In this document: in pieces, positions 1 through 64,000 of the stretch | Position numbering within the stretch: position 1 is the first letter of the stretch | How the letters are laid out: the number at the start of each line of letters is the position of its first letter | Origin: an uncultured Alphaproteobacteria bacterium | GTDB lineage: Bacteria; Pseudomonadota; Alphaproteobacteria; HIMB59 | Length of the DNA: 64,000 nucleotides | Reading direction: 5' to 3' | NCBI GenBank assembly: GCA_902621205.1 | Contig: CACNLH010000001.1 | Location: 108,592 to 172,591 of the forward strand | Notes under the pieces: model-generated | What the model saw: only the letters and a program-made list of their open reading frames with translations | The model's database searches: none | What the model was told of the DNA's origin: nothing | Program-made: the position numbers and the translations under genes

Positions 1-495
1 ACACTTGCATGTCAAAAACATATAGAAGAGTGTTCGGATGAAATAAATATTTATCCTCTTCCTCATATGAAGGTTTTAAAAGACCTAGTGGTTGATTTAA
101 AAAAAGCATTTGAACAATTTAAATCTATAAAACCATGGTTAAATAAAAAGTCCCCAAATAATAAACGTGAAAACTTACAGTCAGTCGAAGAGAGAGATAA
201 GTTAGATGGTAAATGGGAATGTGTTATGTGTTTCTCATGTAGCACTTCTTGTCCTAGTTATTGGTGGAACGAGGATAAATATTTAGGACCAGCTGTATTG
301 CTTCAAGCAAATCGCTGGATACAAGATAGTAGAGATGAAGAAAAAAAAGAAAGGTTGAATGAATTAGATGATAGTTTTAAACTATATAGATGTCATTCGA
401 TTATGAATTGCACGAACTCTTGTCCGAAAGGATTAAATCCAGCTAAAGCGATAGCTGAAATAAAACATGAAATATCCAAAATGGATAATAAGTGA
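1..495 (+). CDS. sdhB: Succinate dehydrogenase iron-sulfur subunit (C-terminal part)
   Basis: This is the iron-sulfur subunit of respiratory complex II, which passes electrons from the flavoprotein SdhA to the quinone site at the inner membrane. The reading frame is open from base 1, where it reads [11 protein letters not shown], the end of the N-terminal 2Fe-2S domain, so the gene begins outside the window and the ATG at 67 is internal. The C-terminal domain has the cysteine clusters for the 4Fe-4S and 3Fe-4S centres: [29 protein letters not shown]. The family-typical [13 protein letters not shown] is also present. The stop overlaps the GTG start of mdh by 4 nt, indicating translational coupling. 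Confidence 0.97.
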
Positions 496-1436
496 ATAAA
501 ATATCATTAATTGGTGCCGGAAATATTGGAGGCACACTCGCACATTTATTAGCTTTAAAAAAACTCGGTAATATAACACTTATTGATGTTGTCACCGGGA
601 TGCCTCAAGGAAAAGCTTTAGATCTTAGTCAATCATCAGCAGTCGAAGGTTTCACAGGGTCAATAGAGGGTACCAATGATTTTTCAAAAATGAAGGAATC
701 TGACGTTATCATCATAACTGCTGGCTTACCCCGTAAACCTGGAATGAGTAGAGATGATTTACTTGAGATCAATGGAAAAATAATAAAAAAAATTGCACTA
801 GATATAAAAAAATATGCTCCTAAAGCATTTGTTATTTGTATTACAAACCCACTAGATGCGATGGTATACGTTCTCCAGAAATATTCCAAACTACCCAAAA
901 ACATGTGTGTAGGCATGGCGGGAGTATTGGACTCCTCCCGAATGAAATACTTCTTATCTGATGCTTTGAAGGTATCCGTGAATGATGTTGAAACATTTGT
1001 ATTAGGAGGTCATGGAGATGACATGGTGCCTCTAATTAATTACACAACAATAGGAGGTGTCCCTTTAATAGATTTTATAAAGCTTAAAAAATTCCCTTAT
1101 TCAAAAATTGAAAAAATAGTCGATCGAACAAGAATGGGCGGTGGTGAAATCGTGAAGTTATTAAAAAATGGATCAGCTTTCTACGCACCTGCTAGTTCGG
1201 CAATTCAGATGGCAGAGGCTTTTTTATTAAATCAAAAAAAACTTTTACCTTGTGCTGCTTATATCAATGGCCAATATGGCCTTAAAAATATGTATATGGG
1301 AGTTCCTACAATTATTGGAAATAAAGGAATTGAAAAAATAATTGAGGTAAAACTTACAGCTAAAGAGAAATTAATGTTAAAAAAATCTGTCAAATCTGTT
1401 CAGGGTTTAGTATCAGCTGTTGATAAGCTTTTATGA
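492..1436 (+). CDS. mdh: Malate dehydrogenase, NAD-dependent
   Basis: This enzyme oxidises malate to oxaloacetate in the TCA cycle. The 314-residue protein belongs to the LDH-like MDH family. It has the Rossmann loop [10 protein letters not shown] at the N terminus, the substrate loop [21 protein letters not shown], and the catalytic-histidine motif GGHGDDMVP. The start is a GTG overlapping the sdhB stop (GTGA), which fits a polycistronic TCA operon. In many alphaproteobacteria sucC and sucD lie between mdh and sucA. Here sucA follows after about 50 nt, so succinyl-CoA synthetase must be encoded elsewhere or replaced. Confidence 0.97.
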
Positions 1437-1487
1437 TTAAAAATCAAATGACATCTTTATTAGATAGGCGTATACATAAACCTATTA

Positions 1488-4337
1488 ATGAGATCTTATA
1501 ATTCATTTCTCACAACTAATAATGCCTCTCAAGTAATAGCGATATATAGAGATTTTATTAAAGACCCAAGTCTTGTTGACAAGAGCTGGCATGAATTCTT
1601 TAAAGCTCTCGCTCCTGAGGAAATCTCTATTCTAGCTGACTATCAAAAAATAAATTGGTCACAGACCTCAAGAGACATTGATTTTAATCAGATTTCCCTT
1701 GATCAGGCAATTACTGACTCTCTTCGACTTGTAATGATGATAAGAGCTTACAGAGAGATAGGGCACCTTATAGCTGATCTTGACCCTTTAGGTTTAATGG
1801 CAAAGAACAATCCATCAGGTTTAGATCCCGAGTATTACGGTTTTCAAAAAAAAGATTATGATCGAAAAATTATTCTATTTGGATATTTAGGATTTCAGAA
1901 AGCTACTGTACGTGAAGTTTTTGAAAAACTTCAAAGCATCTATTCTGGCACCTTGGCAATTGAATACAAACATATTCAGTCTGCCGAAGAATACAAATGG
2001 CTGAAGGATAGAATAGAAGAAAAAAAAGATATGCAATTAACCCCTAAGGGTAAAAGGACAATCTTGGAGAGATTAATTACAGCAGAATATTTTGAAAAGT
2101 TTCTAGATACAAAGTACAGAGGTACCAAAAGATTTGGACTTGAAGGAGCTGAGTCTACAATACCAGCGCTTGAACAGATTTTAAAAAGATCCTCAGAATA
2201 TGGTGTAGAAGATTTTTCCTTTGCATGCGCCCACAGAGGAAGACTAAATATATTAGCTAACATAGTAAAAAAACCTCATGTTCAAATTTTTGGAGAATTT
2301 ATCCATGGAGGCGAGAATGCCCTCAGTGACCAGGGGTCTGGTGATGTTAAATATCATTTAGGTGCAAGCTCTGATAGAAGTTTTGCAGGTAAGATTATTC
2401 ATGTGAGTATGGCAGCTAATCCCTCTCACTTAGAAGCGGTAAATCCAGTTGTAGCCGGCAAAATAAGAGCTAAACAAACAATCATTCAAGACAAAAATAA
2501 TACAAAAGTTTCAGGTCTACTAATTCATGGAGACGCAGCAATTGCTGGACAAGGTATTGTTGCTGAAACCTTTACTATGTCACAATTAAACGGCTACAGA
2601 ATTGGCGGACTAATTCACTTTATTATTAATAATCAAATTGGATTTACAACTAGTCCTCAATATAGCCGATCTGCGCCTTACTCTTCAGAGATAGGAAAAA
2701 TTGTTCAATCCCCAATATTTCATGTAAATGGAGATGACCCAGAGGCTGTTGTTTTAGCCTCAAGAGCTGCAACAGAATTTAGAAACACATTCAAAAAAGA
2801 TACACTTGTCGATATGTTTTGTTACAGAAAACATGGACATAACGAGGGTGACGAGCCCTCTTTCACTCAACCATTGATGTATCAAACTATAAAAAAGAAA
2901 AAAACAGTTGCCAGTATTTATGCAGATAAACTTATAAGCCAAGAAGTAGTAAATACAAAACAGGTAGACTTCATCAAAGATAGAATATGGTCTGATCTCG
3001 AGAAGAAATTTGAAAAAGCAAAAAACTATAAATTAAAAACAAAATCTTGGATGGGTGGACAATGGAGTGGATTAAGTCTTGCACCAAAAGATCCACTTAG
3101 AAGAGGTAGAACAGCTGAGTCAGAAAAATCCTTAAAGGAAATTGGCACAAAAATTTCACAAACACCTAAAGGATTTAATCTTCATCCGAAATTAGAAAAA
3201 TTTAATAAATCTCGATTAACTTCAATAAAATCAGGAAAGAATATTGACTGGTCTTTTGCTGAGGCTTTAGCATTTGGAGCATTGTTAAAGGAAGGGTATA
3301 GAGTGAGACTTGCAGGTCAAGATTCTGGAAGGGGAACTTTCAGTCAGAGACACTCAGTTTTTTATGATCAAAAATCAGAAGAGAGATATATTCCACTCAA
3401 TCACATTGCTAAAAATCAAAAACAGTTTGAAGTAATTGATAGTTTTCTCTCTGAATTAGGTGTCCTAGGTTTTGAATATGGGTACTCATTAGCAGACCCA
3501 AATACTTTGGTTTTATGGGAGGCCCAATTTGGAGATTTTGCTAATGGTGCCCAAATTATTATTGACCAGTTTATTGCTTCAAGTGAGAGAAAATGGATGC
3601 AAATGAGTGGATTAGTCATGTTATTACCTCATGGTCATGAGGGTATGGGTCCTGAACACTCCAGTGCAAGAATTGAAAGATTTCTTCAAATGGCAGCAGA
3701 AGATAACGTTCAGATTGTAAACTGCACCACTCCTGCGAGCTACTTTCATGCTTTGAGAAGGCAAATACATAGAAATTTTAGAAAACCACTAATAGTATTT
3801 ACTCCTAAATCCACACTGCGCCACCCAAATAATGTATCATCTATAAGTGAATTTACTGGACGCTCATCTTTTCATCGCCTTATTGAAGATGAAATCAAAA
3901 ACCCAAAAAGGATAATTTTTTGCTCTGGAAAAATATTTTATGAATTAGATGATTTTAGAACAAAGAATAATATTAAAGATGTAAAAATAGTTCGTATTGA
4001 GCAAATTTATCCATTTCCATTTGATGCCATAGGAGATGTTATATTAAAACATAAAGAAAGTGAGATTTTATGGGTTCAAGAGGAGCCAAAAAATATGGGA
4101 GCATGGAGTTTTGTTAAAAGTCGTATTAGACATGTTTTAGTAAAAAATAACTTAACCAAAAAAGTTCATTATGTTGGAAGACGCCCTGCAGCAGCTCCTG
4201 CTACAGGTATATCAAAAAGACATAATACTAATCAGCAATTAATCAAAGAATTAGCTCTTAAATCATCACTAAAACGTGTTATAAAAGAAAGAAGTGGTGT
4301 CAGTTTTATGAAATTTAAAAACTTACCTAAAGAGTAA
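1488..4337 (+). CDS. sucA: 2-oxoglutarate dehydrogenase E1 component
   Basis: This is the thiamine-diphosphate-dependent E1 subunit, which decarboxylates 2-oxoglutarate and transfers succinyl to the lipoyl arm of SucB. It has 949 residues, normal for the family. The N-terminal segment [19 protein letters not shown] matches the short E1o N-terminal domain. The ThDP region contains [15 protein letters not shown] and [10 protein letters not shown], followed by [16 protein letters not shown] and, in the C-terminal half, [22 protein letters not shown] 1488 follows a 51-nt gap after mdh. The TAA overlaps the ATG of sucB by one base, so E1 and E2 are translationally coupled. Confidence 0.97.
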
Positions 4338-5422
4338 TGAAAAACATAACAGTACCTGAACTTGGAGAGTCGATCATTGAAGGCACGCTTACATCTTGGT
4401 TGGTCAAAGAGGGAGATAGCTTTGAGTCTGGCGACAATTTAGCTGAAATTGAAACAGAGAAAATCACAATTGAAATTCCTGCTCAAACCTCTGGAAAATT
4501 AACAAAGATAATAACCCCAGAGGGATCTACTGTGAATGTTGGTCAATCTATTGCTGAAATATCAGAAAATATGACTACTGAACAAAAGCCCAAACCAGAG
4601 ACAAGTCAAATCAAAGAAATAAATGAAGAAAAACAAACAATTGACCCATCCAATGTCTCTAAAGTTAGCGAAAATCAAACAAAAACTCTAGCTAAGGTAG
4701 TTGATCTCCCAAACTTCGACAAAGACGACTCTACGTTAGATGAAAAAACTATCCCAATGTCAAAGTTAAGGCAAACAATTGCCAGAAGGTTAAAAGAAGC
4801 TCAAAATACAGCTGCCATTCTCACAACATTTAACGAAGTCGATATGTCAGCAATTATGTCTCTTAGAAAAAAAGAACAAACAAGTTTTCAAAAAAAATAT
4901 GGTGTGAAACTTGGCATTATGTCTTTTTTTGTTAAAGCCTGCACAGAAGTTTTAAAAGAAATACCAGAGATTAATTCAGAAATTCACGAAGATAAAATAA
5001 TTTATAAAAACTACTTTGATATAGGTATTGCAATTGGATCTGAAAAAGGGCTTGTTGTTCCAATAATTAGAAATGCTGGAGATTTATCAAATGCAGACAT
5101 TGAAAAGTATATTATTGAATTATCTGAGAAAGCAAATTCAAATAAACTTTCTATGAGTGATTTATCAGGAGGAACATTCTCAATTACAAATGGAGGAATA
5201 TATGGTTCTATGATGAGCACCCCGATTATCAACCCACCTCAAAGTGCTATATTGGGTATGCACTCAATAATTGATAGACCTATCGCTGTAAAAAAGAAGA
5301 TTGTTATAAAACCAATGATGTATATTGCATTAAGTTATGACCACAGATTGATAGACGGTAAACAAGCGGTAACTTTTTTAGTTAGACTGAAAGAGTTGTT
5401 AGAAAATCCAAAAATTATTTAA
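4337..5422 (+). CDS. sucB: Dihydrolipoyl succinyltransferase (E2 of 2-oxoglutarate dehydrogenase), lacking a visible E3-binding domain
   Basis: E2 core of the 2-oxoglutarate dehydrogenase complex. Residues 1-76 form one lipoyl domain, with the lipoylated lysine in [11 protein letters not shown]. Residues from about 140 to the end form the catalytic domain, beginning [19 protein letters not shown] and ending with the active-site motif SYDHRLIDG. The family normally has a peripheral subunit-binding domain of about 35 residues in between. Here the ~65-residue linker is a K/E/Q/S-rich stretch with no recognisable SPxxRxxAxExGxD or GTGxxGRI signature. The total of 361 residues is short for SucB, usually about 400. 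No lpd gene follows. Confidence 0.95.
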
Positions 5423-8052
5423 TTTTTAAGAATATTTTTTAAAACAAAATTTAATATACCGTCAGCTTTATAATATTGTAGCTCATTGATAGTATCTATT
5501 CTTAAAATACAATCTATTTTTATTTTCCTTACATTGCTTTGAATAATGACTTCTAATTCTTGTAAAGGTTTTAGGTCTTCAGTGAGTCTGATATTTATTA
5601 AATCGGACGATTGAATATTTAAATCACTCAGTGTGTGACTTTTGAGTTGAATAGGCAGAACTCCCATTCCAACTAAATTTGATCGGTGTATTCTTTCAAA
5701 ACTTTCAGCAATAACCGCCTTAACACCTAATAACTTCGTACCTTTTGCAGCCCAATCACGCGATGATCCAGTTCCGTACTCTTCTCCTGCAAAAACTACA
5801 ACATTTTCAGACCTTTTTGCATACTCCATAGCAACATCATAAACACTCATTTTTTTCTTATCAGGTTCTAAAATTGAGTATCCGCCCTCAACGTTTGATA
5901 GCAGTTGGTTTTTAATTCTTATATTTGCAAAAGTACCTCTGACCATTACTTCATGATTGCCCCTTCTAGCACCATATGAATTAAAATCATTTTGACGTAT
6001 TTGCCGTTCCATGAAGTAGTTGCCAGCAGGACTATCAACTTTAATAGCCCCTGCAGGTGAAATGTGATCTGTGGTAACACTATTGCCTAGAAGTAATAAA
6101 GGTCTTGCATTCTCAATTGGCTTAATCTGTTTATCATCATTAGATTGATTATCAAAAAAAGGAGGTTTTTGTACGTAAGTTGATGAAGAATTCCAATTAT
6201 ACAGGTCTCCTGTAGAAGTATTGATTTTTTGCCATTCTTTTGGCCCATCTAAAGCATTAGAGTATTGTTTTTTAAACATTTCAGGTGATACATTTTTTTC
6301 AACAACATTTCGGATTTCGCTATTTTCAGGCCAAATGTCTTTTAAAAATACTTCATTACCATCTGTGTCAACACCAATTGGATCACTTATTAAATTTATA
6401 CGAACAGACCCTGCTAAAGCATATGCTACAACTAAAGGTGGTGAGGCAAGATAATTAGCTTTTACGTGTGGATTAACTCTGCCTTCAAAATTTCTATTAC
6501 CTGAAAGTACAGAAGCAACTGTTAAATCATTTTTTGAGATACACTCGGCAATATCTTTATCAAGTGGCCCTGAGTTTCCTATACACGTAGTACATCCATA
6601 ACCAACTAGATGAAAACCAAGTTGGTCTAAATATTTATTCAAACCCGATTTAGCCAAATAATCAGTAACAACTTTTGAACCTGGTGCTAAAGAAGTCTTA
6701 ACCCAAGGTTTTACTTGTAGACCTAATTTACAAGCCTTTTTTGCGACTAAGCCTGCTGCAACTAAAACATCTGGATTAGAGGTATTAGTACATGAAGTAA
6801 TAGCAGCAATTACGACGTTACCGTCTTGCATTTTATAATTGTGATTTTTAATTTCTTTTTCAATAGATTTGTTTTTTGAAAATTCTTTAAAATTTAAATT
6901 CACGCTTTCAAGATTAATTCTATCTTGAGGTCTTTTAGGCCCTGCTAATGATGCTTGAACATTTTCTAGTTTTAAATGAACGGTATCATTATAATTACAT
7001 GTGTCACCCGCCCACAAACCTTGAATTCTATTATATTTTTCAACAGTATTTATCAGATCGGAGCCTCTAGATGTCAACTTCAAGTATTTGATAGTTTCTT
7101 CATCAACTGCAAAAAAACCACAAGTTGCTCCATATTCTGGAGCCATGTTGGAAATAGTTGCTCTGTCTGCGAGTGATAAATTCTTTAAACCATCACCGTA
7201 AAATTCAACAAATTTTCCAACCACTCCTTTTTTTCGAAGCATTTGTACAATTGTTAAAACTAGATCTGTTGCTGTAACGCCCTCTTTCATTTTCCCCGAT
7301 ACTTCAAAACCAACAACTTCTGGCAAAAGCATTGATACAGATTGGCCAAGCATAGCAGCCTCAGCTTCAATTCCTCCTACTCCCCAACCTAGAACACCAA
7401 GGGCATTTACCATTGTCGTATGACTGTCTGTTCCAACTAATGTGTCAGGGTATAATAAATCTTTGTCACCAAGTTCCTTGCTCCAGACTACTTGAGCTAA
7501 ATACTCTAAATTTACTTGATGGCATATTCCTGTGCCAGGAGGAATAACCCTAAAATTTTTAAAAGCTTGTTGTCCCCATTTCAAAAACTCATACCTCTCT
7601 GCATTTCTTCCAAATTCCATATCTACATTTTTTTGAAATGCATTTGGGCTAGCAAAATAATCAACCATAACAGAATGATCTATTACTAAATCAACTTGGG
7701 ACATAGGATTAACTTTTGATGCATTACCACCTCTTTTTGAAACAGCATCACGCATTGCTGCTAAATCTGCAACAGCAGGCACGCCAGTAAAGTCTTGCAT
7801 TAACACTCTTGAAGGAAGAAAAAATATTTCATGTTTTTTCTCAGGATTTTCTAATACATTTTCGATAAGGTCTTTATTTACATCTTTGCCATCTTCTAAT
7901 CTAAGTAAATTTTCAATGAGTATCTTTTTTGATTTAGGTACATTTTTTATTTTAGGAAAATTATCCTCCAATTTAGATAGGTTATAGAAAATGTATTTTT
8001 TTCCATTATTTGAGAATTGATCAAGTGTTTTAAAACTATCTATTGACAACAT
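5419..8052 (-). CDS. acnA: Aconitate hydratase A
   Basis: It isomerises citrate to isocitrate in the TCA cycle with a 4Fe-4S cluster. The 877-residue protein has the AcnA/IRP1 layout. [16 protein letters not shown] and [14 protein letters not shown] carry the three cluster cysteines. [24 protein letters not shown] lies in the N-terminal half. The swivel domain has [16 protein letters not shown] near the C terminus. The stop codon overlaps that of convergent sucB (5419-5422). It lies downstream of lysR on the same strand, 53 nt away, with a perfect 11-bp inverted repeat in between that may serve in control. Confidence 0.97.
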
Positions 8053-8067
8053 AATTTTATTATAAAC

Positions 8068-8106
8068 ATTAATTAGTAAATTTATTTATGCATTATACTA
8101 ATTAAT
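8068..8106. promoter_or_regulatory. Perfect 11-bp inverted repeat between lysR and acnA
   Basis: ATTAATTAGTA at 8068-8078 is exactly repeated in reverse complement at 8096-8106, with a 17-nt spacer. The right arm touches the lysR stop codon. It could be a binding site for the neighbouring LysR-type regulator in front of acnA, or a weak AT-only hairpin acting as attenuator or terminator. The sequence shows the symmetry only. Confidence 0.5.
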
Positions 8107-8996
8107 TATTTTTTGAATTTTTCTTTTAAAAGGTCATATAATTTTTGCGAGTCGTAGCTTAAATCTCTTCCAGATCTTTTTATTAATCCAATTGTCCTAG
8201 TTACAGAGGGATCAATTAAAGGCCTATATGACAGAGAAGAATAATCCTTTGAAATAGCCAATTTTGGGGCAAGAGTTATTCCAAGACCTTGCTCAACCAT
8301 ATTTAATGCAGTTGGTATGTGCCTTACTTCATACGCCCAATCGATATCTTCTTCTTGGAGCGCAAGTGCATTCTCAATATAAATTCTACTCCCAGAACCT
8401 TTCCATATTGAAATAAAATTCCTACCTTTAATTTCAGATATCTTTATTTTTCTTTTTTTCTCTAACTTATCTCCTTTTGGAAATACAACGACGTAATCTT
8501 CCACAAATAAATTTTCGAAGCTAATTCCAGGTTCTTGTTTACCAGTAAAATTTATACCAAAATCACATTCTCCTCCCAAAACACTATCAACAACATTATT
8601 AGATGATCTTTCAATGATTTGAACTTTACACCTTGGTTCAATTTCTTTGAATTGTTTAAGTGATGAAAATAAAATATTTCTTAGCGCCGAGTGAACCACC
8701 CCAATTTTAATTATTGAGGGAAAACTATATTTTTCATTCAGAGTTTTTGTTGCTGTTTTGACTGCCTCTATTATTCCTCTTGCCCGATCATAAAAATTTC
8801 TCCCAGAATATGAAAGCTGAACTTTTCTAGTGGTCCTATCAAAAAGAGTAGTTCCTAATTCGTGCTCTAACTTTTGAATTCTTCTTGAGAGAGCGGGTTG
8901 AGATAAATTTAAATTATTTGCAGCTTTAGCAAAAGAGTTAGTCTCAGTTAATTCAATAAATGCTTCTATATCACCAATTTCAATATTAATGCGCAT
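8106..8996 (-). CDS. LysR-family transcriptional regulator
   Basis: The 296-residue protein has the standard LTTR architecture. A winged helix-turn-helix at residues ~8-66 includes FAKAANNLNLSQPALSRRIQ and LGTTLFDRTTRKVQLS. It is followed by a linker helix and a two-lobed periplasmic-binding-like effector domain, for example GECDFGINFTG and MVEQGLGITLAPKLAI. It lies between glpK (24 nt upstream) and acnA (53 nt downstream) on the same strand, so it may be co-transcribed with glpDK. Candidate targets are the glycerol genes or acnA. The effector cannot be told from sequence. Confidence 0.93.
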   Translation of the reverse strand: MRINIEIGDIEAFIELTETNSFAKAANNLNLSQPALSRRIQKLEHELGTTLFDRTTRKVQLSYSGRNFYDRARGIIEAVKTATKTLNEKYSFPSIIKIGVVHSALRNILFSSLKQFKEIEPRCKVQIIERSSNNVVDSVLGGECDFGINFTGKQEPGISFENLFVEDYVVVFPKGDKLEKKRKIKISEIKGRNFISIWKGSGSRIYIENALALQEEDIDWAYEVRHIPTALNMVEQGLGITLAPKLAISKDYSSLSYRPLIDPSVTRTIGLIKRSGRDLSYDSQKLYDLLKEKFKK

Positions 8997-9020
8997 ATAA
9001 CATAAATATCAAAATTTTTT

Positions 9021-10514
9021 TTATTTTCTATTCTTTTTTGTTGTTGTTTTCTTTACTGCTTTTAACCACCCTTCGTAAAGATATTTTACTTCTTTCTTGT
9101 GAAGTTTTGGTTTAAATATTTTATCACTTTGCCATTTTTTTGAGATTTCCTCAGTATTTTTAATAAATCCTGAAGAAAGTCCAGCTAGATAGGCTGCCCC
9201 TAATGCAGTTGTTTCTGTTACTTTTGGCCTATCACAATTTAAAATTAAAATATTTGACAAAAATTGTAGGAAATCTTCATTTGCTACCATTCCACCATCG
9301 ACTTTAAGTTGTTTAATGGGAACACCACTATCTTTCTGCATGGCAATGACCAAGTCTTTAGTTTGGTATGCAACACTATCTATAGCGGCTTTGACAAACT
9401 CTGCTATTCCAGTATTTCTTGTCATTCCAAAAATTGCTCCTCTGGCTTCCCCATCCCAATAAGGAGCCCCTAACCCAACAAAAGCTGGAACAAAATAAAT
9501 TTTTTGACTTTGATCACTCTTTGAATAAAAAATCTCTGTCTCTTGTGCTGTTTTTATAACTTTAAGTGAATCTCTTAACCACTGAACAGCAGCTCCAGCA
9601 ATGAAGATAGAACCTTCTAAGGCATAAGTGGTCTTATTATTAATTTTATATGCAATAGTCGTAAGCAAATTATTTTTTGATATTTTAAGTTTTTGTCCAA
9701 TATTCATGATCATAAAACAACCAGTCCCATATGTAGACTTAATAGATCCTGGCTTAAAACAGGCCTGTCCAATTGTTGCTGCTTGTTGGTCACCAGCCAT
9801 ACCTCCTATTTTGATCTTATCTCCAAAAAGAGTTGTGTACCCAAAATCATCTGCACTATCTTTTACATCGGGAAGAATTTTATAAGGGATATTAAAAATT
9901 TTTAGTAATTCCTTTGACCAACAGTTTTTCTTGATGTCATATAACATGGTTCTTGAAGCATTCGTGGCCTCAGTAAAAAAAGACCTTCCCTCTGTTAATT
10001 TCCACAGAAGCCATGTATCAATTGTCCCAAATAAAAGCCTATCTTCTTTTAACAGTTTTTTTGATGACTCTATATTGTCAAGTATCCATTTAATTTTAGT
10101 TGCTGAAAAATATGCATCAATTACAAGACCAGTAATTTTTTGTATTTTTTTTGCAAATCCTTTCCTAGTTAAATCTTTGCAATAATTTACTGTTCTTCTA
10201 TCTTGCCAAACAATAGCTTTGTAAATAGGCTTACCTGTTTGTTTGTCCCAAATGACTACAGTTTCTCTTTGATTAGTTATTCCTATACCTAATATTTGGC
10301 TGGAATTAACTTTTGCTTTTTTAATTGCATTTTGTGTCGTTTGTAAAACAGAATTAAATATCTCTTGAGGATCGTGTTCTACACACCCATCTTTTGGAAA
10401 GTATTGTTTAAATTCCAATTGATCACTAGAAACAATTTCAAAATTATCATCAAAAATTATCGAACGTGTAGAAGTCGTTCCTTGATCAATTGATAAAATA
10501 AATTTTTCCACCAA
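9021..10514 (-). CDS. glpK: Glycerol kinase
   Basis: It phosphorylates glycerol to sn-glycerol 3-phosphate with ATP. The 497-residue FGGY-family protein begins with the ATPase motif SIDQGTTSTRSIIFD. It contains WQDRRT, the GMAGDQQAATIGQACF region and STYGTGCFM, then the C-terminal FGGY signature region around GGMVANEDFLQFLSNIL. Length is normal. It sits 18 nt downstream of glpD on the same strand, together giving the classic uptake-to-dihydroxyacetone-phosphate route. No glpF transporter is visible in this window. Confidence 0.96.
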   Translation of the reverse strand: MVEKFILSIDQGTTSTRSIIFDDNFEIVSSDQLEFKQYFPKDGCVEHDPQEIFNSVLQTTQNAIKKAKVNSSQILGIGITNQRETVVIWDKQTGKPIYKAIVWQDRRTVNYCKDLTRKGFAKKIQKITGLVIDAYFSATKIKWILDNIESSKKLLKEDRLLFGTIDTWLLWKLTEGRSFFTEATNASRTMLYDIKKNCWSKELLKIFNIPYKILPDVKDSADDFGYTTLFGDKIKIGGMAGDQQAATIGQACFKPGSIKSTYGTGCFMIMNIGQKLKISKNNLLTTIAYKINNKTTYALEGSIFIAGAAVQWLRDSLKVIKTAQETEIFYSKSDQSQKIYFVPAFVGLGAPYWDGEARGAIFGMTRNTGIAEFVKAAIDSVAYQTKDLVIAMQKDSGVPIKQLKVDGGMVANEDFLQFLSNILILNCDRPKVTETTALGAAYLAGLSSGFIKNTEEISKKWQSDKIFKPKLHKKEVKYLYEGWLKAVKKTTTKKNRK

Positions 10515-10532
10515 TTTATAATATCATAAGTA

Positions 10533-11966
10533 CTAAAGGTGTCTTTTTAAAATAATTTCTAATTTATCCTTCGCCTCTTTAGGGAAATTAATTCCAAGTT
10601 TTGTTCTCCTAAATAAAATATCTTCGGAAGTTCGAGCCATTTCTTCTTTAACAAGATATTTTACTTCAAATTCATAAAAATCCTCAAAAATCAGATCTCC
10701 ACCTGTGTTAAATTCATTATAATATTCATCTAATTTTAATATTTTAGCTCCATATGTTTCGATAAGTCGTTTTAATATTTTTTTAGGGATATTTTCGCTA
10801 TTAATACTTGTATCATACGCACCTGGTAAAACTTCATCGGATGTCCATGTTTTATTTGAAACCACTATGTGCTTGCTTAACTTTTTCAAAACTTGTTCTG
10901 AAAGCTTTCTGTAGGTTGTAAGTTTTCCTCCAAAAACAGTTACAATTGGAGCCCCATCTTTATCGTCAATTTCAAAAGCATAGTCTCTTGATAACTTAGA
11001 TGCCTTCTGATTATTATCTTCAATCAATGGCCTTACACCTGAATAAGTCCATACAATATCATTATCGACAATCTTTTTTTTTATAAAGGAATTAACTGAA
11101 TTAATTAAATAAGTTTTCTCTTCATATGTAATTCTGGGATTCTCAAAATCTTCAACTTCATGTTCAGTAGTACCTATTAAAGTATATTTTTTTTTAAATG
11201 GTATCATAAAAATTATACGCTTATCATTTAATTGGAGTAAGTATGCTTGATCCCCATCATATATTTTTTTGACCACTAAATGACTTCCTTGAACAAGTCT
11301 TAATTTTTTTTTGGATTTTATTCCAAAAATATTATTTAAAACTGATATACTAAAAGGCCCAGTTGCATTAACAACAGCTTTTGATTTTAAAACTTCACCA
11401 TTATCTAAAAAAATTGACCAAGTATCTTCACCTCTTACAGTCTTGATAATATTTGTGTTCGTGTAGACTTTTGCACCTCTATTTATAGCATCCTCTGCGT
11501 TAAGCAGAGCTAGTCGGGAGTCATCAACAAATAAATCAGAATAAACATAGCCACTTTTAAATTTCTCTTTTATTGGGTTTTCTTTGAAAGTTTCATTCAA
11601 AGAGATACATTTTGATTTTTCAAAGGTCGATTTGCCACTCAATCTATCATACAAAAACAAACCAATTCTTATCATCCAGCTTGGTCTTAAACTTGGAACA
11701 TGAGGTAAGACAAATTTTACAGGTCTTGTAATATGGGGGGCAATTTTTTTTATCACATCTCTCTCTATAAGAGACTCTCTTACTAGTTTAAAATCGTAGT
11801 TTTCTAAATATCTTATTCCCCCATGAATTAATTTTGTTGACCATGAGGATGTTTGGGAAGCAATATCACCTTTTTCAATAAGACAAGTATTTAAACCCCT
11901 TCCTGCAGCATCTCTTGCTATGCCAACACCGTTAATACCACCACCAATTATTACAACATCATACAT
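10533..11966 (-). CDS. glpD: Aerobic glycerol-3-phosphate dehydrogenase
   Basis: A membrane-associated flavoenzyme that oxidises glycerol 3-phosphate to dihydroxyacetone phosphate and reduces the quinone pool. The 477-residue protein starts with the FAD-binding dinucleotide fold VIIGGGINGVGIARDAAGRG. It continues with SSWSTKLIHGGIRYLE, a GlpD signature. The C-terminal region has TVFGGKLTTYRKLSEQ and the GlpD cap domain. It is the first gene of a likely glpD-glpK-lysR transcription unit and is divergent from gpsA, with a 176-bp shared AT-rich upstream region. Confidence 0.96.
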   Translation of the reverse strand: MYDVVIIGGGINGVGIARDAAGRGLNTCLIEKGDIASQTSSWSTKLIHGGIRYLENYDFKLVRESLIERDVIKKIAPHITRPVKFVLPHVPSLRPSWMIRIGLFLYDRLSGKSTFEKSKCISLNETFKENPIKEKFKSGYVYSDLFVDDSRLALLNAEDAINRGAKVYTNTNIIKTVRGEDTWSIFLDNGEVLKSKAVVNATGPFSISVLNNIFGIKSKKKLRLVQGSHLVVKKIYDGDQAYLLQLNDKRIIFMIPFKKKYTLIGTTEHEVEDFENPRITYEEKTYLINSVNSFIKKKIVDNDIVWTYSGVRPLIEDNNQKASKLSRDYAFEIDDKDGAPIVTVFGGKLTTYRKLSEQVLKKLSKHIVVSNKTWTSDEVLPGAYDTSINSENIPKKILKRLIETYGAKILKLDEYYNEFNTGGDLIFEDFYEFEVKYLVKEEMARTSEDILFRRTKLGINFPKEAKDKLEIILKRHL

Positions 11967-12142
11967 TTCAAAAGAAGTTCATACAAAAAAACAAAAAATG
12001 TAAAGTAGGAGTAAATTTTTTTTTTCTATTTTTTGAATAGTTTTTATCAATTTGATATTGACTTAATTAAAAATATTGTTCTTTCTTATTCAAAACATAC
12101 CATTAAAATGTCTATCTCTATTGATATTAAATTATTAAAAAG

Positions 12143-13108
12143 GTGTATAAAAAAATTTTAGTAGTCGGTGCAGGTGCTTGGGGTACAGCTATTGCTAATG
12201 TACTCTCAAAGAAAAATAATAATGTTTATCTTTGGGCAAGAGATCTGAAATTATCCAATCAAATAAATAAAAACAAGATTAATAAAAAATATTATAAAAA
12301 TTTCAAATTATCTAGAAAACTGAAATCAACATCGGGCAATTTTAAAGCTAGTGAATATCATTATATTTTATATGTCTTGCCTGCTACTGCATTTGATAAT
12401 TTTTGCGACGATTATTTGAAAAATCAAAAAATTAATGAATTAATAATATGCTCAAAAGGAATCAGTAAGAATGGTGATTTCATCTCAAATCTGATAAATA
12501 AAAAACTAAATTTAAAAAATTACCATTTTTTATCTGGACCTAGCTTTGCAGACGAGGTTTTATATGGGAAACCCACAGCCTTAAGTTTATCTAGTAACAA
12601 ACTAAATAAAAATATCGGTAATATCTTTAAAGATACAAATATAAGAATTTATTATTCAGAAGGTTATAAGACTCTTGAATTTTTAGGTATCCTCAAAAAT
12701 ATCTATGCGATTGGTGCAGGAATTATAGATGCAGAGTCATTGGGTCAAAATGCAAGAGCCGCGTATATAACAAGATGTATTGTTGAAATTAAGAGTATGC
12801 TTAAGAGCTTAAACCTAAATACTAATATGATTTATAGTCTAGGAGGTATTGGAGATTTAATACTTTCATGTAGCTCAAACAAATCAAGGAACTATAATTT
12901 TGGGTTTCGTTTTGAAAAAAAAAGCAAATATAAAACATTGAAATGTAAGACTATCGAAGGAATTAATAGCTGTCTAAATATAAAAAATAATAAAAAAATT
13001 AATATTATTAAGTTTCCAATAATAAATTCTATTATTAAAATCATTAATGGAAGTCCATCGAAAAAAGAAATTAAGATATTGCTTAATAGAAAGTTTAAAA
13101 ACGAGTAA
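12143..13108 (+). CDS. gpsA: Glycerol-3-phosphate dehydrogenase [NAD(P)+]
   Basis: It reduces dihydroxyacetone phosphate to sn-glycerol 3-phosphate for phospholipid synthesis, the opposite direction to divergently encoded glpD. The 321-residue protein has the N-terminal Rossmann loop GAGAWGTAIANVL, the CSKGI loop, LSGPSFADEV, the catalytic region LGILKNIYAIGAGI, and GGIGDLILSCSSNKSRN. The start is GTG at 12143, the first possible start, giving a correct N terminus directly at the Rossmann strand. The C-terminal third is very rich in Asn, Lys and Ile, unlike neighbouring genes, suggesting relaxed composition. Confidence 0.95.
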   Translation: MYKKILVVGAGAWGTAIANVLSKKNNNVYLWARDLKLSNQINKNKINKKYYKNFKLSRKLKSTSGNFKASEYHYILYVLPATAFDNFCDDYLKNQKINELIICSKGISKNGDFISNLINKKLNLKNYHFLSGPSFADEVLYGKPTALSLSSNKLNKNIGNIFKDTNIRIYYSEGYKTLEFLGILKNIYAIGAGIIDAESLGQNARAAYITRCIVEIKSMLKSLNLNTNMIYSLGGIGDLILSCSSNKSRNYNFGFRFEKKSKYKTLKCKTIEGINSCLNIKNNKKINIIKFPIINSIIKIINGSPSKKEIKILLNRKFKNE

Positions 13109-13507
13109 TTAACGATAAACTCTTTTTAAATTCAGTCCAATTTTTTTAAATTTTCTTTTGAAACTATAAAATTCTTTATTATGTTTTGCTGAGTTTTGTT
13201 TTAGGATCAATTTTTGATAATAATGAATCATCTCATGTCCAAGAATTTCAACAAATTCTTGAAAATTTCTAAATCTATTATGAAGAATTATTTTATAACA
13301 GTGTTTTGAAGCATACGGGTTGAACTCAAATAAACCTAGTGCACCGCTCATTCTTCTTATAGAGATATAGGGCTTTTTTAAACGATTATTAAAAATTTCT
13401 CTATTTAATATGTTATATACATCAGAGATTTTATTTGCTTTGAGTTTAAATTCTCTTTCATTACCATAATGATTAATGAGAGTGGCTAAACTTTTTGTTC
13501 TTGGCAT
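13109..13507 (-). CDS. SprT-like zinc metalloprotease-domain protein
   Basis: A 132-residue protein with the SprT-like core. The zinc-protease motif HEMIHYYQ (HExxH) is at about residue 90, followed by a downstream histidine in AKHNKEFYSFKRKF as the likely third ligand. The N-terminal part resembles SprT (VYNILNREIFNNRLKKP). The C-terminal zinc ribbon of longer SprT/SPRTN members is absent, as in other short bacterial versions. It is convergent with gpsA with no intervening base. The function is unproven; DNA-protein crosslink proteolysis is known only for SPRTN relatives. Confidence 0.8.
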   Translation of the reverse strand: MPRTKSLATLINHYGNEREFKLKANKISDVYNILNREIFNNRLKKPYISIRRMSGALGLFEFNPYASKHCYKIILHNRFRNFQEFVEILGHEMIHYYQKLILKQNSAKHNKEFYSFKRKFKKIGLNLKRVYR

Positions 13508-13555
13508 GTATTTAAAAAATACAATTATTATTTATTAAAAAAAAATCAAGTAAAT

Positions 13556-13783
13556 TTAATCAGGATTTCTTAACAAACGTTCGATGTATGAAATTATTTC
13601 ATCAAACTTTTCATCAGAAAGATCTTTGTAGCTCTTACCAAATTTTTCTTTGATACTTAGAGCTATATGTGCATATGCATTTCTCCCATTTGGATGAAAT
13701 TGAGATGGTTTTAAAAGAGGTTGAAGCTCGTCACCTGTTGATTGAATTTTTTTCCACAATTTTTTTCTATTATATTCATTCAA
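13556..13783 (-). CDS. Small conserved-looking hypothetical protein (75 aa)
   Basis: The reading frame has no ATG. A TTG at 13781-13783 is preceded 7 nt upstream by a strong Shine-Dalgarno-like GGGGGAA (13791-13797), so I place the start there. A farther TTG at 13849 has no such signal. The product has a structured, charged C-terminal half with GDELQPLLKPSQFHPNGRNA, then a helical segment around SYKDLSDEKFDEIISYIERL. I do not recognise a named family. It lacks a signal peptide or membrane segments, so it is probably cytosolic. Confidence 0.6.
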   Translation of the reverse strand: MNEYNRKKLWKKIQSTGDELQPLLKPSQFHPNGRNAYAHIALSIKEKFGKSYKDLSDEKFDEIISYIERLLRNPD

Positions 13784-13904
13784 AAAGCAATTCCCCCAGG
13801 AAAAAAAAAGTTTAATAAAAGTCTTATTATCGCAAAACCGATACCACAAAAGATAATAATTGTGATTAACTGTTTATTTATCATGATGTATACAATTAAA
13901 TGAT

Positions 13905-14294
13905 ATGAAATATGTTATCATCTTTTTTTCTTTAATTCTTCCTAATATGGCATTTACTGAGATTTTAGAAAAATTCCCTCTTGCGTGTATATGTGACAAA
14001 AGTATAAATGCACTAAAATATTTTGATTGTAAGCAAAAAGTTTCTGGAACGCAATTAGATATAATTGAAAATAAAAAAAATAAAAATGTTATGATCTTTA
14101 GTAGCTTTGATGAAAAAAATTATCAATTATTTGATGAAGATAATTTAAGCTTAATATTTAATTACGATACAGAAGATTACATTTCATCAATTTCAATCGA
14201 AGAAAATTTAGATTTAGTTTTTTCAATATCTTATAAAGAGTATAATAAAAAATGGGCTTACGATTTAAAGTGTGTTTCGTTGAAAAAAGATTAA
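13905..14294 (+). CDS. Secreted hypothetical protein
   Basis: A 129-residue protein with a hydrophobic N-terminal signal sequence (MKYVIIFFSLILPNMAF), followed by a mature part with three cysteines in the first half (ACICDKSINALKYFDC) and one near the C terminus, which could form disulfides in the periplasm. The rest alternates polar and hydrophobic residues, suggesting beta structure. No family was recognised. The next gene (EamA transporter) begins 18 nt downstream on the same strand, so they may share a transcript. Confidence 0.6.
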   Translation: MKYVIIFFSLILPNMAFTEILEKFPLACICDKSINALKYFDCKQKVSGTQLDIIENKKNKNVMIFSSFDEKNYQLFDEDNLSLIFNYDTEDYISSISIEENLDLVFSISYKEYNKKWAYDLKCVSLKKD

Positions 14295-14312
14295 GGTTTT
14301 AACTCATTTAAA

Positions 14313-15185
14313 ATGTTAGATAAAAAATTTTTCCTTCCCTCGGTAATCTCTTTTATAGGTTTTTTATTTTTAGTTTCAATGGACTCCGTTATTAAAATCC
14401 TAGGAGAAACCTATTCTGTCCTACAATTATTATTTTTAAATGCATTATTTTCTCTAATACCTTTGCTTTTTTTTATATGTAAAAATCATGGCTTTCATTT
14501 TTATAAAAAACAAAATTACTTCTTCCAAATTATAAGAGGAATTGTTCATACAATTGGATTTCTTTTTGTCTTAAAAGGCGTTTTATTACTTCCTCTTTCA
14601 GTAGTCTATCCGGTGCTTTTTACATCTCCATTAATGTTGCTTATTTTGTCTCATTTTTTCTTAAGCGATAATATTAATATAATAAGAGTTTTAGCTATTT
14701 TAATAGGTTTTTTAGGTGTGGTGATTTCTGCAGAACCTTTTGGCACTAACATAGTTTCATTCCTTGGAGTTTTTTTTGTTTTTTTGGGTGCATTTTGTAT
14801 AGCTATTACCCACCTGATCACAAGAAAATATAATCACTTAACATCATCATATTCTGCATCATTTTTCAGCATGGTTGTTAGTGTTATAATTTTTATTTTT
14901 TCTATAAAATTTCACTTTGAGTTTATGCCAATTAGGGATTTATCACTCTCTTTACTTGGTGGTGTATTTGCAGGCCTTGGTATCAGTGCAGTAATTTATG
15001 GATCCCAAACTCTTCCTGCTTCTGTATTTGGTTTAACGAGCTATGTTCAAATAATTTTTGGTATTATTTTAGGCTGGTTTGTTTTTAAACAGTTACCAAC
15101 ATTATATAATTATATAGGGATACTAATAGTCATATCGGCAGGAATAATACTTTTTTATTTTGATAAAAGTCCAAAAAATAATTAA
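14313..15185 (+). CDS. EamA/DMT-family permease
   Basis: An inner-membrane protein of 290 residues with about ten hydrophobic segments arranged as two EamA repeats, typical of drug/metabolite transporters (RhaT/YdcZ-like). Recognisable repeat features are FLVSMDSVIKILGETYSVLQ at the start, RALIGF-like spacing around LAILIGFLGVVIS, and the second-repeat end SVFGLTSYVQIIFGIILGW. The substrate cannot be inferred. The downstream phosphoesterase frame overlaps its 3' end. Confidence 0.88.
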   Translation: MLDKKFFLPSVISFIGFLFLVSMDSVIKILGETYSVLQLLFLNALFSLIPLLFFICKNHGFHFYKKQNYFFQIIRGIVHTIGFLFVLKGVLLLPLSVVYPVLFTSPLMLLILSHFFLSDNINIIRVLAILIGFLGVVISAEPFGTNIVSFLGVFFVFLGAFCIAITHLITRKYNHLTSSYSASFFSMVVSVIIFIFSIKFHFEFMPIRDLSLSLLGGVFAGLGISAVIYGSQTLPASVFGLTSYVQIIFGIILGWFVFKQLPTLYNYIGILIVISAGIILFYFDKSPKNN

Positions 15186-16215
15186 TGCATTGATTTCTTA
15201 TATAATTTTATTTGTATTTTCGTATCTAATTTTTATTTTTCCGTTTGATATTTTATCAACTTGGCTAGGTAAGCCAACTTCATTGTTTGAAGTCCTGTTG
15301 GGCACTACTATAGTTTTTGGAATTTGTTTATATTATTTTAGATCAAAAAGTACAAATAAAATTATCAAGTTTTTTGTTTATGAGGGAATAGGTGTTGGAG
15401 CAGTATCTTTTTTTATTATTTTACCTCTTATAATAATTAGCTATGTACAAATATTAATTGATTTTCATTTAGTACTTCTATTTTTTACTTTTCAAATACC
15501 AACAATTATTTATGGATATATAAATTCAAAAAAAGTTAAAATTAAAAAATTATCTATCGAGTCAAAATGTATTAGAAAAAGTATTAAATTTATTTTTATC
15601 AGTGATGTTCACATTGGATCAAATGATCCATTATCTCTAAAAAAATTAGTTTCTAAAATTTGTGAATTAGATTTTAGTTTCTTAGTAATCGGTGGTGACT
15701 TAATTGATAGTAGTGCATTTAAAATTTCCGACCTTCAAGAATTTAAGAAAATAAATAAACCTATTTTTTTTGTAACAGGAAATCATGAATATTATGTTCA
15801 AAATTTTAAAAAACATCTCGATGAATTATATAAAGTTGGAATAAAAACCTTAGATAATGAGTCAATACAATTGGATGAAATAAATTTAATCGGCCTCTCT
15901 GATAACATTTCTAATAAATCTAAAATAGAATACGTAGATAAACTCTTTAAAGAAAACTTATTCAACCTTTTGATAGTTCATAAACCATCAATTTGGAAAA
16001 AAGCCTCACATAAAGCCAATTTAATGCTTTCGGGCCATACACACAATGGTCAAATTTTTCCATTTAATTTAATAGTAAAACTTCAATTTCCACAAAATTA
16101 TGGTCTTTACAAAAACAATAACAACCATTTGTATGTTAGCTCAGGATCAGCCACTTGGGGTCCAAAAATGAGAATAGGATCTAATAACGAAATTATCCAT
16201 TTCGAATTAAAATAG
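15160..16215 (+). CDS. Membrane-anchored metallophosphoesterase (YaeI-like)
   Basis: The N-terminal ~125 residues contain about four hydrophobic segments. The rest is a calcineurin-like phosphoesterase with every metal motif: SDVHIGS (DxH), GGDLID, GNHEYY, VHKP and SGHTHNGQ. The layout matches YaeI/YkoQ-type membrane-bound phosphoesterases, some of which act on lipid-A precursors or other phosphodiesters. The substrate here is unknown. The frame opens at a TTG (15160) overlapping the EamA gene by 26 nt. A TTG about 30 nt downstream is an alternative start. Confidence 0.85.
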   Translation: MIKVQKIINALISYIILFVFSYLIFIFPFDILSTWLGKPTSLFEVLLGTTIVFGICLYYFRSKSTNKIIKFFVYEGIGVGAVSFFIILPLIIISYVQILIDFHLVLLFFTFQIPTIIYGYINSKKVKIKKLSIESKCIRKSIKFIFISDVHIGSNDPLSLKKLVSKICELDFSFLVIGGDLIDSSAFKISDLQEFKKINKPIFFVTGNHEYYVQNFKKHLDELYKVGIKTLDNESIQLDEINLIGLSDNISNKSKIEYVDKLFKENLFNLLIVHKPSIWKKASHKANLMLSGHTHNGQIFPFNLIVKLQFPQNYGLYKNNNNHLYVSSGSATWGPKMRIGSNNEIIHFELK

Positions 16216-16248
16216 TACAAATTTCCTTATTGGATAATATATAACATT

Positions 16249-16752
16249 ATGTATGCTTTTTTTATGAGAATAATACTCACTTATTTTGTATTAATAGGAA
16301 CTTTATTTGCTGATGAACATATTTTAGAGCAAGAAAATTTTGATGCTTGGCAGTTTACTTGTGTTGAGGAACAAAAACAAAAAATCTGTGAATTAAGAGA
16401 ATTAGTATTTGATCCAAATACAGAGGAGGTTGTGAGCTATTTGTCAATTACTATAAATCCTGAAAATTTAACGCAAATGCAAATAGCTTTTCCACATGCT
16501 GTAAATTTAAAGAGTCCAGTTTCTTTACAAATTGATGACAAGGATCCTTTGGAATTAGATTATGCATACTGTAACCAAAGCGCCTGTTTTGTTGCAGAAA
16601 TAATCGGAGAAAATTTTGTTAATTTTTTCAAAGCTGGAAATCAAGTTAATCTAAAAATATTATTATTAGATAACAGACAGGCGACTATTACGTATTCATT
16701 ATCAGGTTTTACGGCTGGTTATAATAAATTGTCTTCTGCACTGATTAACTAG
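16249..16752 (+). CDS. IalB-family (invasion associated locus B) periplasmic protein
   Basis: The 167-residue protein carries an N-terminal signal sequence ending near LIGTLFADE. Its mature region follows the IalB pattern: WQFTCVEEQKQKICELRELV, a central cysteine pair in CNQSACFVAEI, and the closing strand YSLSGFTAGYNKL. IalB-like proteins are widespread in alphaproteobacteria, and despite the name most are not virulence factors. An ATG at 16264 (MRIILTYF) could be the true start. The 3' end overlaps the convergent AmpG-like gene by 8 nt. Confidence 0.78.
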   Translation: MYAFFMRIILTYFVLIGTLFADEHILEQENFDAWQFTCVEEQKQKICELRELVFDPNTEEVVSYLSITINPENLTQMQIAFPHAVNLKSPVSLQIDDKDPLELDYAYCNQSACFVAEIIGENFVNFFKAGNQVNLKILLLDNRQATITYSLSGFTAGYNKLSSALIN

Positions 16753-18283
16753 TTTTATTAAACTTAATTTTATTTTTAATCAATAAAAGACAAATTAAAG
16801 AGGGAACTACCATTACAGCTGTAATGATGAAAAATAATCCCCAGTTACCACCTAACCCATCAACTAATGCTCCAGAAGAAGAAGCTAGTAAAGTTCTTCC
16901 TGCTGTTCCAACAGAGGCTAATAAAGCATATTGTGTAGCAGTAAAACTACGATCAACTAAAAGAGATATAAATGCAACAAATGCCACTGTTGCAAATGCT
17001 GCTGCTAAGTCGTCTAATATTACTGCAAAAGCAAAGAGCGTTTTCGATGGTCCTACCCAAGCTAGCACTGAAAATAAAATATTTGTACCGGCCATTGCAA
17101 TACCTGCCACAATTAATGTTTTAAAAATACCAGATCTCATTGCTATAGCTCCACCAATAAGCGTAAATACAATGGTTGTAATCCAGCCTAATGCTTTTGA
17201 AAATATTGCTATATCGCCCTTAGAAAAACCAATTTCCTTATAAAATACTAGACTCATTCTTCCAAGAAACGCCTCACCTATTTTGAATAAAAACACAAAA
17301 GCAAGAATTGCAATACCAATTTTAACTCCATTAATACTAAAGAAACTGTTTAAGGGGTTAGCTACAACATTGTTTAAATAATAGAGAGTTTGAGAAACAG
17401 GATTATTCTCACCAAATCTTTGTATGTAAAATGAAAATAAATAAAAGACTCCTCCAATAATAACAAAAGCTATACCTCCATTTGTAAACCAAACTTTTTC
17501 GAAGAATTTTCCAACTAAAAAGCATAAAATTCCTATTGAGGCAAACAAGTATCCAGCATTCCTAACACTATTTACATTTGAATTTGAGGAGTCAGTTTTT
17601 GTTATCTCTTGGAATCTTTCTTTATTAGATTCAGGTATGAATAACAAACCTACGTTACATAGAACTATAATTGCCATTAAAAAAATAAATGTTACTTGCC
17701 AATATTGATCTACACCTGATAACTCCAACTTCTCAGCTATTTCAAGACAAATAAAACCTCCAAGTTTAAAACCAGTCCACCATCCAACAACAGCCATAGC
17801 TGCTCCTGCAGCCATACTTGAGGTTTCATCCCTTTTTATTTGTTCAATTCTTAGGGCATCAATTGTTATGTCTTGAGTAGCAGATGAAATAGCAATAGCT
17901 AACCCAACTCCAATTATTAAGGCCAAGTTTTGTGTTGGCTCTAAGACGCTCCATATAACAAGACATATTAAGATGACTGTTTGCATCATTATAATTATTG
18001 ATTTCCTATGACCCATCTTATTAGTCAAAAAAGGAAGTCTTAATCTATCGATTATTGGCGCCCATAAAAAATTGAATGCATAAACTCCAAAAATTAGTCC
18101 AGCCCAACCTATAGTGCTTCTACTTAAACCCTCTTCCTTTAACCACAAAGATAGTGCGCTAGCAATTAACACCCAAGGGAAACCACTAATTATGCCTAAA
18201 AGAAGAATACGTATCATTCTTCTGTCATAGTAGGCCCCAAATAAAGATTTTAATTTACTAGAATCTATGGATACAGAACTCAT
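16745..18283 (-). CDS. AmpG-like MFS permease
   Basis: A 512-residue polytopic inner-membrane protein of the major facilitator superfamily. It matches the AmpG (muropeptide permease) subfamily: GFPWVLIASALSLWLKEEGL in helix 1, FNFLWAPIIDRL after helix 2, and the hallmark SSATQDITIDALRIEQI. AmpG imports anhydro-muropeptides for cell-wall recycling. Close relatives may carry other solutes, so the substrate is inferred. A longer central loop separates the two six-helix halves. Confidence 0.85.
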   Translation of the reverse strand: MSSVSIDSSKLKSLFGAYYDRRMIRILLLGIISGFPWVLIASALSLWLKEEGLSRSTIGWAGLIFGVYAFNFLWAPIIDRLRLPFLTNKMGHRKSIIIMMQTVILICLVIWSVLEPTQNLALIIGVGLAIAISSATQDITIDALRIEQIKRDETSSMAAGAAMAVVGWWTGFKLGGFICLEIAEKLELSGVDQYWQVTFIFLMAIIVLCNVGLLFIPESNKERFQEITKTDSSNSNVNSVRNAGYLFASIGILCFLVGKFFEKVWFTNGGIAFVIIGGVFYLFSFYIQRFGENNPVSQTLYYLNNVVANPLNSFFSINGVKIGIAILAFVFLFKIGEAFLGRMSLVFYKEIGFSKGDIAIFSKALGWITTIVFTLIGGAIAMRSGIFKTLIVAGIAMAGTNILFSVLAWVGPSKTLFAFAVILDDLAAAFATVAFVAFISLLVDRSFTATQYALLASVGTAGRTLLASSSGALVDGLGGNWGLFFIITAVMVVPSLICLLLIKNKIKFNKTS

Positions 18284-18320
18284 TGTTTATATGATATTGA
18301 AAAATTAGTGAATGAAAACT

Positions 18321-18839
18321 TTAATCGCTCAGAGAACTTAGCCATTTAATTAAATCGGCTCTATCTTGGTCTTTTTTTATACCATTATAATTCATTTTTG
18401 TTCCAACTATATACTTTTTAGGTTTTAACAAAAATTTGTTTAACTCTTCAACATTCCAATCACCACCAAATTCTACCAAAGCACCAGAATATGCAAAACC
18501 TTCCATAGACCCCTTTGATCTATTTACTATTCCCCACATAGCAGGACCTACTTTGTTTTCTCCACCTTTAACTTGTGTGTGACAAGAGGCACATTTTTTA
18601 AAAATTTTTTCCCCGTTTTCCATACTTGCTGAAGCTAACATAGGGGTTATTTCAGGAAGAACCTCAAATATATTAACCTCTTCCTTTATTTCTGAAGAGA
18701 TACCACCCTCTGGGACTTCAATTTTATAAGCTAGTTCATCAGGAAACTCTGGATGAATAGCCATATCCGCAACTTTAGAGAAAACAGCAGCTAACAAAAG
18801 GGCAAGGATTATTGCCCCTAGAATTTTATTGGTTTCCAT
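18321..18839 (-). CDS. cycM: Membrane-anchored class I cytochrome c (CycM/cyt cy-like)
   Basis: The 172-residue protein has one uncleaved N-terminal membrane helix (ILGAIILALLLAAVFSKVAD) and a flexible linker. The c2-type heme domain has the heme-binding motif CASCH at about residue 88 and the axial-methionine motif VGTKMNYNG near the C terminus. Such anchored cytochromes carry electrons from the bc1 complex to cytochrome c oxidase in alphaproteobacteria. It is divergent from kdsB with a 60-bp gap. Confidence 0.9.
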   Translation of the reverse strand: METNKILGAIILALLLAAVFSKVADMAIHPEFPDELAYKIEVPEGGISSEIKEEVNIFEVLPEITPMLASASMENGEKIFKKCASCHTQVKGGENKVGPAMWGIVNRSKGSMEGFAYSGALVEFGGDWNVEELNKFLLKPKKYIVGTKMNYNGIKKDQDRADLIKWLSSLSD

Positions 18840-18899
18840 ATTTGAAAGAGAAGTCTATGTTTAAAAATATATCTCTTAAAAAGGATTTTTGTCGCATTA

Positions 18900-19619
18900 A
18901 TGAACGATACTATAATAATTATTCCAATCAGATTAAAGGCTTCTAGATTTCCAAATAAACCCTTTGCTAAGATTGGAGACTTACCCATGTTTCATTATAT
19001 ATACAAACGTGTATCTAATATCACGGACAATTTATTGTTAGCTATATGTGATCAAGAAGTAAGAGAATATTGCGAAGAAATGAAACTAAAATTTATCATG
19101 ACAAATCCTAATCATATGTCTGGCACTGATAGAATTGGAGAGGCAGTAAGAAAATTAGAGGGAATGAAAAAATTTAAATTTGTTATTAATGTTCAGGGAG
19201 ATATGCCATTCATTAGTACCAATCATTTACAATTACTAAAAGAGAAATTACTACAATTCCAAATTAGTACTCTAGCGTGCCCATTTGTTAACATTGATGA
19301 AGCTAAAAATAGTTCCAAAGTAAAAGTCACAATAGATCAACTAAGTCATGCTTTAAATTTTTCGAGAATACTTGATAGCAATTTAAAAATTAATAAAAAT
19401 GTATTCCATCATATTGGTGTGTATGCTTATCATAAAAAATTCTTATTAGATTTTATCTCTATGCCTCCAACCAAAAGAGAACTTGATGAAAAATTAGAAC
19501 AACTTCGTATAATCGACACCAGTAAAATTGGAATTTCTATCATAAAAGAGGAGATTTTGGGAGTTGATACAAAAGAGGATTTAGATAGAGTAAATCGATT
19601 AATTTTAAAAAATGAGTAA
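18900..19619 (+). CDS. kdsB: 3-deoxy-manno-octulosonate cytidylyltransferase
   Basis: It activates Kdo as CMP-Kdo for lipopolysaccharide core synthesis, so the cell is expected to make a Kdo-containing outer membrane. The 239-residue protein begins with the nucleotide-binding motif IPIRLKASRFPNKPFAKIGD. It contains NPNHMSGTDRIGEAV, VINVQGDMPFI and the C-terminal EQLRIIDTSKIGI and GVDTKEDLDRV. It overlaps pheA by 8 nt, so the two are co-translated. Confidence 0.95.
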   Translation: MNDTIIIIPIRLKASRFPNKPFAKIGDLPMFHYIYKRVSNITDNLLLAICDQEVREYCEEMKLKFIMTNPNHMSGTDRIGEAVRKLEGMKKFKFVINVQGDMPFISTNHLQLLKEKLLQFQISTLACPFVNIDEAKNSSKVKVTIDQLSHALNFSRILDSNLKINKNVFHHIGVYAYHKKFLLDFISMPPTKRELDEKLEQLRIIDTSKIGISIIKEEILGVDTKEDLDRVNRLILKNE

Positions 19620-20451
19620 AAGAATATCTTTCCAAGGAGTTGATGGAGCTTACAGTCAATTGGCTGTAAAAGATTTTTTTTCAGGCGCAGAAACACTACC
19701 ATGCAAAACATTTGAGATTGCTTTGAATGAAGCCGAGTTGGGTAATGTCGATTATGCTATGATTCCGATCGAAAATTCTGCAGCAGGGAGAGTTGCTGAT
19801 ATTCATCGTTTAATACCTAAGTCTAATTTGCATATAAACTTCGAACATTTTCAAAAAGTTGAACACAAGCTTTTAATTCATCCAGATAGTAAAATCGAAA
19901 AAATTAAAAATATTTTAAGTCACGAACAAGCTTTGGCGCAATGTAGTGAGAAAATCCAAAAATTAGATTTAAATATTTTGATTGGAGCTGATACTGCTGG
20001 CTCTGCAAAAACTATCTCTGATGAAAAAATTCTTGATACTGCCGCAATTGCTTCAAGCTTGGCAGGTAAGACATATGGCCTAAAAGTTATTGATGAGAAT
20101 TTTGCAAATTCTTTAAACAACATTACAAGATTCTATGTCATGTCCAAAAACGAAAACTTAGAATTTGACAAAAAAAAGACATATATATCATCATTTCTAT
20201 TTTCCGTAAAAAATACGCCGGGTTCTTTATTTAAAGTAATGGGTGGTTTTGCAACTAATAATGTAAATATGATAAAACTTGAGAGCTATAATTATGGAGC
20301 TGACTTTGTTATAACACAATTTTATTGTGAAATTGAAGGACACCCTGAACAAGATAATACCAAATTTGCTTTAGATGATATGTACCATTACTGCTCAAAG
20401 GTCAGAAAATTAGGAGTTTTTGAAAAATCTCCATATCGGGTAAGACAATAA
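19612..20451 (+). CDS. pheA: Prephenate dehydratase
   Basis: It converts prephenate to phenylpyruvate in phenylalanine biosynthesis. The 279-residue monofunctional enzyme starts with SFQGVDGAYSQLAVKDFF. It has the catalytic-domain motifs AMIPIENSAAGRV and the TRF-containing segment NNITRFYVM. A C-terminal ACT domain (NTPGSLFKVMGGFATNNVNM) is followed by KLESYNYG, the alphaproteobacterial variant of the ESRP feedback site. There is no chorismate mutase domain. The SRP RNA gene follows. Confidence 0.95.
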   Translation: MSKRISFQGVDGAYSQLAVKDFFSGAETLPCKTFEIALNEAELGNVDYAMIPIENSAAGRVADIHRLIPKSNLHINFEHFQKVEHKLLIHPDSKIEKIKNILSHEQALAQCSEKIQKLDLNILIGADTAGSAKTISDEKILDTAAIASSLAGKTYGLKVIDENFANSLNNITRFYVMSKNENLEFDKKKTYISSFLFSVKNTPGSLFKVMGGFATNNVNMIKLESYNYGADFVITQFYCEIEGHPEQDNTKFALDDMYHYCSKVRKLGVFEKSPYRVRQ

Positions 20452-20452
20452 C

Positions 20453-20481
20453 TTCATATTTTCATTTAATACTGCTATAAG
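20453..20481 (+). promoter_or_regulatory. Predicted sigma-70 promoter of the SRP RNA gene
   Basis: A -35-like TTCATA (20453-20458) is separated by 17 nt from a -10 TATAAG (20476-20481). Initiation about 7 nt downstream would coincide with the 5' strand of the SRP RNA terminal stem at 20489, which supports the assignment. Confidence 0.55.
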
Positions 20482-20486
20482 ATAAT

Positions 20487-20578
20487 TTGAGAATTACATG
20501 GGCAGTTTTTTATGCCAATCCGGTCAGGTTCGAAAGAAAGCAGCCGTAACATAATGAATTGGGTCGTGTAATTCTCCT
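20487..20578 (+). ncRNA. ffs: Signal recognition particle RNA (small bacterial 4.5S type)
   Basis: The universally conserved SRP apical motif GGTCAGGTTCGAAAGAAAGC, followed by AGCCG, is at 20522-20545. It contains the GGUCAGG asymmetric loop, a tetraloop-like turn and the AAGCAGCC return. Flanking bases form a perfect terminal stem: GAGAATTACA (20489-20498) with TGTAATTCTC (20567-20576). Its position just upstream of dnaX is the usual alphaproteobacterial one. It binds Ffh and targets membrane proteins to the translocon. The exact ends are estimated from the stem. Confidence 0.93.
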
Positions 20579-20589
20579 ACAAGCCTGTA

Positions 20590-22194
20590 ATGAAAAATCA
20601 ATCAAAAATCCTAGCATTAAAATATAGACCTTCAAATTTTCAAGATTTGATTGGACAAGAGTATTTGGTTGATACCATTCAAAAATCAATTGAGCTTAAT
20701 AAAATTCCTAACGCTTATATTTTCACTGGCATTCGTGGTGTAGGCAAAACAACAACTGCAAGAATTGTAGCTAAAATGTTAAATTGTACAGTTTTTGATA
20801 ACAACAAAAGTCCTGATTTAGATAATTGTGAACAAGCTAAAGCTATCACTGAGGATAGACACCCGGATGTTATAGAAATTGATGCTGCGTCGAACACAAG
20901 TGTAGAAAACGCAAGAGATATAATTGAGAACGTAAAATATAATCCAGTTCTTGGAAAATATAAAGTTTATATAATTGACGAAGTACATATGTTATCAAAA
21001 AGTGCTTTTAACGCTCTACTAAAAACTCTTGAGGAGCCACCGCCTCACTCAAAATTCATATTCGCAACTACAGAAATATCCAAAGTTCCGATAACAATTC
21101 TTTCAAGATGCCAAAGATTTGATCTGAGACGAGTTGATAAGAGGGCTTTATTAAATTTTTTAGAGGGTATTGCTGAAAAAGAGGCTATATCTATATCGAA
21201 GGATGCATTAAATTTAATAGTTAAGGCTAGTGAGGGTTCAGTTAGGGACTCACTTAGTATATTAGACCAAGCTAACGTATTCAAATCTCAAAAAGAAATT
21301 ACTGTAGAAGATATCATCAACATGCTTGGTTTTGCAAAGCAAACTGATTTATATGAATTATCTAAATATATTTTAAATAACAATCTTCCAAAATTAATAG
21401 CTATGCTTGATGAAATGTATCAAAGAGGATCAGAGACCTCTAAAATTATAGAAGATATGATGAATTTAATAAATTGGTCATGTAAATTAAAAATAAATAA
21501 AGAACTTCTTAATGATGAGTTCTTAACTGAAGAAGATAAAAATTTTGCCTCGTACATTATTCAATTTGACCAAGGTAAACTTAATATTTTTTGGCAAAGC
21601 TTAATGAAAGGGTATGATGAAATTAAAATTTCACCTCAACCACACATAACTCTAGAAATGGTACTTTTAAGGTGCGCATTCTTATTAAATGATAATCAAT
21701 CAACAGTCTCAGAAGAAAAAAAAAAGTCTGAAATCAATCAAAATATAAGTCAAGCTTCACCTAACATTGATCAAGTAATTCAAAATAAAGTAAATCAATT
21801 ACCAGAGAAGTCTTTAAAAGATAAATTTGACATGCATAATCTATTTTTTCAATATTATGGAAAAAATTTTTCACCTTTAATGGCAGGAATTATTATGGAA
21901 AATATTCAAGTAGTTGAATTCTCAGAAAAGAATAAAATACTCCATATCAATGTTATTGATAAAGATTTTAATGGAAGTGAAGAGCTATATAAAAATATTA
22001 TGACTGACTATGAACTAGAGGTCACCGAGAAAAAAGAAATAACAACTATAGAAAAAATTAAGTCTCTATATAAACAAGAGTTAATTGAGCAAGAAATGAA
22101 GACTGATGAATTTAAAAAAGTTCTTGCTAAATTTCCTAATGCAAAGATTATAGATATTGAAGAATTAGAAAGAGGTGACGAAAATGATGGGTAA
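20590..22194 (+). CDS. dnaX: DNA polymerase III subunit gamma/tau
   Basis: This is the clamp-loader ATPase of the replisome. The 534-residue protein has KYRPSNFQDLIGQEYL at the N terminus, Walker A in GIRGVGKTTTARI, Walker B YIIDEVHMLSKSAFNALLKT, and the sensor motif ILSRCQRFDLRR. The DnaX zinc module normally has four cysteines. Here the segment LNCTVFDNNKSPDLDNCEQA retains only the first and last. The C-terminal tail is tau-like but short and divergent. The overlap with ybaB suggests an operon dnaX-ybaB-recR. Confidence 0.95.
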   Translation: MKNQSKILALKYRPSNFQDLIGQEYLVDTIQKSIELNKIPNAYIFTGIRGVGKTTTARIVAKMLNCTVFDNNKSPDLDNCEQAKAITEDRHPDVIEIDAASNTSVENARDIIENVKYNPVLGKYKVYIIDEVHMLSKSAFNALLKTLEEPPPHSKFIFATTEISKVPITILSRCQRFDLRRVDKRALLNFLEGIAEKEAISISKDALNLIVKASEGSVRDSLSILDQANVFKSQKEITVEDIINMLGFAKQTDLYELSKYILNNNLPKLIAMLDEMYQRGSETSKIIEDMMNLINWSCKLKINKELLNDEFLTEEDKNFASYIIQFDQGKLNIFWQSLMKGYDEIKISPQPHITLEMVLLRCAFLLNDNQSTVSEEKKKSEINQNISQASPNIDQVIQNKVNQLPEKSLKDKFDMHNLFFQYYGKNFSPLMAGIIMENIQVVEFSEKNKILHINVIDKDFNGSEELYKNIMTDYELEVTEKKEITTIEKIKSLYKQELIEQEMKTDEFKKVLAKFPNAKIIDIEELERGDENDG

Positions 22195-22510
22195 TATGGG
22201 CGGTATGATGAAAAAAGTCCAGGAAATGCAAACAAAAATGCAAGAAATGCAGAAGGAATTAGAAAATAAAACAGTTGAAGCTGAGTCCGGAGGTGGAATG
22301 GTCAAAGTGATTATGAATGGTAAACAAATTGTTCAATCTATTGATATTGATCCATCACTGTTATCTTCTGATGAAAAAGATGTATTGGAGGATTTAATCA
22401 AAGCTGCTCTTAATCAAGCAAAAGAAAAAGTTGAGGAAATGTCAGCTGAAGAAATGAAAAAAATAACTGGAGGATTACCATTACCTCCAGGAATGAAGAT
22501 GCCTTTTTAA
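22184..22510 (+). CDS. ybaB: YbaB/EbfC-family nucleoid-associated protein
   Basis: A small DNA-binding protein of 108 residues. It has a Met/Gln-rich N-terminal helix (MKKVQEMQTKMQEMQKEL) and the family core VEAESGGGMVKVIMNGKQ, ending in GGLPLPPGMKMPF. I place the start at ATG 22184, preceded by the Shine-Dalgarno-like AGAGGTG (22171-22177). An upstream GTG (22175) lies inside that signal and ATG 22187 is also possible. It overlaps the end of dnaX and is followed directly by recR, its usual partner. Confidence 0.93.
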   Translation: MMGNMGGMMKKVQEMQTKMQEMQKELENKTVEAESGGGMVKVIMNGKQIVQSIDIDPSLLSSDEKDVLEDLIKAALNQAKEKVEEMSAEEMKKITGGLPLPPGMKMPF

Positions 22511-22512
22511 AA

Positions 22513-23109
22513 TTGTCACAAGACGAACTTCAAAAATTTATTAATTTAATTTCTAGGCTACCTGGAATCGGGCAGCGATCTGCGCAAAGAATAGCCTTAT
22601 ATTTGATTAAAAATAAACAAGAATTAATGTTACCTTTAGGAGAGAGTATAAAAGAGACTGCATCTGTAGTAAAAAAGTGTACAAATTGTGGAATATTAGA
22701 CGTCATTGCTCCTTGCAAAATTTGTTCTTCAGATAATAGATCAAAAAATACTATATGTATTGTCGAAGACATGGCTGATGTTTGGGCATTTGAAAGATCT
22801 GGATATCATAAAGGTCTCTATCACGTTATTGGTGGACTTTTATCAGCCTCAAAGAATTTCACAGAACAAGATTTAAATTTAAACAAACTCAAAGAAAGAA
22901 TTATCAACAATCAAGTACAAGAAATTATTTTAGCATTGAGCGCAACAATTGAGGGACAAACCACAGCATTAGTAATAAAGGATAAACTAGAAAATCAAAA
23001 TATTAGAATAACCCAACTCGCCTATGGTGTTCCTGTAGGAAGCGAAATTCATTATTTGGATGATAATACATTAGGGGCAGCATTAGAGTCGCGTAAAAAC
23101 TTAAACTAA
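22513..23109 (+). CDS. recR: Recombination protein RecR
   Basis: It acts with RecO in RecF-pathway loading of RecA at gaps. The 198-residue protein has the helix-hairpin-helix segment LISRLPGIGQRSAQRIALYL. A zinc finger follows (CTNCGILDVIAPCKICSS), then a Toprim domain starting TICIVEDMADVWAFE. The start is TTG at 22513, 2 nt after the ybaB stop. No closer ATG in frame would preserve the conserved N terminus. Confidence 0.95.
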   Translation: MSQDELQKFINLISRLPGIGQRSAQRIALYLIKNKQELMLPLGESIKETASVVKKCTNCGILDVIAPCKICSSDNRSKNTICIVEDMADVWAFERSGYHKGLYHVIGGLLSASKNFTEQDLNLNKLKERIINNQVQEIILALSATIEGQTTALVIKDKLENQNIRITQLAYGVPVGSEIHYLDDNTLGAALESRKNLN

Positions 23110-23182
23110 ATTTTAAAGTAACACCGTAAAAGTTTGATTTATTGCCACTAATAACTGTATAAATTAAACTATATTAAATTTC

Positions 23183-23695
23183 ATGTTAAAGCTTATTTAT
23201 GCACCTGATCCCATATTAAAAAAAGATAGTGTATCTTTACCGCAAGTAGACGAACATCATAGAGAATTAATAAAACAAATGTATGAAATTATGTATTCTG
23301 CAAATGGAGTAGGTTTAGCTGCTCCACAAATAGGTTTAAATATTCGCATATTTATTCTTGATGCTAGCTCAAGAGACGAAGAAAAAAAACCTATCACAAT
23401 GATAAATCCTAAAATTATATCATTAGATGAAAATAAAGTGCCATATGAAGAAGGTTGTTTATCTTTTCCGGAGCATTTTGCAGAAATAGACCGTCCTGAA
23501 AAAATTAAAATGGAGTATCTTGATGAAAACAACTCAAAAAAAATTTCTACATTTACTGGTTTTGAGTCGAGGATCATACAACATGAATTAGACCATCTAA
23601 ACGGAATTTTATTCGTTGATCATTTAAGTCGTTTAAAAAGAGATATAATTATTAGAAAGATGAGAAAGTATAAAAAAGAAATAGAAAAAATTTAA
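23183..23695 (+). CDS. def: Peptide deformylase
   Basis: It removes the formyl group from nascent protein N termini. The 170-residue metalloenzyme has all three family motifs: GVGLAAPQIGL, EEGCLSFP (cysteine metal ligand), and QHELDHLNG (HExxH). It is immediately followed without spacing by fmt, the enzyme that adds the formyl group to initiator tRNA. This is a classical coupled pair. Confidence 0.97.
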   Translation: MLKLIYAPDPILKKDSVSLPQVDEHHRELIKQMYEIMYSANGVGLAAPQIGLNIRIFILDASSRDEEKKPITMINPKIISLDENKVPYEEGCLSFPEHFAEIDRPEKIKMEYLDENNSKKISTFTGFESRIIQHELDHLNGILFVDHLSRLKRDIIIRKMRKYKKEIEKI

Positions 23696-24625
23696 ATGAA
23701 AAAAAAACGAGTAGTTTATTTTGGTTCACCAGAATTTTCTCTTCCTCCCCTAAAGACACTTTACCTTGGTGGGTACGATATAGTAGGGATTTACACACAA
23801 GAGCCAAAAAAAAAATTTAGAGGACAAAAAAAATATAATACACCAGTTCAACAATGGGCAGAAAGTCAACTTCTTCCTGTTTTTACTCCGAAAACACTTG
23901 ATGATAAATCTTTGAATGAATTTAAATTATTGAAGCCTGATGTCGCAATCCTTTTTGCATATGGGAAAATAGTTCCACTAAATTGGTTAAATACTCCTTT
24001 GCACGGATTTATTAACATACACGCCTCGCTTCTACCAAGATGGAGAGGAGCAGCGCCTGTTCAAAGAGCTATCGAAAATAATGATAAAGAAACAGGCATT
24101 AGTATAATGAAAATGAACGATCAAATTGATGAAGGCCCAATTTTAGCCCAACAGAATATTGAAATTAATGAATTAACTGATGGAAAGCAATTAATTGATC
24201 AAATCAGTAATGACTCTTGCTCATTGTTATATAACACGCTAAAAAAATATTTTCTAGGCCAAGTCCAATTAAAAGAACAAGACAATTCACAATCCACATA
24301 CGCAAAAAAAATAGATAAAGTTGAAACACGAGTGGATTGGGGACTATCCGCAGATATAATTGAAAAAAAAGTAAGAGCCTTTTACCCATCACCAGCAATG
24401 TGGTTTAAATATAAAGGTCAAAGATTTAAAATTTTGAAAGTTAAAATTTCTAACAAACAAGATGATGAAGGTAAGATAATTAATTTACCTCTTACTATAG
24501 CATGTAAAAATAATAGTCTAGATATTTTAAAAATTCAAGCTGAAGGAAAGAAACCATTAGATATCCAAGAATTTGTTTTAGGAAATAATCAATTTCAATT
24601 AAATGACATGATCGATAATGACTAA
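23696..24625 (+). CDS. fmt: Methionyl-tRNA formyltransferase
   Basis: It formylates initiator Met-tRNA using 10-formyl-tetrahydrofolate. The 309-residue protein begins VVYFGSPEFSLPPLKTL. It contains the catalytic formyltransferase motif INIHASLLPRWRGAAPVQRA and the DQIDEGPILAQQNIEI segment, followed by a C-terminal tRNA-binding OB-like domain. It abuts def upstream and overlaps truA by 8 nt, giving a def-fmt-truA unit. Confidence 0.96.
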   Translation: MKKKRVVYFGSPEFSLPPLKTLYLGGYDIVGIYTQEPKKKFRGQKKYNTPVQQWAESQLLPVFTPKTLDDKSLNEFKLLKPDVAILFAYGKIVPLNWLNTPLHGFINIHASLLPRWRGAAPVQRAIENNDKETGISIMKMNDQIDEGPILAQQNIEINELTDGKQLIDQISNDSCSLLYNTLKKYFLGQVQLKEQDNSQSTYAKKIDKVETRVDWGLSADIIEKKVRAFYPSPAMWFKYKGQRFKILKVKISNKQDDEGKIINLPLTIACKNNSLDILKIQAEGKKPLDIQEFVLGNNQFQLNDMIDND

Positions 24626-25355
24626 TATAAAACTTACAATTGAATATCATGGTTTACCTTATTGTGGTTGGCAATATCAAAAAAATGAAAAAACTGTGCA
24701 AGGTGAAATAGAAAAAGCAATATTTAAATTCTCTGGTGAAAAAAAAACTATTCAAGGTGCTGGAAGAACAGACGCTGGTGTTCACGCTATTGGACAATGT
24801 GCCAATTTTGAGTTAGAAAAAAAATTCGATGACTATCAAATTCTAAGTGGAATTAATTTTCACCTCGGTACTGAAAAGATAAGAATTACTAAAGTTGAAA
24901 GTGTTGATCATGAATTTAATGCTCGTTTTACTGCTAAAAATAAAATTTATAATTATCAAGTTTTTAATAGTCTAGCCCCGTCAGTTATAGAGGATGATTT
25001 TAGTATACACATCCGTCAACCTTTAGATTTAGAGGCAATGCAAGATGCAATTAAACTGTTTATTGGTAAACATGATTTTTCTTCGTTTAGAGCACATGGT
25101 TGTCAAGCCAACAAACCGCTTAGAACTATTGATGAGGCATCAATTGATATTAAAGGTAATAAAATTATTTTTGTATTCAAGGCACAGTCCTTCCTTTATC
25201 AACAGATTAGAATAATGGTTGGATCTTTATTAGAAGTTGGATTAAAAAATAAAAATACTAATTGGATAAGTGAATTAATTGAAGCTAAGGATAGAAGCTT
25301 AGCAGGACCAACGGTCCCTTCAAAAGGTTTGATTTTAAAGGAGATATCTTATTAA
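24618..25355 (+). CDS. truA: tRNA pseudouridine(38-40) synthase TruA
   Basis: It makes pseudouridine at positions 38-40 of the tRNA anticodon stem-loop. The 245-residue protein contains the catalytic aspartate motif GAGRTDAGVHAIGQCANF and the C-terminal FLYQQIRIMVGSLLEVG segment. It overlaps the end of fmt. Its last codons contain the Shine-Dalgarno of the next gene and its stop overlaps that gene's proposed AUU start, indicating tight coupling. Confidence 0.96.
   Translation: MTNIKLTIEYHGLPYCGWQYQKNEKTVQGEIEKAIFKFSGEKKTIQGAGRTDAGVHAIGQCANFELEKKFDDYQILSGINFHLGTEKIRITKVESVDHEFNARFTAKNKIYNYQVFNSLAPSVIEDDFSIHIRQPLDLEAMQDAIKLFIGKHDFSSFRAHGCQANKPLRTIDEASIDIKGNKIIFVFKAQSFLYQQIRIMVGSLLEVGLKNKNTNWISELIEAKDRSLAGPTVPSKGLILKEISY
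25337..25353 (+). promoter_or_regulatory. Strong Shine-Dalgarno preceding an AUU start codon
   Basis: AAAGGAGA (25337-25344) inside the end of truA is followed after 6 nt by ATT at 25351. The downstream glycosyltransferase frame has a TAA at 25336-25338. It has no ATG, GTG or TTG between that stop and ATG 25411, so this signal decides the start at AUU. Confidence 0.7.
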
Positions 25356-26400
25356 TATTCTTATTTACACACAATGTTTTGCTCCAAAAGTAGGCGGTAT
25401 TGAGTCTGTAATGACAAATATAGCTCAACATGCATTTTACACGCAAAATAAAGTAACAGTTCTCTCTGATGGATCTAAACTGTTTTCTTCAGATTTTGAT
25501 AGTAAATGTAAGTTTGATATCCACAGATTTGATCAAATCAAGTTTCTTAGAAAAAGAATTAAATCAAGTTTTGCTCAGAATTTTTTAAATAAAAATAAAA
25601 TTGATATTATTTTTTTTGATAGTTGGAAATCACTAGAGCTATTTAATAATACTACAGATATTAAAAAAATTTGTTTAGCTCATGGAAATGAAATACTAAA
25701 ATTAAGAAATAAACATAGAATTTTAAATTCTTTAAATAAAGCAGATTTAATAATCTATAATTCTCAATTTACTAAAAATAAAACATTTAAAAATTTTAAA
25801 AATTTAAAAAAATTTAATCATAAAATAATATATCCAGCTTTTATAAAAAAAATTTCTGAAAATAAAAATAATAAGAAAAAATATGATTTATGCACTGTAG
25901 CCAGACTAGAATACAGAAAGGGGCACCATTTAGTATTTGAAGCAATGTCTAAACTAAGAAATGAATATAAAATTATACTTAAATATGCCATTCTTGGAGA
26001 TGGACCAGAATTATCAAGATTAAAGGATTTAGTTTTGAAATTCTCACTACAAAAGCAGGTAGATTTCATACACCACGATGTCTCAAGTGAAAAAATTTTT
26101 AAGAATTCTTCTGTTCATATAATGCCAACTATAACCACACCCGAAAGTATTGAGGGTTTTGGAATATCTAATGTTGAAGCAGCTTCTTATGGATTACCTT
26201 GCATAGTCAGTAATAGTGGAGGAACTCCAGAGTCAATAGATAACAATGGTATAATTGTAAAAGAAAATAACTCCAAACAACTTGTCAAAGCAATTATCGA
26301 TATTTTTAAAAAGTATAAAAGTTATAGTAGGAAAAGTTACTTATTTGCTAATAATTTTGAGTCAAATAAAAAAATAAAAGAGTATTTAAATGCTATCTAA
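25351..26400 (+). CDS. Group 1-type glycosyltransferase (GT4-like), probable AUU start
   Basis: A 349-residue GT-B fold enzyme. From ATT 25351 the N terminus reads (M)NILIYTQCFAPKVGGIESV, the expected first strand and glycine loop of GT4 enzymes. Starting at ATG 25411 would delete both. The C-terminal donor domain has VARLEYRKGHHLVFEAM, LGDGPELSRL, and the nucleotide-sugar motif ESIEGFGISNVEAASYGLP. It probably transfers a sugar to a lipid, LPS or exopolysaccharide acceptor, which is not identifiable here. The 3' end overlaps the convergent peroxiredoxin by 15 nt. Confidence 0.85.
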   Translation: MNILIYTQCFAPKVGGIESVMTNIAQHAFYTQNKVTVLSDGSKLFSSDFDSKCKFDIHRFDQIKFLRKRIKSSFAQNFLNKNKIDIIFFDSWKSLELFNNTTDIKKICLAHGNEILKLRNKHRILNSLNKADLIIYNSQFTKNKTFKNFKNLKKFNHKIIYPAFIKKISENKNNKKKYDLCTVARLEYRKGHHLVFEAMSKLRNEYKIILKYAILGDGPELSRLKDLVLKFSLQKQVDFIHHDVSSEKIFKNSSVHIMPTITTPESIEGFGISNVEAASYGLPCIVSNSGGTPESIDNNGIIVKENNSKQLVKAIIDIFKKYKSYSRKSYLFANNFESNKKIKEYLNAI

Positions 26401-26862
26401 AATAGCCTCATAGCTTGTATCTTTTAACTCGCCTGGGTTATCACAAATTAATTTTTCAACTTTAAGATTATTTAATATAATAATTGACCGAATAAGTCTT
26501 TGACCCATAAAGCTTTTTTCATGATTTCTTATTAATTGAGAAGATAATAAAAATTCATTATTTCCATCTGATAAAAATAAAATTTCTGATTCACCTAACT
26601 CTTTTCTCCACAAATCAAGAACGTAAGGATCATTAGTGGTCATGCAACAAATTTGATCAATTTGCTTTTCAGACATCAACTTTTTTGCGCCTTTAATAAA
26701 TGGAGGAAGATGTTGTATGTGACATGTTGAAGTGAATGCTCCAGGGACACAAATTATCATTGCCCTTTTAAATTTAAAGTTATCGTGTAATCCAAAATTT
26801 TTTGTACCATCTGCCGAAACAGATCTTAAAGTAATATCAGGAATTAAATCTCCTTCTTTCAA
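26386..26862 (-). CDS. Peroxiredoxin (Prx5-like)
   Basis: A thiol peroxidase of 158 residues. The peroxidatic cysteine lies in VPGAFTSTCHIQHLPPF, the Prx5 signature PGAFTxTC. Further family features are MTTNDPYVLDLWRKELG and FLSDGNNEFL. Two cysteines (ICCMT) follow, which could serve as resolving residues. It begins within the dapE stop (4-nt overlap), so it is cotranslated with the lysine-biosynthesis genes. Confidence 0.88.
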   Translation of the reverse strand: MKEGDLIPDITLRSVSADGTKNFGLHDNFKFKRAMIICVPGAFTSTCHIQHLPPFIKGAKKLMSEKQIDQICCMTTNDPYVLDLWRKELGESEILFLSDGNNEFLLSSQLIRNHEKSFMGQRLIRSIIILNNLKVEKLICDNPGELKDTSYEAILDSI

Positions 26863-28022
26863 TTATCAAAAAAGTTTTCTAAGGTTTTATAGTAAATTTG
26901 TTCAGTCGTTTTCAGATCCTCTATAGAAACACACTCATTAACTTTGTGCAGGGTTTTGTTAATCGTTCCAAATTCGAAGACAGGACAGACCTCTTGCATA
27001 AATCTAGCATCTGATGTTCCACCTCCAGTATCTTGGCTAGCTTCTAATCCCGTAACATCTTTGATTGCTTTAATACAATGTCTTGTAAATGGATTATCGA
27101 AAGATTGGAAAGGCATACCTCTAAAAGTTAATTTCAATTTATACGTACAATTATTTTCAGAGCAAATCTTAGTCAAGTGTTCATCAAAATAGTTTTGTAT
27201 TTTTTCTTGATCCCAATTGTCATTAAAGCGCATATCACCAACAGTAATCAATTTTTCAGGTATTACATTCTTTGCCTTGTTATTTAAATTGATCTGAGTA
27301 AATTGCAGAGTGGATGGTTCAAAGTATTCTGCACCATCATCAAGTTTTTGATCATCAAAAAAAGAGATAACCTTAGACAAACAATGGAGAGGGTTTTGAG
27401 CTAGTTGAGGATACGCAGCATGCCCTTGCTTACCAATAATTTCAACTTGAACATCTACAGCTCCTTTTCTTCCAACTTTGATCTGATCACCGATTATTTT
27501 CTCAGAGGATGACTCAGTGGCTATTGACCCGTCTATTCTTATACTATTTTCTTTCAACCATTTTACGACTTTCTTTACACCATTTACGGAGTCTGCTTCT
27601 TCATCTCCAGTTATGATAAAACTTATTGTGCCATTAAAATCTTTATTTTCCTTAATGAATTTAAAGACACTTACCATGCTAGCTGCAGTACACCCTTTCA
27701 TATCTTCTGATCCACGACCATAAAGATACCCATCTTTAATCGTTGGTTCAAAAGGTGGCGTGTCCCAATCCTCTAAGTTACCAGGGGGCACTACATCAAC
27801 ATGACATAAAAAATTAAAATGTTTTCCATTTGTATTAATTGGACCATACGTAGCCATGATATTAATTACTTCGTAACTCCCATCCCCATCAAAGTTTAGT
27901 TGTTTTGTTGTAAAACCATTTTCTTCAAATGTTTCAATTAAGAAATCAAATATATCTTGTTTTGCTGGTGTAACAGAGTCAAAAGATATTAATTTTTTTG
28001 ATAGCTCTATTGTGTCTAACAT
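26859..28022 (-). CDS. dapE: Succinyl-diaminopimelate desuccinylase
   Basis: It hydrolyses N-succinyl-LL-diaminopimelate in lysine and peptidoglycan precursor synthesis. The 387-residue M20-family dizinc enzyme has HVDVVPPGNLEDWDTPPFEP (metal-binding His/Asp), YGRGSEDMKGC, ITGDEEADSVNG (catalytic Glu pair) and QDTGGGTSDARF. The C-terminal histidine lies in FGTINKTLHKVNE. It follows dapD with a 1-nt gap. Confidence 0.95.
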   Translation of the reverse strand: MLDTIELSKKLISFDSVTPAKQDIFDFLIETFEENGFTTKQLNFDGDGSYEVINIMATYGPINTNGKHFNFLCHVDVVPPGNLEDWDTPPFEPTIKDGYLYGRGSEDMKGCTAASMVSVFKFIKENKDFNGTISFIITGDEEADSVNGVKKVVKWLKENSIRIDGSIATESSSEKIIGDQIKVGRKGAVDVQVEIIGKQGHAAYPQLAQNPLHCLSKVISFFDDQKLDDGAEYFEPSTLQFTQINLNNKAKNVIPEKLITVGDMRFNDNWDQEKIQNYFDEHLTKICSENNCTYKLKLTFRGMPFQSFDNPFTRHCIKAIKDVTGLEASQDTGGGTSDARFMQEVCPVFEFGTINKTLHKVNECVSIEDLKTTEQIYYKTLENFFDN

Positions 28023-28023
28023 C

Positions 28024-28854
28024 TTAATCTCTTAATAATTCATTAACGGAGGTTTTTGAACGAGTTTTTTCATCAACCGTTTTTACAATCACAACACAGT
28101 ACAATGATGCATCTCCTTTAGAACTTGGAAGACTACCCGGAACGACTACAGAATATGGAGGAACTTTCCCCATATAAATTTCTTTAGTTTCACGATTATA
28201 AATTTTTGTTGAAGCACCAATAAATACCCCCATGGATAATACTGAACCCTCTCCAACAATTACACCCTCGGCGACTTCTGACCTCGCACCAATAAAACAA
28301 TTATCCTCTATTATAACTGGATTTGCCTGCAAAGGTTCTAAGACTCCTCCTATACCTGCACCTCCTGAGATATGACAGTTTTTTCCAACTTGAGCACAAG
28401 ATCCAACAGTAGCCCAAGTATCAACCATTGTTCCCTCATCTACATATGCACCCAAGTTAACAAAGCAAGGCATAAGCACTGCACTTTTTGCAATAAATGC
28501 TGACCTTCTTACAACACAGTTAGGAACAGCTCTAAAACCAGCTGATTGAAAATTTTCTGATTTCCAATCTTGAAACTTTGAGGGAACTTTATCCCACCAT
28601 GAAGTAGTTCCATCTTTTACACTTGGACCGCCAGTGATTATTTCCATATCTTGAATTCTAAAACTTAAAAGAATTGCTTTTTTAAGCCATTGATTTACAT
28701 GCCATTCATTTTCTTTTTTTTCACATACTCGAAGCATTCCCTCATCCAATAGGTTAAGAACATTTTCTATATTTTTTTTTGCCTCATTATCCTCAATAAA
28801 ATTTATCTGATCTCTTTGATCCCATAATTTTTCAATTATATCTTGATGGCTCAT
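28024..28854 (-). CDS. dapD: Tetrahydrodipicolinate N-succinyltransferase
   Basis: It catalyses succinyl transfer to tetrahydrodipicolinate, two steps before DapE. The 276-residue protein has an N-terminal helical region and a left-handed beta-helix of hexapeptide repeats, including [20 protein letters not shown] and [20 protein letters not shown]. The DapD-typical start [18 protein letters not shown] is present. It is followed by dapE and preceded by an HAD phosphatase 7 nt upstream. Confidence 0.96.
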
Positions 28855-28861
28855 AATACTT

Positions 28862-29545
28862 TTATATCACGTTTTTTAAGAAATTTTCCAAATCATCAGT
28901 AACATGTGATATGTAACCTTTTTCATCAATAATTTTTTGGATATCTTCTTGTTGATTCACATCTTTATTTAGGTTGTATTCAAGGTTATTCGTTACCCAA
29001 ACTGTCTGCCAACCCATTTTATGTGGCTCTTTCAAATTAATATGAAGATCCTCAAACATAGCTGTTGAACTATTGTCTAAATTGAATTTATTTTGGAATG
29101 AGTCGTAAACTTCTTTGTGAGGTTTTGGCATATAGTCACTTTCAGAAATGTCAAAACATCCATCAAAAATATTAGTCATATTTAGTTTTTCTAAAACTTT
29201 TTCCACATGTTCAAAGTTAGCATTTGTAAAAATATACTTTTTTCCATTTAAGCTTTTTAATATTTCCGCAAGAGATGTATTTGGTTGAACTACTTCATAA
29301 TTAATTTGATGAACGTAGTCCAAATATTCATCAGGATTTACTTGATGTTCAATCATAAGACCTCTAAGTGTTGTTCCATATTGATGATAATATTTAGACC
29401 TCAGAGCTTGTGCATCTCCAGAATTTAAATTTAATTTTTCCTCAATAAACTTACCCATAAGTATGTGTACTTTATCAAACAAACCACACTCTGCTTTATA
29501 AAGTGTATTGTCTAAGTCAAAAACCCAATTTGTTATATTGTTCAT
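28862..29545 (-). CDS. HAD-superfamily hydrolase, pyrimidine 5'-nucleotidase-like
   Basis: A 227-residue HAD phosphatase. Motif I is [11 protein letters not shown] (nucleophile Asp), motif II is in [15 protein letters not shown], and motifs III/IV are in [11 protein letters not shown] and [20 protein letters not shown]. The sequence pattern is that of the SDT1/pyrimidine 5'-nucleotidase subfamily common next to dapD in alphaproteobacteria. The substrate is inferred from the family only. Confidence 0.85.
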
Positions 29546-29588
29546 AAGCGTGTTAAACTAATGTTTATTATATAAAAGCCAAGAAGAT

Positions 29589-30164
29589 TTACAAAAATTC
29601 AAAAATTTTTTTTTGAATTTCAAATATGTTTTCATTTGTTTTTGAGCTTACAATGTAGTTTTCAAATTCAGTATTTAAATTGTCTAAAAATGCTGACTTT
29701 TCTTTTATTTTTTTATCACTTTTCGTATAACAAATAATAATTTTTTGTTTTATTTTTTTCATCGAGTCTATCATCTCTATATCTATTTTTTTTGGCCCCA
29801 ATGAATTATCAATTAATACAAATATTTTCTTTAAATTTTCACGAGATGTTAAATATTGAGAGACAAGATCTGATATTTGAAATGCCTCCTTTTGAGATAT
29901 TTTTGCAAATCCATACCCAGGAAGATCAACAACCATCATTGAGTCCCCGTGATTAAAAAAATTAATTTGTCTTGTTTTACCTGGGGTATTGGAAATATGT
30001 GCAAGTTTTTTCATAAAAACTGCATTGATTAAACTAGATTTTCCAACATTTGACCTACCTATGAAAGCTATTTCAGGAAAACTTACATTAGGATATTGAC
30101 GAGGTTGTGTAGCGCTTAGTAAAAACTTAGTTTGTTTTTTGAAATAATTTGAGACAAGGCTCAT
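29589..30164 (-). CDS. engB: GTPase EngB/YsxC, ribosome biogenesis
   Basis: A 191-residue essential-type GTPase involved in late 50S assembly. The G motifs are visible: G1 in AFIGRSNVGKSSLINAVF, G3 in VDLPGYGFAK and G4 in CYTKSDKK. The G2 threonine lies in SNTPGKTRQINFF. It overlaps the end of yidC by one base, as in many alphaproteobacteria. Confidence 0.95.
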   Translation of the reverse strand: MSLVSNYFKKQTKFLLSATQPRQYPNVSFPEIAFIGRSNVGKSSLINAVFMKKLAHISNTPGKTRQINFFNHGDSMMVVDLPGYGFAKISQKEAFQISDLVSQYLTSRENLKKIFVLIDNSLGPKKIDIEMIDSMKKIKQKIIICYTKSDKKIKEKSAFLDNLNTEFENYIVSSKTNENIFEIQKKIFEFL

Positions 30165-31852
30165 TAACTCTTCATAATTTTTCTTTGTATTATGTATTGT
30201 TGAGCCATTGATAAGACATTGTTAGTTGTCCAATAAATAACTAGCCCTGCTGCGAAGCCACCTAAAATGAAAGTAAATACTATTGGCAACAAACCAAAAA
30301 TTTTGGCCTGCATTTTATCTACCGGAGCTGGGTTCAATTTAAATTGAATATACATCGAAATACCCATTAAGATTGGCCAAATTCCAACATTTAGAATTTG
30401 CAAAATACCTGGAACGTTCCATTCTACAAAACCAAAAAGAGTAAGAGCCCCTAAGGGATCTGGCGCTGAGAGATCATGTACCCATCCTATAAAAGGAGCA
30501 TGTCTCATCTCAATAGTTACAAATAAAACTTTGTACAAGGCAAAAAATACTGGGATCTGTAAAAGTATTGGCAAACAACCAGCAATGGGATTTGCCTTTT
30601 CTCTTTTATATAAAGCCATCATTTCTTTTTGCATTCCAGCTCTATCATCTCCGTATTGTTCCTTAAGTCTTTGCATCTCAGGAGCTAGTTTTTTCATTTT
30701 TGCCATTGATTTAAATGATTGTTGAGCAAGTGGAAAAAAACAAATCCTCATTAAAACTGTAAATAGAATTATTGACCAACCAAAGTTTCCTACATACCCG
30801 TATATAAACTCTAAAACATTAAAAATAGGTTTTGTTAAAAAATAAAACCAACCAAAGTCAACTGAACGATCAAAACCGTCAAACCCATATTCTTCAATAT
30901 ATTTGTCGATAATATTTACAATTTTTGGCCCTGCAAAAATTTTAAAATTATGGGAGATACTCGCATTATTTGAAACAGATATTCTTTCACCAACAATATC
31001 AGTTTGAAAATTATCTATATTATCAACAAAGCTGTAACTGTATGTTTGCTGAACAGGTTCGTTTTGGTTAGGGATTATCGCAGTCTGCCAATACTTATCT
31101 GTCATCCCAATCCACCCTCCAACAGAAGAATGTTTAATTTTTTTATCGTCTTTTAAATCGTCATAATCATATTCCTTCAACACACCATCAGTTATTGACA
31201 AGGGACCCTCGTGAAGGATGAAGAAATTTTGCATCTCTGGAATTCCTTGTCTTTTAGATAATCCGTAAGGATAAAGGTCGAAAGAAAGACCTGAATTATT
31301 AATAACTCTTTGATCAACACTAAATAAATAGTTTTCATCAAGAGTTATGATCTTTTCAAAAGTAATATTCTGGTCACTAGTCCAAGTCAGTTTTACAGGT
31401 TCATTAACACCGACAGTGGTTTTATCAGCAATCCAAATACTAGAACTATTAGGTAATTTAACTGTGCTATCAGAGCTTACCCAACCTGTATCTAAATAAT
31501 AGGCATTATCAGATCCTAATGGGTTTAAAAATTCAATTAAGTTAGATGTTGGATCTAAAGTTTCCCTGAATTCTTCTAAGATTAGATCATCAATTATTGC
31601 TCCATTTAAATTAATAGAGCCTTTAATTTTAGAGTTATCAAAGTTCACTCTTCCTGACTGAATTATTACTTCCCCTCTATCAGCTAAAACAGTAGATGAG
31701 GATTTTTGAATACTGAGATCTACAAGACTCTCATCACTTGTTTGTTCTTCAGTGACAGGTGCTCTCTCTGGTTGAGGCACCAGTAATTGAAAACCAAAAA
31801 TGATTGCCATTGAAATAATTATAGCTAAGAATAAGTTCTTTTGATTTTCCAT
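30164..31852 (-). CDS. yidC: Membrane protein insertase YidC
   Basis: It inserts and folds inner-membrane proteins, alone or with SecYEG. The 562-residue proteobacterial form has an N-terminal signal-anchor (KNLFLAIIISMAIIFGFQLL), a large periplasmic beta domain at about 60-330, then the conserved five-helix core. The core includes NFGWSIILFTVLMRICFFPL, KMKKLAPEMQRLKEQYGDD and NPIAGCLPILLQIPVFFALY. The C-terminal helix has GLVIYWTTNNVLSMAQQY. The order rpmH-rnpA-yidD-yidC-engB is conserved. Confidence 0.97.
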   Translation of the reverse strand: MENQKNLFLAIIISMAIIFGFQLLVPQPERAPVTEEQTSDESLVDLSIQKSSSTVLADRGEVIIQSGRVNFDNSKIKGSINLNGAIIDDLILEEFRETLDPTSNLIEFLNPLGSDNAYYLDTGWVSSDSTVKLPNSSSIWIADKTTVGVNEPVKLTWTSDQNITFEKIITLDENYLFSVDQRVINNSGLSFDLYPYGLSKRQGIPEMQNFFILHEGPLSITDGVLKEYDYDDLKDDKKIKHSSVGGWIGMTDKYWQTAIIPNQNEPVQQTYSYSFVDNIDNFQTDIVGERISVSNNASISHNFKIFAGPKIVNIIDKYIEEYGFDGFDRSVDFGWFYFLTKPIFNVLEFIYGYVGNFGWSIILFTVLMRICFFPLAQQSFKSMAKMKKLAPEMQRLKEQYGDDRAGMQKEMMALYKREKANPIAGCLPILLQIPVFFALYKVLFVTIEMRHAPFIGWVHDLSAPDPLGALTLFGFVEWNVPGILQILNVGIWPILMGISMYIQFKLNPAPVDKMQAKIFGLLPIVFTFILGGFAAGLVIYWTTNNVLSMAQQYIIQRKIMKS

Positions 31853-31853
31853 A

Positions 31854-32090
31854 TTATTTTTTTATTGGGTCGTAACCAGATGATCCTAAAGGATTACATT
31901 TAAGAATTCTAACCATTCCCATCGTTATTCCTTTCAAAACACCAAATTCATTTATAGCTTCAATTGTATATTCAGAGCATGTTGGGAGATGTCTACATGT
32001 TTTTGGTAACATAGGTGATATGAATAATTGGTAGAATTTAATCGGTGTTATAAAAGCTATCTTCCAAAACTTTTTGATATTATTTTTCAT
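31854..32090 (-). CDS. yidD: Membrane protein insertion efficiency factor YidD
   Basis: A small (78-residue) membrane-associated protein that aids YidC-dependent insertion. The family core is FYQLFISPMLPKTCRHLPTC, then SEYTIEAINEFG, with the conserved cysteines, and CNPLGSSGYDPI at the end. I start it at ATG 32090. The TTG at 32108 only adds six residues. The 5' end overlaps rnpA by 11 nt. Confidence 0.94.
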   Translation of the reverse strand: MKNNIKKFWKIAFITPIKFYQLFISPMLPKTCRHLPTCSEYTIEAINEFGVLKGITMGMVRILKCNPLGSSGYDPIKK

Positions 32091-32409
32091 GAGATAAGAA
32101 TTTTTCAATATCTTGTTTTAAATCAATAAAAGGCACTTTCAAAACTGTTTTTTTAAGTATTAATACAAATTTAACATGATTTAATGTATTTATAAGACTG
32201 CATGTGCGAATTGCCTCTCTAGCTCTTCTTTTAGCCCTATTTCTTTCAACAGCATTACCAAGCTTTTTACTCGCTATAATTCCAACTAGAAAAGTTTCTA
32301 AATCTGCGTCATGAAGAATATAGCCATTAAAACTTGAACTTTTGAAGTAGTTCCCTTTGTTTCTGATTTGGGAAAATTGGGAAGATTTTTTTAGTGTAGG
32401 AAGTCTCAA
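32080..32409 (-). CDS. rnpA: Ribonuclease P protein component
   Basis: The protein subunit of RNase P, which with the RNA subunit matures tRNA 5' ends. The 109-residue protein has the N-terminal MRLPTLKKSSQFSQIRNKG and the RNR signature region in KLGNAVERNRAKRRAREAIR. It starts 3 nt downstream of the rpmH stop, the near-universal rpmH-rnpA arrangement, and overlaps yidD downstream. Confidence 0.95.
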   Translation of the reverse strand: MRLPTLKKSSQFSQIRNKGNYFKSSSFNGYILHDADLETFLVGIIASKKLGNAVERNRAKRRAREAIRTCSLINTLNHVKFVLILKKTVLKVPFIDLKQDIEKFLSHEK

Positions 32410-32412
32410 AAA

Positions 32413-32547
32413 TTAAGCAGATAGTCTAGATCGACCTTTAGCTCTTCTTGCATTAATAACTTTACGACCGCCAACTGTTGACATTCTAGAACGAAATCCA
32501 TGTCTTCTTTTTCTGACTAATTGACTTGGTTGATATGTTCTTTTCAT
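32413..32547 (-). CDS. rpmH: 50S ribosomal protein L34
   Basis: A 44-residue basic ribosomal protein: [20 protein letters not shown], followed by [20 protein letters not shown]. The length and sequence are family-typical. It is the first gene of rpmH-rnpA-yidD-yidC-engB and is divergent from panC with 50 bp between starts. Confidence 0.97.
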
Positions 32548-32597
32548 TGCTAATACACCTAAAAAATTGGTTTGAAGTCAATAAATAAAAACAAATT

Positions 32598-33428
32598 ATG
32601 CTGATAATCAAAGACATTTCTAATTTAAAGTCATATTTGACTGCTTATCAAAATCGAAAATACTCAATTGGTTTTGTCCCTACTATGGGCGCTCTTCATA
32701 AAGGACATGGGGAACTGATAAAAAAATCAAAAAATGATAATCACAAAACTATTGTAAGTATTTTTGTAAATGAAAAACAATTTAACAGCAAAGAAGATTT
32801 TAACTCTTATCCTAGGAATAAGGGCCTTGACTACGAATTTTGCTCTAACAACGATGTAGATCTATTATTTGAACCATCGGCAGAAGAAATTTACAACAAT
32901 GATGGAACTATTTTAAAAAATGTAAATTTTAAAAATATTCTTTGTGATAAATTTAGAAAAGGACATTTTGATGGTGTAATCACAGTACTAGATAAATTCT
33001 TCACAATTATAAAAAGTAATAAAGTTTACTTTGGAGAAAAAGATTACCAGCAACTCAAGATAATTGAAAAATTTATTCTAAAAAAATATAAATCTTTACA
33101 ATTAGTATCTGTTCCAACAAAGAGAAGTGAAGAAGGTATTGCCTATTCATCGAGAAATGAAAAATTAAGTAAAAAACAATTACAAGATTTTGTTAGTTTT
33201 CATCAAAAAGTAGAAAATTTTTTAAAATCATTAGAAAAAACATTTGATATTGAAATTGCAAACCAAAAAGCTAAAGATTTCATAGTTGAACAAGATATTG
33301 AAGAATTAGACTACTTCGAATTTAGAAATAATGATGACCTAAGTTTCAATGGTAAAGTTTCTGAGTCGAGACTTTTTTATGCAATCTATAAAGGCAAAAT
33401 TAGACTTATTGATAATTTAAAAATTTAA
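32598..33428 (+). CDS. panC: Pantothenate synthetase
   Basis: It joins pantoate and beta-alanine using ATP to make pantothenate. The 276-residue protein has the nucleotide-binding motif FVPTMGALHKGHGELI, VSIFVNEKQFNSKEDFNSYP, KGHFDGVITVLDKFF, the FGEKDYQQLKII segment and the SSRNEKLS loop. Some usually conserved positions differ (VNEKQF for VNPTQF, KGHFDG for PGHFRG), but the catalytic framework is intact. The gene ends 2 nt before the tRNA-Arg 3' end. No panB is seen nearby. Confidence 0.93.
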   Translation: MLIIKDISNLKSYLTAYQNRKYSIGFVPTMGALHKGHGELIKKSKNDNHKTIVSIFVNEKQFNSKEDFNSYPRNKGLDYEFCSNNDVDLLFEPSAEEIYNNDGTILKNVNFKNILCDKFRKGHFDGVITVLDKFFTIIKSNKVYFGEKDYQQLKIIEKFILKKYKSLQLVSVPTKRSEEGIAYSSRNEKLSKKQLQDFVSFHQKVENFLKSLEKTFDIEIANQKAKDFIVEQDIEELDYFEFRNNDDLSFNGKVSESRLFYAIYKGKIRLIDNLKI

Positions 33429-33430
33429 AA

Positions 33431-33505
33431 TGGCGGTTCTGCAAGGATTCGAACCCTGAATTCTTGATCCGTAGTCAAGTGTGATATCCGTTTCACCACA
33501 GAACC
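33431..33505 (-). tRNA. tRNA-Arg (anticodon ACG)
   Basis: A 75-nt cloverleaf on the minus strand. The acceptor stem GGTTCTG/CAGAACC is followed by discriminator G and an encoded CCA. The anticodon stem CTTGA/TCAAG encloses the loop CTACGGA, giving anticodon ACG (A34 would be edited to inosine). The T-arm contains GGTTCGAATCC. Its 5' half is the core of the repeated attachment-site sequence found twice more downstream at 34928 and 36242. The tRNA therefore lies at the edge of an integration hotspot but remains intact. Confidence 0.96.
33467..33505 (-). repeat. Attachment-site core A (5' half of tRNA-Arg)
   Basis: These 39 nt are tRNA positions 1-39: the 5' acceptor strand, D-arm and anticodon arm through the loop. 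They recur identically at 34928-34966 and 36242-36280 in the same orientation. Crossover within the anticodon loop region by a tyrosine recombinase would explain why the 5' half, rather than the commoner 3' half, is duplicated. Confidence 0.85.
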
Positions 33506-33559
33506 TTAATCTAAGTATATCACCATAATTCAATCGTTGTACTTAATCCTACGAAACTC

Positions 33560-33582
33560 ATTACGGAGCCATTACGGGCAAC
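33560..33582 (+). repeat. Paired direct repeats, TTACGGG type (cassette 1, left end)
   Basis: ATTACGGAGCC (33560) is followed by ATTACGGGCAA (33571), an 11-bp period, one helical turn. The pair begins 54 nt beyond the tRNA 5' end, exactly the spacing seen after cores B and C. Paired short direct repeats flanking a core are typical of integrase arm-type binding sites. Confidence 0.7.
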
Positions 33583-33600
33583 GAATGAAGAAGGGATATA

Positions 33601-33669
33601 ATGGGAAGTATAACTAAACGAAAGATGAAAGATGTAAAGGGCAATCGCTATGTCTTATTTCAAGCATAG
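33601..33669 (+). pseudogene. Integrase N-terminal fragment (22 codons)
   Basis: The ATG at 33601 opens MGSITKRKMKDVKGNRYVLF, then QA and a TAG. This resembles the beginning of the arm-binding domain of phage-type tyrosine integrases (MGxIxKRKxKDGxxRYxxQ) and stops where such proteins normally continue. It starts 96 nt from the tRNA 5' end, pointing away from it, the usual place for an integrase gene. It is followed by a small unexplained frame from GTG 33670. It is too short for certainty. Confidence 0.45.
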
Positions 33670-33773
33670 GTGAACATGAAGGGACAAAGATATTCCCGAG
33701 CTTTTCAATATATGCGGGAAGCAAGGGCTTACATTAGCGAACAAAAGGGATTAATCAGTAGAGGTTGTTTGTC

Positions 33774-33807
33774 GGGGGGAGGGAACAACGTTGTGTTTCC
33801 TCCCCCC
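33774..33807. terminator. GC-rich hairpin, possible terminator
   Basis: GGGGGGAGG (33774-33782) pairs perfectly with CCTCCCCCC (33799-33807), and the inner bases extend the stem by a few pairs. It lies about 30 nt beyond the stop of the minus-strand gene at 33841. No clear T-run follows on either strand, so Rho-independent termination is only plausible. Such a GC stem is exceptional in this AT-rich window. Confidence 0.45.
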
Positions 33808-33840
33808 TTAGTAGTGCAGAGGTGTGAAATCTTCAAACCT

Positions 33841-34245
33841 CTAGTTAAAGGGGTAAAGTTCCCAAACTGCTTTGCCATCTGCATCGGCTTCGTAAGTAAA
33901 TGCGTAAAATTTACCATTCAGTTCAGATAACGCTTCAGATGTGGTTTCGAATATAGCGCCGCCTCTAAAAGAAGTGCCTCCATCTTTCCTCTGGTTTCCG
34001 ACACCCGTAGCTTTATATGTGGCGACACCTTCTGCACACATTACAACCCCAGCATAGGCATTTCCTGCCCATGAACCATCTGGTCTCATTTCGGCTGTAA
34101 ATGCGCCCATAGACTGAACATCATGACCTAGCATCGTTCCGCTCCCTTCAGCAGTAATGTCCATAGCAGGTAAACCATATTTACCAGAGTCCATTGGCTT
34201 ATTAGTTTCCTGTAATGTCATTGTTCCAATTTTATCACCAAGCAT
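33841..34245 (-). CDS. Conserved-type hypothetical protein (small beta-barrel-like)
   Basis: A 134-residue cytosolic protein rich in glycine and beta-forming segments. It begins MLGDKIGTMTLQETNKPMDS and has GSGTMLGHDVQSMGAFTAEM, then RPDGSWAG. It ends with LSELNGKFYAFTYEADADGK. The pattern recalls a family of uncharacterised proteins resembling allene-oxide-cyclase/DUF3224 barrels. This is recognised from memory, not searched. Its GC content is clearly higher than that of flanking genes, indicating recent transfer as cassette cargo. It is divergent from the cupin gene. Confidence 0.65.
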   Translation of the reverse strand: MLGDKIGTMTLQETNKPMDSGKYGLPAMDITAEGSGTMLGHDVQSMGAFTAEMRPDGSWAGNAYAGVVMCAEGVATYKATGVGNQRKDGGTSFRGGAIFETTSEALSELNGKFYAFTYEADADGKAVWELYPFN

Positions 34246-34381
34246 TGTTAATCTCCTTTTCTAAAATTTATAAAATAAATGATTATAATAATTACTTGTT
34301 AAGAGTATTATTTCTTTTTTTAGATATATATATTACTCATTTGCAATAAATAATATTTTTTTAGATGTTATAAGAGTTTAT

Positions 34382-34813
34382 ATGTATATTTATATTAAAA
34401 AATTTAGGTTTATATTTCTTTTTTCAATTTTTCTATTTAGTTTTGGATTTTTACATTCTGAGGAACATCTCAAAACTAAAATTTCCCCTGTTCTAAAATC
34501 TGCAACTACAATTTTAGGAAATGAAATATATTATCCTGATGGAAAAGCTGAAATAATGTCATTTATAGTTGAGGTGCCTCCTGGTGGTGTAACTCCAAAC
34601 CATGTTCATTCTTACCCTGTTTATATTTACATTATGGAAGGAGAGATGACATATACTTGGGAAGACGGAACAGTTACTATTTACAAACCTGGTAAAGCAT
34701 ATATAGAGGATAGTAAAAGTGCTCATTACGGAAAAAATTTAGGTGACATAACACTCAAAGCGCTGATAGTGGGCATTGGTGCAGAGGGTATAAAATTTAC
34801 AACCTCTCCTTAA
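34382..34813 (+). CDS. Secreted cupin-domain protein
   Basis: A 143-residue protein with an N-terminal signal sequence (FRFIFLFSIFLFSFGFLHSE) and a single cupin_2 barrel. Motif 1 is in PPGGVTPNHVHSYPVYIYIM, with the histidines and glutamate that usually bind metal, followed by EGEMTYTWEDG. Motif 2 is in YIEDSKSAHYGKNLG. The activity is unknown. It is plus-strand cargo of cassette 1 and ends 24 nt before the right-end repeat pair. Confidence 0.8.
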   Translation: MYIYIKKFRFIFLFSIFLFSFGFLHSEEHLKTKISPVLKSATTILGNEIYYPDGKAEIMSFIVEVPPGGVTPNHVHSYPVYIYIMEGEMTYTWEDGTVTIYKPGKAYIEDSKSAHYGKNLGDITLKALIVGIGAEGIKFTTSP

Positions 34814-34837
34814 AACTAAATTTTTAGCTATATTTTC

Positions 34838-34860
34838 ATTACGGGCTTATTACGGGCAAC
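34838..34860 (+). repeat. Paired direct repeats, TTACGGG type (cassette 1, right end)
   Basis: ATTACGGGCTT (34838) and ATTACGGGCAA (34849) repeat with an 11-bp period and nearly match the pair at 33560-33582. The pair starts 90 nt before core B, the same distance as the AACACACT pair before core C. Same type at both ends marks the limits of cassette 1. Confidence 0.7.
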
Positions 34861-34880
34861 ATAGATAAAATGTTGTTAAA

Positions 34881-34992
34881 GCTCAAAGAATAGTATTGAT
34901 AATAAATGAATTAAAGAGACGTAGGATATCCGTAGTCAAGTGTGATATCCGTTTCACCACAGAACCATTAGCTTGATTTATATACTCTTTTT
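34881..34992 (-). repeat. Attachment-site copy B (112-bp repeat containing tRNA-Arg 5' half)
   Basis: It matches 36195-36306 with one mismatch in 112 bp (107 bp identical from 34886). The central 39 nt (34928-34966) equal tRNA-Arg positions 1-39. The tRNA 3' half is missing, so this copy is not a functional tRNA. Flanks on both sides of the core are also shared with copy C but not with the tRNA locus itself. Confidence 0.9.
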
Positions 34993-35020
34993 TTAAATAA
35001 TAAACTTCTATGGATGCGCT

Positions 35021-35042
35021 ATAACACACTCATAACACACTG
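35021..35042 (+). repeat. Paired direct repeats, AACACACT type (cassette 2, left end)
   Basis: ATAACACACTC (35021) and ATAACACACTG (35032) repeat with an 11-bp period. They start 54 nt after core B. The lyase-like gene begins 11 nt downstream, leaving almost no room for a separate promoter, so its transcription may start within the attachment region. Confidence 0.7.
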
Positions 35043-35053
35043 AATAATTATTT

Positions 35054-36112
35054 ATGAAAATCTTCTTAGCCTTATTTTTATTACTACCTAGTTTGTTATG
35101 GGGATTGACATTTAAAGATGGCAAACAGGTCAATGATGGCTTAACTGACTCTTTCTCAGAAAAATACACTATTAGTAAAAAAAACTTTACCCTTCCATTT
35201 GACGTCTCCTCTGGAGTGCGTGAATGGAGACTTAGCTCTAGAGCCTTAGGTTTAAAACATCAAATACAAGTAGTTTCTAAAGATGAAGGACATCCTGTAA
35301 GAGATGGAAATCTTAGTATTAGATTTGAAGTAAGACCAGGCGAATGTGGAGGTAAGGGCAAAATTAATGACTGTAATAGAAATAATGGAAAATCTGAAAG
35401 AGCCGAAATAGCATCTATTGACGAATGGGGTAAAGGAGAAATGTGGTATGCATGGTCAATTTATTTACAACCTGAATTTACAGAATTACATCCAAGGTCT
35501 AGTCTTAAACTTCTGCAATTTCATAGCAGGCCTGATGATGTTTACCCTGACCAACACTTTAGCTTTGAGGCGAAAGATGGTTCATACACACCTTCTAATA
35601 ATATTAATAAAGAAAAAGGCCTGTCTTTATCTAAGACAGATATGATTGGTAGATGGAATGACATATTAATGCACGTAAATTGGTCATACGAAAATGATGG
35701 TTACTATAAAATATGGGCAAATGGTGATTTGATTTATGATTATAGTGGCAAAACATTATGGGATAAAAATATTAGAGCAAACTTTAAGTTTGGAATTTAT
35801 AGAAACTGGTTGGAACATACATGGGAAACGGGCTCTGATGGTGGCACTACGATTGTTTATTTTGATGAGATTAGAATAGGCAAAACTAAAGATGAGGTTA
35901 ACTCAAACCTTAGTCAGTTAGGTGAGCAAGAATATTTCTACAAAAAAAGTAAGATGGAACTTCTTGATGAAGAAATTAAACTTATTGAAGAACAGATTTC
36001 AAAACTAAAAAAAGAAGTTGTTGAAAATTATGATATAGAAAAGTCAAAAAAAATTAATGATTTCAAGAAGAAATTAAGAAAACTAGAATATGAGAAGGCA
36101 AAAGAAAAATGA
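35054..36112 (+). CDS. Secreted polysaccharide lyase-like protein (heparin lyase I-like fold)
   Basis: A 352-residue protein with a signal peptide (MKIFLALFLLLPSLLWG). Its jelly-roll-type domain resembles the Polysacc_lyase family (PF14099 type): FEVRPGECGGKGKINDCNRN, then KSERAEI, MWYAWSIYLQ, a WNDILMHVNWSYENDGYYKI strand pair, IWANGDLIYDY, and YFDEIRIG. A charged coiled coil of ~55 residues closes the protein. It likely cleaves or binds an extracellular polysaccharide. It is the sole cargo of cassette 2 and is homologous to the protein at 36361. Confidence 0.7.
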   Translation: MKIFLALFLLLPSLLWGLTFKDGKQVNDGLTDSFSEKYTISKKNFTLPFDVSSGVREWRLSSRALGLKHQIQVVSKDEGHPVRDGNLSIRFEVRPGECGGKGKINDCNRNNGKSERAEIASIDEWGKGEMWYAWSIYLQPEFTELHPRSSLKLLQFHSRPDDVYPDQHFSFEAKDGSYTPSNNINKEKGLSLSKTDMIGRWNDILMHVNWSYENDGYYKIWANGDLIYDYSGKTLWDKNIRANFKFGIYRNWLEHTWETGSDGGTTIVYFDEIRIGKTKDEVNSNLSQLGEQEYFYKKSKMELLDEEIKLIEEQISKLKKEVVENYDIEKSKKINDFKKKLRKLEYEKAKEK

Positions 36113-36151
36113 GAATTTTATTAGCCCTATTGTAATAAATAGGAACAGTTC

Positions 36152-36173
36152 ATAACACACTTACAACACACTA
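36152..36173 (+). repeat. Paired direct repeats, AACACACT type (cassette 2, right end)
   Basis: ATAACACACTT (36152) and ACAACACACTA (36163) repeat with an 11-bp period. The pair starts 90 nt before core C, matching the geometry of the cassette 1 right end, and repeats the motif of the cassette 2 left end. Confidence 0.7.
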
Positions 36174-36194
36174 CAATGATGAAACAGTGTATAT

Positions 36195-36306
36195 GCTCTA
36201 AGAATAGTATTGATAATAAATGAATTAAAGAGACGTAGGATATCCGTAGTCAAGTGTGATATCCGTTTCACCACAGAACCATTAGCTTGATTTATATACT
36301 CTTTTT
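36195..36306 (-). repeat. Attachment-site copy C (112-bp repeat containing tRNA-Arg 5' half)
   Basis: The partner of copy B, offset by 1314 bp, with core 36242-36280. Its side beyond the tRNA 5' end could be the ancestral upstream region of the tRNA gene, moved away by insertions. An AT-rich TATATA-containing stretch just upstream of the tRNA-like 5' end would suit a tRNA promoter. Confidence 0.9.
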
Positions 36307-36334
36307 ATTAATAATAAAATTTAATACAATGTTC

Positions 36335-36357
36335 GTTAGGGACTCAATACGGGCAAA
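36335..36357 (+). repeat. Paired direct repeats, degenerate TACGGG type (cassette 3, left end)
   Basis: GTTAGGGACTC (36335) and AATACGGGCAA (36346) have the same 11-bp period and begin 54 nt after core C. The second copy shares ACGGGCAA with the cassette 1 pairs, but the first is diverged. The next gene starts 4 nt later. Confidence 0.6.
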
Positions 36358-36360
36358 ACT

Positions 36361-37263
36361 ATGAAGACATTCTTAACTTTATTTATATTTTTGCCAAGTT
36401 TAGTGCTTGCCTCAAGTTTTAGTGAAATTAAAAAAGCTTTAAAACAAGATGGTTTTGGAGAAATAATCCCTGAGGAACTTCATCCATTAATCTCTCCAAA
36501 TGCAAAAAATCCTATATCAGTTAGCGGCAATTCAATTATTGGAGATAAATCTATAAAGTTTGAAGTTAATAATGGAGAGTGCGGAGAAGAACCTAAATCA
36601 AGTGACTGTGATACAGATAGAGAGAGGTCTGAAATATATTACAGCCACGAAAAGTGGAAAAAAGAGAAGTGGTATAAGTTTAATATTTTTCTTCCAAAAG
36701 ATTACAATTCTATTGCCCCTGCAAAAATGTCTTTAATCCAATGGAAAAGACATAACCCATCTAAAGTTTTAGTCATGTTTCAACACACTCATGCAGGATT
36801 AACTTTTAACAGGAATAAAGACTCTTTTGAGGACTCCCACATAATTTTAAAAAGCAATGATGTACTTTTAGGCCAATGGACAGAAATAATTTTTAACACA
36901 AATTGGCATCCAGATGAGGACAAAGGTTTCATGAAGGTATGGATTGATGGGATTTTAAAAATAGATTTTAAAGGAACTAGCAATACATCTAAGGGTGAGG
37001 AACTAAATCTTAGATATGGACTGTACGCCTCTGCCATATCACGTTATAAAAAAGCATTTAATACTGAGATAATTCCACAGCGTATCGTTTATTTTGATGG
37101 TGTAAATGCAGAGTCAAAATGTGAAAAGTTACTAGATAAAGCTAAATGTAATAATTTAACTTCTCAAACAATCGAAAAATACGAATTATTTATGTATGAT
37201 AAAAATGATATAAAATTTCACAATCATTCTGTTGTTAAATTACCTATAAACTTTTTGAAATAA
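36361..37263 (+). CDS. Secreted polysaccharide lyase-like protein, paralogue of the 35054 product
   Basis: A 300-residue protein with a signal peptide (MKTFLTLFIFLPSLVLA) closely resembling that of the cassette 2 protein. It shares the fold markers: KFEVNNGECGEEPKSSDCDT then RERSEIYY, KEKWYKFNIFLPKDY, GQWTEIIFNTNW, GFMKVWIDGILKIDF, and QRIVYFDGVNA. It lacks the C-terminal coiled coil. Same family, different lineage, so neighbouring cassettes carry divergent relatives rather than a recent duplication. The channel gene follows with its ATG directly after the stop. Confidence 0.68.
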   Translation: MKTFLTLFIFLPSLVLASSFSEIKKALKQDGFGEIIPEELHPLISPNAKNPISVSGNSIIGDKSIKFEVNNGECGEEPKSSDCDTDRERSEIYYSHEKWKKEKWYKFNIFLPKDYNSIAPAKMSLIQWKRHNPSKVLVMFQHTHAGLTFNRNKDSFEDSHIILKSNDVLLGQWTEIIFNTNWHPDEDKGFMKVWIDGILKIDFKGTSNTSKGEELNLRYGLYASAISRYKKAFNTEIIPQRIVYFDGVNAESKCEKLLDKAKCNNLTSQTIEKYELFMYDKNDIKFHNHSVVKLPINFLK

Positions 37264-38046
37264 ATGAAACAAACCTTTTTTAAAATACGAGAAAGCAAGT
37301 TATTTCAATACTCAGTTTTATTTATCATTATATTTAATGCATTTACTATCGGTTTAAATACTTACAATTTAGGAGAGTTCTCAAGAGAGCTCATTAAATA
37401 TCTCGATTATTTGATAACTATTTTTTTTGTAATAGAAATTTCAATTCGTTTTATTGGTGAACCTAGAAAATCAAATTTTTTTAAAAGTGGTTGGAATATT
37501 TTTGACACTTTTATTGTTTTGGTATCATTGATACCAATACCTAACAACTCCAGTTTTCTTCTGTTAAGATTATTGAGAGTGTTTAGAGTTTTAAGAGTTA
37601 TATCTATTATTCCTGAGTTAAAATTAATCATTGAGTCATTGATTGGATCGTTAAAAAGAGTGTTTTATGTAAGTTTGCTGCTTTTCATAATTCTCTATAT
37701 TTATGCAACTATTGGAGCAATAGTCTTTTCAAATAGCATACCCGAGAGATGGTCTGATGTGGGCGTTTCAATGATTACTTTATTTCAAGTTTTAACATTA
37801 TCATCTTGGGAGCAGGTAATGTTGCCACTTCAAGATATTTATTGGTGGGCATGGATTTATTTTTTTAGTTTTATAATTGTCTGTGCCATTACAATGTTAA
37901 ATCTTCTAATAGCAATTTTGGTTGATGTAGTTGTAAATCAGAGCGAAAAAAAAGATGATTTGATAAAAACCAGAAATAATGCTGAAAAACTAAATGAACA
38001 ATTTTCTGAGGAGATTAGTTTAGATAAACTAAAAAAAGATCAATAA
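37264..38046 (+). CDS. Single-domain voltage-gated cation channel (BacNaV-like)
   Basis: A 260-residue inner-membrane protein with six transmembrane helices. S4 carries gating arginines every third residue (LLLRLLRVFRVLRVISII). The pore region FQVLTLSSWEQVMLPL precedes S6 (CAITMLNLLIAILVDVVVN), and a C-terminal coiled coil follows. The fold matches NaChBac/NavMs channels, but the filter is TLSSWEQ instead of TLESWS. The ring glutamate is replaced by serine, with a glutamate after the tryptophan. Ion selectivity is therefore uncertain. Confidence 0.85.
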   Translation: MKQTFFKIRESKLFQYSVLFIIIFNAFTIGLNTYNLGEFSRELIKYLDYLITIFFVIEISIRFIGEPRKSNFFKSGWNIFDTFIVLVSLIPIPNNSSFLLLRLLRVFRVLRVISIIPELKLIIESLIGSLKRVFYVSLLLFIILYIYATIGAIVFSNSIPERWSDVGVSMITLFQVLTLSSWEQVMLPLQDIYWWAWIYFFSFIIVCAITMLNLLIAILVDVVVNQSEKKDDLIKTRNNAEKLNEQFSEEISLDKLKKDQ

Positions 38047-38222
38047 TGTCAGCAGAAATAATAATGCCTATTATTTATTTTGTATGTCTACTGATTTTAG
38101 TAGGACCTCGTTTTTTGGATACAAACTCTACCTTTAAACAATTTTTGAGTAATTTAAGTATATGGGCATTAATAGTAATTGTAATTACTCTGTCATATCA
38201 GGCCTATAATTATTTTACTTAA
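38046..38222 (+). CDS. Small membrane protein (58 aa), possible truncated aspartic-protease N terminus
   Basis: The start overlaps the channel gene stop (TAATG), supporting translation. The product has two hydrophobic segments (IIMPIIYFVCLLILVG and SIWALIVIVITLSYQAYNYF). The second resembles the N-terminal membrane helix of alphaproteobacterial clan AA retropepsin-like proteases, whose catalytic part is absent here. It may be a remnant or an independent mini-protein. Its stop overlaps that of the convergent metallo-hydrolase. Confidence 0.5.
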   Translation: MSAEIIMPIIYFVCLLILVGPRFLDTNSTFKQFLSNLSIWALIVIVITLSYQAYNYFT

Positions 38223-39256
38223 ATTTTTCTTGTTTGGCCGTGAGCCATATAAGAAAACTCATCTTTGCTTATCTTGAACTGCTTAGTTAGTTCTTGGAGT
38301 AATTTTATAGGCTCATCCATCGGTTCATCTGTTAATTGAAATGTTCCCCAATGCATTGCTATAGATTTTTTAGATTTAACATCTTTGTGAATTTGAATTG
38401 CTTCTTCAACATTACAATGTGAGTCTTTCATAAACCACCTTGGGGCATATGCTCCTATGGGTATTGTTGATAAGTCAAACGATCCAAACTTTTTTTGAAT
38501 ATCCTTAAAATCTTTTGAATATCCAGTATCGCCTACAAAAAAATACTTAAAATTATTTGCTTTTACAACCCAACCACACCAAAGTGTTTTATTAGTATCG
38601 TTAAATGTTCTTTTACTCCAATGTTGTACTGGGACAGAATAAATTTCCAAATTTTTGAATTGAGTCATTTGCCACCATTCATGCTCCAAAACATTTCTTG
38701 CACCTAATTTTGATAAAACATTTCTTAATTTTAGTGGTACAAAAAATGTAGGTTGATTTATATTTTGTTTTTTTAATAAAAGCTGGATAGTCTTTGAGTC
38801 TAGATGGTCATAGTGGTTATGAGAAATTAAAACAAAATCAATAAAAGGCAATTCATCTATTTTTAATCCAGGAGGTGTTGTTCTTGAAGGCCCCATGAAA
38901 CTTAGAGGAGAAGCTCTTTTAGTGAAATGGGGGTCAGTTAATATATTTTTACCATCAATCTGTAGTAAGAAAGTTGAATGACCAATCCAAGTAATTGTAT
39001 TTTCAGATTTATTAGATTTTAAGTATTCAGGGTCATTTTCAACCATAGAAAATGTAATTGGTTCCGGCTTACTTGACTCCCTCCTCCATTTCCAAAAATC
39101 TTTGAAACTACTTTTATGTGAAACGTAGTTATTGACAAAGACTCCATCCACTAGATTGAAAGGTTTAAAGAGAGTGTTTGCCATAATTTTTGTCTTTAGA
39201 ATTACAAAGGATAATGAGAAAAGTATAACCTTTTTTATAAAATCTCTTCTGTGCAT
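38219..39256 (-). CDS. MBL-fold metal-dependent hydrolase (NAPE-PLD/UlaG-like), exported
   Basis: A 345-residue protein with an N-terminal twin-arginine-like signal (RRDFIKKVILFSLSFVIL) and a metallo-beta-lactamase domain. ENTITWIGHSTFLLQIDG opens the fold, SHNHYDHLDS is the HxHxDH zinc motif, and FFVGDTGYS plus IAMHWGTFQLTDEP supply later ligands. The family includes N-acyl-phosphatidylethanolamine phospholipase D relatives. The substrate is unknown and it is probably periplasmic. Confidence 0.85.
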   Translation of the reverse strand: MHRRDFIKKVILFSLSFVILKTKIMANTLFKPFNLVDGVFVNNYVSHKSSFKDFWKWRRESSKPEPITFSMVENDPEYLKSNKSENTITWIGHSTFLLQIDGKNILTDPHFTKRASPLSFMGPSRTTPPGLKIDELPFIDFVLISHNHYDHLDSKTIQLLLKKQNINQPTFFVPLKLRNVLSKLGARNVLEHEWWQMTQFKNLEIYSVPVQHWSKRTFNDTNKTLWCGWVVKANNFKYFFVGDTGYSKDFKDIQKKFGSFDLSTIPIGAYAPRWFMKDSHCNVEEAIQIHKDVKSKKSIAMHWGTFQLTDEPMDEPIKLLQELTKQFKISKDEFSYMAHGQTRKI

Positions 39257-39277
39257 CTAAATTAAGTTAATAAAAAA

Positions 39278-40003
39278 CTAATTATTAATTATTTTAACGA
39301 AGTTTTTATACATTTGGTTGCACTGCATCACCATAGTATCAATTTCTTTAGCTACCATATCTTTCATTTGAGGTAAGGCATCAGCTCCGAGTGATTTTTC
39401 GAGAGCATTTTTATATTCAGGAACTTGAGCCCAATCATCAACAGTAGTTTTTCGAATTTCTAAATGAAATTGAATTCCATAGGCGTACTTATCATAACCA
39501 AATATTTGATATTTTGTTGAGGGTGAGGTGCCTATAACACTAACTTTAGTGTTAGTCTCCAAACCAACTACTTCATAAGAATGCCATTGCAAAGCTTTTA
39601 TTTTATTTGGAAGAAAATCAAAAATATGATCTTCTTTGGCACTTGCTTCAATGTTAATATCCAATACACCAATCTCAGGCGGTTTAGACTCAACTACCTT
39701 TCCCCCCAATACCTCACCTAACAGTTGACATCCCAAGCAAAAACCTAAAAAAGGTTTTTTAAGGTTTAAAACATATTCACCTATTGCTTTTTTTTCAGCT
39801 ACTAACCATGGATATTGATCTTCCATAAATGTATCCATTGGGCCACCCATACAAAGCATAGCATCAAATTCATTTAAATTATTTGGAATACTATCGCCCT
39901 CATCCAATTGGATAGTTGTAATACTATGACCATCTTGTATAAGAAAATCTTTAAACGTCCCCGGATCCTCAATTGAAATATGTTGCAGAGATATAAATTT
40001 CAT
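39278..40003 (-). CDS. Class I glutamine amidotransferase-like protein
   Basis: A 241-residue stand-alone GATase1 domain with the nucleophilic cysteine in LGFCLGCQLLGEVLGG, the oxyanion-type GGPMDTFMEDQYPWL segment, and the His-x-Glu in YGIQFHLEI. It resembles GMP-synthase-like amidotransferases of unknown substrate, some of which act on gamma-glutamyl compounds. It is preceded by a small lipoprotein and followed by the MBL hydrolase on the same strand. Confidence 0.88.
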   Translation of the reverse strand: MKFISLQHISIEDPGTFKDFLIQDGHSITTIQLDEGDSIPNNLNEFDAMLCMGGPMDTFMEDQYPWLVAEKKAIGEYVLNLKKPFLGFCLGCQLLGEVLGGKVVESKPPEIGVLDINIEASAKEDHIFDFLPNKIKALQWHSYEVVGLETNTKVSVIGTSPSTKYQIFGYDKYAYGIQFHLEIRKTTVDDWAQVPEYKNALEKSLGADALPQMKDMVAKEIDTMVMQCNQMYKNFVKIINN

Positions 40004-40056
40004 TAAGTTAGATTAATTTGAACTAACTAAAGGGTACGCCTTGTAAAGCGCTAAAT

Positions 40057-40221
40057 TTAATCGTCGTCGTCGCCAGTTACTGTATCTTTAACTTTGTTGT
40101 AACCTTTAGATACGGCACCCGCTACAGTATCGTAAGCGTCATTAGCTTTTTCGCTCACAGTTGCGCAACTAGTGATTAAAAAAAATGAGGAAAGTATAAT
40201 TAATATTAGTTTTTTTGACAT
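40057..40221 (-). CDS. Small entericidin-like lipoprotein (54 aa)
   Basis: The start at 40221 gives MSKKLILIILSSFFLITSC, a lipoprotein signal with lipobox LITSC, so the cysteine at residue 19 would be lipidated. The mature part is a helix with Val/Ala/Tyr periodicity and ends in four aspartates encoded by GAC/GAT repeats. Entericidin/YMGG-type small lipoproteins look similar. It is expected in the outer membrane or periplasm. Confidence 0.75.
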   Translation of the reverse strand: MSKKLILIILSSFFLITSCATVSEKANDAYDTVAGAVSKGYNKVKDTVTGDDDD

Positions 40222-40310
40222 TATTGGATTATCAGATATCTAACAAAAATGTCAATTTATTTAAATTATAATCTAAAATATATTTCATAAATGATAATAA
40301 AATTTTTATA

Positions 40311-41150
40311 ATGATAGAAATTTCTTTAAATGAAGGTCAAAAAAAAGATTTTAAAAAAAATGGTTTTTTGATTATTGAGAGTTTTCTCGATACCACTCAT
40401 TTTGAACGATTGCATGAGACTTTTCAGAGTTTATTTAATGGAAACTTTGAAACAGGTATTGAGCCTGACGAGTGGAATTGGAAGTTTGAAAGTGGACCGA
40501 AAGATGTTACTAGACAGATTTGTAACGCTTGGAAATCAGATAATTCTATAAAGGAAATAGTTTGCAATGAATTTTTAGGAAAAGCTTGTGCTGAACTAAT
40601 GAGTTGGAGTGGATCAAGACTTTTACAAGACAATATTTTATGGAAACCACCTGGAGGTAAAACTTTAGCTTACCACCAAGATGCTGCATATGATGATTGG
40701 ATTGTACCACAAACTATGATGACATGTTGGATGCCCATCGATAATGTCGATAAAGAAAAAGGGACACTAGAATATGTAAAAGGATCACACCTTTGGGGAT
40801 TAAGTCCTCCTAAAGGACAGTTTCATTCTCCTAAAGATTATAAAAAAGAGTTAAATGAATATGCTTCAAAATTAAATAAAGATATTCAAATTCAATATGT
40901 TGAAGTTCCAGCAGGTGGAGTAGCATTTCATCATGGATACACTTGGCATGGGTCAGGTATTAATAATACAAACAGTAATAGAAGGGCAATAGTTGCTCAT
41001 TGCGTTCCCTCTGACTCAAAATTTCATCCCACAAACACAGGAGGTACTGCGAGAATTTATAAAAAATATAAAAAATTAGAAACAGATGAGTTAGATGAAA
41101 GTTTTTTTCCAATTATTTGGACAAAGGAAGGATATAGAACAAATGTTTGA
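40311..41150 (+). CDS. Phytanoyl-CoA dioxygenase (PhyH) family protein
   Basis: A 279-residue Fe(II)/2-oxoglutarate-dependent dioxygenase. Iron ligands are seen in LAYHQDAAYDDW (HxD) and the distal histidine in FHHGYTWHGSG, followed by NRRAIVAHCVPS with the 2-oxoglutarate-binding arginine. The entry segment NGFLIIESFLD is typical. PhyH members in marine bacteria act on varied small substrates, which cannot be specified. It overlaps the DUF1192 gene by 8 nt. Confidence 0.88.
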   Translation: MIEISLNEGQKKDFKKNGFLIIESFLDTTHFERLHETFQSLFNGNFETGIEPDEWNWKFESGPKDVTRQICNAWKSDNSIKEIVCNEFLGKACAELMSWSGSRLLQDNILWKPPGGKTLAYHQDAAYDDWIVPQTMMTCWMPIDNVDKEKGTLEYVKGSHLWGLSPPKGQFHSPKDYKKELNEYASKLNKDIQIQYVEVPAGGVAFHHGYTWHGSGINNTNSNRRAIVAHCVPSDSKFHPTNTGGTARIYKKYKKLETDELDESFFPIIWTKEGYRTNV

Positions 41151-41319
41151 TGAAGAAGAGCCAAAAAAAACAAAAACAATTGATTTAGATGATTTGAGTG
41201 TTGAAGAAATTGAGGAGATGATTGGCAATCATAAATTAGAAATCAAAAACTTAGAAATTTTATTGAAAAAGAAAAAAGACAAACTTAAATTAGCCGATCA
41301 ATTTTTTAAAAAGAATTAA
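41143..41319 (+). CDS. DUF1192 family small protein (58 aa)
   Basis: I start it at ATG 41143, which overlaps the PhyH stop and has AAGGAAGG about 10 nt upstream. The product is acidic at the N terminus, then LDDLSVEEIEEMIGNHKLEI leads into a coiled coil ending KLADQFFKKN, the DUF1192 pattern found across alphaproteobacteria. It is soluble and of unknown function. Confidence 0.8.
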   Translation: MFDEEEPKKTKTIDLDDLSVEEIEEMIGNHKLEIKNLEILLKKKKDKLKLADQFFKKN

Positions 41320-41606
41320 TATCCCTCTATTAATATGAGGTCACTTTTTGTGCTATTTTGCCTAATTTTCATAGCCTCTGAGTATTCAACAGACTCATAA
41401 CATTTTTTAGCACTTTCAAAACTTTCAAACTCTACTACAGTAGTTCTGTCTACAGGCCATTCCCCTTCAAAAACTTCAGTTTTTCCACCTCTAATTATGT
41501 ATTTACCCCCATATTTTTTCATCACTTCAGTTGATAAAGGAGGATATTTTTGAAATAGTTCATTATTGTGAATTGAAACTCTCACAATGATGTATCCTTT
41601 TTTCAT
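41316..41606 (-). CDS. DUF1330 family protein
   Basis: A 96-residue dimeric ferredoxin-fold-type protein: MKKGYIIVRVSIHNNELFQK, KYGGKYIIRGGKTEVFEGEW, VVEFESFESAKKCYESVEY. These match DUF1330 closely. I use ATG 41606 rather than the upstream TTG at 41612. The function is unknown. It is convergent with and overlaps the DUF1192 stop by 4 nt. Confidence 0.87.
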   Translation of the reverse strand: MKKGYIIVRVSIHNNELFQKYPPLSTEVMKKYGGKYIIRGGKTEVFEGEWPVDRTTVVEFESFESAKKCYESVEYSEAMKIRQNSTKSDLILIEGY

Positions 41607-41638
41607 AACCAAGGATAAATTAATACTTTTAAACAGAG

Positions 41639-41823
41639 TTATCCACAGTTATTCATAATGCATGTAGTTTATTGGTTGAATGATGATAATACATTTCAAA
41701 TTAATTAAAAAAAAAACCATGTTTTTCAAGTTTTTTTTGTAGTTTGTTCTTTTGCTTTAAATCCAATCAAATTGTTTGTACAACTTTTTTGAAAATACAT
41801 TAATCTTTCAAAAGTTATGCACA
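41639..41823. promoter_or_regulatory. DnaA-box-bearing AT-rich region
   Basis: TTATCCACA (41639-41647) and TTATGCACA (41815-41823) both match the DnaA-box consensus TTATNCACA. TTATTCATA (41649-41657) is a weaker neighbour. The ~165 bp between them is almost pure A/T with homopolymer runs. It could be a DnaA-controlled promoter, a DnaA titration site or part of an origin. The second box contains the ATG of the downstream gene. Confidence 0.45.
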
Positions 41824-42257
41824 GCTATCTGGCTAGTATTAAATTGATCATTTATTTCCTGATTTTTCAGGCTTTTTTTGTAATAAAAACTTCATATTCA
41901 GATCATCTCACAGCAAAAATCACAGGTTTTGTTGATGCTTCAAGCCCAATTCACATTCTGGGGTATGATAGGAAATATTATTTCGAGGAAAATTCTGCAC
42001 CTCTTTTTATTGTTGTAGAGCAGGATATAAACAAATTTAATAATGTTAATTTAAAAGCTTTCCCACATATTAATATAGGCCTGTTTGCCTTTCAAGATAC
42101 TGATGGAAATGGAGAATTTTCAACAGATTTTAAAGGTCAACCTTTAGAACCATTCGGGTTTTCATTAAACCCTGATTTAAATTTTGAAGATGTTGTTTTT
42201 GAAAACATAGTTTTTGATATGACTAAATTTCAACAATTGGAAATTCGACTTAAGTAA
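41817..42257 (+). CDS. DUF2141 family secreted protein
   Basis: A 146-residue protein with an N-terminal hydrophobic signal ([20 protein letters not shown]). Its beta-rich mature domain carries the DUF2141 hallmarks [20 protein letters not shown], an acidic DxDGNG loop that could bind calcium, then [16 protein letters not shown]. The exact start is uncertain because the ATG lies in a DnaA box. It overlaps the convergent cysNC gene by 8 nt. Confidence 0.8.
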
Positions 42258-44115
42258 TAATATTCAATATTTTTTTTACAGCCTTACTTAAAGAAACTTT
42301 AGAGGTATCAATTTCTAGTTCAGGATTTGTAGGTTTTTCATAAATACTGTCTATACCTGTGAAATTTGGTATCTTACCCTGTCTTGCTTTTTTATACAAA
42401 CCTTTTGGATCTCTTTTTTCAGCTACTTTTAAAGGAGTTGAAATATAAATTTCTTTAAAATCATTCTTTTCAAAAAGTGATCGAGCCATTTCTCTCTCTA
42501 ATCTAAACGGTGATATAAAAGCAGTGATCACAATTAGTCCGGCGTCACACATAAGTTTTGCCACCTCTGCAACTCGCCTTATATTTTCAACTCTATCTTT
42601 GTCTGTAAAACCTAAATCTTTATTTAATCCGTGTCGAATATTGTCTCCATCAAGAATGTATGTTTTTTTACCTTGAGAGTATAATATTTTTTCTAGTTCA
42701 TTAGCTATTGTGGATTTTCCTGATCCTGAGAGGCCAGTCATCCACAGCACTTGACCTTTGTGACCATTAATCTTCTCTCTTAAATTCTTATTGATGGTTA
42801 AGTTTTGTAGTTGAATATTTTGTGATCTACGAAGAGAAAAGTTTATCATTCCCATTCCCATAGTTTGATTACTAATTGGATCAATAATTATAAAAGATCC
42901 CAAAATTTTATTTTCTTTAAAAGTCGAAAAGGGAACAGTTTTATTAAATGATATAGAAATTTCTGCAACATCATTGAGTTTAAGTTCATTTCCAGCAGTG
43001 AATTCTAGTGTATTTACATCATATATTTTTTTTATGTTCATAATTTTAATACTGGTTGAGATATTATGAATTTTCGCTAAATAGGTTCTTCCAGTAAAAC
43101 CCTTATCCTCTGACATCCAAATAACATTAACGTTAAATTGGTCAGCCATATCAACAGTGGAGTTTTTTGAGCATAGTATATCACCCCTAGATGTATCTAT
43201 CTCTTTGTCTATAGTAAGTGTGATACTTTGCTTTAAATTAGCTGTTTTAAGGGATCTTTCGCCTACAAAAATATCTTTTACTTTTACTTTTTGATTTGAC
43301 GGAAGAGAAATTAACTCATCACCCTTTTTAATTTTTCCCTCAGCGATGGTTCCTGAATATCCTCTGAAATTTAAATTAGGTCTATTGACACTTTGAACAG
43401 GTAATACAAAACTGTTTGAGCTTTGTATTTTAGTTTTAGTAGTTTCTAAATAGTCAAATAGGGTTTTATCATTGTACCATTTCATGTATTTAGATTTTTT
43501 GTGAATATTATCTCCCTTAAGTGCTGATATAGGAATACTTTGAATGTTTTCAAAATTTAATTTTTTTGAGAATAATTTGTATTCAGAGCTTATTTTTTCG
43601 TAAATATTTTTATCATAGTTAACTAAATCCATTTTATTAATTGCCAAGACAATATTTTTAATTCCAAGAAGAGATACAATAAAAGAATGTCTCTTAGTTT
43701 GTGTAAGTATGCCATTACGAGCATCAACAAGTAAGATAGCTAACTCAGCTGTTGAGGCCCCAGTCGCCATATTTCTAGTATATTGCTCGTGACCCGGTGT
43801 ATCTGCTACAACAAACTTTCTTTTGCTACTTGAAAAAAATCGATATGCAACATCTATAGTAATACCTTGTTCTCTCTCAGCTGATAAACCATCGACCAGT
43901 AATGCAAAATCTATATTCTCACCTTGTGTTCCATATTTTTTTGAGTCGTTTTTTAAGGAAGCAACTTGATCATCAAATATCATTTGAGATTCATAAAGCA
44001 TCCTCCCAATTAATGTACTTTTACCATCATCAACAGATCCACAAGTTATAAACCTTAATAGATTAAGGGAAGCTTGACTTTTTAAGTATCTGCTAATTGT
44101 ATCGGCTTTATACAT
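42250..44115 (-). CDS. cysNC: Bifunctional sulfate adenylyltransferase subunit 1 / adenylylsulfate kinase
   Basis: A fusion of 621 residues. The N-terminal CysN GTPase (about 1-440) has the P-loop [17 protein letters not shown], the G3 motif [14 protein letters not shown], and NKMD. The C-terminal CysC kinase (about 450-621) has [34 protein letters not shown] and [13 protein letters not shown]. Together with CysD it makes APS and then PAPS from sulfate. It follows cysD with no gap. The fusion is of the NodQ type. Confidence 0.95.
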
Positions 44116-45588
44116 TTAAAAATAACCATCAATTTTTTTGATTTCCATTGAGCTACTTGAGTCTGTATCGATAGCTCTTCCTTGTCTTTCGGATGTTTTG
44201 GATTGAAGAAGTTCAAGAACAATGTCTTCAAGTGAATTTGCATTTGATTCAATAGCACCAGTTAAGGGATAACAACCAAGTGTTCTGAACCTAATACTTT
44301 TTAATTCAATTTTCTCTTTAGATTGAATATTAAATCGATCATCATCGACCATAATTATCATTCCACCTCTCACGACCACAGGTCTAACTTTTGCAAAATA
44401 TAAGGGAACTATTGGTATTTGTTCTTGGTAGATATATTGCCAAATATCTAATTCTGTCCAATTAGATAAGGGAAAAACCCTTGTGCTTTCACCCTTATTG
44501 ACTTTAGAGTTATATAAAGACCAAAGCTCTGGACGCTGATTTTTGGGGTCCCATTGATGAGAGGGGTTTCGGAATGAAATAACCCTTTCTTTGGCTCTTG
44601 ATTTCTCCTCATCTCTTCTTGCTCCACCAAAAGCAGCATCGTATTTATACTTGTCCAAGGCTTGTTTTAGACTCTGAGTTTTCATTATATCAGTGTGGAG
44701 AGCAGAGCCATGATCAAAGGGATTAATATTTGATTTAATACCATCAGGATTAATATGTGTTATTAGCTTCATACCACTATTTTTTTCTACCCAATTTCTA
44801 AATAAATACATTTCTCGGAACTTCCATCGAGTATCAACATGTAGTAGAGGAAATGGAGGAAGACTAGGGTAAAAAGCTTTTTGAGCAAGCCTTAACATCA
44901 CTGAACTATCTTTTCCTATTGAGTAAAGCATGACAGGATTTTTTGTTTCACTAACTACTTCTCTAATAATATGAATACTTTCCGCTTCTAGATCTGAGAG
45001 ATAACTGTTTGGAGGTAAATTAAATTTATTGAGTAGTTTCGTATCATTAATTTTGAGGTTATTTATATAAAATAAATATTCAGGAAAATGTATTAAGAAT
45101 TTTAATTTATTGTTAATTTGATTTTCGTCAATTTTTTGATCGAGAAAAATTTTAAGAAGATAAGTATCTGGAAAAATAATAATATTTTTTTTTCTTAATT
45201 TTGAGAAATATTTTAAACTCTCAGAAATATCTTTTATTTTATTTGATTTAACTTTAACCCATAGTCTTCCATTACGTCTATCATTTGCAAATAAAAATTT
45301 ATTATTATTTACCTTAACGTATTGGATAAACAAAATAAGTGATCTTTGTTTTTCAAATTTTTTTATGGAGTCTTCATAAATTAATTTGTTTATATGACCT
45401 GCATGTATGTTTAAAAGGCTTTCTAAATTTAAATTCTCTGGAAAAATTGATATTTTTTCCAACCACCTTTCATAAGATCTTTTTGTTTTAAATAATTTTT
45501 TACTAAAAAGGAATTTATAATGACCATCGCTATCCCAAGCAGGAAATTTTATTGATGGGTTAATTTTAAAAAATAAAGTATGATTCAT
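44116..45588 (-). CDS. cysD: Sulfate adenylyltransferase subunit 2 with a novel N-terminal extension
   Basis: The C-terminal ~295 residues are standard Cys[21 protein letters not shown], the PP-loop [32 protein letters not shown], and LTGAIES with the closing [10 protein letters not shown]. The catalytic unit activates sulfate with CysN. The first ~190 residues (from [20 protein letters not shown]) are not part of CysD, match nothing I recognise, and are Lys/Asn/Ile-rich without membrane segments. The usual length is about 300, here 490. The gene is divergent from cysQ. Confidence 0.93.
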
Positions 45589-45670
45589 TATTATTAACTA
45601 TTTGTCGTATTATTGGAAAAATACAAAAAATAATCTAAATGTATATAAAAAAAAGTCAAAATTTAAAAAA

Positions 45671-46435
45671 ATGACAAATAATCACATAATACGACAATTT
45701 GAGTTTTTTAATGAAATCAGTGAAAATCTTGAGTTATGTTCTCAAAAAATTCTTAATATTTATGAGAACTATGATCAAAGTATTGAATATAAAAATGATA
45801 AAAGTCCATTAACAGAAGCAGATTTAGCATCACATGAGCACATCTCTGATTTATTATCTTCTATCTCAGCTTACCCCATAATTTCAGAGGAGGGTGAGCT
45901 AAAGTATACTGATGAGCCAAAATACTGGTTAGTTGATCCTTTGGATGGAACTAAAGAATTTATCAATAAGAATGGTGAATTTACAATTAATATTGCTTTG
46001 ATCAATAACAATTATCCCTCCCAAGGGTTTGTTTACATTCCAAAAGACAAGTCATTATTTTTTGGGGGTCTTAACAAAGGTTCATACAAGTTATTAAATG
46101 ATAATATCAAATCTATCTCTGTGCAATTACCCTCTGATAAACTAAAGATTGTTACGAGCAGAAGTCATCTCAATAATCAGACTAAAACTTATTTATCTCA
46201 GTTTAATAACTTTGATACTTTGCAAGCCGGTAGTTCTTTAAAGTTTTGTATGATAGCAGAGGGTTTAGCAGATTTATATCCTAGGCTAGGACCTACTTCT
46301 GAATGGGACACTGCAGCAGCACAAGCAGTTGTAGAGGGTGCAGGTGGTACTGTAAAAGACTTAAAAGGTAATAGGTTGAAATATTCAAAGAAGGATATAA
46401 TCAATCCTCATTTTATAGTTAGAGGTAAAATATAA
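45671..46435 (+). CDS. cysQ: 3'(2'),5'-bisphosphate nucleotidase
   Basis: It dephosphorylates PAP or PAPS, recycling the by-product of sulfate activation encoded across the divergent promoter. The 254-residue inositol-phosphatase-like protein has PLTEADLASHEHI, the metal motif YWLVDPLDGTKEFI and WDTAAAQAVVEGAGG. I start at ATG 45671. A TTG at 45602 would only add a lysine-rich leader. Confidence 0.92.
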   Translation: MTNNHIIRQFEFFNEISENLELCSQKILNIYENYDQSIEYKNDKSPLTEADLASHEHISDLLSSISAYPIISEEGELKYTDEPKYWLVDPLDGTKEFINKNGEFTINIALINNNYPSQGFVYIPKDKSLFFGGLNKGSYKLLNDNIKSISVQLPSDKLKIVTSRSHLNNQTKTYLSQFNNFDTLQAGSSLKFCMIAEGLADLYPRLGPTSEWDTAAAQAVVEGAGGTVKDLKGNRLKYSKKDIINPHFIVRGKI

Positions 46436-46437
46436 AT

Positions 46438-47418
46438 TTATTTACTAGGATTTTTTTCTTTATAAGTTTTTTCTAAACTTATGTCATCAACTTCAGTATA
46501 TATTTGAGTTGTAGATAACGAACTATGTCCTAATAATTCTTGAATTATTCTTAAATCCCCACCATTTTTTAATATGTGTGTTGCAAAACTATGTCTTAAT
46601 GAGTGAGGTGTTGCTGTTTTTGGTAGCCCCAAATTAACTCTGGCATTCTTCAAATCTCTTTGGAAAGCCGAGGCATTAAGTGGATTACCTCTATCTCCCA
46701 CAAATATCGAAACATCACTTGGTAAATCATATGGTATTTCTTTTAGATAATTTTCTAATGAGTTAGCTACAATATCAAGAACTGGCACTAATCTCTCTTT
46801 ATTACCTTTGCCCAAGATAGTAAGAGAATTTTTATCAATTAAATGGCTTTTAGTAATAGATAGGGCCTCATTTATTCGTAGCCCACATCCGTACAAAAGA
46901 TAAAGCAAAGCTATATTTCTTTTTTGAACCCAGCTTTTTTTTGATATTTTTTTTAACTCTTCAATTAAAAGATCAATATCTCCCTCTGCTATAGGTTTAG
47001 GAAGGGATCTTGGAATTTTTGGATTTTTTAATAATTGAACCTCGCTATAAGCAACTTTATATAAATCATTATTTAGAGATGAATACTTAAAAAAATTTTT
47101 AATAGAACTAATCGCTCTTCTTCTTGACCTTGCCGACAATGGTTTTTTATAAATATTTTTATATTTTCTATACTCACTGAGATCTGCCAACCAAGCCCTA
47201 AATGTTTGCAAATTTAAATCTTTTAAATTTGATAAAGATACAGAATTTCCATTGTAGAATTTAAAGAAAATTAAAAAGTCACATACATCAAAGCAGTACG
47301 ATCTATATGTGTTTTCCGAGTGGCCTTTTATGTCTTTTAAATAAGTAGCCCATTTATCAAAGTCTTGAATTGAGGATTTATCTATTTTTAACTGTTCTAA
47401 CAGTTCAATAAAATTCAT
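46438..47418 (-). CDS. xerC: Tyrosine recombinase XerC-type
   Basis: It resolves chromosome dimers at dif with its partner XerD. The 326-residue protein has an N-terminal SAM-like domain (NTYRSYCFDVCDFLIFFKFY) and the catalytic residues Arg in YGCGLRINEAL, Lys in LGKGNKERLVPV, His/Arg in PHSLRHSFATHIL, His in LLGHSSLSTTQ and nucleophile Tyr in IYTEVD. Divergent priA next door is the standard alphaproteobacterial context, so this is housekeeping and not island integrase. Confidence 0.92.
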   Translation of the reverse strand: MNFIELLEQLKIDKSSIQDFDKWATYLKDIKGHSENTYRSYCFDVCDFLIFFKFYNGNSVSLSNLKDLNLQTFRAWLADLSEYRKYKNIYKKPLSARSRRRAISSIKNFFKYSSLNNDLYKVAYSEVQLLKNPKIPRSLPKPIAEGDIDLLIEELKKISKKSWVQKRNIALLYLLYGCGLRINEALSITKSHLIDKNSLTILGKGNKERLVPVLDIVANSLENYLKEIPYDLPSDVSIFVGDRGNPLNASAFQRDLKNARVNLGLPKTATPHSLRHSFATHILKNGGDLRIIQELLGHSSLSTTQIYTEVDDISLEKTYKEKNPSK

Positions 47419-47452
47419 TACATTATATTATAAATTAGAATCAAAATTTAAA

Positions 47453-49525
47453 ATGGATTATTACTACCAAGTTATGCCGATAGGGCAAATAAATGAGAGC
47501 CTGACTTATAAATACTCGCATTATATTGAGGTAGGCTCTATCGTTGAAATTCCTTTAAGAAAAAGAAAATCAGCGGGAGTCATTATATCTCAAACAAACA
47601 TTAAAGATTTAAAATTTGATCTCAAAAAAGTACTCTCAATAAGTAATTATTATCAATTTGCTGTTTGCACAGAAAACATTGATTTTTACAAGTATGTGTC
47701 AATACATTGTTTCATAGATTTAGGTATGGTTTTGAAGATGGCAATACAACAATTTCCTAATACACAATTAAAAAATTATTATCTTTTTGAAAATAAAATT
47801 TATGAAACTCAAAAAAATCTCATTCATCAATACAATCTATCAAAAAAAGATTGGCTGAAATTATTAGAAGAAAAAAAAATTTCCCAAACTACTGATAGTT
47901 TTATTTTTGATGGCATGTCGCAAAAAATTTCTTTAAACCCTGATCAAGAAAATATTTTTAAATCACTTCAAATTAATAAAAATAATGATTTTCAAGTTCA
48001 CCTTATAGATGGTGTAACAGGTTCGGGTAAAACAGAGTTATATTTAAAAGCTGTTGAGTCAAATTTAGTCAGGGGAAATCAATCTTTAATACTTTTACCA
48101 GAGATAGCTTTAACTGAAGAATGGTCTAAAAGATTTTTTAAATATTTTGGTTGTAGGCCCTTTATTTGGCACTCTAAACAATCAAAAATTCAAAAAGCTA
48201 GAATAATCAGATCTCTCCTATCGGGTGAACCATGCGTTTTAGTTGGAGCAAGGTCATCGGTTTTACTTCCTTTCAAGAATTTAAAATTAATTATATGCGA
48301 TGAAGAGCACGACTCATCTTATAAACAAGAAGACGGCCCAAAATATCAAGCAAGAGATATGGCCATATATAAAGCAAAATGTTCAAAGGCTTTATGTCTT
48401 TTAATAAGTGCCTCTCCATCATTAGAGAGTCTTCATAATTCTAATCAGCAAAAATTTCATATTCATCATCTTTCCAATCAATTTCATAAAACTCAATTAC
48501 CATCAGTTGAAATAGTTGATATGAATCAATCAAAACCTAGCTCTAGGGCCTGGATATCAAAACAAGTATTTGATGAAACAAATAGGGTCCTAAAACAAAA
48601 AGGACAAGTTTTATTTTTTCTCAATAGACGTGGCTATGCTCCATCCAAAATATGTGCAAGTTGTCATACACCAATACAGTGTCAAAATTGTGCAGCAAAT
48701 TTGGTTTATCACAAAAAAATTGATAGACTCATTTGTCATCATTGTTCAAATTATTTTGAGCCTAACCAAATATGTAAGATGTGTTCATCTGATAAATTTA
48801 TATCGATTGGTATAGGGTTAGAAAGACTTCAAGAGGAAGTTACACGTCTTTTTCCAGGATACTCAAATCAATTATTCTCGAGTGACACATTAAAATCAAA
48901 AAAAAATAAAAAAGAAATCATTGAAAACATATTTAATTTAAATACTAGTCTATTGATTGGCTCACAAATAATAGGGAAGTCTTTTCATTTTCCAAATTTA
49001 AAATTAGTAAATATTATTGATGCAGACTCAAGTCTGTATAGTCCTGACTTCAGAGCTATGGAAAAAACATACCAGCTTTTGCAACAAGTAGCAGGGAGAT
49101 CTGGTAGAGAGGGTAACAGGGGTAAGGTCTTAATTCAAACTTACAATCCAAAGCATTCGATATACAATTCACTTAAGAACCAAAGTAGAGATCAATTTAT
49201 AAAATTAGAACTTCAAAGAAGAGAAGAGAACAATTTACCTCCATTTTACAAAATTGTTCAAATTCAATTAATCCACCCTAATGTCTCAGCTATAAGAGAG
49301 GCTTGCCAAGAAATTCTTGATATATCGAAAAAGAGTAGACTTGATATTTTAGGGCCTGTCCCCTCATTGATTCCATATAAAATGAAGCACTTTCATGAGA
49401 ATTTTTATTTTAAAGAGAGGACATATAAGGCTTTGAGAAAAAAAATAGATATCTTAATGTCAAAAATAGCCCCAAAATACAGGCGTTTTCTAAATATTGA
49501 TATTGATCCACTATCAATCGCTTGA
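47453..49525 (+). CDS. priA: Primosomal protein N' (replication restart helicase PriA)
   Basis: A 3'-5' helicase that reloads the replisome at stalled forks. It has 690 residues. Walker A is DGVTGSGKTELYLKAV, the helicase motif II is CDEEHDSSYKQEDGPKYQAR, and motif III is ISASPSLES. The zinc-binding insert contains eight cysteines (CASCHTPIQCQNC, CHHC, CKMC), and motifs V-VI include LIGSQIIGKSFHFPNL and QQVAGRSGREG. It lies 65 nt upstream of the ATP synthase operon. Confidence 0.95.
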   Translation: MDYYYQVMPIGQINESLTYKYSHYIEVGSIVEIPLRKRKSAGVIISQTNIKDLKFDLKKVLSISNYYQFAVCTENIDFYKYVSIHCFIDLGMVLKMAIQQFPNTQLKNYYLFENKIYETQKNLIHQYNLSKKDWLKLLEEKKISQTTDSFIFDGMSQKISLNPDQENIFKSLQINKNNDFQVHLIDGVTGSGKTELYLKAVESNLVRGNQSLILLPEIALTEEWSKRFFKYFGCRPFIWHSKQSKIQKARIIRSLLSGEPCVLVGARSSVLLPFKNLKLIICDEEHDSSYKQEDGPKYQARDMAIYKAKCSKALCLLISASPSLESLHNSNQQKFHIHHLSNQFHKTQLPSVEIVDMNQSKPSSRAWISKQVFDETNRVLKQKGQVLFFLNRRGYAPSKICASCHTPIQCQNCAANLVYHKKIDRLICHHCSNYFEPNQICKMCSSDKFISIGIGLERLQEEVTRLFPGYSNQLFSSDTLKSKKNKKEIIENIFNLNTSLLIGSQIIGKSFHFPNLKLVNIIDADSSLYSPDFRAMEKTYQLLQQVAGRSGREGNRGKVLIQTYNPKHSIYNSLKNQSRDQFIKLELQRREENNLPPFYKIVQIQLIHPNVSAIREACQEILDISKKSRLDILGPVPSLIPYKMKHFHENFYFKERTYKALRKKIDILMSKIAPKYRRFLNIDIDPLSIA

Positions 49526-49590
49526 TGCGTCATTTGTATGATGCCGGTTGGCCTAGTGATGTGATAAAAAATTGAGGTTAACTATACAAA

Positions 49591-53985
<4,395 letters not shown>

Positions 53986-53987
53986 TT

Positions 53988-54353
53988 ATGATTAATTTGA
54001 AGGTCGTATCCCCTCAAAAAGTGATTTTTGAAAAAGAAGTTGAAATGGCAGTTTTGCCAGGAGCAGAGGGTGATTTTGCTGCAATGCCTAATCATTCTCC
54101 GTTCATCAGTTCTTTGCGACCTGGTCAAATGGCAATTATGTCTTCAAACAAAGTCGATGAGAGTTTCTTTGTATCAGGTGGTTTGGTTATGCTAAAAGAA
54201 AAGGTTTGTGAGGTCTTAGTTGATCAAATAGAGCCATTGTCTGATGTTAATAGCTCTAACTACCAACAATCTAAAACCTATCAAGAACTAGAGGGTAATG
54301 AAACTGCTTTGGGTACGTTTGAACAAGTGGTAAATAATCCGCCTTATAAATAG
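53988..54353 (+). CDS. atpC: ATP synthase F1 subunit epsilon
   Basis: The inhibitory/coupling subunit, with the beta-sandwich domain LKVVSPQKVIFEKEVEMAVL and GAEGDFAAMPNHSPFISSLR. The 121-residue length includes a short, non-canonical C-terminal region, so regulation by the helical hairpin may differ. It starts 2 nt after atpD and overlaps the convergent rppH stop by 10 nt. Confidence 0.95.
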   Translation: MINLKVVSPQKVIFEKEVEMAVLPGAEGDFAAMPNHSPFISSLRPGQMAIMSSNKVDESFFVSGGLVMLKEKVCEVLVDQIEPLSDVNSSNYQQSKTYQELEGNETALGTFEQVVNNPPYK

Positions 54354-54817
54354 TCTTTAAATTCTTTTAATAATTTTTCGTAAATTGCTTTTTTAAAAGG
54401 CACTATGTTGGGAACCAAAAAATCTGGTTTAACCCATTTATAATCAGAAAATTCAGGGTGAGATGTTTCAATATTTATATCTTTCTCACTACCTTTAAAT
54501 TCATACAAGAACCATTTTTGACGCTGACCTTTGTATTTACCTTTCCAAAGAGTTTTTGATAAGTCTTTAGGTAAAGAATAGTAATACCAGTCTTTGCTCT
54601 GTGAGATTAATTTAACTTTATTCTTTTTAATACCAACCTCTTCTTCCATTTCTCTAAGAGCTGCCACTTCAGATTTTTCTTTGGGATCAATTCCACCTTG
54701 TGGCATTTGCCAAAATTCTGAAGGGTGGTCTATTCTTTTTCCAACAAATATTTCTTTATTTTGATTAATAATCATCATACCAACATTTGGTCGATAATCT
54801 TTGGGGTTTATTTTCAT
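54344..54817 (-). CDS. rppH: RNA pyrophosphohydrolase (Nudix)
   Basis: It removes pyrophosphate from mRNA 5' ends to start decay. The 157-residue protein has the Nudix box GGIDPKEKSEVAALREMEEE then VGI. The RppH start YRPNVGMMIINQNKEIFVGK is present, and WQMPQGG precedes the box. It overlaps the ctpA stop by one base, a conserved ctpA-rppH order. Confidence 0.93.
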   Translation of the reverse strand: MKINPKDYRPNVGMMIINQNKEIFVGKRIDHPSEFWQMPQGGIDPKEKSEVAALREMEEEVGIKKNKVKLISQSKDWYYYSLPKDLSKTLWKGKYKGQRQKWFLYEFKGSEKDINIETSHPEFSDYKWVKPDFLVPNIVPFKKAIYEKLLKEFKDYL

Positions 54818-56043
54818 TAATTTAATACAGCTATGGTTTTGACTGCATCAATGGCACGAGATAGCTGATAATCTCTTTCAAGAATATCATCAGTGGACTC
54901 TTCCTCCTCACTTTCTTCATTTGTCTCATTATCTAAAGCTTCTCGATAATCTGACTCTCTAAACGTAAAGTTATTATCAATCACATTTAGTTCAGCTCTA
55001 GGCACAACAACATCCGGATCAATACCAACTGCTTGTATTGAATCCCCACTTGGTGTGTAATACTTTGCGATGGTGAGTCTGATTGCACCGCTGTCAATAG
55101 GTATAATGGTTTGCACAGAACCTTTTCCAAATGACTTTATACCCATAATTACTGCTCTATCATGATCTTGTAATGCACCAGCAACAATTTCAGATGCCGA
55201 AGCAGAACCCTCATTGATTAATATAATCAATGGTTTCCCATTGATTAGATCTCCTTTTTTAGCAGAGTAAACTTGAACATCTTTCTTTTCTCTTCCTCTG
55301 ATTGAAACTATTTCTCCTTTATCAAGGAACATATCTGTAACTGATACAGATTCATTTAATAATCCCCCTGGATTATTTCTTAAATCCAGAACATAACCAA
55401 TTGGAGCATCAGTACCATCTTCAAGTTCTTTTATACTTTCTTTTAATCCTGTTGTTGTTTGCTCATTAAATTGAATTATTCTTATGTATCCTACATCGTT
55501 AATCAAACGATGTTTAACAGATGCAACTTTAATTATATCTCTTTTAATATCGACATCGAATGGATCTTCGGAAGATCTAAAAATTGTTAAAGTTATAGAG
55601 GTCCCTGGTTCACCTTTCATAATATCAATTGCTTCCTTTAAAGTCATATCGACTACTGATGTGCCATCTAAATGCGTTATATAATCTCCAGCTAAAATTC
55701 CAGCCTTATAGGCAGGGGTATCGTCAATTGGAGAGACTACTTTTATGAAACCTTTATCTGTCGTGATTTCGATGCCTAATCCACCAAAAGAACCTGATGT
55801 GTCCATCTGCATTTCTTTATAAATTTCTTCACTCATAAAACTTGAATGAGGATCAAGTGCCTGTAGCATTCCATTCAAAGCTTTTTCTATTAACTCTTTA
55901 TCAGTTACCTCTTCAACATATTGATTTTTAACTCGGTTATAAACTTCGTTGAAAATACTTAATTGTTTATAGGTTTCTTTAGTATCAGAAAAACTGACAT
56001 TCACATTGAATATTAAAATTAAAATAAAAAATATTTTGAGCAT
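54817..56043 (-). CDS. ctpA: Carboxyl-terminal processing protease (S41)
   Basis: A periplasmic serine protease. From ATG 56043 the protein starts with a signal peptide (MLKIFFILILIFNVNVSFS). An upstream start would overlap rsfS by 74 nt and bury the signal. A PDZ domain follows (SGSFGGLGIEITTDKGFIKV, VVSPIDDTPA). The catalytic Ser is in NEGSASASEIVAGAL and the catalytic Lys in SFGKGSVQTIIPI. The C-terminal tail is acidic. Confidence 0.94.
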   Translation of the reverse strand: MLKIFFILILIFNVNVSFSDTKETYKQLSIFNEVYNRVKNQYVEEVTDKELIEKALNGMLQALDPHSSFMSEEIYKEMQMDTSGSFGGLGIEITTDKGFIKVVSPIDDTPAYKAGILAGDYITHLDGTSVVDMTLKEAIDIMKGEPGTSITLTIFRSSEDPFDVDIKRDIIKVASVKHRLINDVGYIRIIQFNEQTTTGLKESIKELEDGTDAPIGYVLDLRNNPGGLLNESVSVTDMFLDKGEIVSIRGREKKDVQVYSAKKGDLINGKPLIILINEGSASASEIVAGALQDHDRAVIMGIKSFGKGSVQTIIPIDSGAIRLTIAKYYTPSGDSIQAVGIDPDVVVPRAELNVIDNNFTFRESDYREALDNETNEESEEEESTDDILERDYQLSRAIDAVKTIAVLN

Positions 56044-56053
56044 ATTTGATTTT

Positions 56054-56422
56054 TTAAGAGGCAGTATTGATCGTGTTGAAGTCTTCAGACCATAGTTTTT
56101 CCAAATCGTATATTTCTCTAACTTCATTTCTAAAAATATGCACTAAAACATGTCCTGCATCAATGACCGTCCAGTCGCAAAGGGGCTTTCCTTCTGGTTT
56201 ATTGCAATAAAGTTTATTTTTCTTAAGGTATCGGTAAACCTTATCTGAAACTGAGTCTACATGCTTATTTGATCGCCCGGATGCAACGATCATGAACTCA
56301 GCGAATTCTGCCTTTCCTTTGAGAGAAATAACTGAGATATTCTCAGCCTTATTGTCTTCAAGACTGTCGACTATAGCCTTAACAGAAGGGTCTTTATCGT
56401 GATTAAGAATTACGTAACTCAC
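56054..56422 (-). CDS. rsfS: Ribosomal silencing factor RsfS
   Basis: It binds L14 to block 30S-50S joining in starvation. The 122-residue protein has SLKGKAEFAEFMIVASGRSN, then KHVDSVSDKVYR, and the hallmark CDWTVIDAGHVLVHIFRNEV, ending YDLEKLWSED. It overlaps nadD by 20 nt, its usual partner. Confidence 0.94.
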   Translation of the reverse strand: MSYVILNHDKDPSVKAIVDSLEDNKAENISVISLKGKAEFAEFMIVASGRSNKHVDSVSDKVYRYLKKNKLYCNKPEGKPLCDWTVIDAGHVLVHIFRNEVREIYDLEKLWSEDFNTINTAS

Positions 56423-56963
56423 TAGATGACATCTCTACACCTATATTATCAAGAATATGGAAACAAGGAGTAGAGCAGTTTATAAAACTATTTAAATTAG
56501 GCATAAATAAATGGGAGAATTGCTTTTGGACTGTTGAATTTTCAATAAATTCATCATATCTCGGTCTATAAATAACGCAAATACTAATATTTTTTAAAAT
56601 CCACTCATATTCTTTCCATTTGTGAAAATTACCAAGCTGATCAAGCCCTATAATTAAATAAAAAGAGCTAAGGTCACATTTAGTCTTAATTTTTTGCAAC
56701 ACATCATAGGTACATTTCATTTTATAACGATGTTCAAAGTCGGAAACTTTTACTAACGGCTCTTTAATTTTTGATCGGATATTTGATAATTGAGAATTTA
56801 TTGAGTTTAAATTTTGATTAGCTTTAAGAGGATTTTGATAAGTGGGAAGGATAAATAGTTTTTTCAGATTTAAACTTTTTATTGAACTTTCTATTACATG
56901 AACGTGTCCCTCGTGTAAGGGATTAAAAAATCCACCATACAGTCCAATCTTTCTATTCATCAA
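56403..56963 (-). CDS. nadD: Nicotinate-nucleotide adenylyltransferase
   Basis: It forms deamido-NAD from nicotinate mononucleotide. The 186-residue protein has the nucleotidyltransferase motif GLYGGFFNPLHEGHVHVI, then FILPTYQNPLK and YLIIGLDQLGNFHKWKEYEW. The C-terminal ISSTxIR motif appears as MSSSELRNS and is cut short by the overlap with rsfS. It overlaps the preceding hypothetical gene by 11 nt. Confidence 0.93.
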   Translation of the reverse strand: MMNRKIGLYGGFFNPLHEGHVHVIESSIKSLNLKKLFILPTYQNPLKANQNLNSINSQLSNIRSKIKEPLVKVSDFEHRYKMKCTYDVLQKIKTKCDLSSFYLIIGLDQLGNFHKWKEYEWILKNISICVIYRPRYDEFIENSTVQKQFSHLFMPNLNSFINCSTPCFHILDNIGVEMSSSELRNS

Positions 56964-57366
56964 TTTTCCTCAAAAATTTTTTAGAGACACCATTTTCCTC
57001 GAGGAATTTGTTTAGAATATCTATAAATTGTAATTGTAATTTTGAACTTGTATGAAATAAAATCGGCACTCTTTGTTTAAAAAAATAAAATAAAGATATA
57101 ATAAATTGCAAATCGTTTTCTTCCTCTATATAAACTACACCTTTGTTTATCAAATGCTCTTTGTTATATTTAAAGAAAAGGTTATTAAAGGGCTCACTTA
57201 TAAGAGTCACTTTATTAATTTCATTTAATTCTTCTTCATTGAAAACTTTTAAACTTTCTAACTCATAAATTGAAGATTTGATTATATGAATAACATCCTC
57301 TTTATTCAAAGAGCTAAGATATTCGGTCTGAGATTTTAATTCTTGAAAATTATTACGGAATTCCAT
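56953..57366 (-). CDS. Hypothetical protein between proA and nadD
   Basis: A 137-residue soluble protein, predominantly helical and rich in Lys, Glu, Leu and Phe. It overlaps proA by one base and nadD by 11 nt, so it is almost certainly translated. Residues ~66-130 (NKGVVYIEEENDLQFIISLF and on) alternate strand-helix in a way faintly like part of an aldehyde-dehydrogenase NAD-binding fold, but no motif is convincing. I do not recognise a family. Confidence 0.6.
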   Translation of the reverse strand: MEFRNNFQELKSQTEYLSSLNKEDVIHIIKSSIYELESLKVFNEEELNEINKVTLISEPFNNLFFKYNKEHLINKGVVYIEEENDLQFIISLFYFFKQRVPILFHTSSKLQLQFIDILNKFLEENGVSKKFLRKIDE

Positions 57367-58619
57367 TAAGGCCTAGTGGTGTGATTGCCTATTACTTGAT
57401 ATTTAAATGTTGTAAGGTGTTTTGCTCCTACTGGCCCTCTCACATGAAGCTTGTCAGTAGAAATACCTATTTCTGCTCCAAATCCGAATTCTCCACCATC
57501 AGCAAATTGAGTGGAAGCATTATTCATTAAAATGGCACTTTTACAGTTTTGAAAGAAATACTCTATAGATTGTTGATTGTTACTTAAACAACTCTCGGTA
57601 TGTCCACTAGAATATTTGTTTATATGTTCTACACATTCTTCAACATTATCAACTAGTTTTACTGTAATTTTCTTATCTAGATATTCAGTTGACCAATCTT
57701 CTTCTGCTGCATCTCGATCGATTGAATAAATATCTTTGAGGCGTTTACATCCAATAATTTCACATCCTTGTGATTTTAAATTATCTAAAACAGATGAAAT
57801 ATCTTCTGCTGAGTTATTAGAGTGTATAAGTAAAGTCTCTGTTGCACCACAAATCTCTGGTCTTCTCAGCTTGGCATTTGAGATGACCTCAGTGGCTTTA
57901 TCTTTATCATATCCTTCATCCCAAAAAGTATGACACAAACCTTCCAAATGTTTAATTGTAGGAACTCTTGAATTTTTAGAAATTGTTTCAATTAACGATT
58001 TTCCCCCACGAGGAATAATCACATCTACATCTCCTTCAGCTTTTAACAACTCTTCAACAAAACTACGATCAGTATTTTGAATAAAACAGACAAGATGAGT
58101 ATCAAAATTTAAATCTTTTAAAGCATCTTGAATGCACTCATAAAGTTTTTTATTAGTTTCGATACACTCAGAGCCTCCTCTAAGAATAGAAATATTTCCA
58201 GATCTAAGGCAAAGACATGCAGCATCTATTGTGACGTTAGGTCGAGACTCATAAATAATACCAATCACACCAATAGGCACTGAGACTTTTGTAAATTTCA
58301 ACCCATTAGTGGCATTGGTCCAACTTTCTAAAGTTTGATCAAGGGGATCTTGCATTTGGGCTATTTTCTCAACATCACGAGAAAGTTGATCTATTTTCTC
58401 TGAAGTCAAAACTAATCTATTAATCATAGGTGCAGAAATATTATTTGATTTAGCTCTTTCTACATCTGCTTGATTAGCTTTTAGAATTTCATTTTTATTA
58501 GACAATAGAAAACCACTAATATTCATTAAGATTCTACTTCTATCCTCTGCAGATAGTTTGGACATGGCACTCGATGCCCTCTTCGAATGGTTTAAAATTT
58601 CTTGAAAATAGTCACTCAT
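57366..58619 (-). CDS. proA: Gamma-glutamyl phosphate reductase
   Basis: The second step of proline synthesis. The 417-residue ALDH-fold protein has VPIGVIGIIYESRPNVTIDA, LRGGSECIETNK, DVIIPRGGKSLIETI, the region KHLEGLCHTFWDEG with the catalytic cysteine, and FGFGAEIGISTDKLHVRGPV. It overlaps proB by 4 nt. Confidence 0.96.
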   Translation of the reverse strand: MSDYFQEILNHSKRASSAMSKLSAEDRSRILMNISGFLLSNKNEILKANQADVERAKSNNISAPMINRLVLTSEKIDQLSRDVEKIAQMQDPLDQTLESWTNATNGLKFTKVSVPIGVIGIIYESRPNVTIDAACLCLRSGNISILRGGSECIETNKKLYECIQDALKDLNFDTHLVCFIQNTDRSFVEELLKAEGDVDVIIPRGGKSLIETISKNSRVPTIKHLEGLCHTFWDEGYDKDKATEVISNAKLRRPEICGATETLLIHSNNSAEDISSVLDNLKSQGCEIIGCKRLKDIYSIDRDAAEEDWSTEYLDKKITVKLVDNVEECVEHINKYSSGHTESCLSNNQQSIEYFFQNCKSAILMNNASTQFADGGEFGFGAEIGISTDKLHVRGPVGAKHLTTFKYQVIGNHTTRP

Positions 58620-59734
58620 CTCGATCTCACCAAGTTATCTTTATGAACTATCTCATCCTCTCGGACAAAACCAAGAATTTCACTGAATTCTGATGATTTT
58701 TTACCTTTTATTTTATCCATTTCCTGAAAATCATAATTAATCATACCCCTAGCTAATTCTTTTCTATTGTAATGAATCGAAACAGTATCACCACGATAAA
58801 ACTTTCCATCGATTGACTTTACACCGATTGCCAACAGACTTGAATTTTTCTTGAGTGCTTTTGAGGCCCCTTCATCAATATGAACAATTGCTTTTTGTAT
58901 TGGTCTATTCCAAATCCATTGCTGGCGACTTGTCAGAATATTTTTGGAAGGATGAAACCATGTTGAAGATTGAGGATCAATCTTACTCAAAGGATTATTC
59001 ACCAAACCATTTGATATGATCATGGTGGATCCGGATTGAATACAGAGTTTTGCAGCATTGATTTTTGCCAACATCCCACCTGAGCCAAACTCACTTAAAT
59101 CTTTATCAATATATTTTTCTATTTGTTGATCAACCTCTTCAACAGATGTAATCAGTTTAGCTTCTAATGATTTTTTAGGATTTGCAGTATACAGACCATT
59201 GACATCAGATAATAAAATTAATAACTCAGCTGAAAGGGCATTTGCAATCATAGCTGAAAGTTTATCATTATCTCCAAAACGAATTTCTTCTGTCGAGGTA
59301 GTATCATTTTCATTAATTATTGGAATAACATTTAAATCCATGAGGGAGTAAATTGTATTTCTGATGTTCAAATATTTTCTTCTTTCGTTTAAATCTTCAG
59401 CTGTTATTAAAATTTGAGAACTTTGAATATTTAATTTTGCAAAAGCTTTTTGCCATTGTTGCGAGAGTTGTATTTGACCTATTGATGCAGCAGCCTGTTT
59501 TTCATGCAAATTAGTCAACTTTTTTTTTGAGAGTATATTCCTACCTAAAGCGATTGCACCAGATGAGACAATTACTATCCTAGAACCTCTCTTTTGGAGT
59601 TCTTTAACATCTTCAATGAGGGAGTTTAGCCATTTTCTCCTCAGCACATGCTTTTCGTTAACCAGAATATTTGAGCCAATTTTAATGACAATAACTTTTG
59701 ATTTTTTAGCTAATTCTAAAAATTTTTTATTCAT
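58616..59734 (-). CDS. proB: Glutamate 5-kinase
   Basis: The first, feedback-regulated step of proline synthesis. It has 372 residues. The kinase domain has VIKIGSNILV, VSSGAIALGRNIL, NENDTTSTEEIRFGDNDKLS and FGSGGMLAKINAAKLC. A C-terminal PUA domain at ~280-372 (KSIDGKFYRGDTVSI, REDEIVHKDNLV) is present. It overlaps obgE by 8 nt, giving an obgE-proB-proA-nadD-rsfS-ctpA-rppH run. Confidence 0.96.
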   Translation of the reverse strand: MNKKFLELAKKSKVIVIKIGSNILVNEKHVLRRKWLNSLIEDVKELQKRGSRIVIVSSGAIALGRNILSKKKLTNLHEKQAAASIGQIQLSQQWQKAFAKLNIQSSQILITAEDLNERRKYLNIRNTIYSLMDLNVIPIINENDTTSTEEIRFGDNDKLSAMIANALSAELLILLSDVNGLYTANPKKSLEAKLITSVEEVDQQIEKYIDKDLSEFGSGGMLAKINAAKLCIQSGSTMIISNGLVNNPLSKIDPQSSTWFHPSKNILTSRQQWIWNRPIQKAIVHIDEGASKALKKNSSLLAIGVKSIDGKFYRGDTVSIHYNRKELARGMINYDFQEMDKIKGKKSSEFSEILGFVREDEIVHKDNLVRSR

Positions 59735-60713
59735 CTTGTAAATATTCTAAACATAAATTTGTTAATTGATCTAATTGATGGCCTGTTGCAGCTGAAATCA
59801 ATTTAACCTCTTGATTTAAAGTCTCAAATTCTTTTTTAATTTCCTCAACCCTTTTCTGATCAGCAATTTCAATCTTATTTAGTGCAATAATTTCTTTTTT
59901 TTGTTCTATTTTACCCCCATAATTTAAAAGTTCTTGTCGAATAACTTTATAATTTTCAAAAGGTTTTTCTTCAGTGATATCTACGACGTGAATTAAAATT
60001 TTACACCTTTCAACATGGGATAAGAAATCATGACCTAGTCCTTTCCCATCACTAGCATGTTCTATGAGTCCAGGTATATCTGCTAATACAAATTCAAGAT
60101 CTTCTTTTTGAACCATTCCGATGTGTGGATGAAGTGTTGTAAAGGCATAATCAGCAACTTTTGACTTAGCATTCGTTACAAAATTTAAAATTGAAGATTT
60201 ACCTGCATTTGGCATTCCCACCAAACCAACATCAGCTAATATTTTCAGCTTTAATCTGACAGTTGACTCTTGTCCTTTTTCTCCTTGTTGGAACTTACGA
60301 GGTGCTCTATTAGTAGAACTTTTAAAGTGAGCATTGCCTTTGCCTCCCTGACCTCCTCTTAAAAAATGATAAGTTTCATCATCTTTTAAAATCTCATGAA
60401 TTTTAATACTCATGTCTTCGGTGTATATCTCAGTTCCACAAGGGACGTCTAAAATAAGATCTTTACCGCTTGCGCCAGTTTTTAATTGACCAGCACCACC
60501 CATACCATTTTGTGCATTATGATGTTGGTTAAAACGATATCTTTGAAGAGTGTTGATTCCTTTATTTCCTCGAAAAATAACATCACCACCTTTTCCACCA
60601 TTTCCACCATTGGGGCCTCCGTACTCTACAAATTTTTCTCTTCGAAAACTAAGAGCGCCGTGTCCACCATTTCCTGATTTAATATATATTTTTGCTTTAT
60701 CTATAAATGCCAT
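59727..60713 (-). CDS. obgE: GTPase ObgE
   Basis: A ribosome-assembly and stress GTPase. The 328-residue protein has the glycine-rich Obg fold (RREKFVEYGGPNGGNGGKGG, then DVIFRG) at about 1-155. The G domain follows: G1 VGLVGMPNAGKSSIL, G3 LADIPGLIEHASDG, G4 LNKIE. There is no long C-terminal extension. It lies downstream of rplU-rpmA in the conserved order. Confidence 0.96.
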   Translation of the reverse strand: MAFIDKAKIYIKSGNGGHGALSFRREKFVEYGGPNGGNGGKGGDVIFRGNKGINTLQRYRFNQHHNAQNGMGGAGQLKTGASGKDLILDVPCGTEIYTEDMSIKIHEILKDDETYHFLRGGQGGKGNAHFKSSTNRAPRKFQQGEKGQESTVRLKLKILADVGLVGMPNAGKSSILNFVTNAKSKVADYAFTTLHPHIGMVQKEDLEFVLADIPGLIEHASDGKGLGHDFLSHVERCKILIHVVDITEEKPFENYKVIRQELLNYGGKIEQKKEIIALNKIEIADQKRVEEIKKEFETLNQEVKLISAATGHQLDQLTNLCLEYLQDE

Positions 60714-60745
60714 AACAGTTTAATTTGAAGTTTTTTTAAGTGGGT

Positions 60746-60991
60746 TTAGTTAACGCAAACAAACTGTCTGTTTCTAGATTTTTTAAACAGAACTTTGCCT
60801 TCAACTAAGGAGAAAAGAGTATGATCTTTTCCAATCCCAACATTTTCGCCCGGGTAAAATTTTGTACCACGCTGACGAACAATAATATTTCCAGGAATTA
60901 CGTGTTCGCCACCAAACTTTTTAACTCCAAGCCTTCTACCAGCCGAGTCTCTTCCGTTTTTGGAACTTCCACCTGCTTTTTTTGTTGCCAT
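60746..60991 (-). CDS. rpmA: 50S ribosomal protein L27
   Basis: An 81-residue ribosomal protein, starting [60 protein letters not shown]. The N-terminal tail reaches toward the peptidyl transferase centre. It sits 4 nt after rplU. Confidence 0.97.
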
Positions 60992-60995
60992 ATTT

Positions 60996-61520
60996 CTACT
61001 TTTTTACCTCAGTTGTTTCTTTTTTCACAGTCTTTTTTTCTTTAGCCTCGACCTTTTTAGGTTTTTCAGCTTTAGCTTCAACTTTTTTTGTTTCTGTAGC
61101 TTTTACTTCAGTTTTTTTTGGAGATTCAGCCTTGTTTTCAACTTTTTTTGGAGTTTCTGCTTTTGGCGCAGCTTTCTTAGCTGACTCTTTAAAGCTTTCT
61201 TCTCCAATGGCGGACTTGATTGCCATGACCTTTAATATAGAGATATATTGACGATGACCTTTAGTTCTTTGAAAATGTTTTCTTCTGTTTTTTCTAAAAA
61301 CTCTAATCTTATCGTCCCTTGTCTGGTACAGTAATTTTGCAGATACTTCAGCACCTTTTACAGCTGGAGAACCAAGTTCAAACTTATCTCCATTTCCAAC
61401 TGCAACGATATCTTTAAAAGATATTGTATCACCAACGTTACCCTCTATTTTATCAATCTTTAAAACATCTCCTGGAGACACTTTAAATTGTTTACCAACT
61501 GATTTAAGAACTGCGTACAT
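60996..61520 (-). CDS. rplU: 50S ribosomal protein L21 with a charged C-terminal tail
   Basis: Residues 1-~103 are L21 ([40 protein letters not shown]). The following ~70 residues are a Lys/Ala/Glu/Pro/Thr repeat of units such as [12 protein letters not shown], so the protein is 174 residues against about 103 in most bacteria. Long Lys/Ala-rich tails on L21 occur in other alphaproteobacteria. First gene of rplU-rpmA-obgE. Confidence 0.95.
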
Positions 61521-61532
61521 AATAAGTCGGTC

Positions 61533-61560
61533 AATATATATAGGTCTTTATTTATGTCAA
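61533..61560 (-). promoter_or_regulatory. Predicted sigma-70 promoter for rplU-rpmA
   Basis: On the minus strand, TTGACA (61560-61555) and TATATT (61538-61533) are separated by 16 nt. Initiation about 7 nt further on would leave a leader of only a few bases before the ATG at 61520, or another start may be used. Confidence 0.5.
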
Positions 61561-61609
61561 TAGTCAAAAATGCAATAAAATAGGGATTTATTTGAGGATT
61601 AGTTTTTGA

Positions 61610-62023
61610 TTAATTTATTTTGCAAGACTTACACAAAACATAAAATTCAAGGTTATACCTTGTGATTTCTAATTGATTATCCTTAACCAGATCACTGACA
61701 CTATCCTTTAAATATTTATTTTTAATCTCTTTTACCTTTCCACATCTCTCGCAAATGGTAAAAGCGGTATTGCTCGCACAGTTTGAGTTATTACAAATTA
61801 TAAACGAGTTAATACTCTCAATTTTGTGAATTTTTCCTAATTCAACCAATTTATCTAAAGCTCTGTAAACTTGAAGAGGTGAGTTTAAACCCTCTTTCTT
61901 CAGACTGTCTAATATAAAGTATGCCTTTAAAGGCTCACCACTGTTTTGTAAGAGATCAAGAACAATTCTTTGATTTTTGGTCAAACTTTGATTTTTTTTA
62001 GAATGTGTATGTGTTGAACTCAT
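61610..62023 (-). CDS. zur: Fur-family regulator, probably Zur
   Basis: A 137-residue metalloregulator. The N-terminal winged helix runs from NQRIVLDLLQNSGEPLKAYF to GLNSPLQVYRALDKLVELGK. The metal/dimerisation half has CNNSNC, the zinc site CERCGKVKEI, and a final CKSC. Placement directly after znuB and znuC, with a palindrome in the znuA/znuC promoter, favours zinc sensing (Zur) over iron (Fur). One base separates it from znuB. Confidence 0.9.
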   Translation of the reverse strand: MSSTHTHSKKNQSLTKNQRIVLDLLQNSGEPLKAYFILDSLKKEGLNSPLQVYRALDKLVELGKIHKIESINSFIICNNSNCASNTAFTICERCGKVKEIKNKYLKDSVSDLVKDNQLEITRYNLEFYVLCKSCKIN

Positions 62024-62024
62024 C

Positions 62025-62846
62025 TTAATTTGACAATTTTATTTTTTTTTTTGAAATTAGCAATTTTTTCAGAGGTATTAGACTTAAGATAAAGACACCT
62101 AAGGTTATTGCTAGTATAGTTGGACCTGTCGGAGAATTCCAAATCATTGAAGTTTGTAATCCGAGTACAACTGAAACAAGTCCTATAACTGAAGAAATTA
62201 TTGCCATTTGTATAGGGGTAGATGATAAATTTCTAGAGGCAGCAGCAGGTATTATTAGAAGACCTGTAATTAATAATATACCAACAATTTTAATTGAAAT
62301 TGCTATTACGCTGGCAATTAGAATTGTAAAAATAGCATTAGCTAGATCAGCATTTAAACCCTCTGCTTTAGCTAATTCTAAATTTACAGTTGCAGCAAAT
62401 AGAGGCCTCCAAATTAGTATTAACACTATCAAAACAATGCTTCCACCAACCCAAACAAACAAAACATCAGTGATGTTTACTGATAAAATATCACCAAAAA
62501 GAAGACCCATAAGATCAATTCTTATAAACGAAAGTATACCTAATAAAACTAAACCAATTGCTAAAACTGAATGTGCTAAAAGACCTAGTAATGCATCATC
62601 AGGTAGATTGGTTCGTTTTTGTAAGAAAAGTAGTGACAAAGCAATAAAGCAAGAAACAGCAAAAACTGCAATGATCAGATTAAAATTCATTGCATAAGCG
62701 ATAACTACACCCAACAATGCAGAGTGGGCGATTGTGTCACCAAAATAAGATAATCTCCTCCAAATAATAAAACATCCAAGTGGGCCTGTAATTAATGCTA
62801 AACCAATACCTGCTACAAACGCTCTGATAATAAAATCATCAAACAT
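62025..62846 (-). CDS. znuB: Zinc ABC transporter permease
   Basis: A 273-residue inner-membrane permease of the ABC-3 family with about eight hydrophobic helices. It starts FIIRAFVAGIGLALITGPLG and contains RRLSYFGDTIAHSALLGVVI, the ABC-3 signature, and LLITGLLIIPAAASRNL. It starts at the last base of znuC. Part of znuCB-zur. Confidence 0.94.
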   Translation of the reverse strand: MFDDFIIRAFVAGIGLALITGPLGCFIIWRRLSYFGDTIAHSALLGVVIAYAMNFNLIIAVFAVSCFIALSLLFLQKRTNLPDDALLGLLAHSVLAIGLVLLGILSFIRIDLMGLLFGDILSVNITDVLFVWVGGSIVLIVLILIWRPLFAATVNLELAKAEGLNADLANAIFTILIASVIAISIKIVGILLITGLLIIPAAASRNLSSTPIQMAIISSVIGLVSVVLGLQTSMIWNSPTGPTILAITLGVFILSLIPLKKLLISKKKIKLSN

Positions 62847-63598
62847 TATTTATTTTTATCCGCCTCTTTTATGCTTCCATCAGGTAAATGATGATGATCA
62901 TGATTATGCTTATACAGCGATAAAGTAGGATCAATATTACTACCAAATAGCTTAATGTATTCTTGATCTTTTATAACTGAACTGGGAATACCAGAACAGC
63001 AAACATGCCCATTAAGACAAATAACATAATCAGTTTGAGACATAACTACATGTAAGTTATGCGATATCAAAAGAATGCCACAATTAATTTTTTTTACAAT
63101 TTCTTGGATTGTTTTGTATAAAGCAATCTCTCCAGAATAGTCTACCCCTTGAACAGGTTCATCTAATACAAGAAAATGGGGTTCTTTAGCTATGGCACGG
63201 GCCATAAGTAATCGTTGAAATTCACCTCCTGATAAATTTCTTACATCTTCATTAATTAGATGTTGGATACCAGTAATTCCAAGTGCATCATTGATTTCAC
63301 TAGTTTTATGTTTTGTTACTAAATTAACAAAATCTATTGACCTCAAGGGTAAAGACCAATCAATTGAAATTTTTTGTGGTACATATGAAATTCTAATATC
63401 TTTTTTAATTGTGTTTGTACCTTCATCAGGTTTTAAAATATCTAAAGACATTTTAGCAGTAGTTGATTTACCTGACCCATTGGGTCCGATTAGCGTTACA
63501 ATTTCTCCTTGTGAGACTTTTAAGGAAACACCCCTCACTAACCATTTTTGATTTCTAAAGACCCCACAATTATTTAATTCAACCAGACTGTTATTCAT
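62846..63598 (-). CDS. znuC: Zinc ABC transporter ATP-binding protein
   Basis: A 250-residue ABC ATPase. Walker A is TLIGPNGSGKSTTAKM, the signature motif is NLSGGEFQRLLMARAI, Walker B is HFLVLDEPVQGVDYSG, and the H-loop is LLISHNLHVVM. A histidine-rich C-terminal tail (HNHDHHHLPDG) fits zinc handling. Divergent from znuA. Confidence 0.95.
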   Translation of the reverse strand: MNNSLVELNNCGVFRNQKWLVRGVSLKVSQGEIVTLIGPNGSGKSTTAKMSLDILKPDEGTNTIKKDIRISYVPQKISIDWSLPLRSIDFVNLVTKHKTSEINDALGITGIQHLINEDVRNLSGGEFQRLLMARAIAKEPHFLVLDEPVQGVDYSGEIALYKTIQEIVKKINCGILLISHNLHVVMSQTDYVICLNGHVCCSGIPSSVIKDQEYIKLFGSNIDPTLSLYKHNHDHHHLPDGSIKEADKNK

Positions 63599-63622
63599 TT
63601 TTTAATTTGACTTATTAATAGT

Positions 63623-63652
63623 GTTATATTATTACATATGTAATAGTATAAC
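63623..63652. promoter_or_regulatory. Zur-type palindromic operator between znuC and znuA
   Basis: A 30-bp near-perfect palindrome. The outer arms GTTATA and TATAAC enclose a perfect inner palindrome ATTACATATGTAAT (63631-63644). Sequence and position between divergent znuA and znuCB-zur match Zur operators (GTTATA...TATAAC type), allowing co-repression of both units by zinc. Confidence 0.8.
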
Positions 63653-63671
63653 ATTAGAGGTGGTAATTAAT

Positions 63672-64000
63672 ATGAATTTGTTCAAAAGATCAATATTTTT
63701 CGGACTTTCTTTTTTATTTTTAAGTTTTAATTCTCATGCAGATGTGAAAACGGACATTAAAGTAGTCACTACAATAAAGCCTTTGCATTCTTTGATATCA
63801 AGAATTATGGAAACAAGAGGAGAACCTCAATTAATTATTGAAGGTACAAATAATCCTCACACATTTGTTTTTAAACCATCTCATGCAAAAATGATTGAAG
63901 AAGCTGATATTATTTTTTGGATTGGCGAGGATTTAGAGGCTTTTATGGAAAAACCTTTAGACTCACTTGCTGAGAAAGCACAAGTTATTTCATTTATGGA
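63672..64000 (+). CDS. znuA: Zinc ABC transporter substrate-binding protein (5' part)
   Basis: The window ends inside the gene. The first ~109 residues include a signal peptide (RSIFFGLSFLFLSFNSHAD), the family start VVTTIKPLHSLISRIM with the first zinc-ligand histidine, EGTNNPHTFVFKPSHAKMIE with the second histidine, and ADIIFWIGEDLEAFMEKPL. An AGAGGTGG ribosome binding site precedes ATG 63672. It supplies zinc to ZnuBC. Confidence 0.94.
   Translation, partial: MNLFKRSIFFGLSFLFLSFNSHADVKTDIKVVTTIKPLHSLISRIMETRGEPQLIIEGTNNPHTFVFKPSHAKMIEEADIIFWIGEDLEAFMEKPLDSLAEKAQVISFM

What the first reader, a model, noticed from the sequence alone, without database searches (positions are those of the whole stretch)
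33431..36357. Tandem array of mini-cassettes at tRNA-Arg: repeated tRNA 5' halves plus 11-bp-period repeat pairs at fixed distances
The 39-nt 5' half of tRNA-Arg(ACG) occurs at 33467, 34928 and 36242 in the same orientation. After every copy, exactly 54 nt on, begins a pair of direct repeats with an 11-bp period (33560, 35021, 36335). Before both free copies, a pair begins exactly 90 nt upstream of the core (34838, 36152). Such fixed geometry is the architecture of a tyrosine-recombinase att site: arm pair, core, arm pair. The units between cores are only 1461 and 1314 bp and carry one or two cargo genes and no intact recombinase. That suggests non-autonomous, integron-like or tycheposon-like mini-elements stacking at one tRNA. 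The sequence facts are direct. Mobility and novelty are inference.
Basis: partly seen in the sequence, partly recalled or inferred. Interest (0 to 1): 0.93.

Follow-up and report, generated by a model that had tools for sequence, protein, structure and literature searches.

The report
Integrase-less gene cassettes stacked at tRNA
In ocean bacteria of the HIMB59 group, small cassettes of one to six genes that lack an intact integrase stand in tandem at one tRNA-Arg gene, most of them ending in matching pairs of short repeats; related genomes hold different numbers and orders of them, and they are likely moved by an integrase supplied from another element.

Summary
In 42 genomes of the genus (HIMB59-group, the window's included) the tRNA-Arg(ACG) locus holds 0, 1 or 2 core-to-core cassettes (19, 15, 8 loci). 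Of 32 cassettes (649-2526 bp, one at a sister tRNA-Arg) 26 have an 11-bp-period repeat pair at the left end, 25 at the right, 23 at both, at fixed distances. The end pairs of a cassette match each other and differ between cassettes (p = 3e-5, ten cargo families). 31 of 32 right ends share a 66-nt module. In 17 of 23 occupied loci the flank after the last core matches an unoccupied site. One cassette is 98.6% identical between two host clades whose backbone is 84% identical. No cassette has an intact integrase; the first one keeps a decayed integrase-like start. At tRNA-Gly in the same genus, integrase-bearing 6-kb elements share identical arm pairs with an element that keeps only 18 integrase codons: the proposed origin. 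The integrase for tRNA-Arg(ACG) was not found, so movement in trans is inferred; homologous recombination also reshapes the locus. Closest known kinds: cis-mobilizable elements and additive flexible islands.

The parts
33431..33505 (-). tRNA-Arg(ACG), the integration site
33467..33505 (+). core copy 1 (5' half of the intact tRNA)
33473..33479 (+). predicted 7-bp overlap AGTCAAG of strand exchange, between the inverted GGATATC/GATATCC of the cassette-type core (inference); 69 of 75 cores examined have AGTCAAG
   Evidence: sequence
33506..33555 (-). left-end segment of cassette 1 upstream of the tRNA; presumed tRNA promoter brought by the cassette
   Evidence: promoter role inferred
33556..33580 (+). 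left arm pair of cassette 1 (CATTACGGAGC CATTACGGGC)
33467..34927 (.). cassette 1, core to core (1461 bp)
33601..33765 (+). integrase-like N-terminal remnant, one in-frame TAG
   Evidence: aligns with the N-terminus of integrase P0008 at 31%, E 1.0; no Pfam match
33841..34245 (-). 134-aa protein, no Pfam, PHROG or PADLOC match at the limits used
34308..34309 (.). approximate fusion point in cassette 1: a 792-bp left unit joined to a 621-bp cupin unit that stands alone between cores in G021, G026 and G034
   Evidence: sequence
34382..34813 (+). cupin-domain protein, cargo
   Evidence: PF07883
34836..34858 (+). right arm pair of cassette 1
34862..34927 (+). conserved 66-nt right-end module (65 of 66 to consensus)
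34928..34966 (+). core copy 2
34928..36241 (.). cassette 2, core to core (1314 bp)
35021..35041 (+). left arm pair of cassette 2 (ATAACACACTC ATAACACACT)
35054..36112 (+). polysaccharide-lyase-family protein with a signal-peptide-like start, cargo of cassette 2
   Evidence: PF14099
36152..36172 (+). right arm pair of cassette 2
36176..36241 (+). conserved 66-nt right-end module of cassette 2 (57 of 66 to consensus)
36242..36280 (+). core copy 3
36335..36355 (+). decayed left arm pair of an older, third unit (9/10 in G008)
36361..37263 (+). second PF14099 lyase; older unit without a right core here; relatives of it are core-to-core cassettes in G004, G010, G012, G025, G029, G068

Best explanation
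The window holds a stack of two gene cassettes with predicted attachment-site ends and no intact integrase, which are likely integrated and excised by a tyrosine integrase supplied in trans by related satellite-like elements or phages. Shown: the cassettes run from core to core; they carry the tRNA 5' half and its upstream segment, in most cases paired repeats of one type at both ends, and in 31 of 32 cases a common right-end module; arrays differ between relatives by whole cassettes; the same cassette sits in unlike host backgrounds. Inferred: an incoming circle recombines with the tRNA at a 7-bp overlap in the anticodon stem-loop (predicted 33473-33479), rebuilds the tRNA with its own 5' half and promoter, and pushes older cassettes outward, so the newest lies next to the tRNA. 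Inferred from tRNA-Gly and from cassette 1: cassettes arise when an integrase-bearing element loses its integrase gene and cargo comes to lie in its place just inside the arm pair.
For: Copy number 0/1/2 at 19/15/8 of 42 loci. The 250 nt after the last core match a locus without a second core at 92-99% in 17 of 23 occupied loci, while the tRNA-adjacent 250 nt of those 17 match at 38-59%. Arm pairs at fixed distance in 26 (left), 25 (right), 23 (both) of 32 cassettes; left and right pair of a cassette match (16.2 of 21 letters against 12.1 permuted, p = 3e-5, ten cargo families; 1 of 10000 permutations, 17 distinct cassettes). TACGGG-N5-TACGGG occurs 25 times in 52 genomes (reversed control: 1); set against the cores, 24 lie at cassette-end distance and 1 inside a composite unit. 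Right-end module: 31 of 32 right ends keep 56-65 of 66 letters, and in 25 of 162 genomes of the order it matches at E <= 1e-15, all in this genus. Lyase cassette 98.6% identical over 1105 bp between G029 and G068, backbone 84.3%; cupin unit 95.0% between G026 and G065, backbone 72.4%. tRNA-Gly: the two arm pairs are identical in int+ G000, int+ G060 and int-less G011, where only integrase codons 1-18 align. Integrase-like start in the cassette-1 family of 13 of 162 genomes, with in-frame stops in 10. Cargo shared with an integrase-bearing element at another tRNA: 2035 bp at 92.6%, beginning just inside the arm pair. Precedent for the layout: Cluster J phage attP, arm-type pairs of 10-bp direct repeats on both sides of a tRNA core (PMC3706429, passages).
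Against: No integrase with these arms or this core was found: no PF00589 match inside the tRNA-Arg(ACG) arrays among 52 genomes, no match in phages, none confirmed in viral contigs. G004 and G006 have an upstream region of one host clade and a right flank of the other, so homologous recombination also reshuffles this locus. Six of 23 occupied loci have no matching unoccupied site. The G011 cassette at the sister tRNA has unlike end pairs. The four units that begin with the cupin unit (G021, G025, G026, G034) lack a left pair, and G021 and G034 the right pair too; both G004 cassettes and the G006 cassette miss one or both pairs. The G004 first cassette lacks the right-end module (17 of 66). At tRNA-Gly only 4 of 13 units show arm pairs at both ends. 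The integrase-like remnant is weak by sequence. Cassette 1 is partly decayed and shared within clades.
Confidence: 0.76

Rival explanations
1. Fossil array: old integrations that lost their integrases long ago, are now immobile and are gained, lost and exchanged only by homologous recombination between the 39-bp cores and flanks.
For: G004 and G006 have mixed-clade flanks; cassette 1 is a fusion with a lost middle core and a broken integrase-like start; G017 has a degraded right core; no integrase source found.
Against: Matched arm types per cassette that differ between cassettes; a cassette 98.6% identical core to core between G029 and G068 although the right flanks of these two are 69% identical; unoccupied sites that match up to the last core. 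This is the pattern of site-specific recombination.
Confidence: 0.15
2. The host's own Xer recombinases move the cassettes, as in Xer-dependent modules.
For: Xer-like genes with frames of 329 aa and about 286 aa recur through the genus, the first on the tRNA's contig about 8-17 kb away in several genomes (the name Xer is inferred from conservation, not from a call).
Against: Xer reactions are not known to need paired arm sites 80-90 bp from the core (recalled); the arms vary by cassette; the core lies in a tRNA, as for phage-type integrases.
Confidence: 0.04
3. The cassettes are fragments of one large island that decayed in place, and the tRNA halves are chance or gene-conversion repeats.
For: Some cargo is shared within clades.
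Against: Different cargo between the same kinds of ends in different genomes, matching unoccupied sites, a repeated end module.
Confidence: 0.03

Closest known systems
Cis-mobilizable elements (CIMEs) and accretion at a shared att site
   Same: Elements that lost integration and transfer genes but kept attL and attR, standing in tandem (definition in PMC5704250, passages); in Dehalococcoides 15 ssrA islands without an integration module might be CIMEs (PMC3146451, passages).
   Different: Here single-gene to six-gene units, arm pairs of several types at one core, and a pool shared through a genus. In the passages read, the Dehalococcoides islands use a serine recombinase and the others derive from ICEs or IMEs; I did not compare sizes.
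Additive flexible genomic islands of aquatic bacteria
   Same: [quoted passage not shown] in Methylophilaceae 330 bp-42 kb, preceded by repeats of the last 20 nt of tRNA-Lys in varying number (PMC10872708, passages). Small size is therefore not new.
   Different: The end anatomy (arm pairs matched by type, end module, tRNA 5' half with its upstream segment) and an integrase-deletion intermediate are resolved here; the passages read do not report arm sites.
Tycheposons / marine phage satellites
   Same: tRNA borders and cargo in marine bacteria; the 6-kb tRNA-Gly elements have an integrase, and the G060 one a replication-initiator-like gene.
   Different: Tycheposons are given as 4-200 kb, with a tyrosine recombinase in the Methylophilaceae case (PMC10872708, passages); the cassettes are smaller and have none.
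Integron gene cassettes and CALINs
   Same: Arrays of small gene units lacking an integrase that can be mobilised by one encoded elsewhere (PMC11389934, passages).
   Different: Ends are tRNA halves with direct-repeat arm pairs; attC sites were not searched for.

Membership tests
Cis-mobilizable element (CIME) | flanked by att-type sites | tested here: met
   cores at both ends of 32 units; arm pairs at both ends in 23 of 32
Cis-mobilizable element (CIME) | no integration genes of its own | tested here: met
   no PF00589 match inside the tRNA-Arg(ACG) arrays; none in the cargo lists
Cis-mobilizable element (CIME) | no transfer genes of its own | not tested
   no search for transfer genes was run; the units hold one to six small genes
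Cis-mobilizable element (CIME) | derived from an autonomous element that lost its integrase | tested here: inconclusive
   direct at tRNA-Gly (G011); at tRNA-Arg only the weak remnant in cassette 1
Cis-mobilizable element (CIME) | ends still recombine | not testable with these tools
   needs reads or bench work
Additive flexible genomic island | same locus varies by whole-cassette gain or loss | tested here: met
   0/1/2 cassettes in 19/15/8 of 42 loci; matching unoccupied site in 17 of 23
Tycheposon | tyrosine recombinase carried | tested here: not met
   none in the cassettes
Tycheposon | size 4-200 kb (as given in PMC10872708) | tested here: not met
   649-2526 bp
Integron cassette | attC site at the gene's 3' end | not tested
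   no attC search was run
Integron cassette | integron integrase IntI in the genome or nearby | not tested
   PF00589 matches were listed but not typed for IntI
Tyrosine-integrase attP | core flanked by paired arm sites at fixed distance | tested here: met
   23 of 32 cassettes; same layout next to intact integrases at tRNA-Gly

The most novel reading that the evidence does not exclude
A 'tRNA cassette system': a genus-wide pool of one-to-few-gene cassettes that have traded their integrase for cargo, keep complete attP ends, use several arm codes at one tRNA to be read by different trans-acting integrases, and swap cargo blocks between attachment frames at several tRNAs. It would be an integron-like capture system built on phage-type attachment sites, carrying predicted secreted lyases and candidate phage-defence genes in an ocean bacterium with a 1.4-Mb genome.
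Probability: 0.35. Interest if true: 0.82.

Novelty: new variant of a known kind. Interest (0 to 1): 0.64.

Why it matters
Genomes of this genus are about 1.4 Mb (the 99% complete one); an array that adds single genes at a tRNA without carrying an integrase would be a very cheap route of gene gain. The matched arm types offer a testable code that links cassettes to the integrases that move them, and the tRNA-Gly series (integrase present; reduced to 18 codons) makes the origin of integrase-less cassettes directly testable. Cargo seen includes polysaccharide-lyase-family proteins and candidate phage-defence genes.

Tried and rejected
Led nowhere: exact core and end-module patterns in viral contigs (0); the integrase-like remnant in viral contigs (7 pattern matches, none confirmed) and in phages (none); a 216-bp stretch of the window with a right end, core and left end in phages (none); the end module in 385 genomes of the class (three genomes of this genus strongly, three others with matches of 20-48 nt); 52 viral loci with relatives of the tRNA-Gly integrase hold no tRNA-Arg(ACG) core within 9 mismatches; the 120 listed of 7285 homologous integrases match the remnant only weakly, in 3. 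PADLOC on eight cassette proteins: none; on four others (two of a tRNA-Arg cassette, two of tRNA-Gly units): matches in all four. I rejected membership in tycheposons (size, recombinase) and did not file the array as an integron. A first run of the empty-site script failed part-way and was rerun.

Rows set aside before counts: G011b (sister tRNA) is left out of the 42-locus counts and of one of the two cargo-family arm tests (both given; without it p = 6e-5); the backbone tree omits G011b and G061. G017 is counted among the 19 loci without a second core because its right core is too degraded to be called, though it holds cassette-1 genes; for its unit was cut at a fixed length. G016, G020 and G027, counted likewise, hold the older third unit.
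Full report
What is in the window. tRNA-Arg(ACG) lies at 33431-33505 on the minus strand. Its 5' half (39 nt) is repeated exactly at 34928 and 36242. Random searches of the same width give a pair of 9/10 or better in 0.13% of cases.

Whose genome. By contig titles and lengths the relatives are HIMB59-group alphaproteobacteria, mostly single-cell genomes; G029 has the contig length (380282) of AG-916-M14, which PMC10734472 uses as a HIMB59 reference (passages read). The passages seen of that paper do not mention this array.

Relatives. Of 52 genomes of the genus, 48 match the tRNA region or its sister tRNA-Arg. I examined 42 tRNA-Arg(ACG) loci, the window's included, plus one sister-tRNA locus in G011. 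The 42 loci hold 0, 1 or 2 core-to-core cassettes in 19, 15 and 8 cases. With the G011 case there are 32 cassettes of 649-2526 bp. Their order differs: the window's cassette 1 is next to the tRNA in most carriers but second in G028; the 300-aa lyase cassette is first in G025, G010 and G012 and second in G004, G029 and G068. In 17 of 23 occupied loci the 250 nt after the last core match a locus without a second core at 92-99%, while the tRNA-adjacent 250 nt match it at 38-59%. In the other six loci no such match was found (57-69%). So the array grows and shrinks by whole units cut at the core; that new units sit next to the tRNA is inferred from nested series such as G016/G018/G028 and G071/G073.

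Ends. The left pair is present (>= 8/10) in 26, the right pair in 25 and both in 23 of 32 cassettes. Pairs come in types (TTACGGG/TATACGGG, TACACAC/AACACAC, TACCGG). The two pairs of one cassette match: 15.9 of 21 letters against 12.5 in permutations, reached in 1 of 10000 (17 distinct cassettes); with one cassette per cargo family 16.2 against 12.1, p = 3e-5 (n = 10; p = 6e-5 with n = 9 without G011). The G011 sister-tRNA cassette is the exception, with unlike ends. TACGGG-N5-TACGGG occurs 25 times in 52 genomes (reversed control 1): 24 at cassette-end distances and 1 inside a composite unit; TACACAC-N4-TACACAC 5 times, 4 at cassette ends. Before the core, 31 of 32 right ends share a 66-nt module whatever their cargo (56-65 letters of 66); the first cassette of G004 does not (17 of 66). 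In 162 genomes of the order the module matches at E <= 1e-15 in 25, all of this genus; seven more genomes have only short matches. 27 of 32 right ends have GGAT before the core, which makes an inverted GGATATC/GATATCC around AGTCAAG; 41 of 43 tRNA loci have CTTG there. I read AGTCAAG as the overlap; this is inference. A tRNA core flanked by pairs of 10-bp direct-repeat arm sites is described for Cluster J mycobacteriophages (PMC3706429, passages).

Movement between hosts. The backbone next to the array splits into two main clades about 84% identical. The lyase cassettes of G029 and G068, one in each clade, are 98.6% identical over all 1105 bp; cassette 1 reaches 96.8% between clades (G005 and G017); the cupin unit of G026 is 95.0% identical to that of G065 where the backbone is 72.4%. 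Against a purely site-specific picture, G004 and G006 have an upstream region of one clade and a right flank of the other, so homologous recombination also acts here.

Where the integrase is. All 52 genomes have PF00589 genes, but none of the listed matches lies inside these arrays. Cassette 1 keeps a stretch like an integrase start just inside its left pair, found in 13 of 162 genomes of the order, with in-frame stops in 10 of them; it aligns over its length with the N-terminus of integrase P0008 but weakly (31%, E = 1.0) and has no Pfam match. Of 19 loci with other PF00589 genes, 8 have an 11-bp-period pair within about 130 nt of the integrase start. The clearest case is tRNA-Gly: G000 and G060 hold 6-kb elements with an intact integrase and arm pairs GATTGTGACAGGATTGTGACA and TTGTGACACAGTTGTGACAGA; G011 holds a 5.9-kb element with the same two pairs in which only codons 1-18 of that integrase align, beside the pair. 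G060 has next to its integrase element a 1.2-kb one-gene cassette with another arm type, whose gene matches the candidate defence family PDC-S11. Of 20 tRNA-Gly loci fetched, 10 hold extra 3' halves, 13 units in all, 4 of them with pairs at both ends. The G060 element also has a replication-initiator-like gene.

Cargo. Cassettes carry polysaccharide-lyase-family (PF14099), cupin, HNH, HIT and PLD proteins and many unknowns. Cargo crosses between attachment frames: a 2035-bp block of the G028 cassette is 92.6% identical to a block of the G011 contig that bears an integrase at tRNA-Arg(TCT), starting directly inside the cassette's arm pair; 998 bp of a G068 cassette is 84% identical to a tRNA-Gly cassette of G010; pieces of the G072 cassette occur near the tRNA-Arg(TCT) integrase of G008 and in the tRNA-Gly element of G011.

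Conclusion. The best account is integrase-less cassettes with complete attachment ends, derived from integrase-bearing satellite-like elements by loss of the integrase, and moved in trans. The source integrase for tRNA-Arg(ACG) was not found in what I searched, so the last step is inferred. As a kind it belongs near cis-mobilizable elements (PMC5704250; PMC3146451) and additive flexible islands (PMC5217437; PMC10872708), of all of which I saw passages only. In my searches I saw no listed paper that by title, abstract start or passages describes this array or cassettes of this build; the library lacks most subscription journals.

Noticed in passing
L152 / G060:C4 (tRNA-Gly): A one-gene cassette with a candidate phage-defence gene (PDC-S11) stands directly beside an integrase-bearing 6-kb element with a different arm type.
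   Followed up: partly
cassettes in G000, G011, G034, G066, G068, G072 and tRNA-Gly units of G011, G060, G066: Otherwise unlike cargo proteins start with nearly the same signal-peptide-like sequence (near MKTLLALLLLIPSLSWG), as if the leader were part of the capture frame.
   Followed up: no
G004 (L066) and G006 (L084): Upstream region of one host clade and right flank of the other: a homologous exchange with a breakpoint in or near the array.
   Followed up: partly
L183 (G011 tRNA-Gly), 6404-6457 in tRNA-forward orientation: Integrase reduced to its first 18 codons with the arm pair intact.
   Followed up: yes
window 46483-46962 (-): Tyrosine-recombinase-family gene (frame of 329 aa), probably Xer, found near the same locus in many genomes of the genus; not part of the array.
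   Followed up: partly
G025 (L075), about 570 bp after core 2: An arm pair without a core inside a 2.1-kb unit: probably two cassettes fused by loss of a core; the second part holds HNH and PLD genes, the latter matching Mokosh (MkoB/MkoC) defence models.
   Followed up: partly
tRNA-Gly flanks, for example L147 7071-7973: A third group of PF14099-like lyase genes, about 25% identical to the cassette lyases, stands beside tRNA-Gly in several genomes.
   Followed up: no
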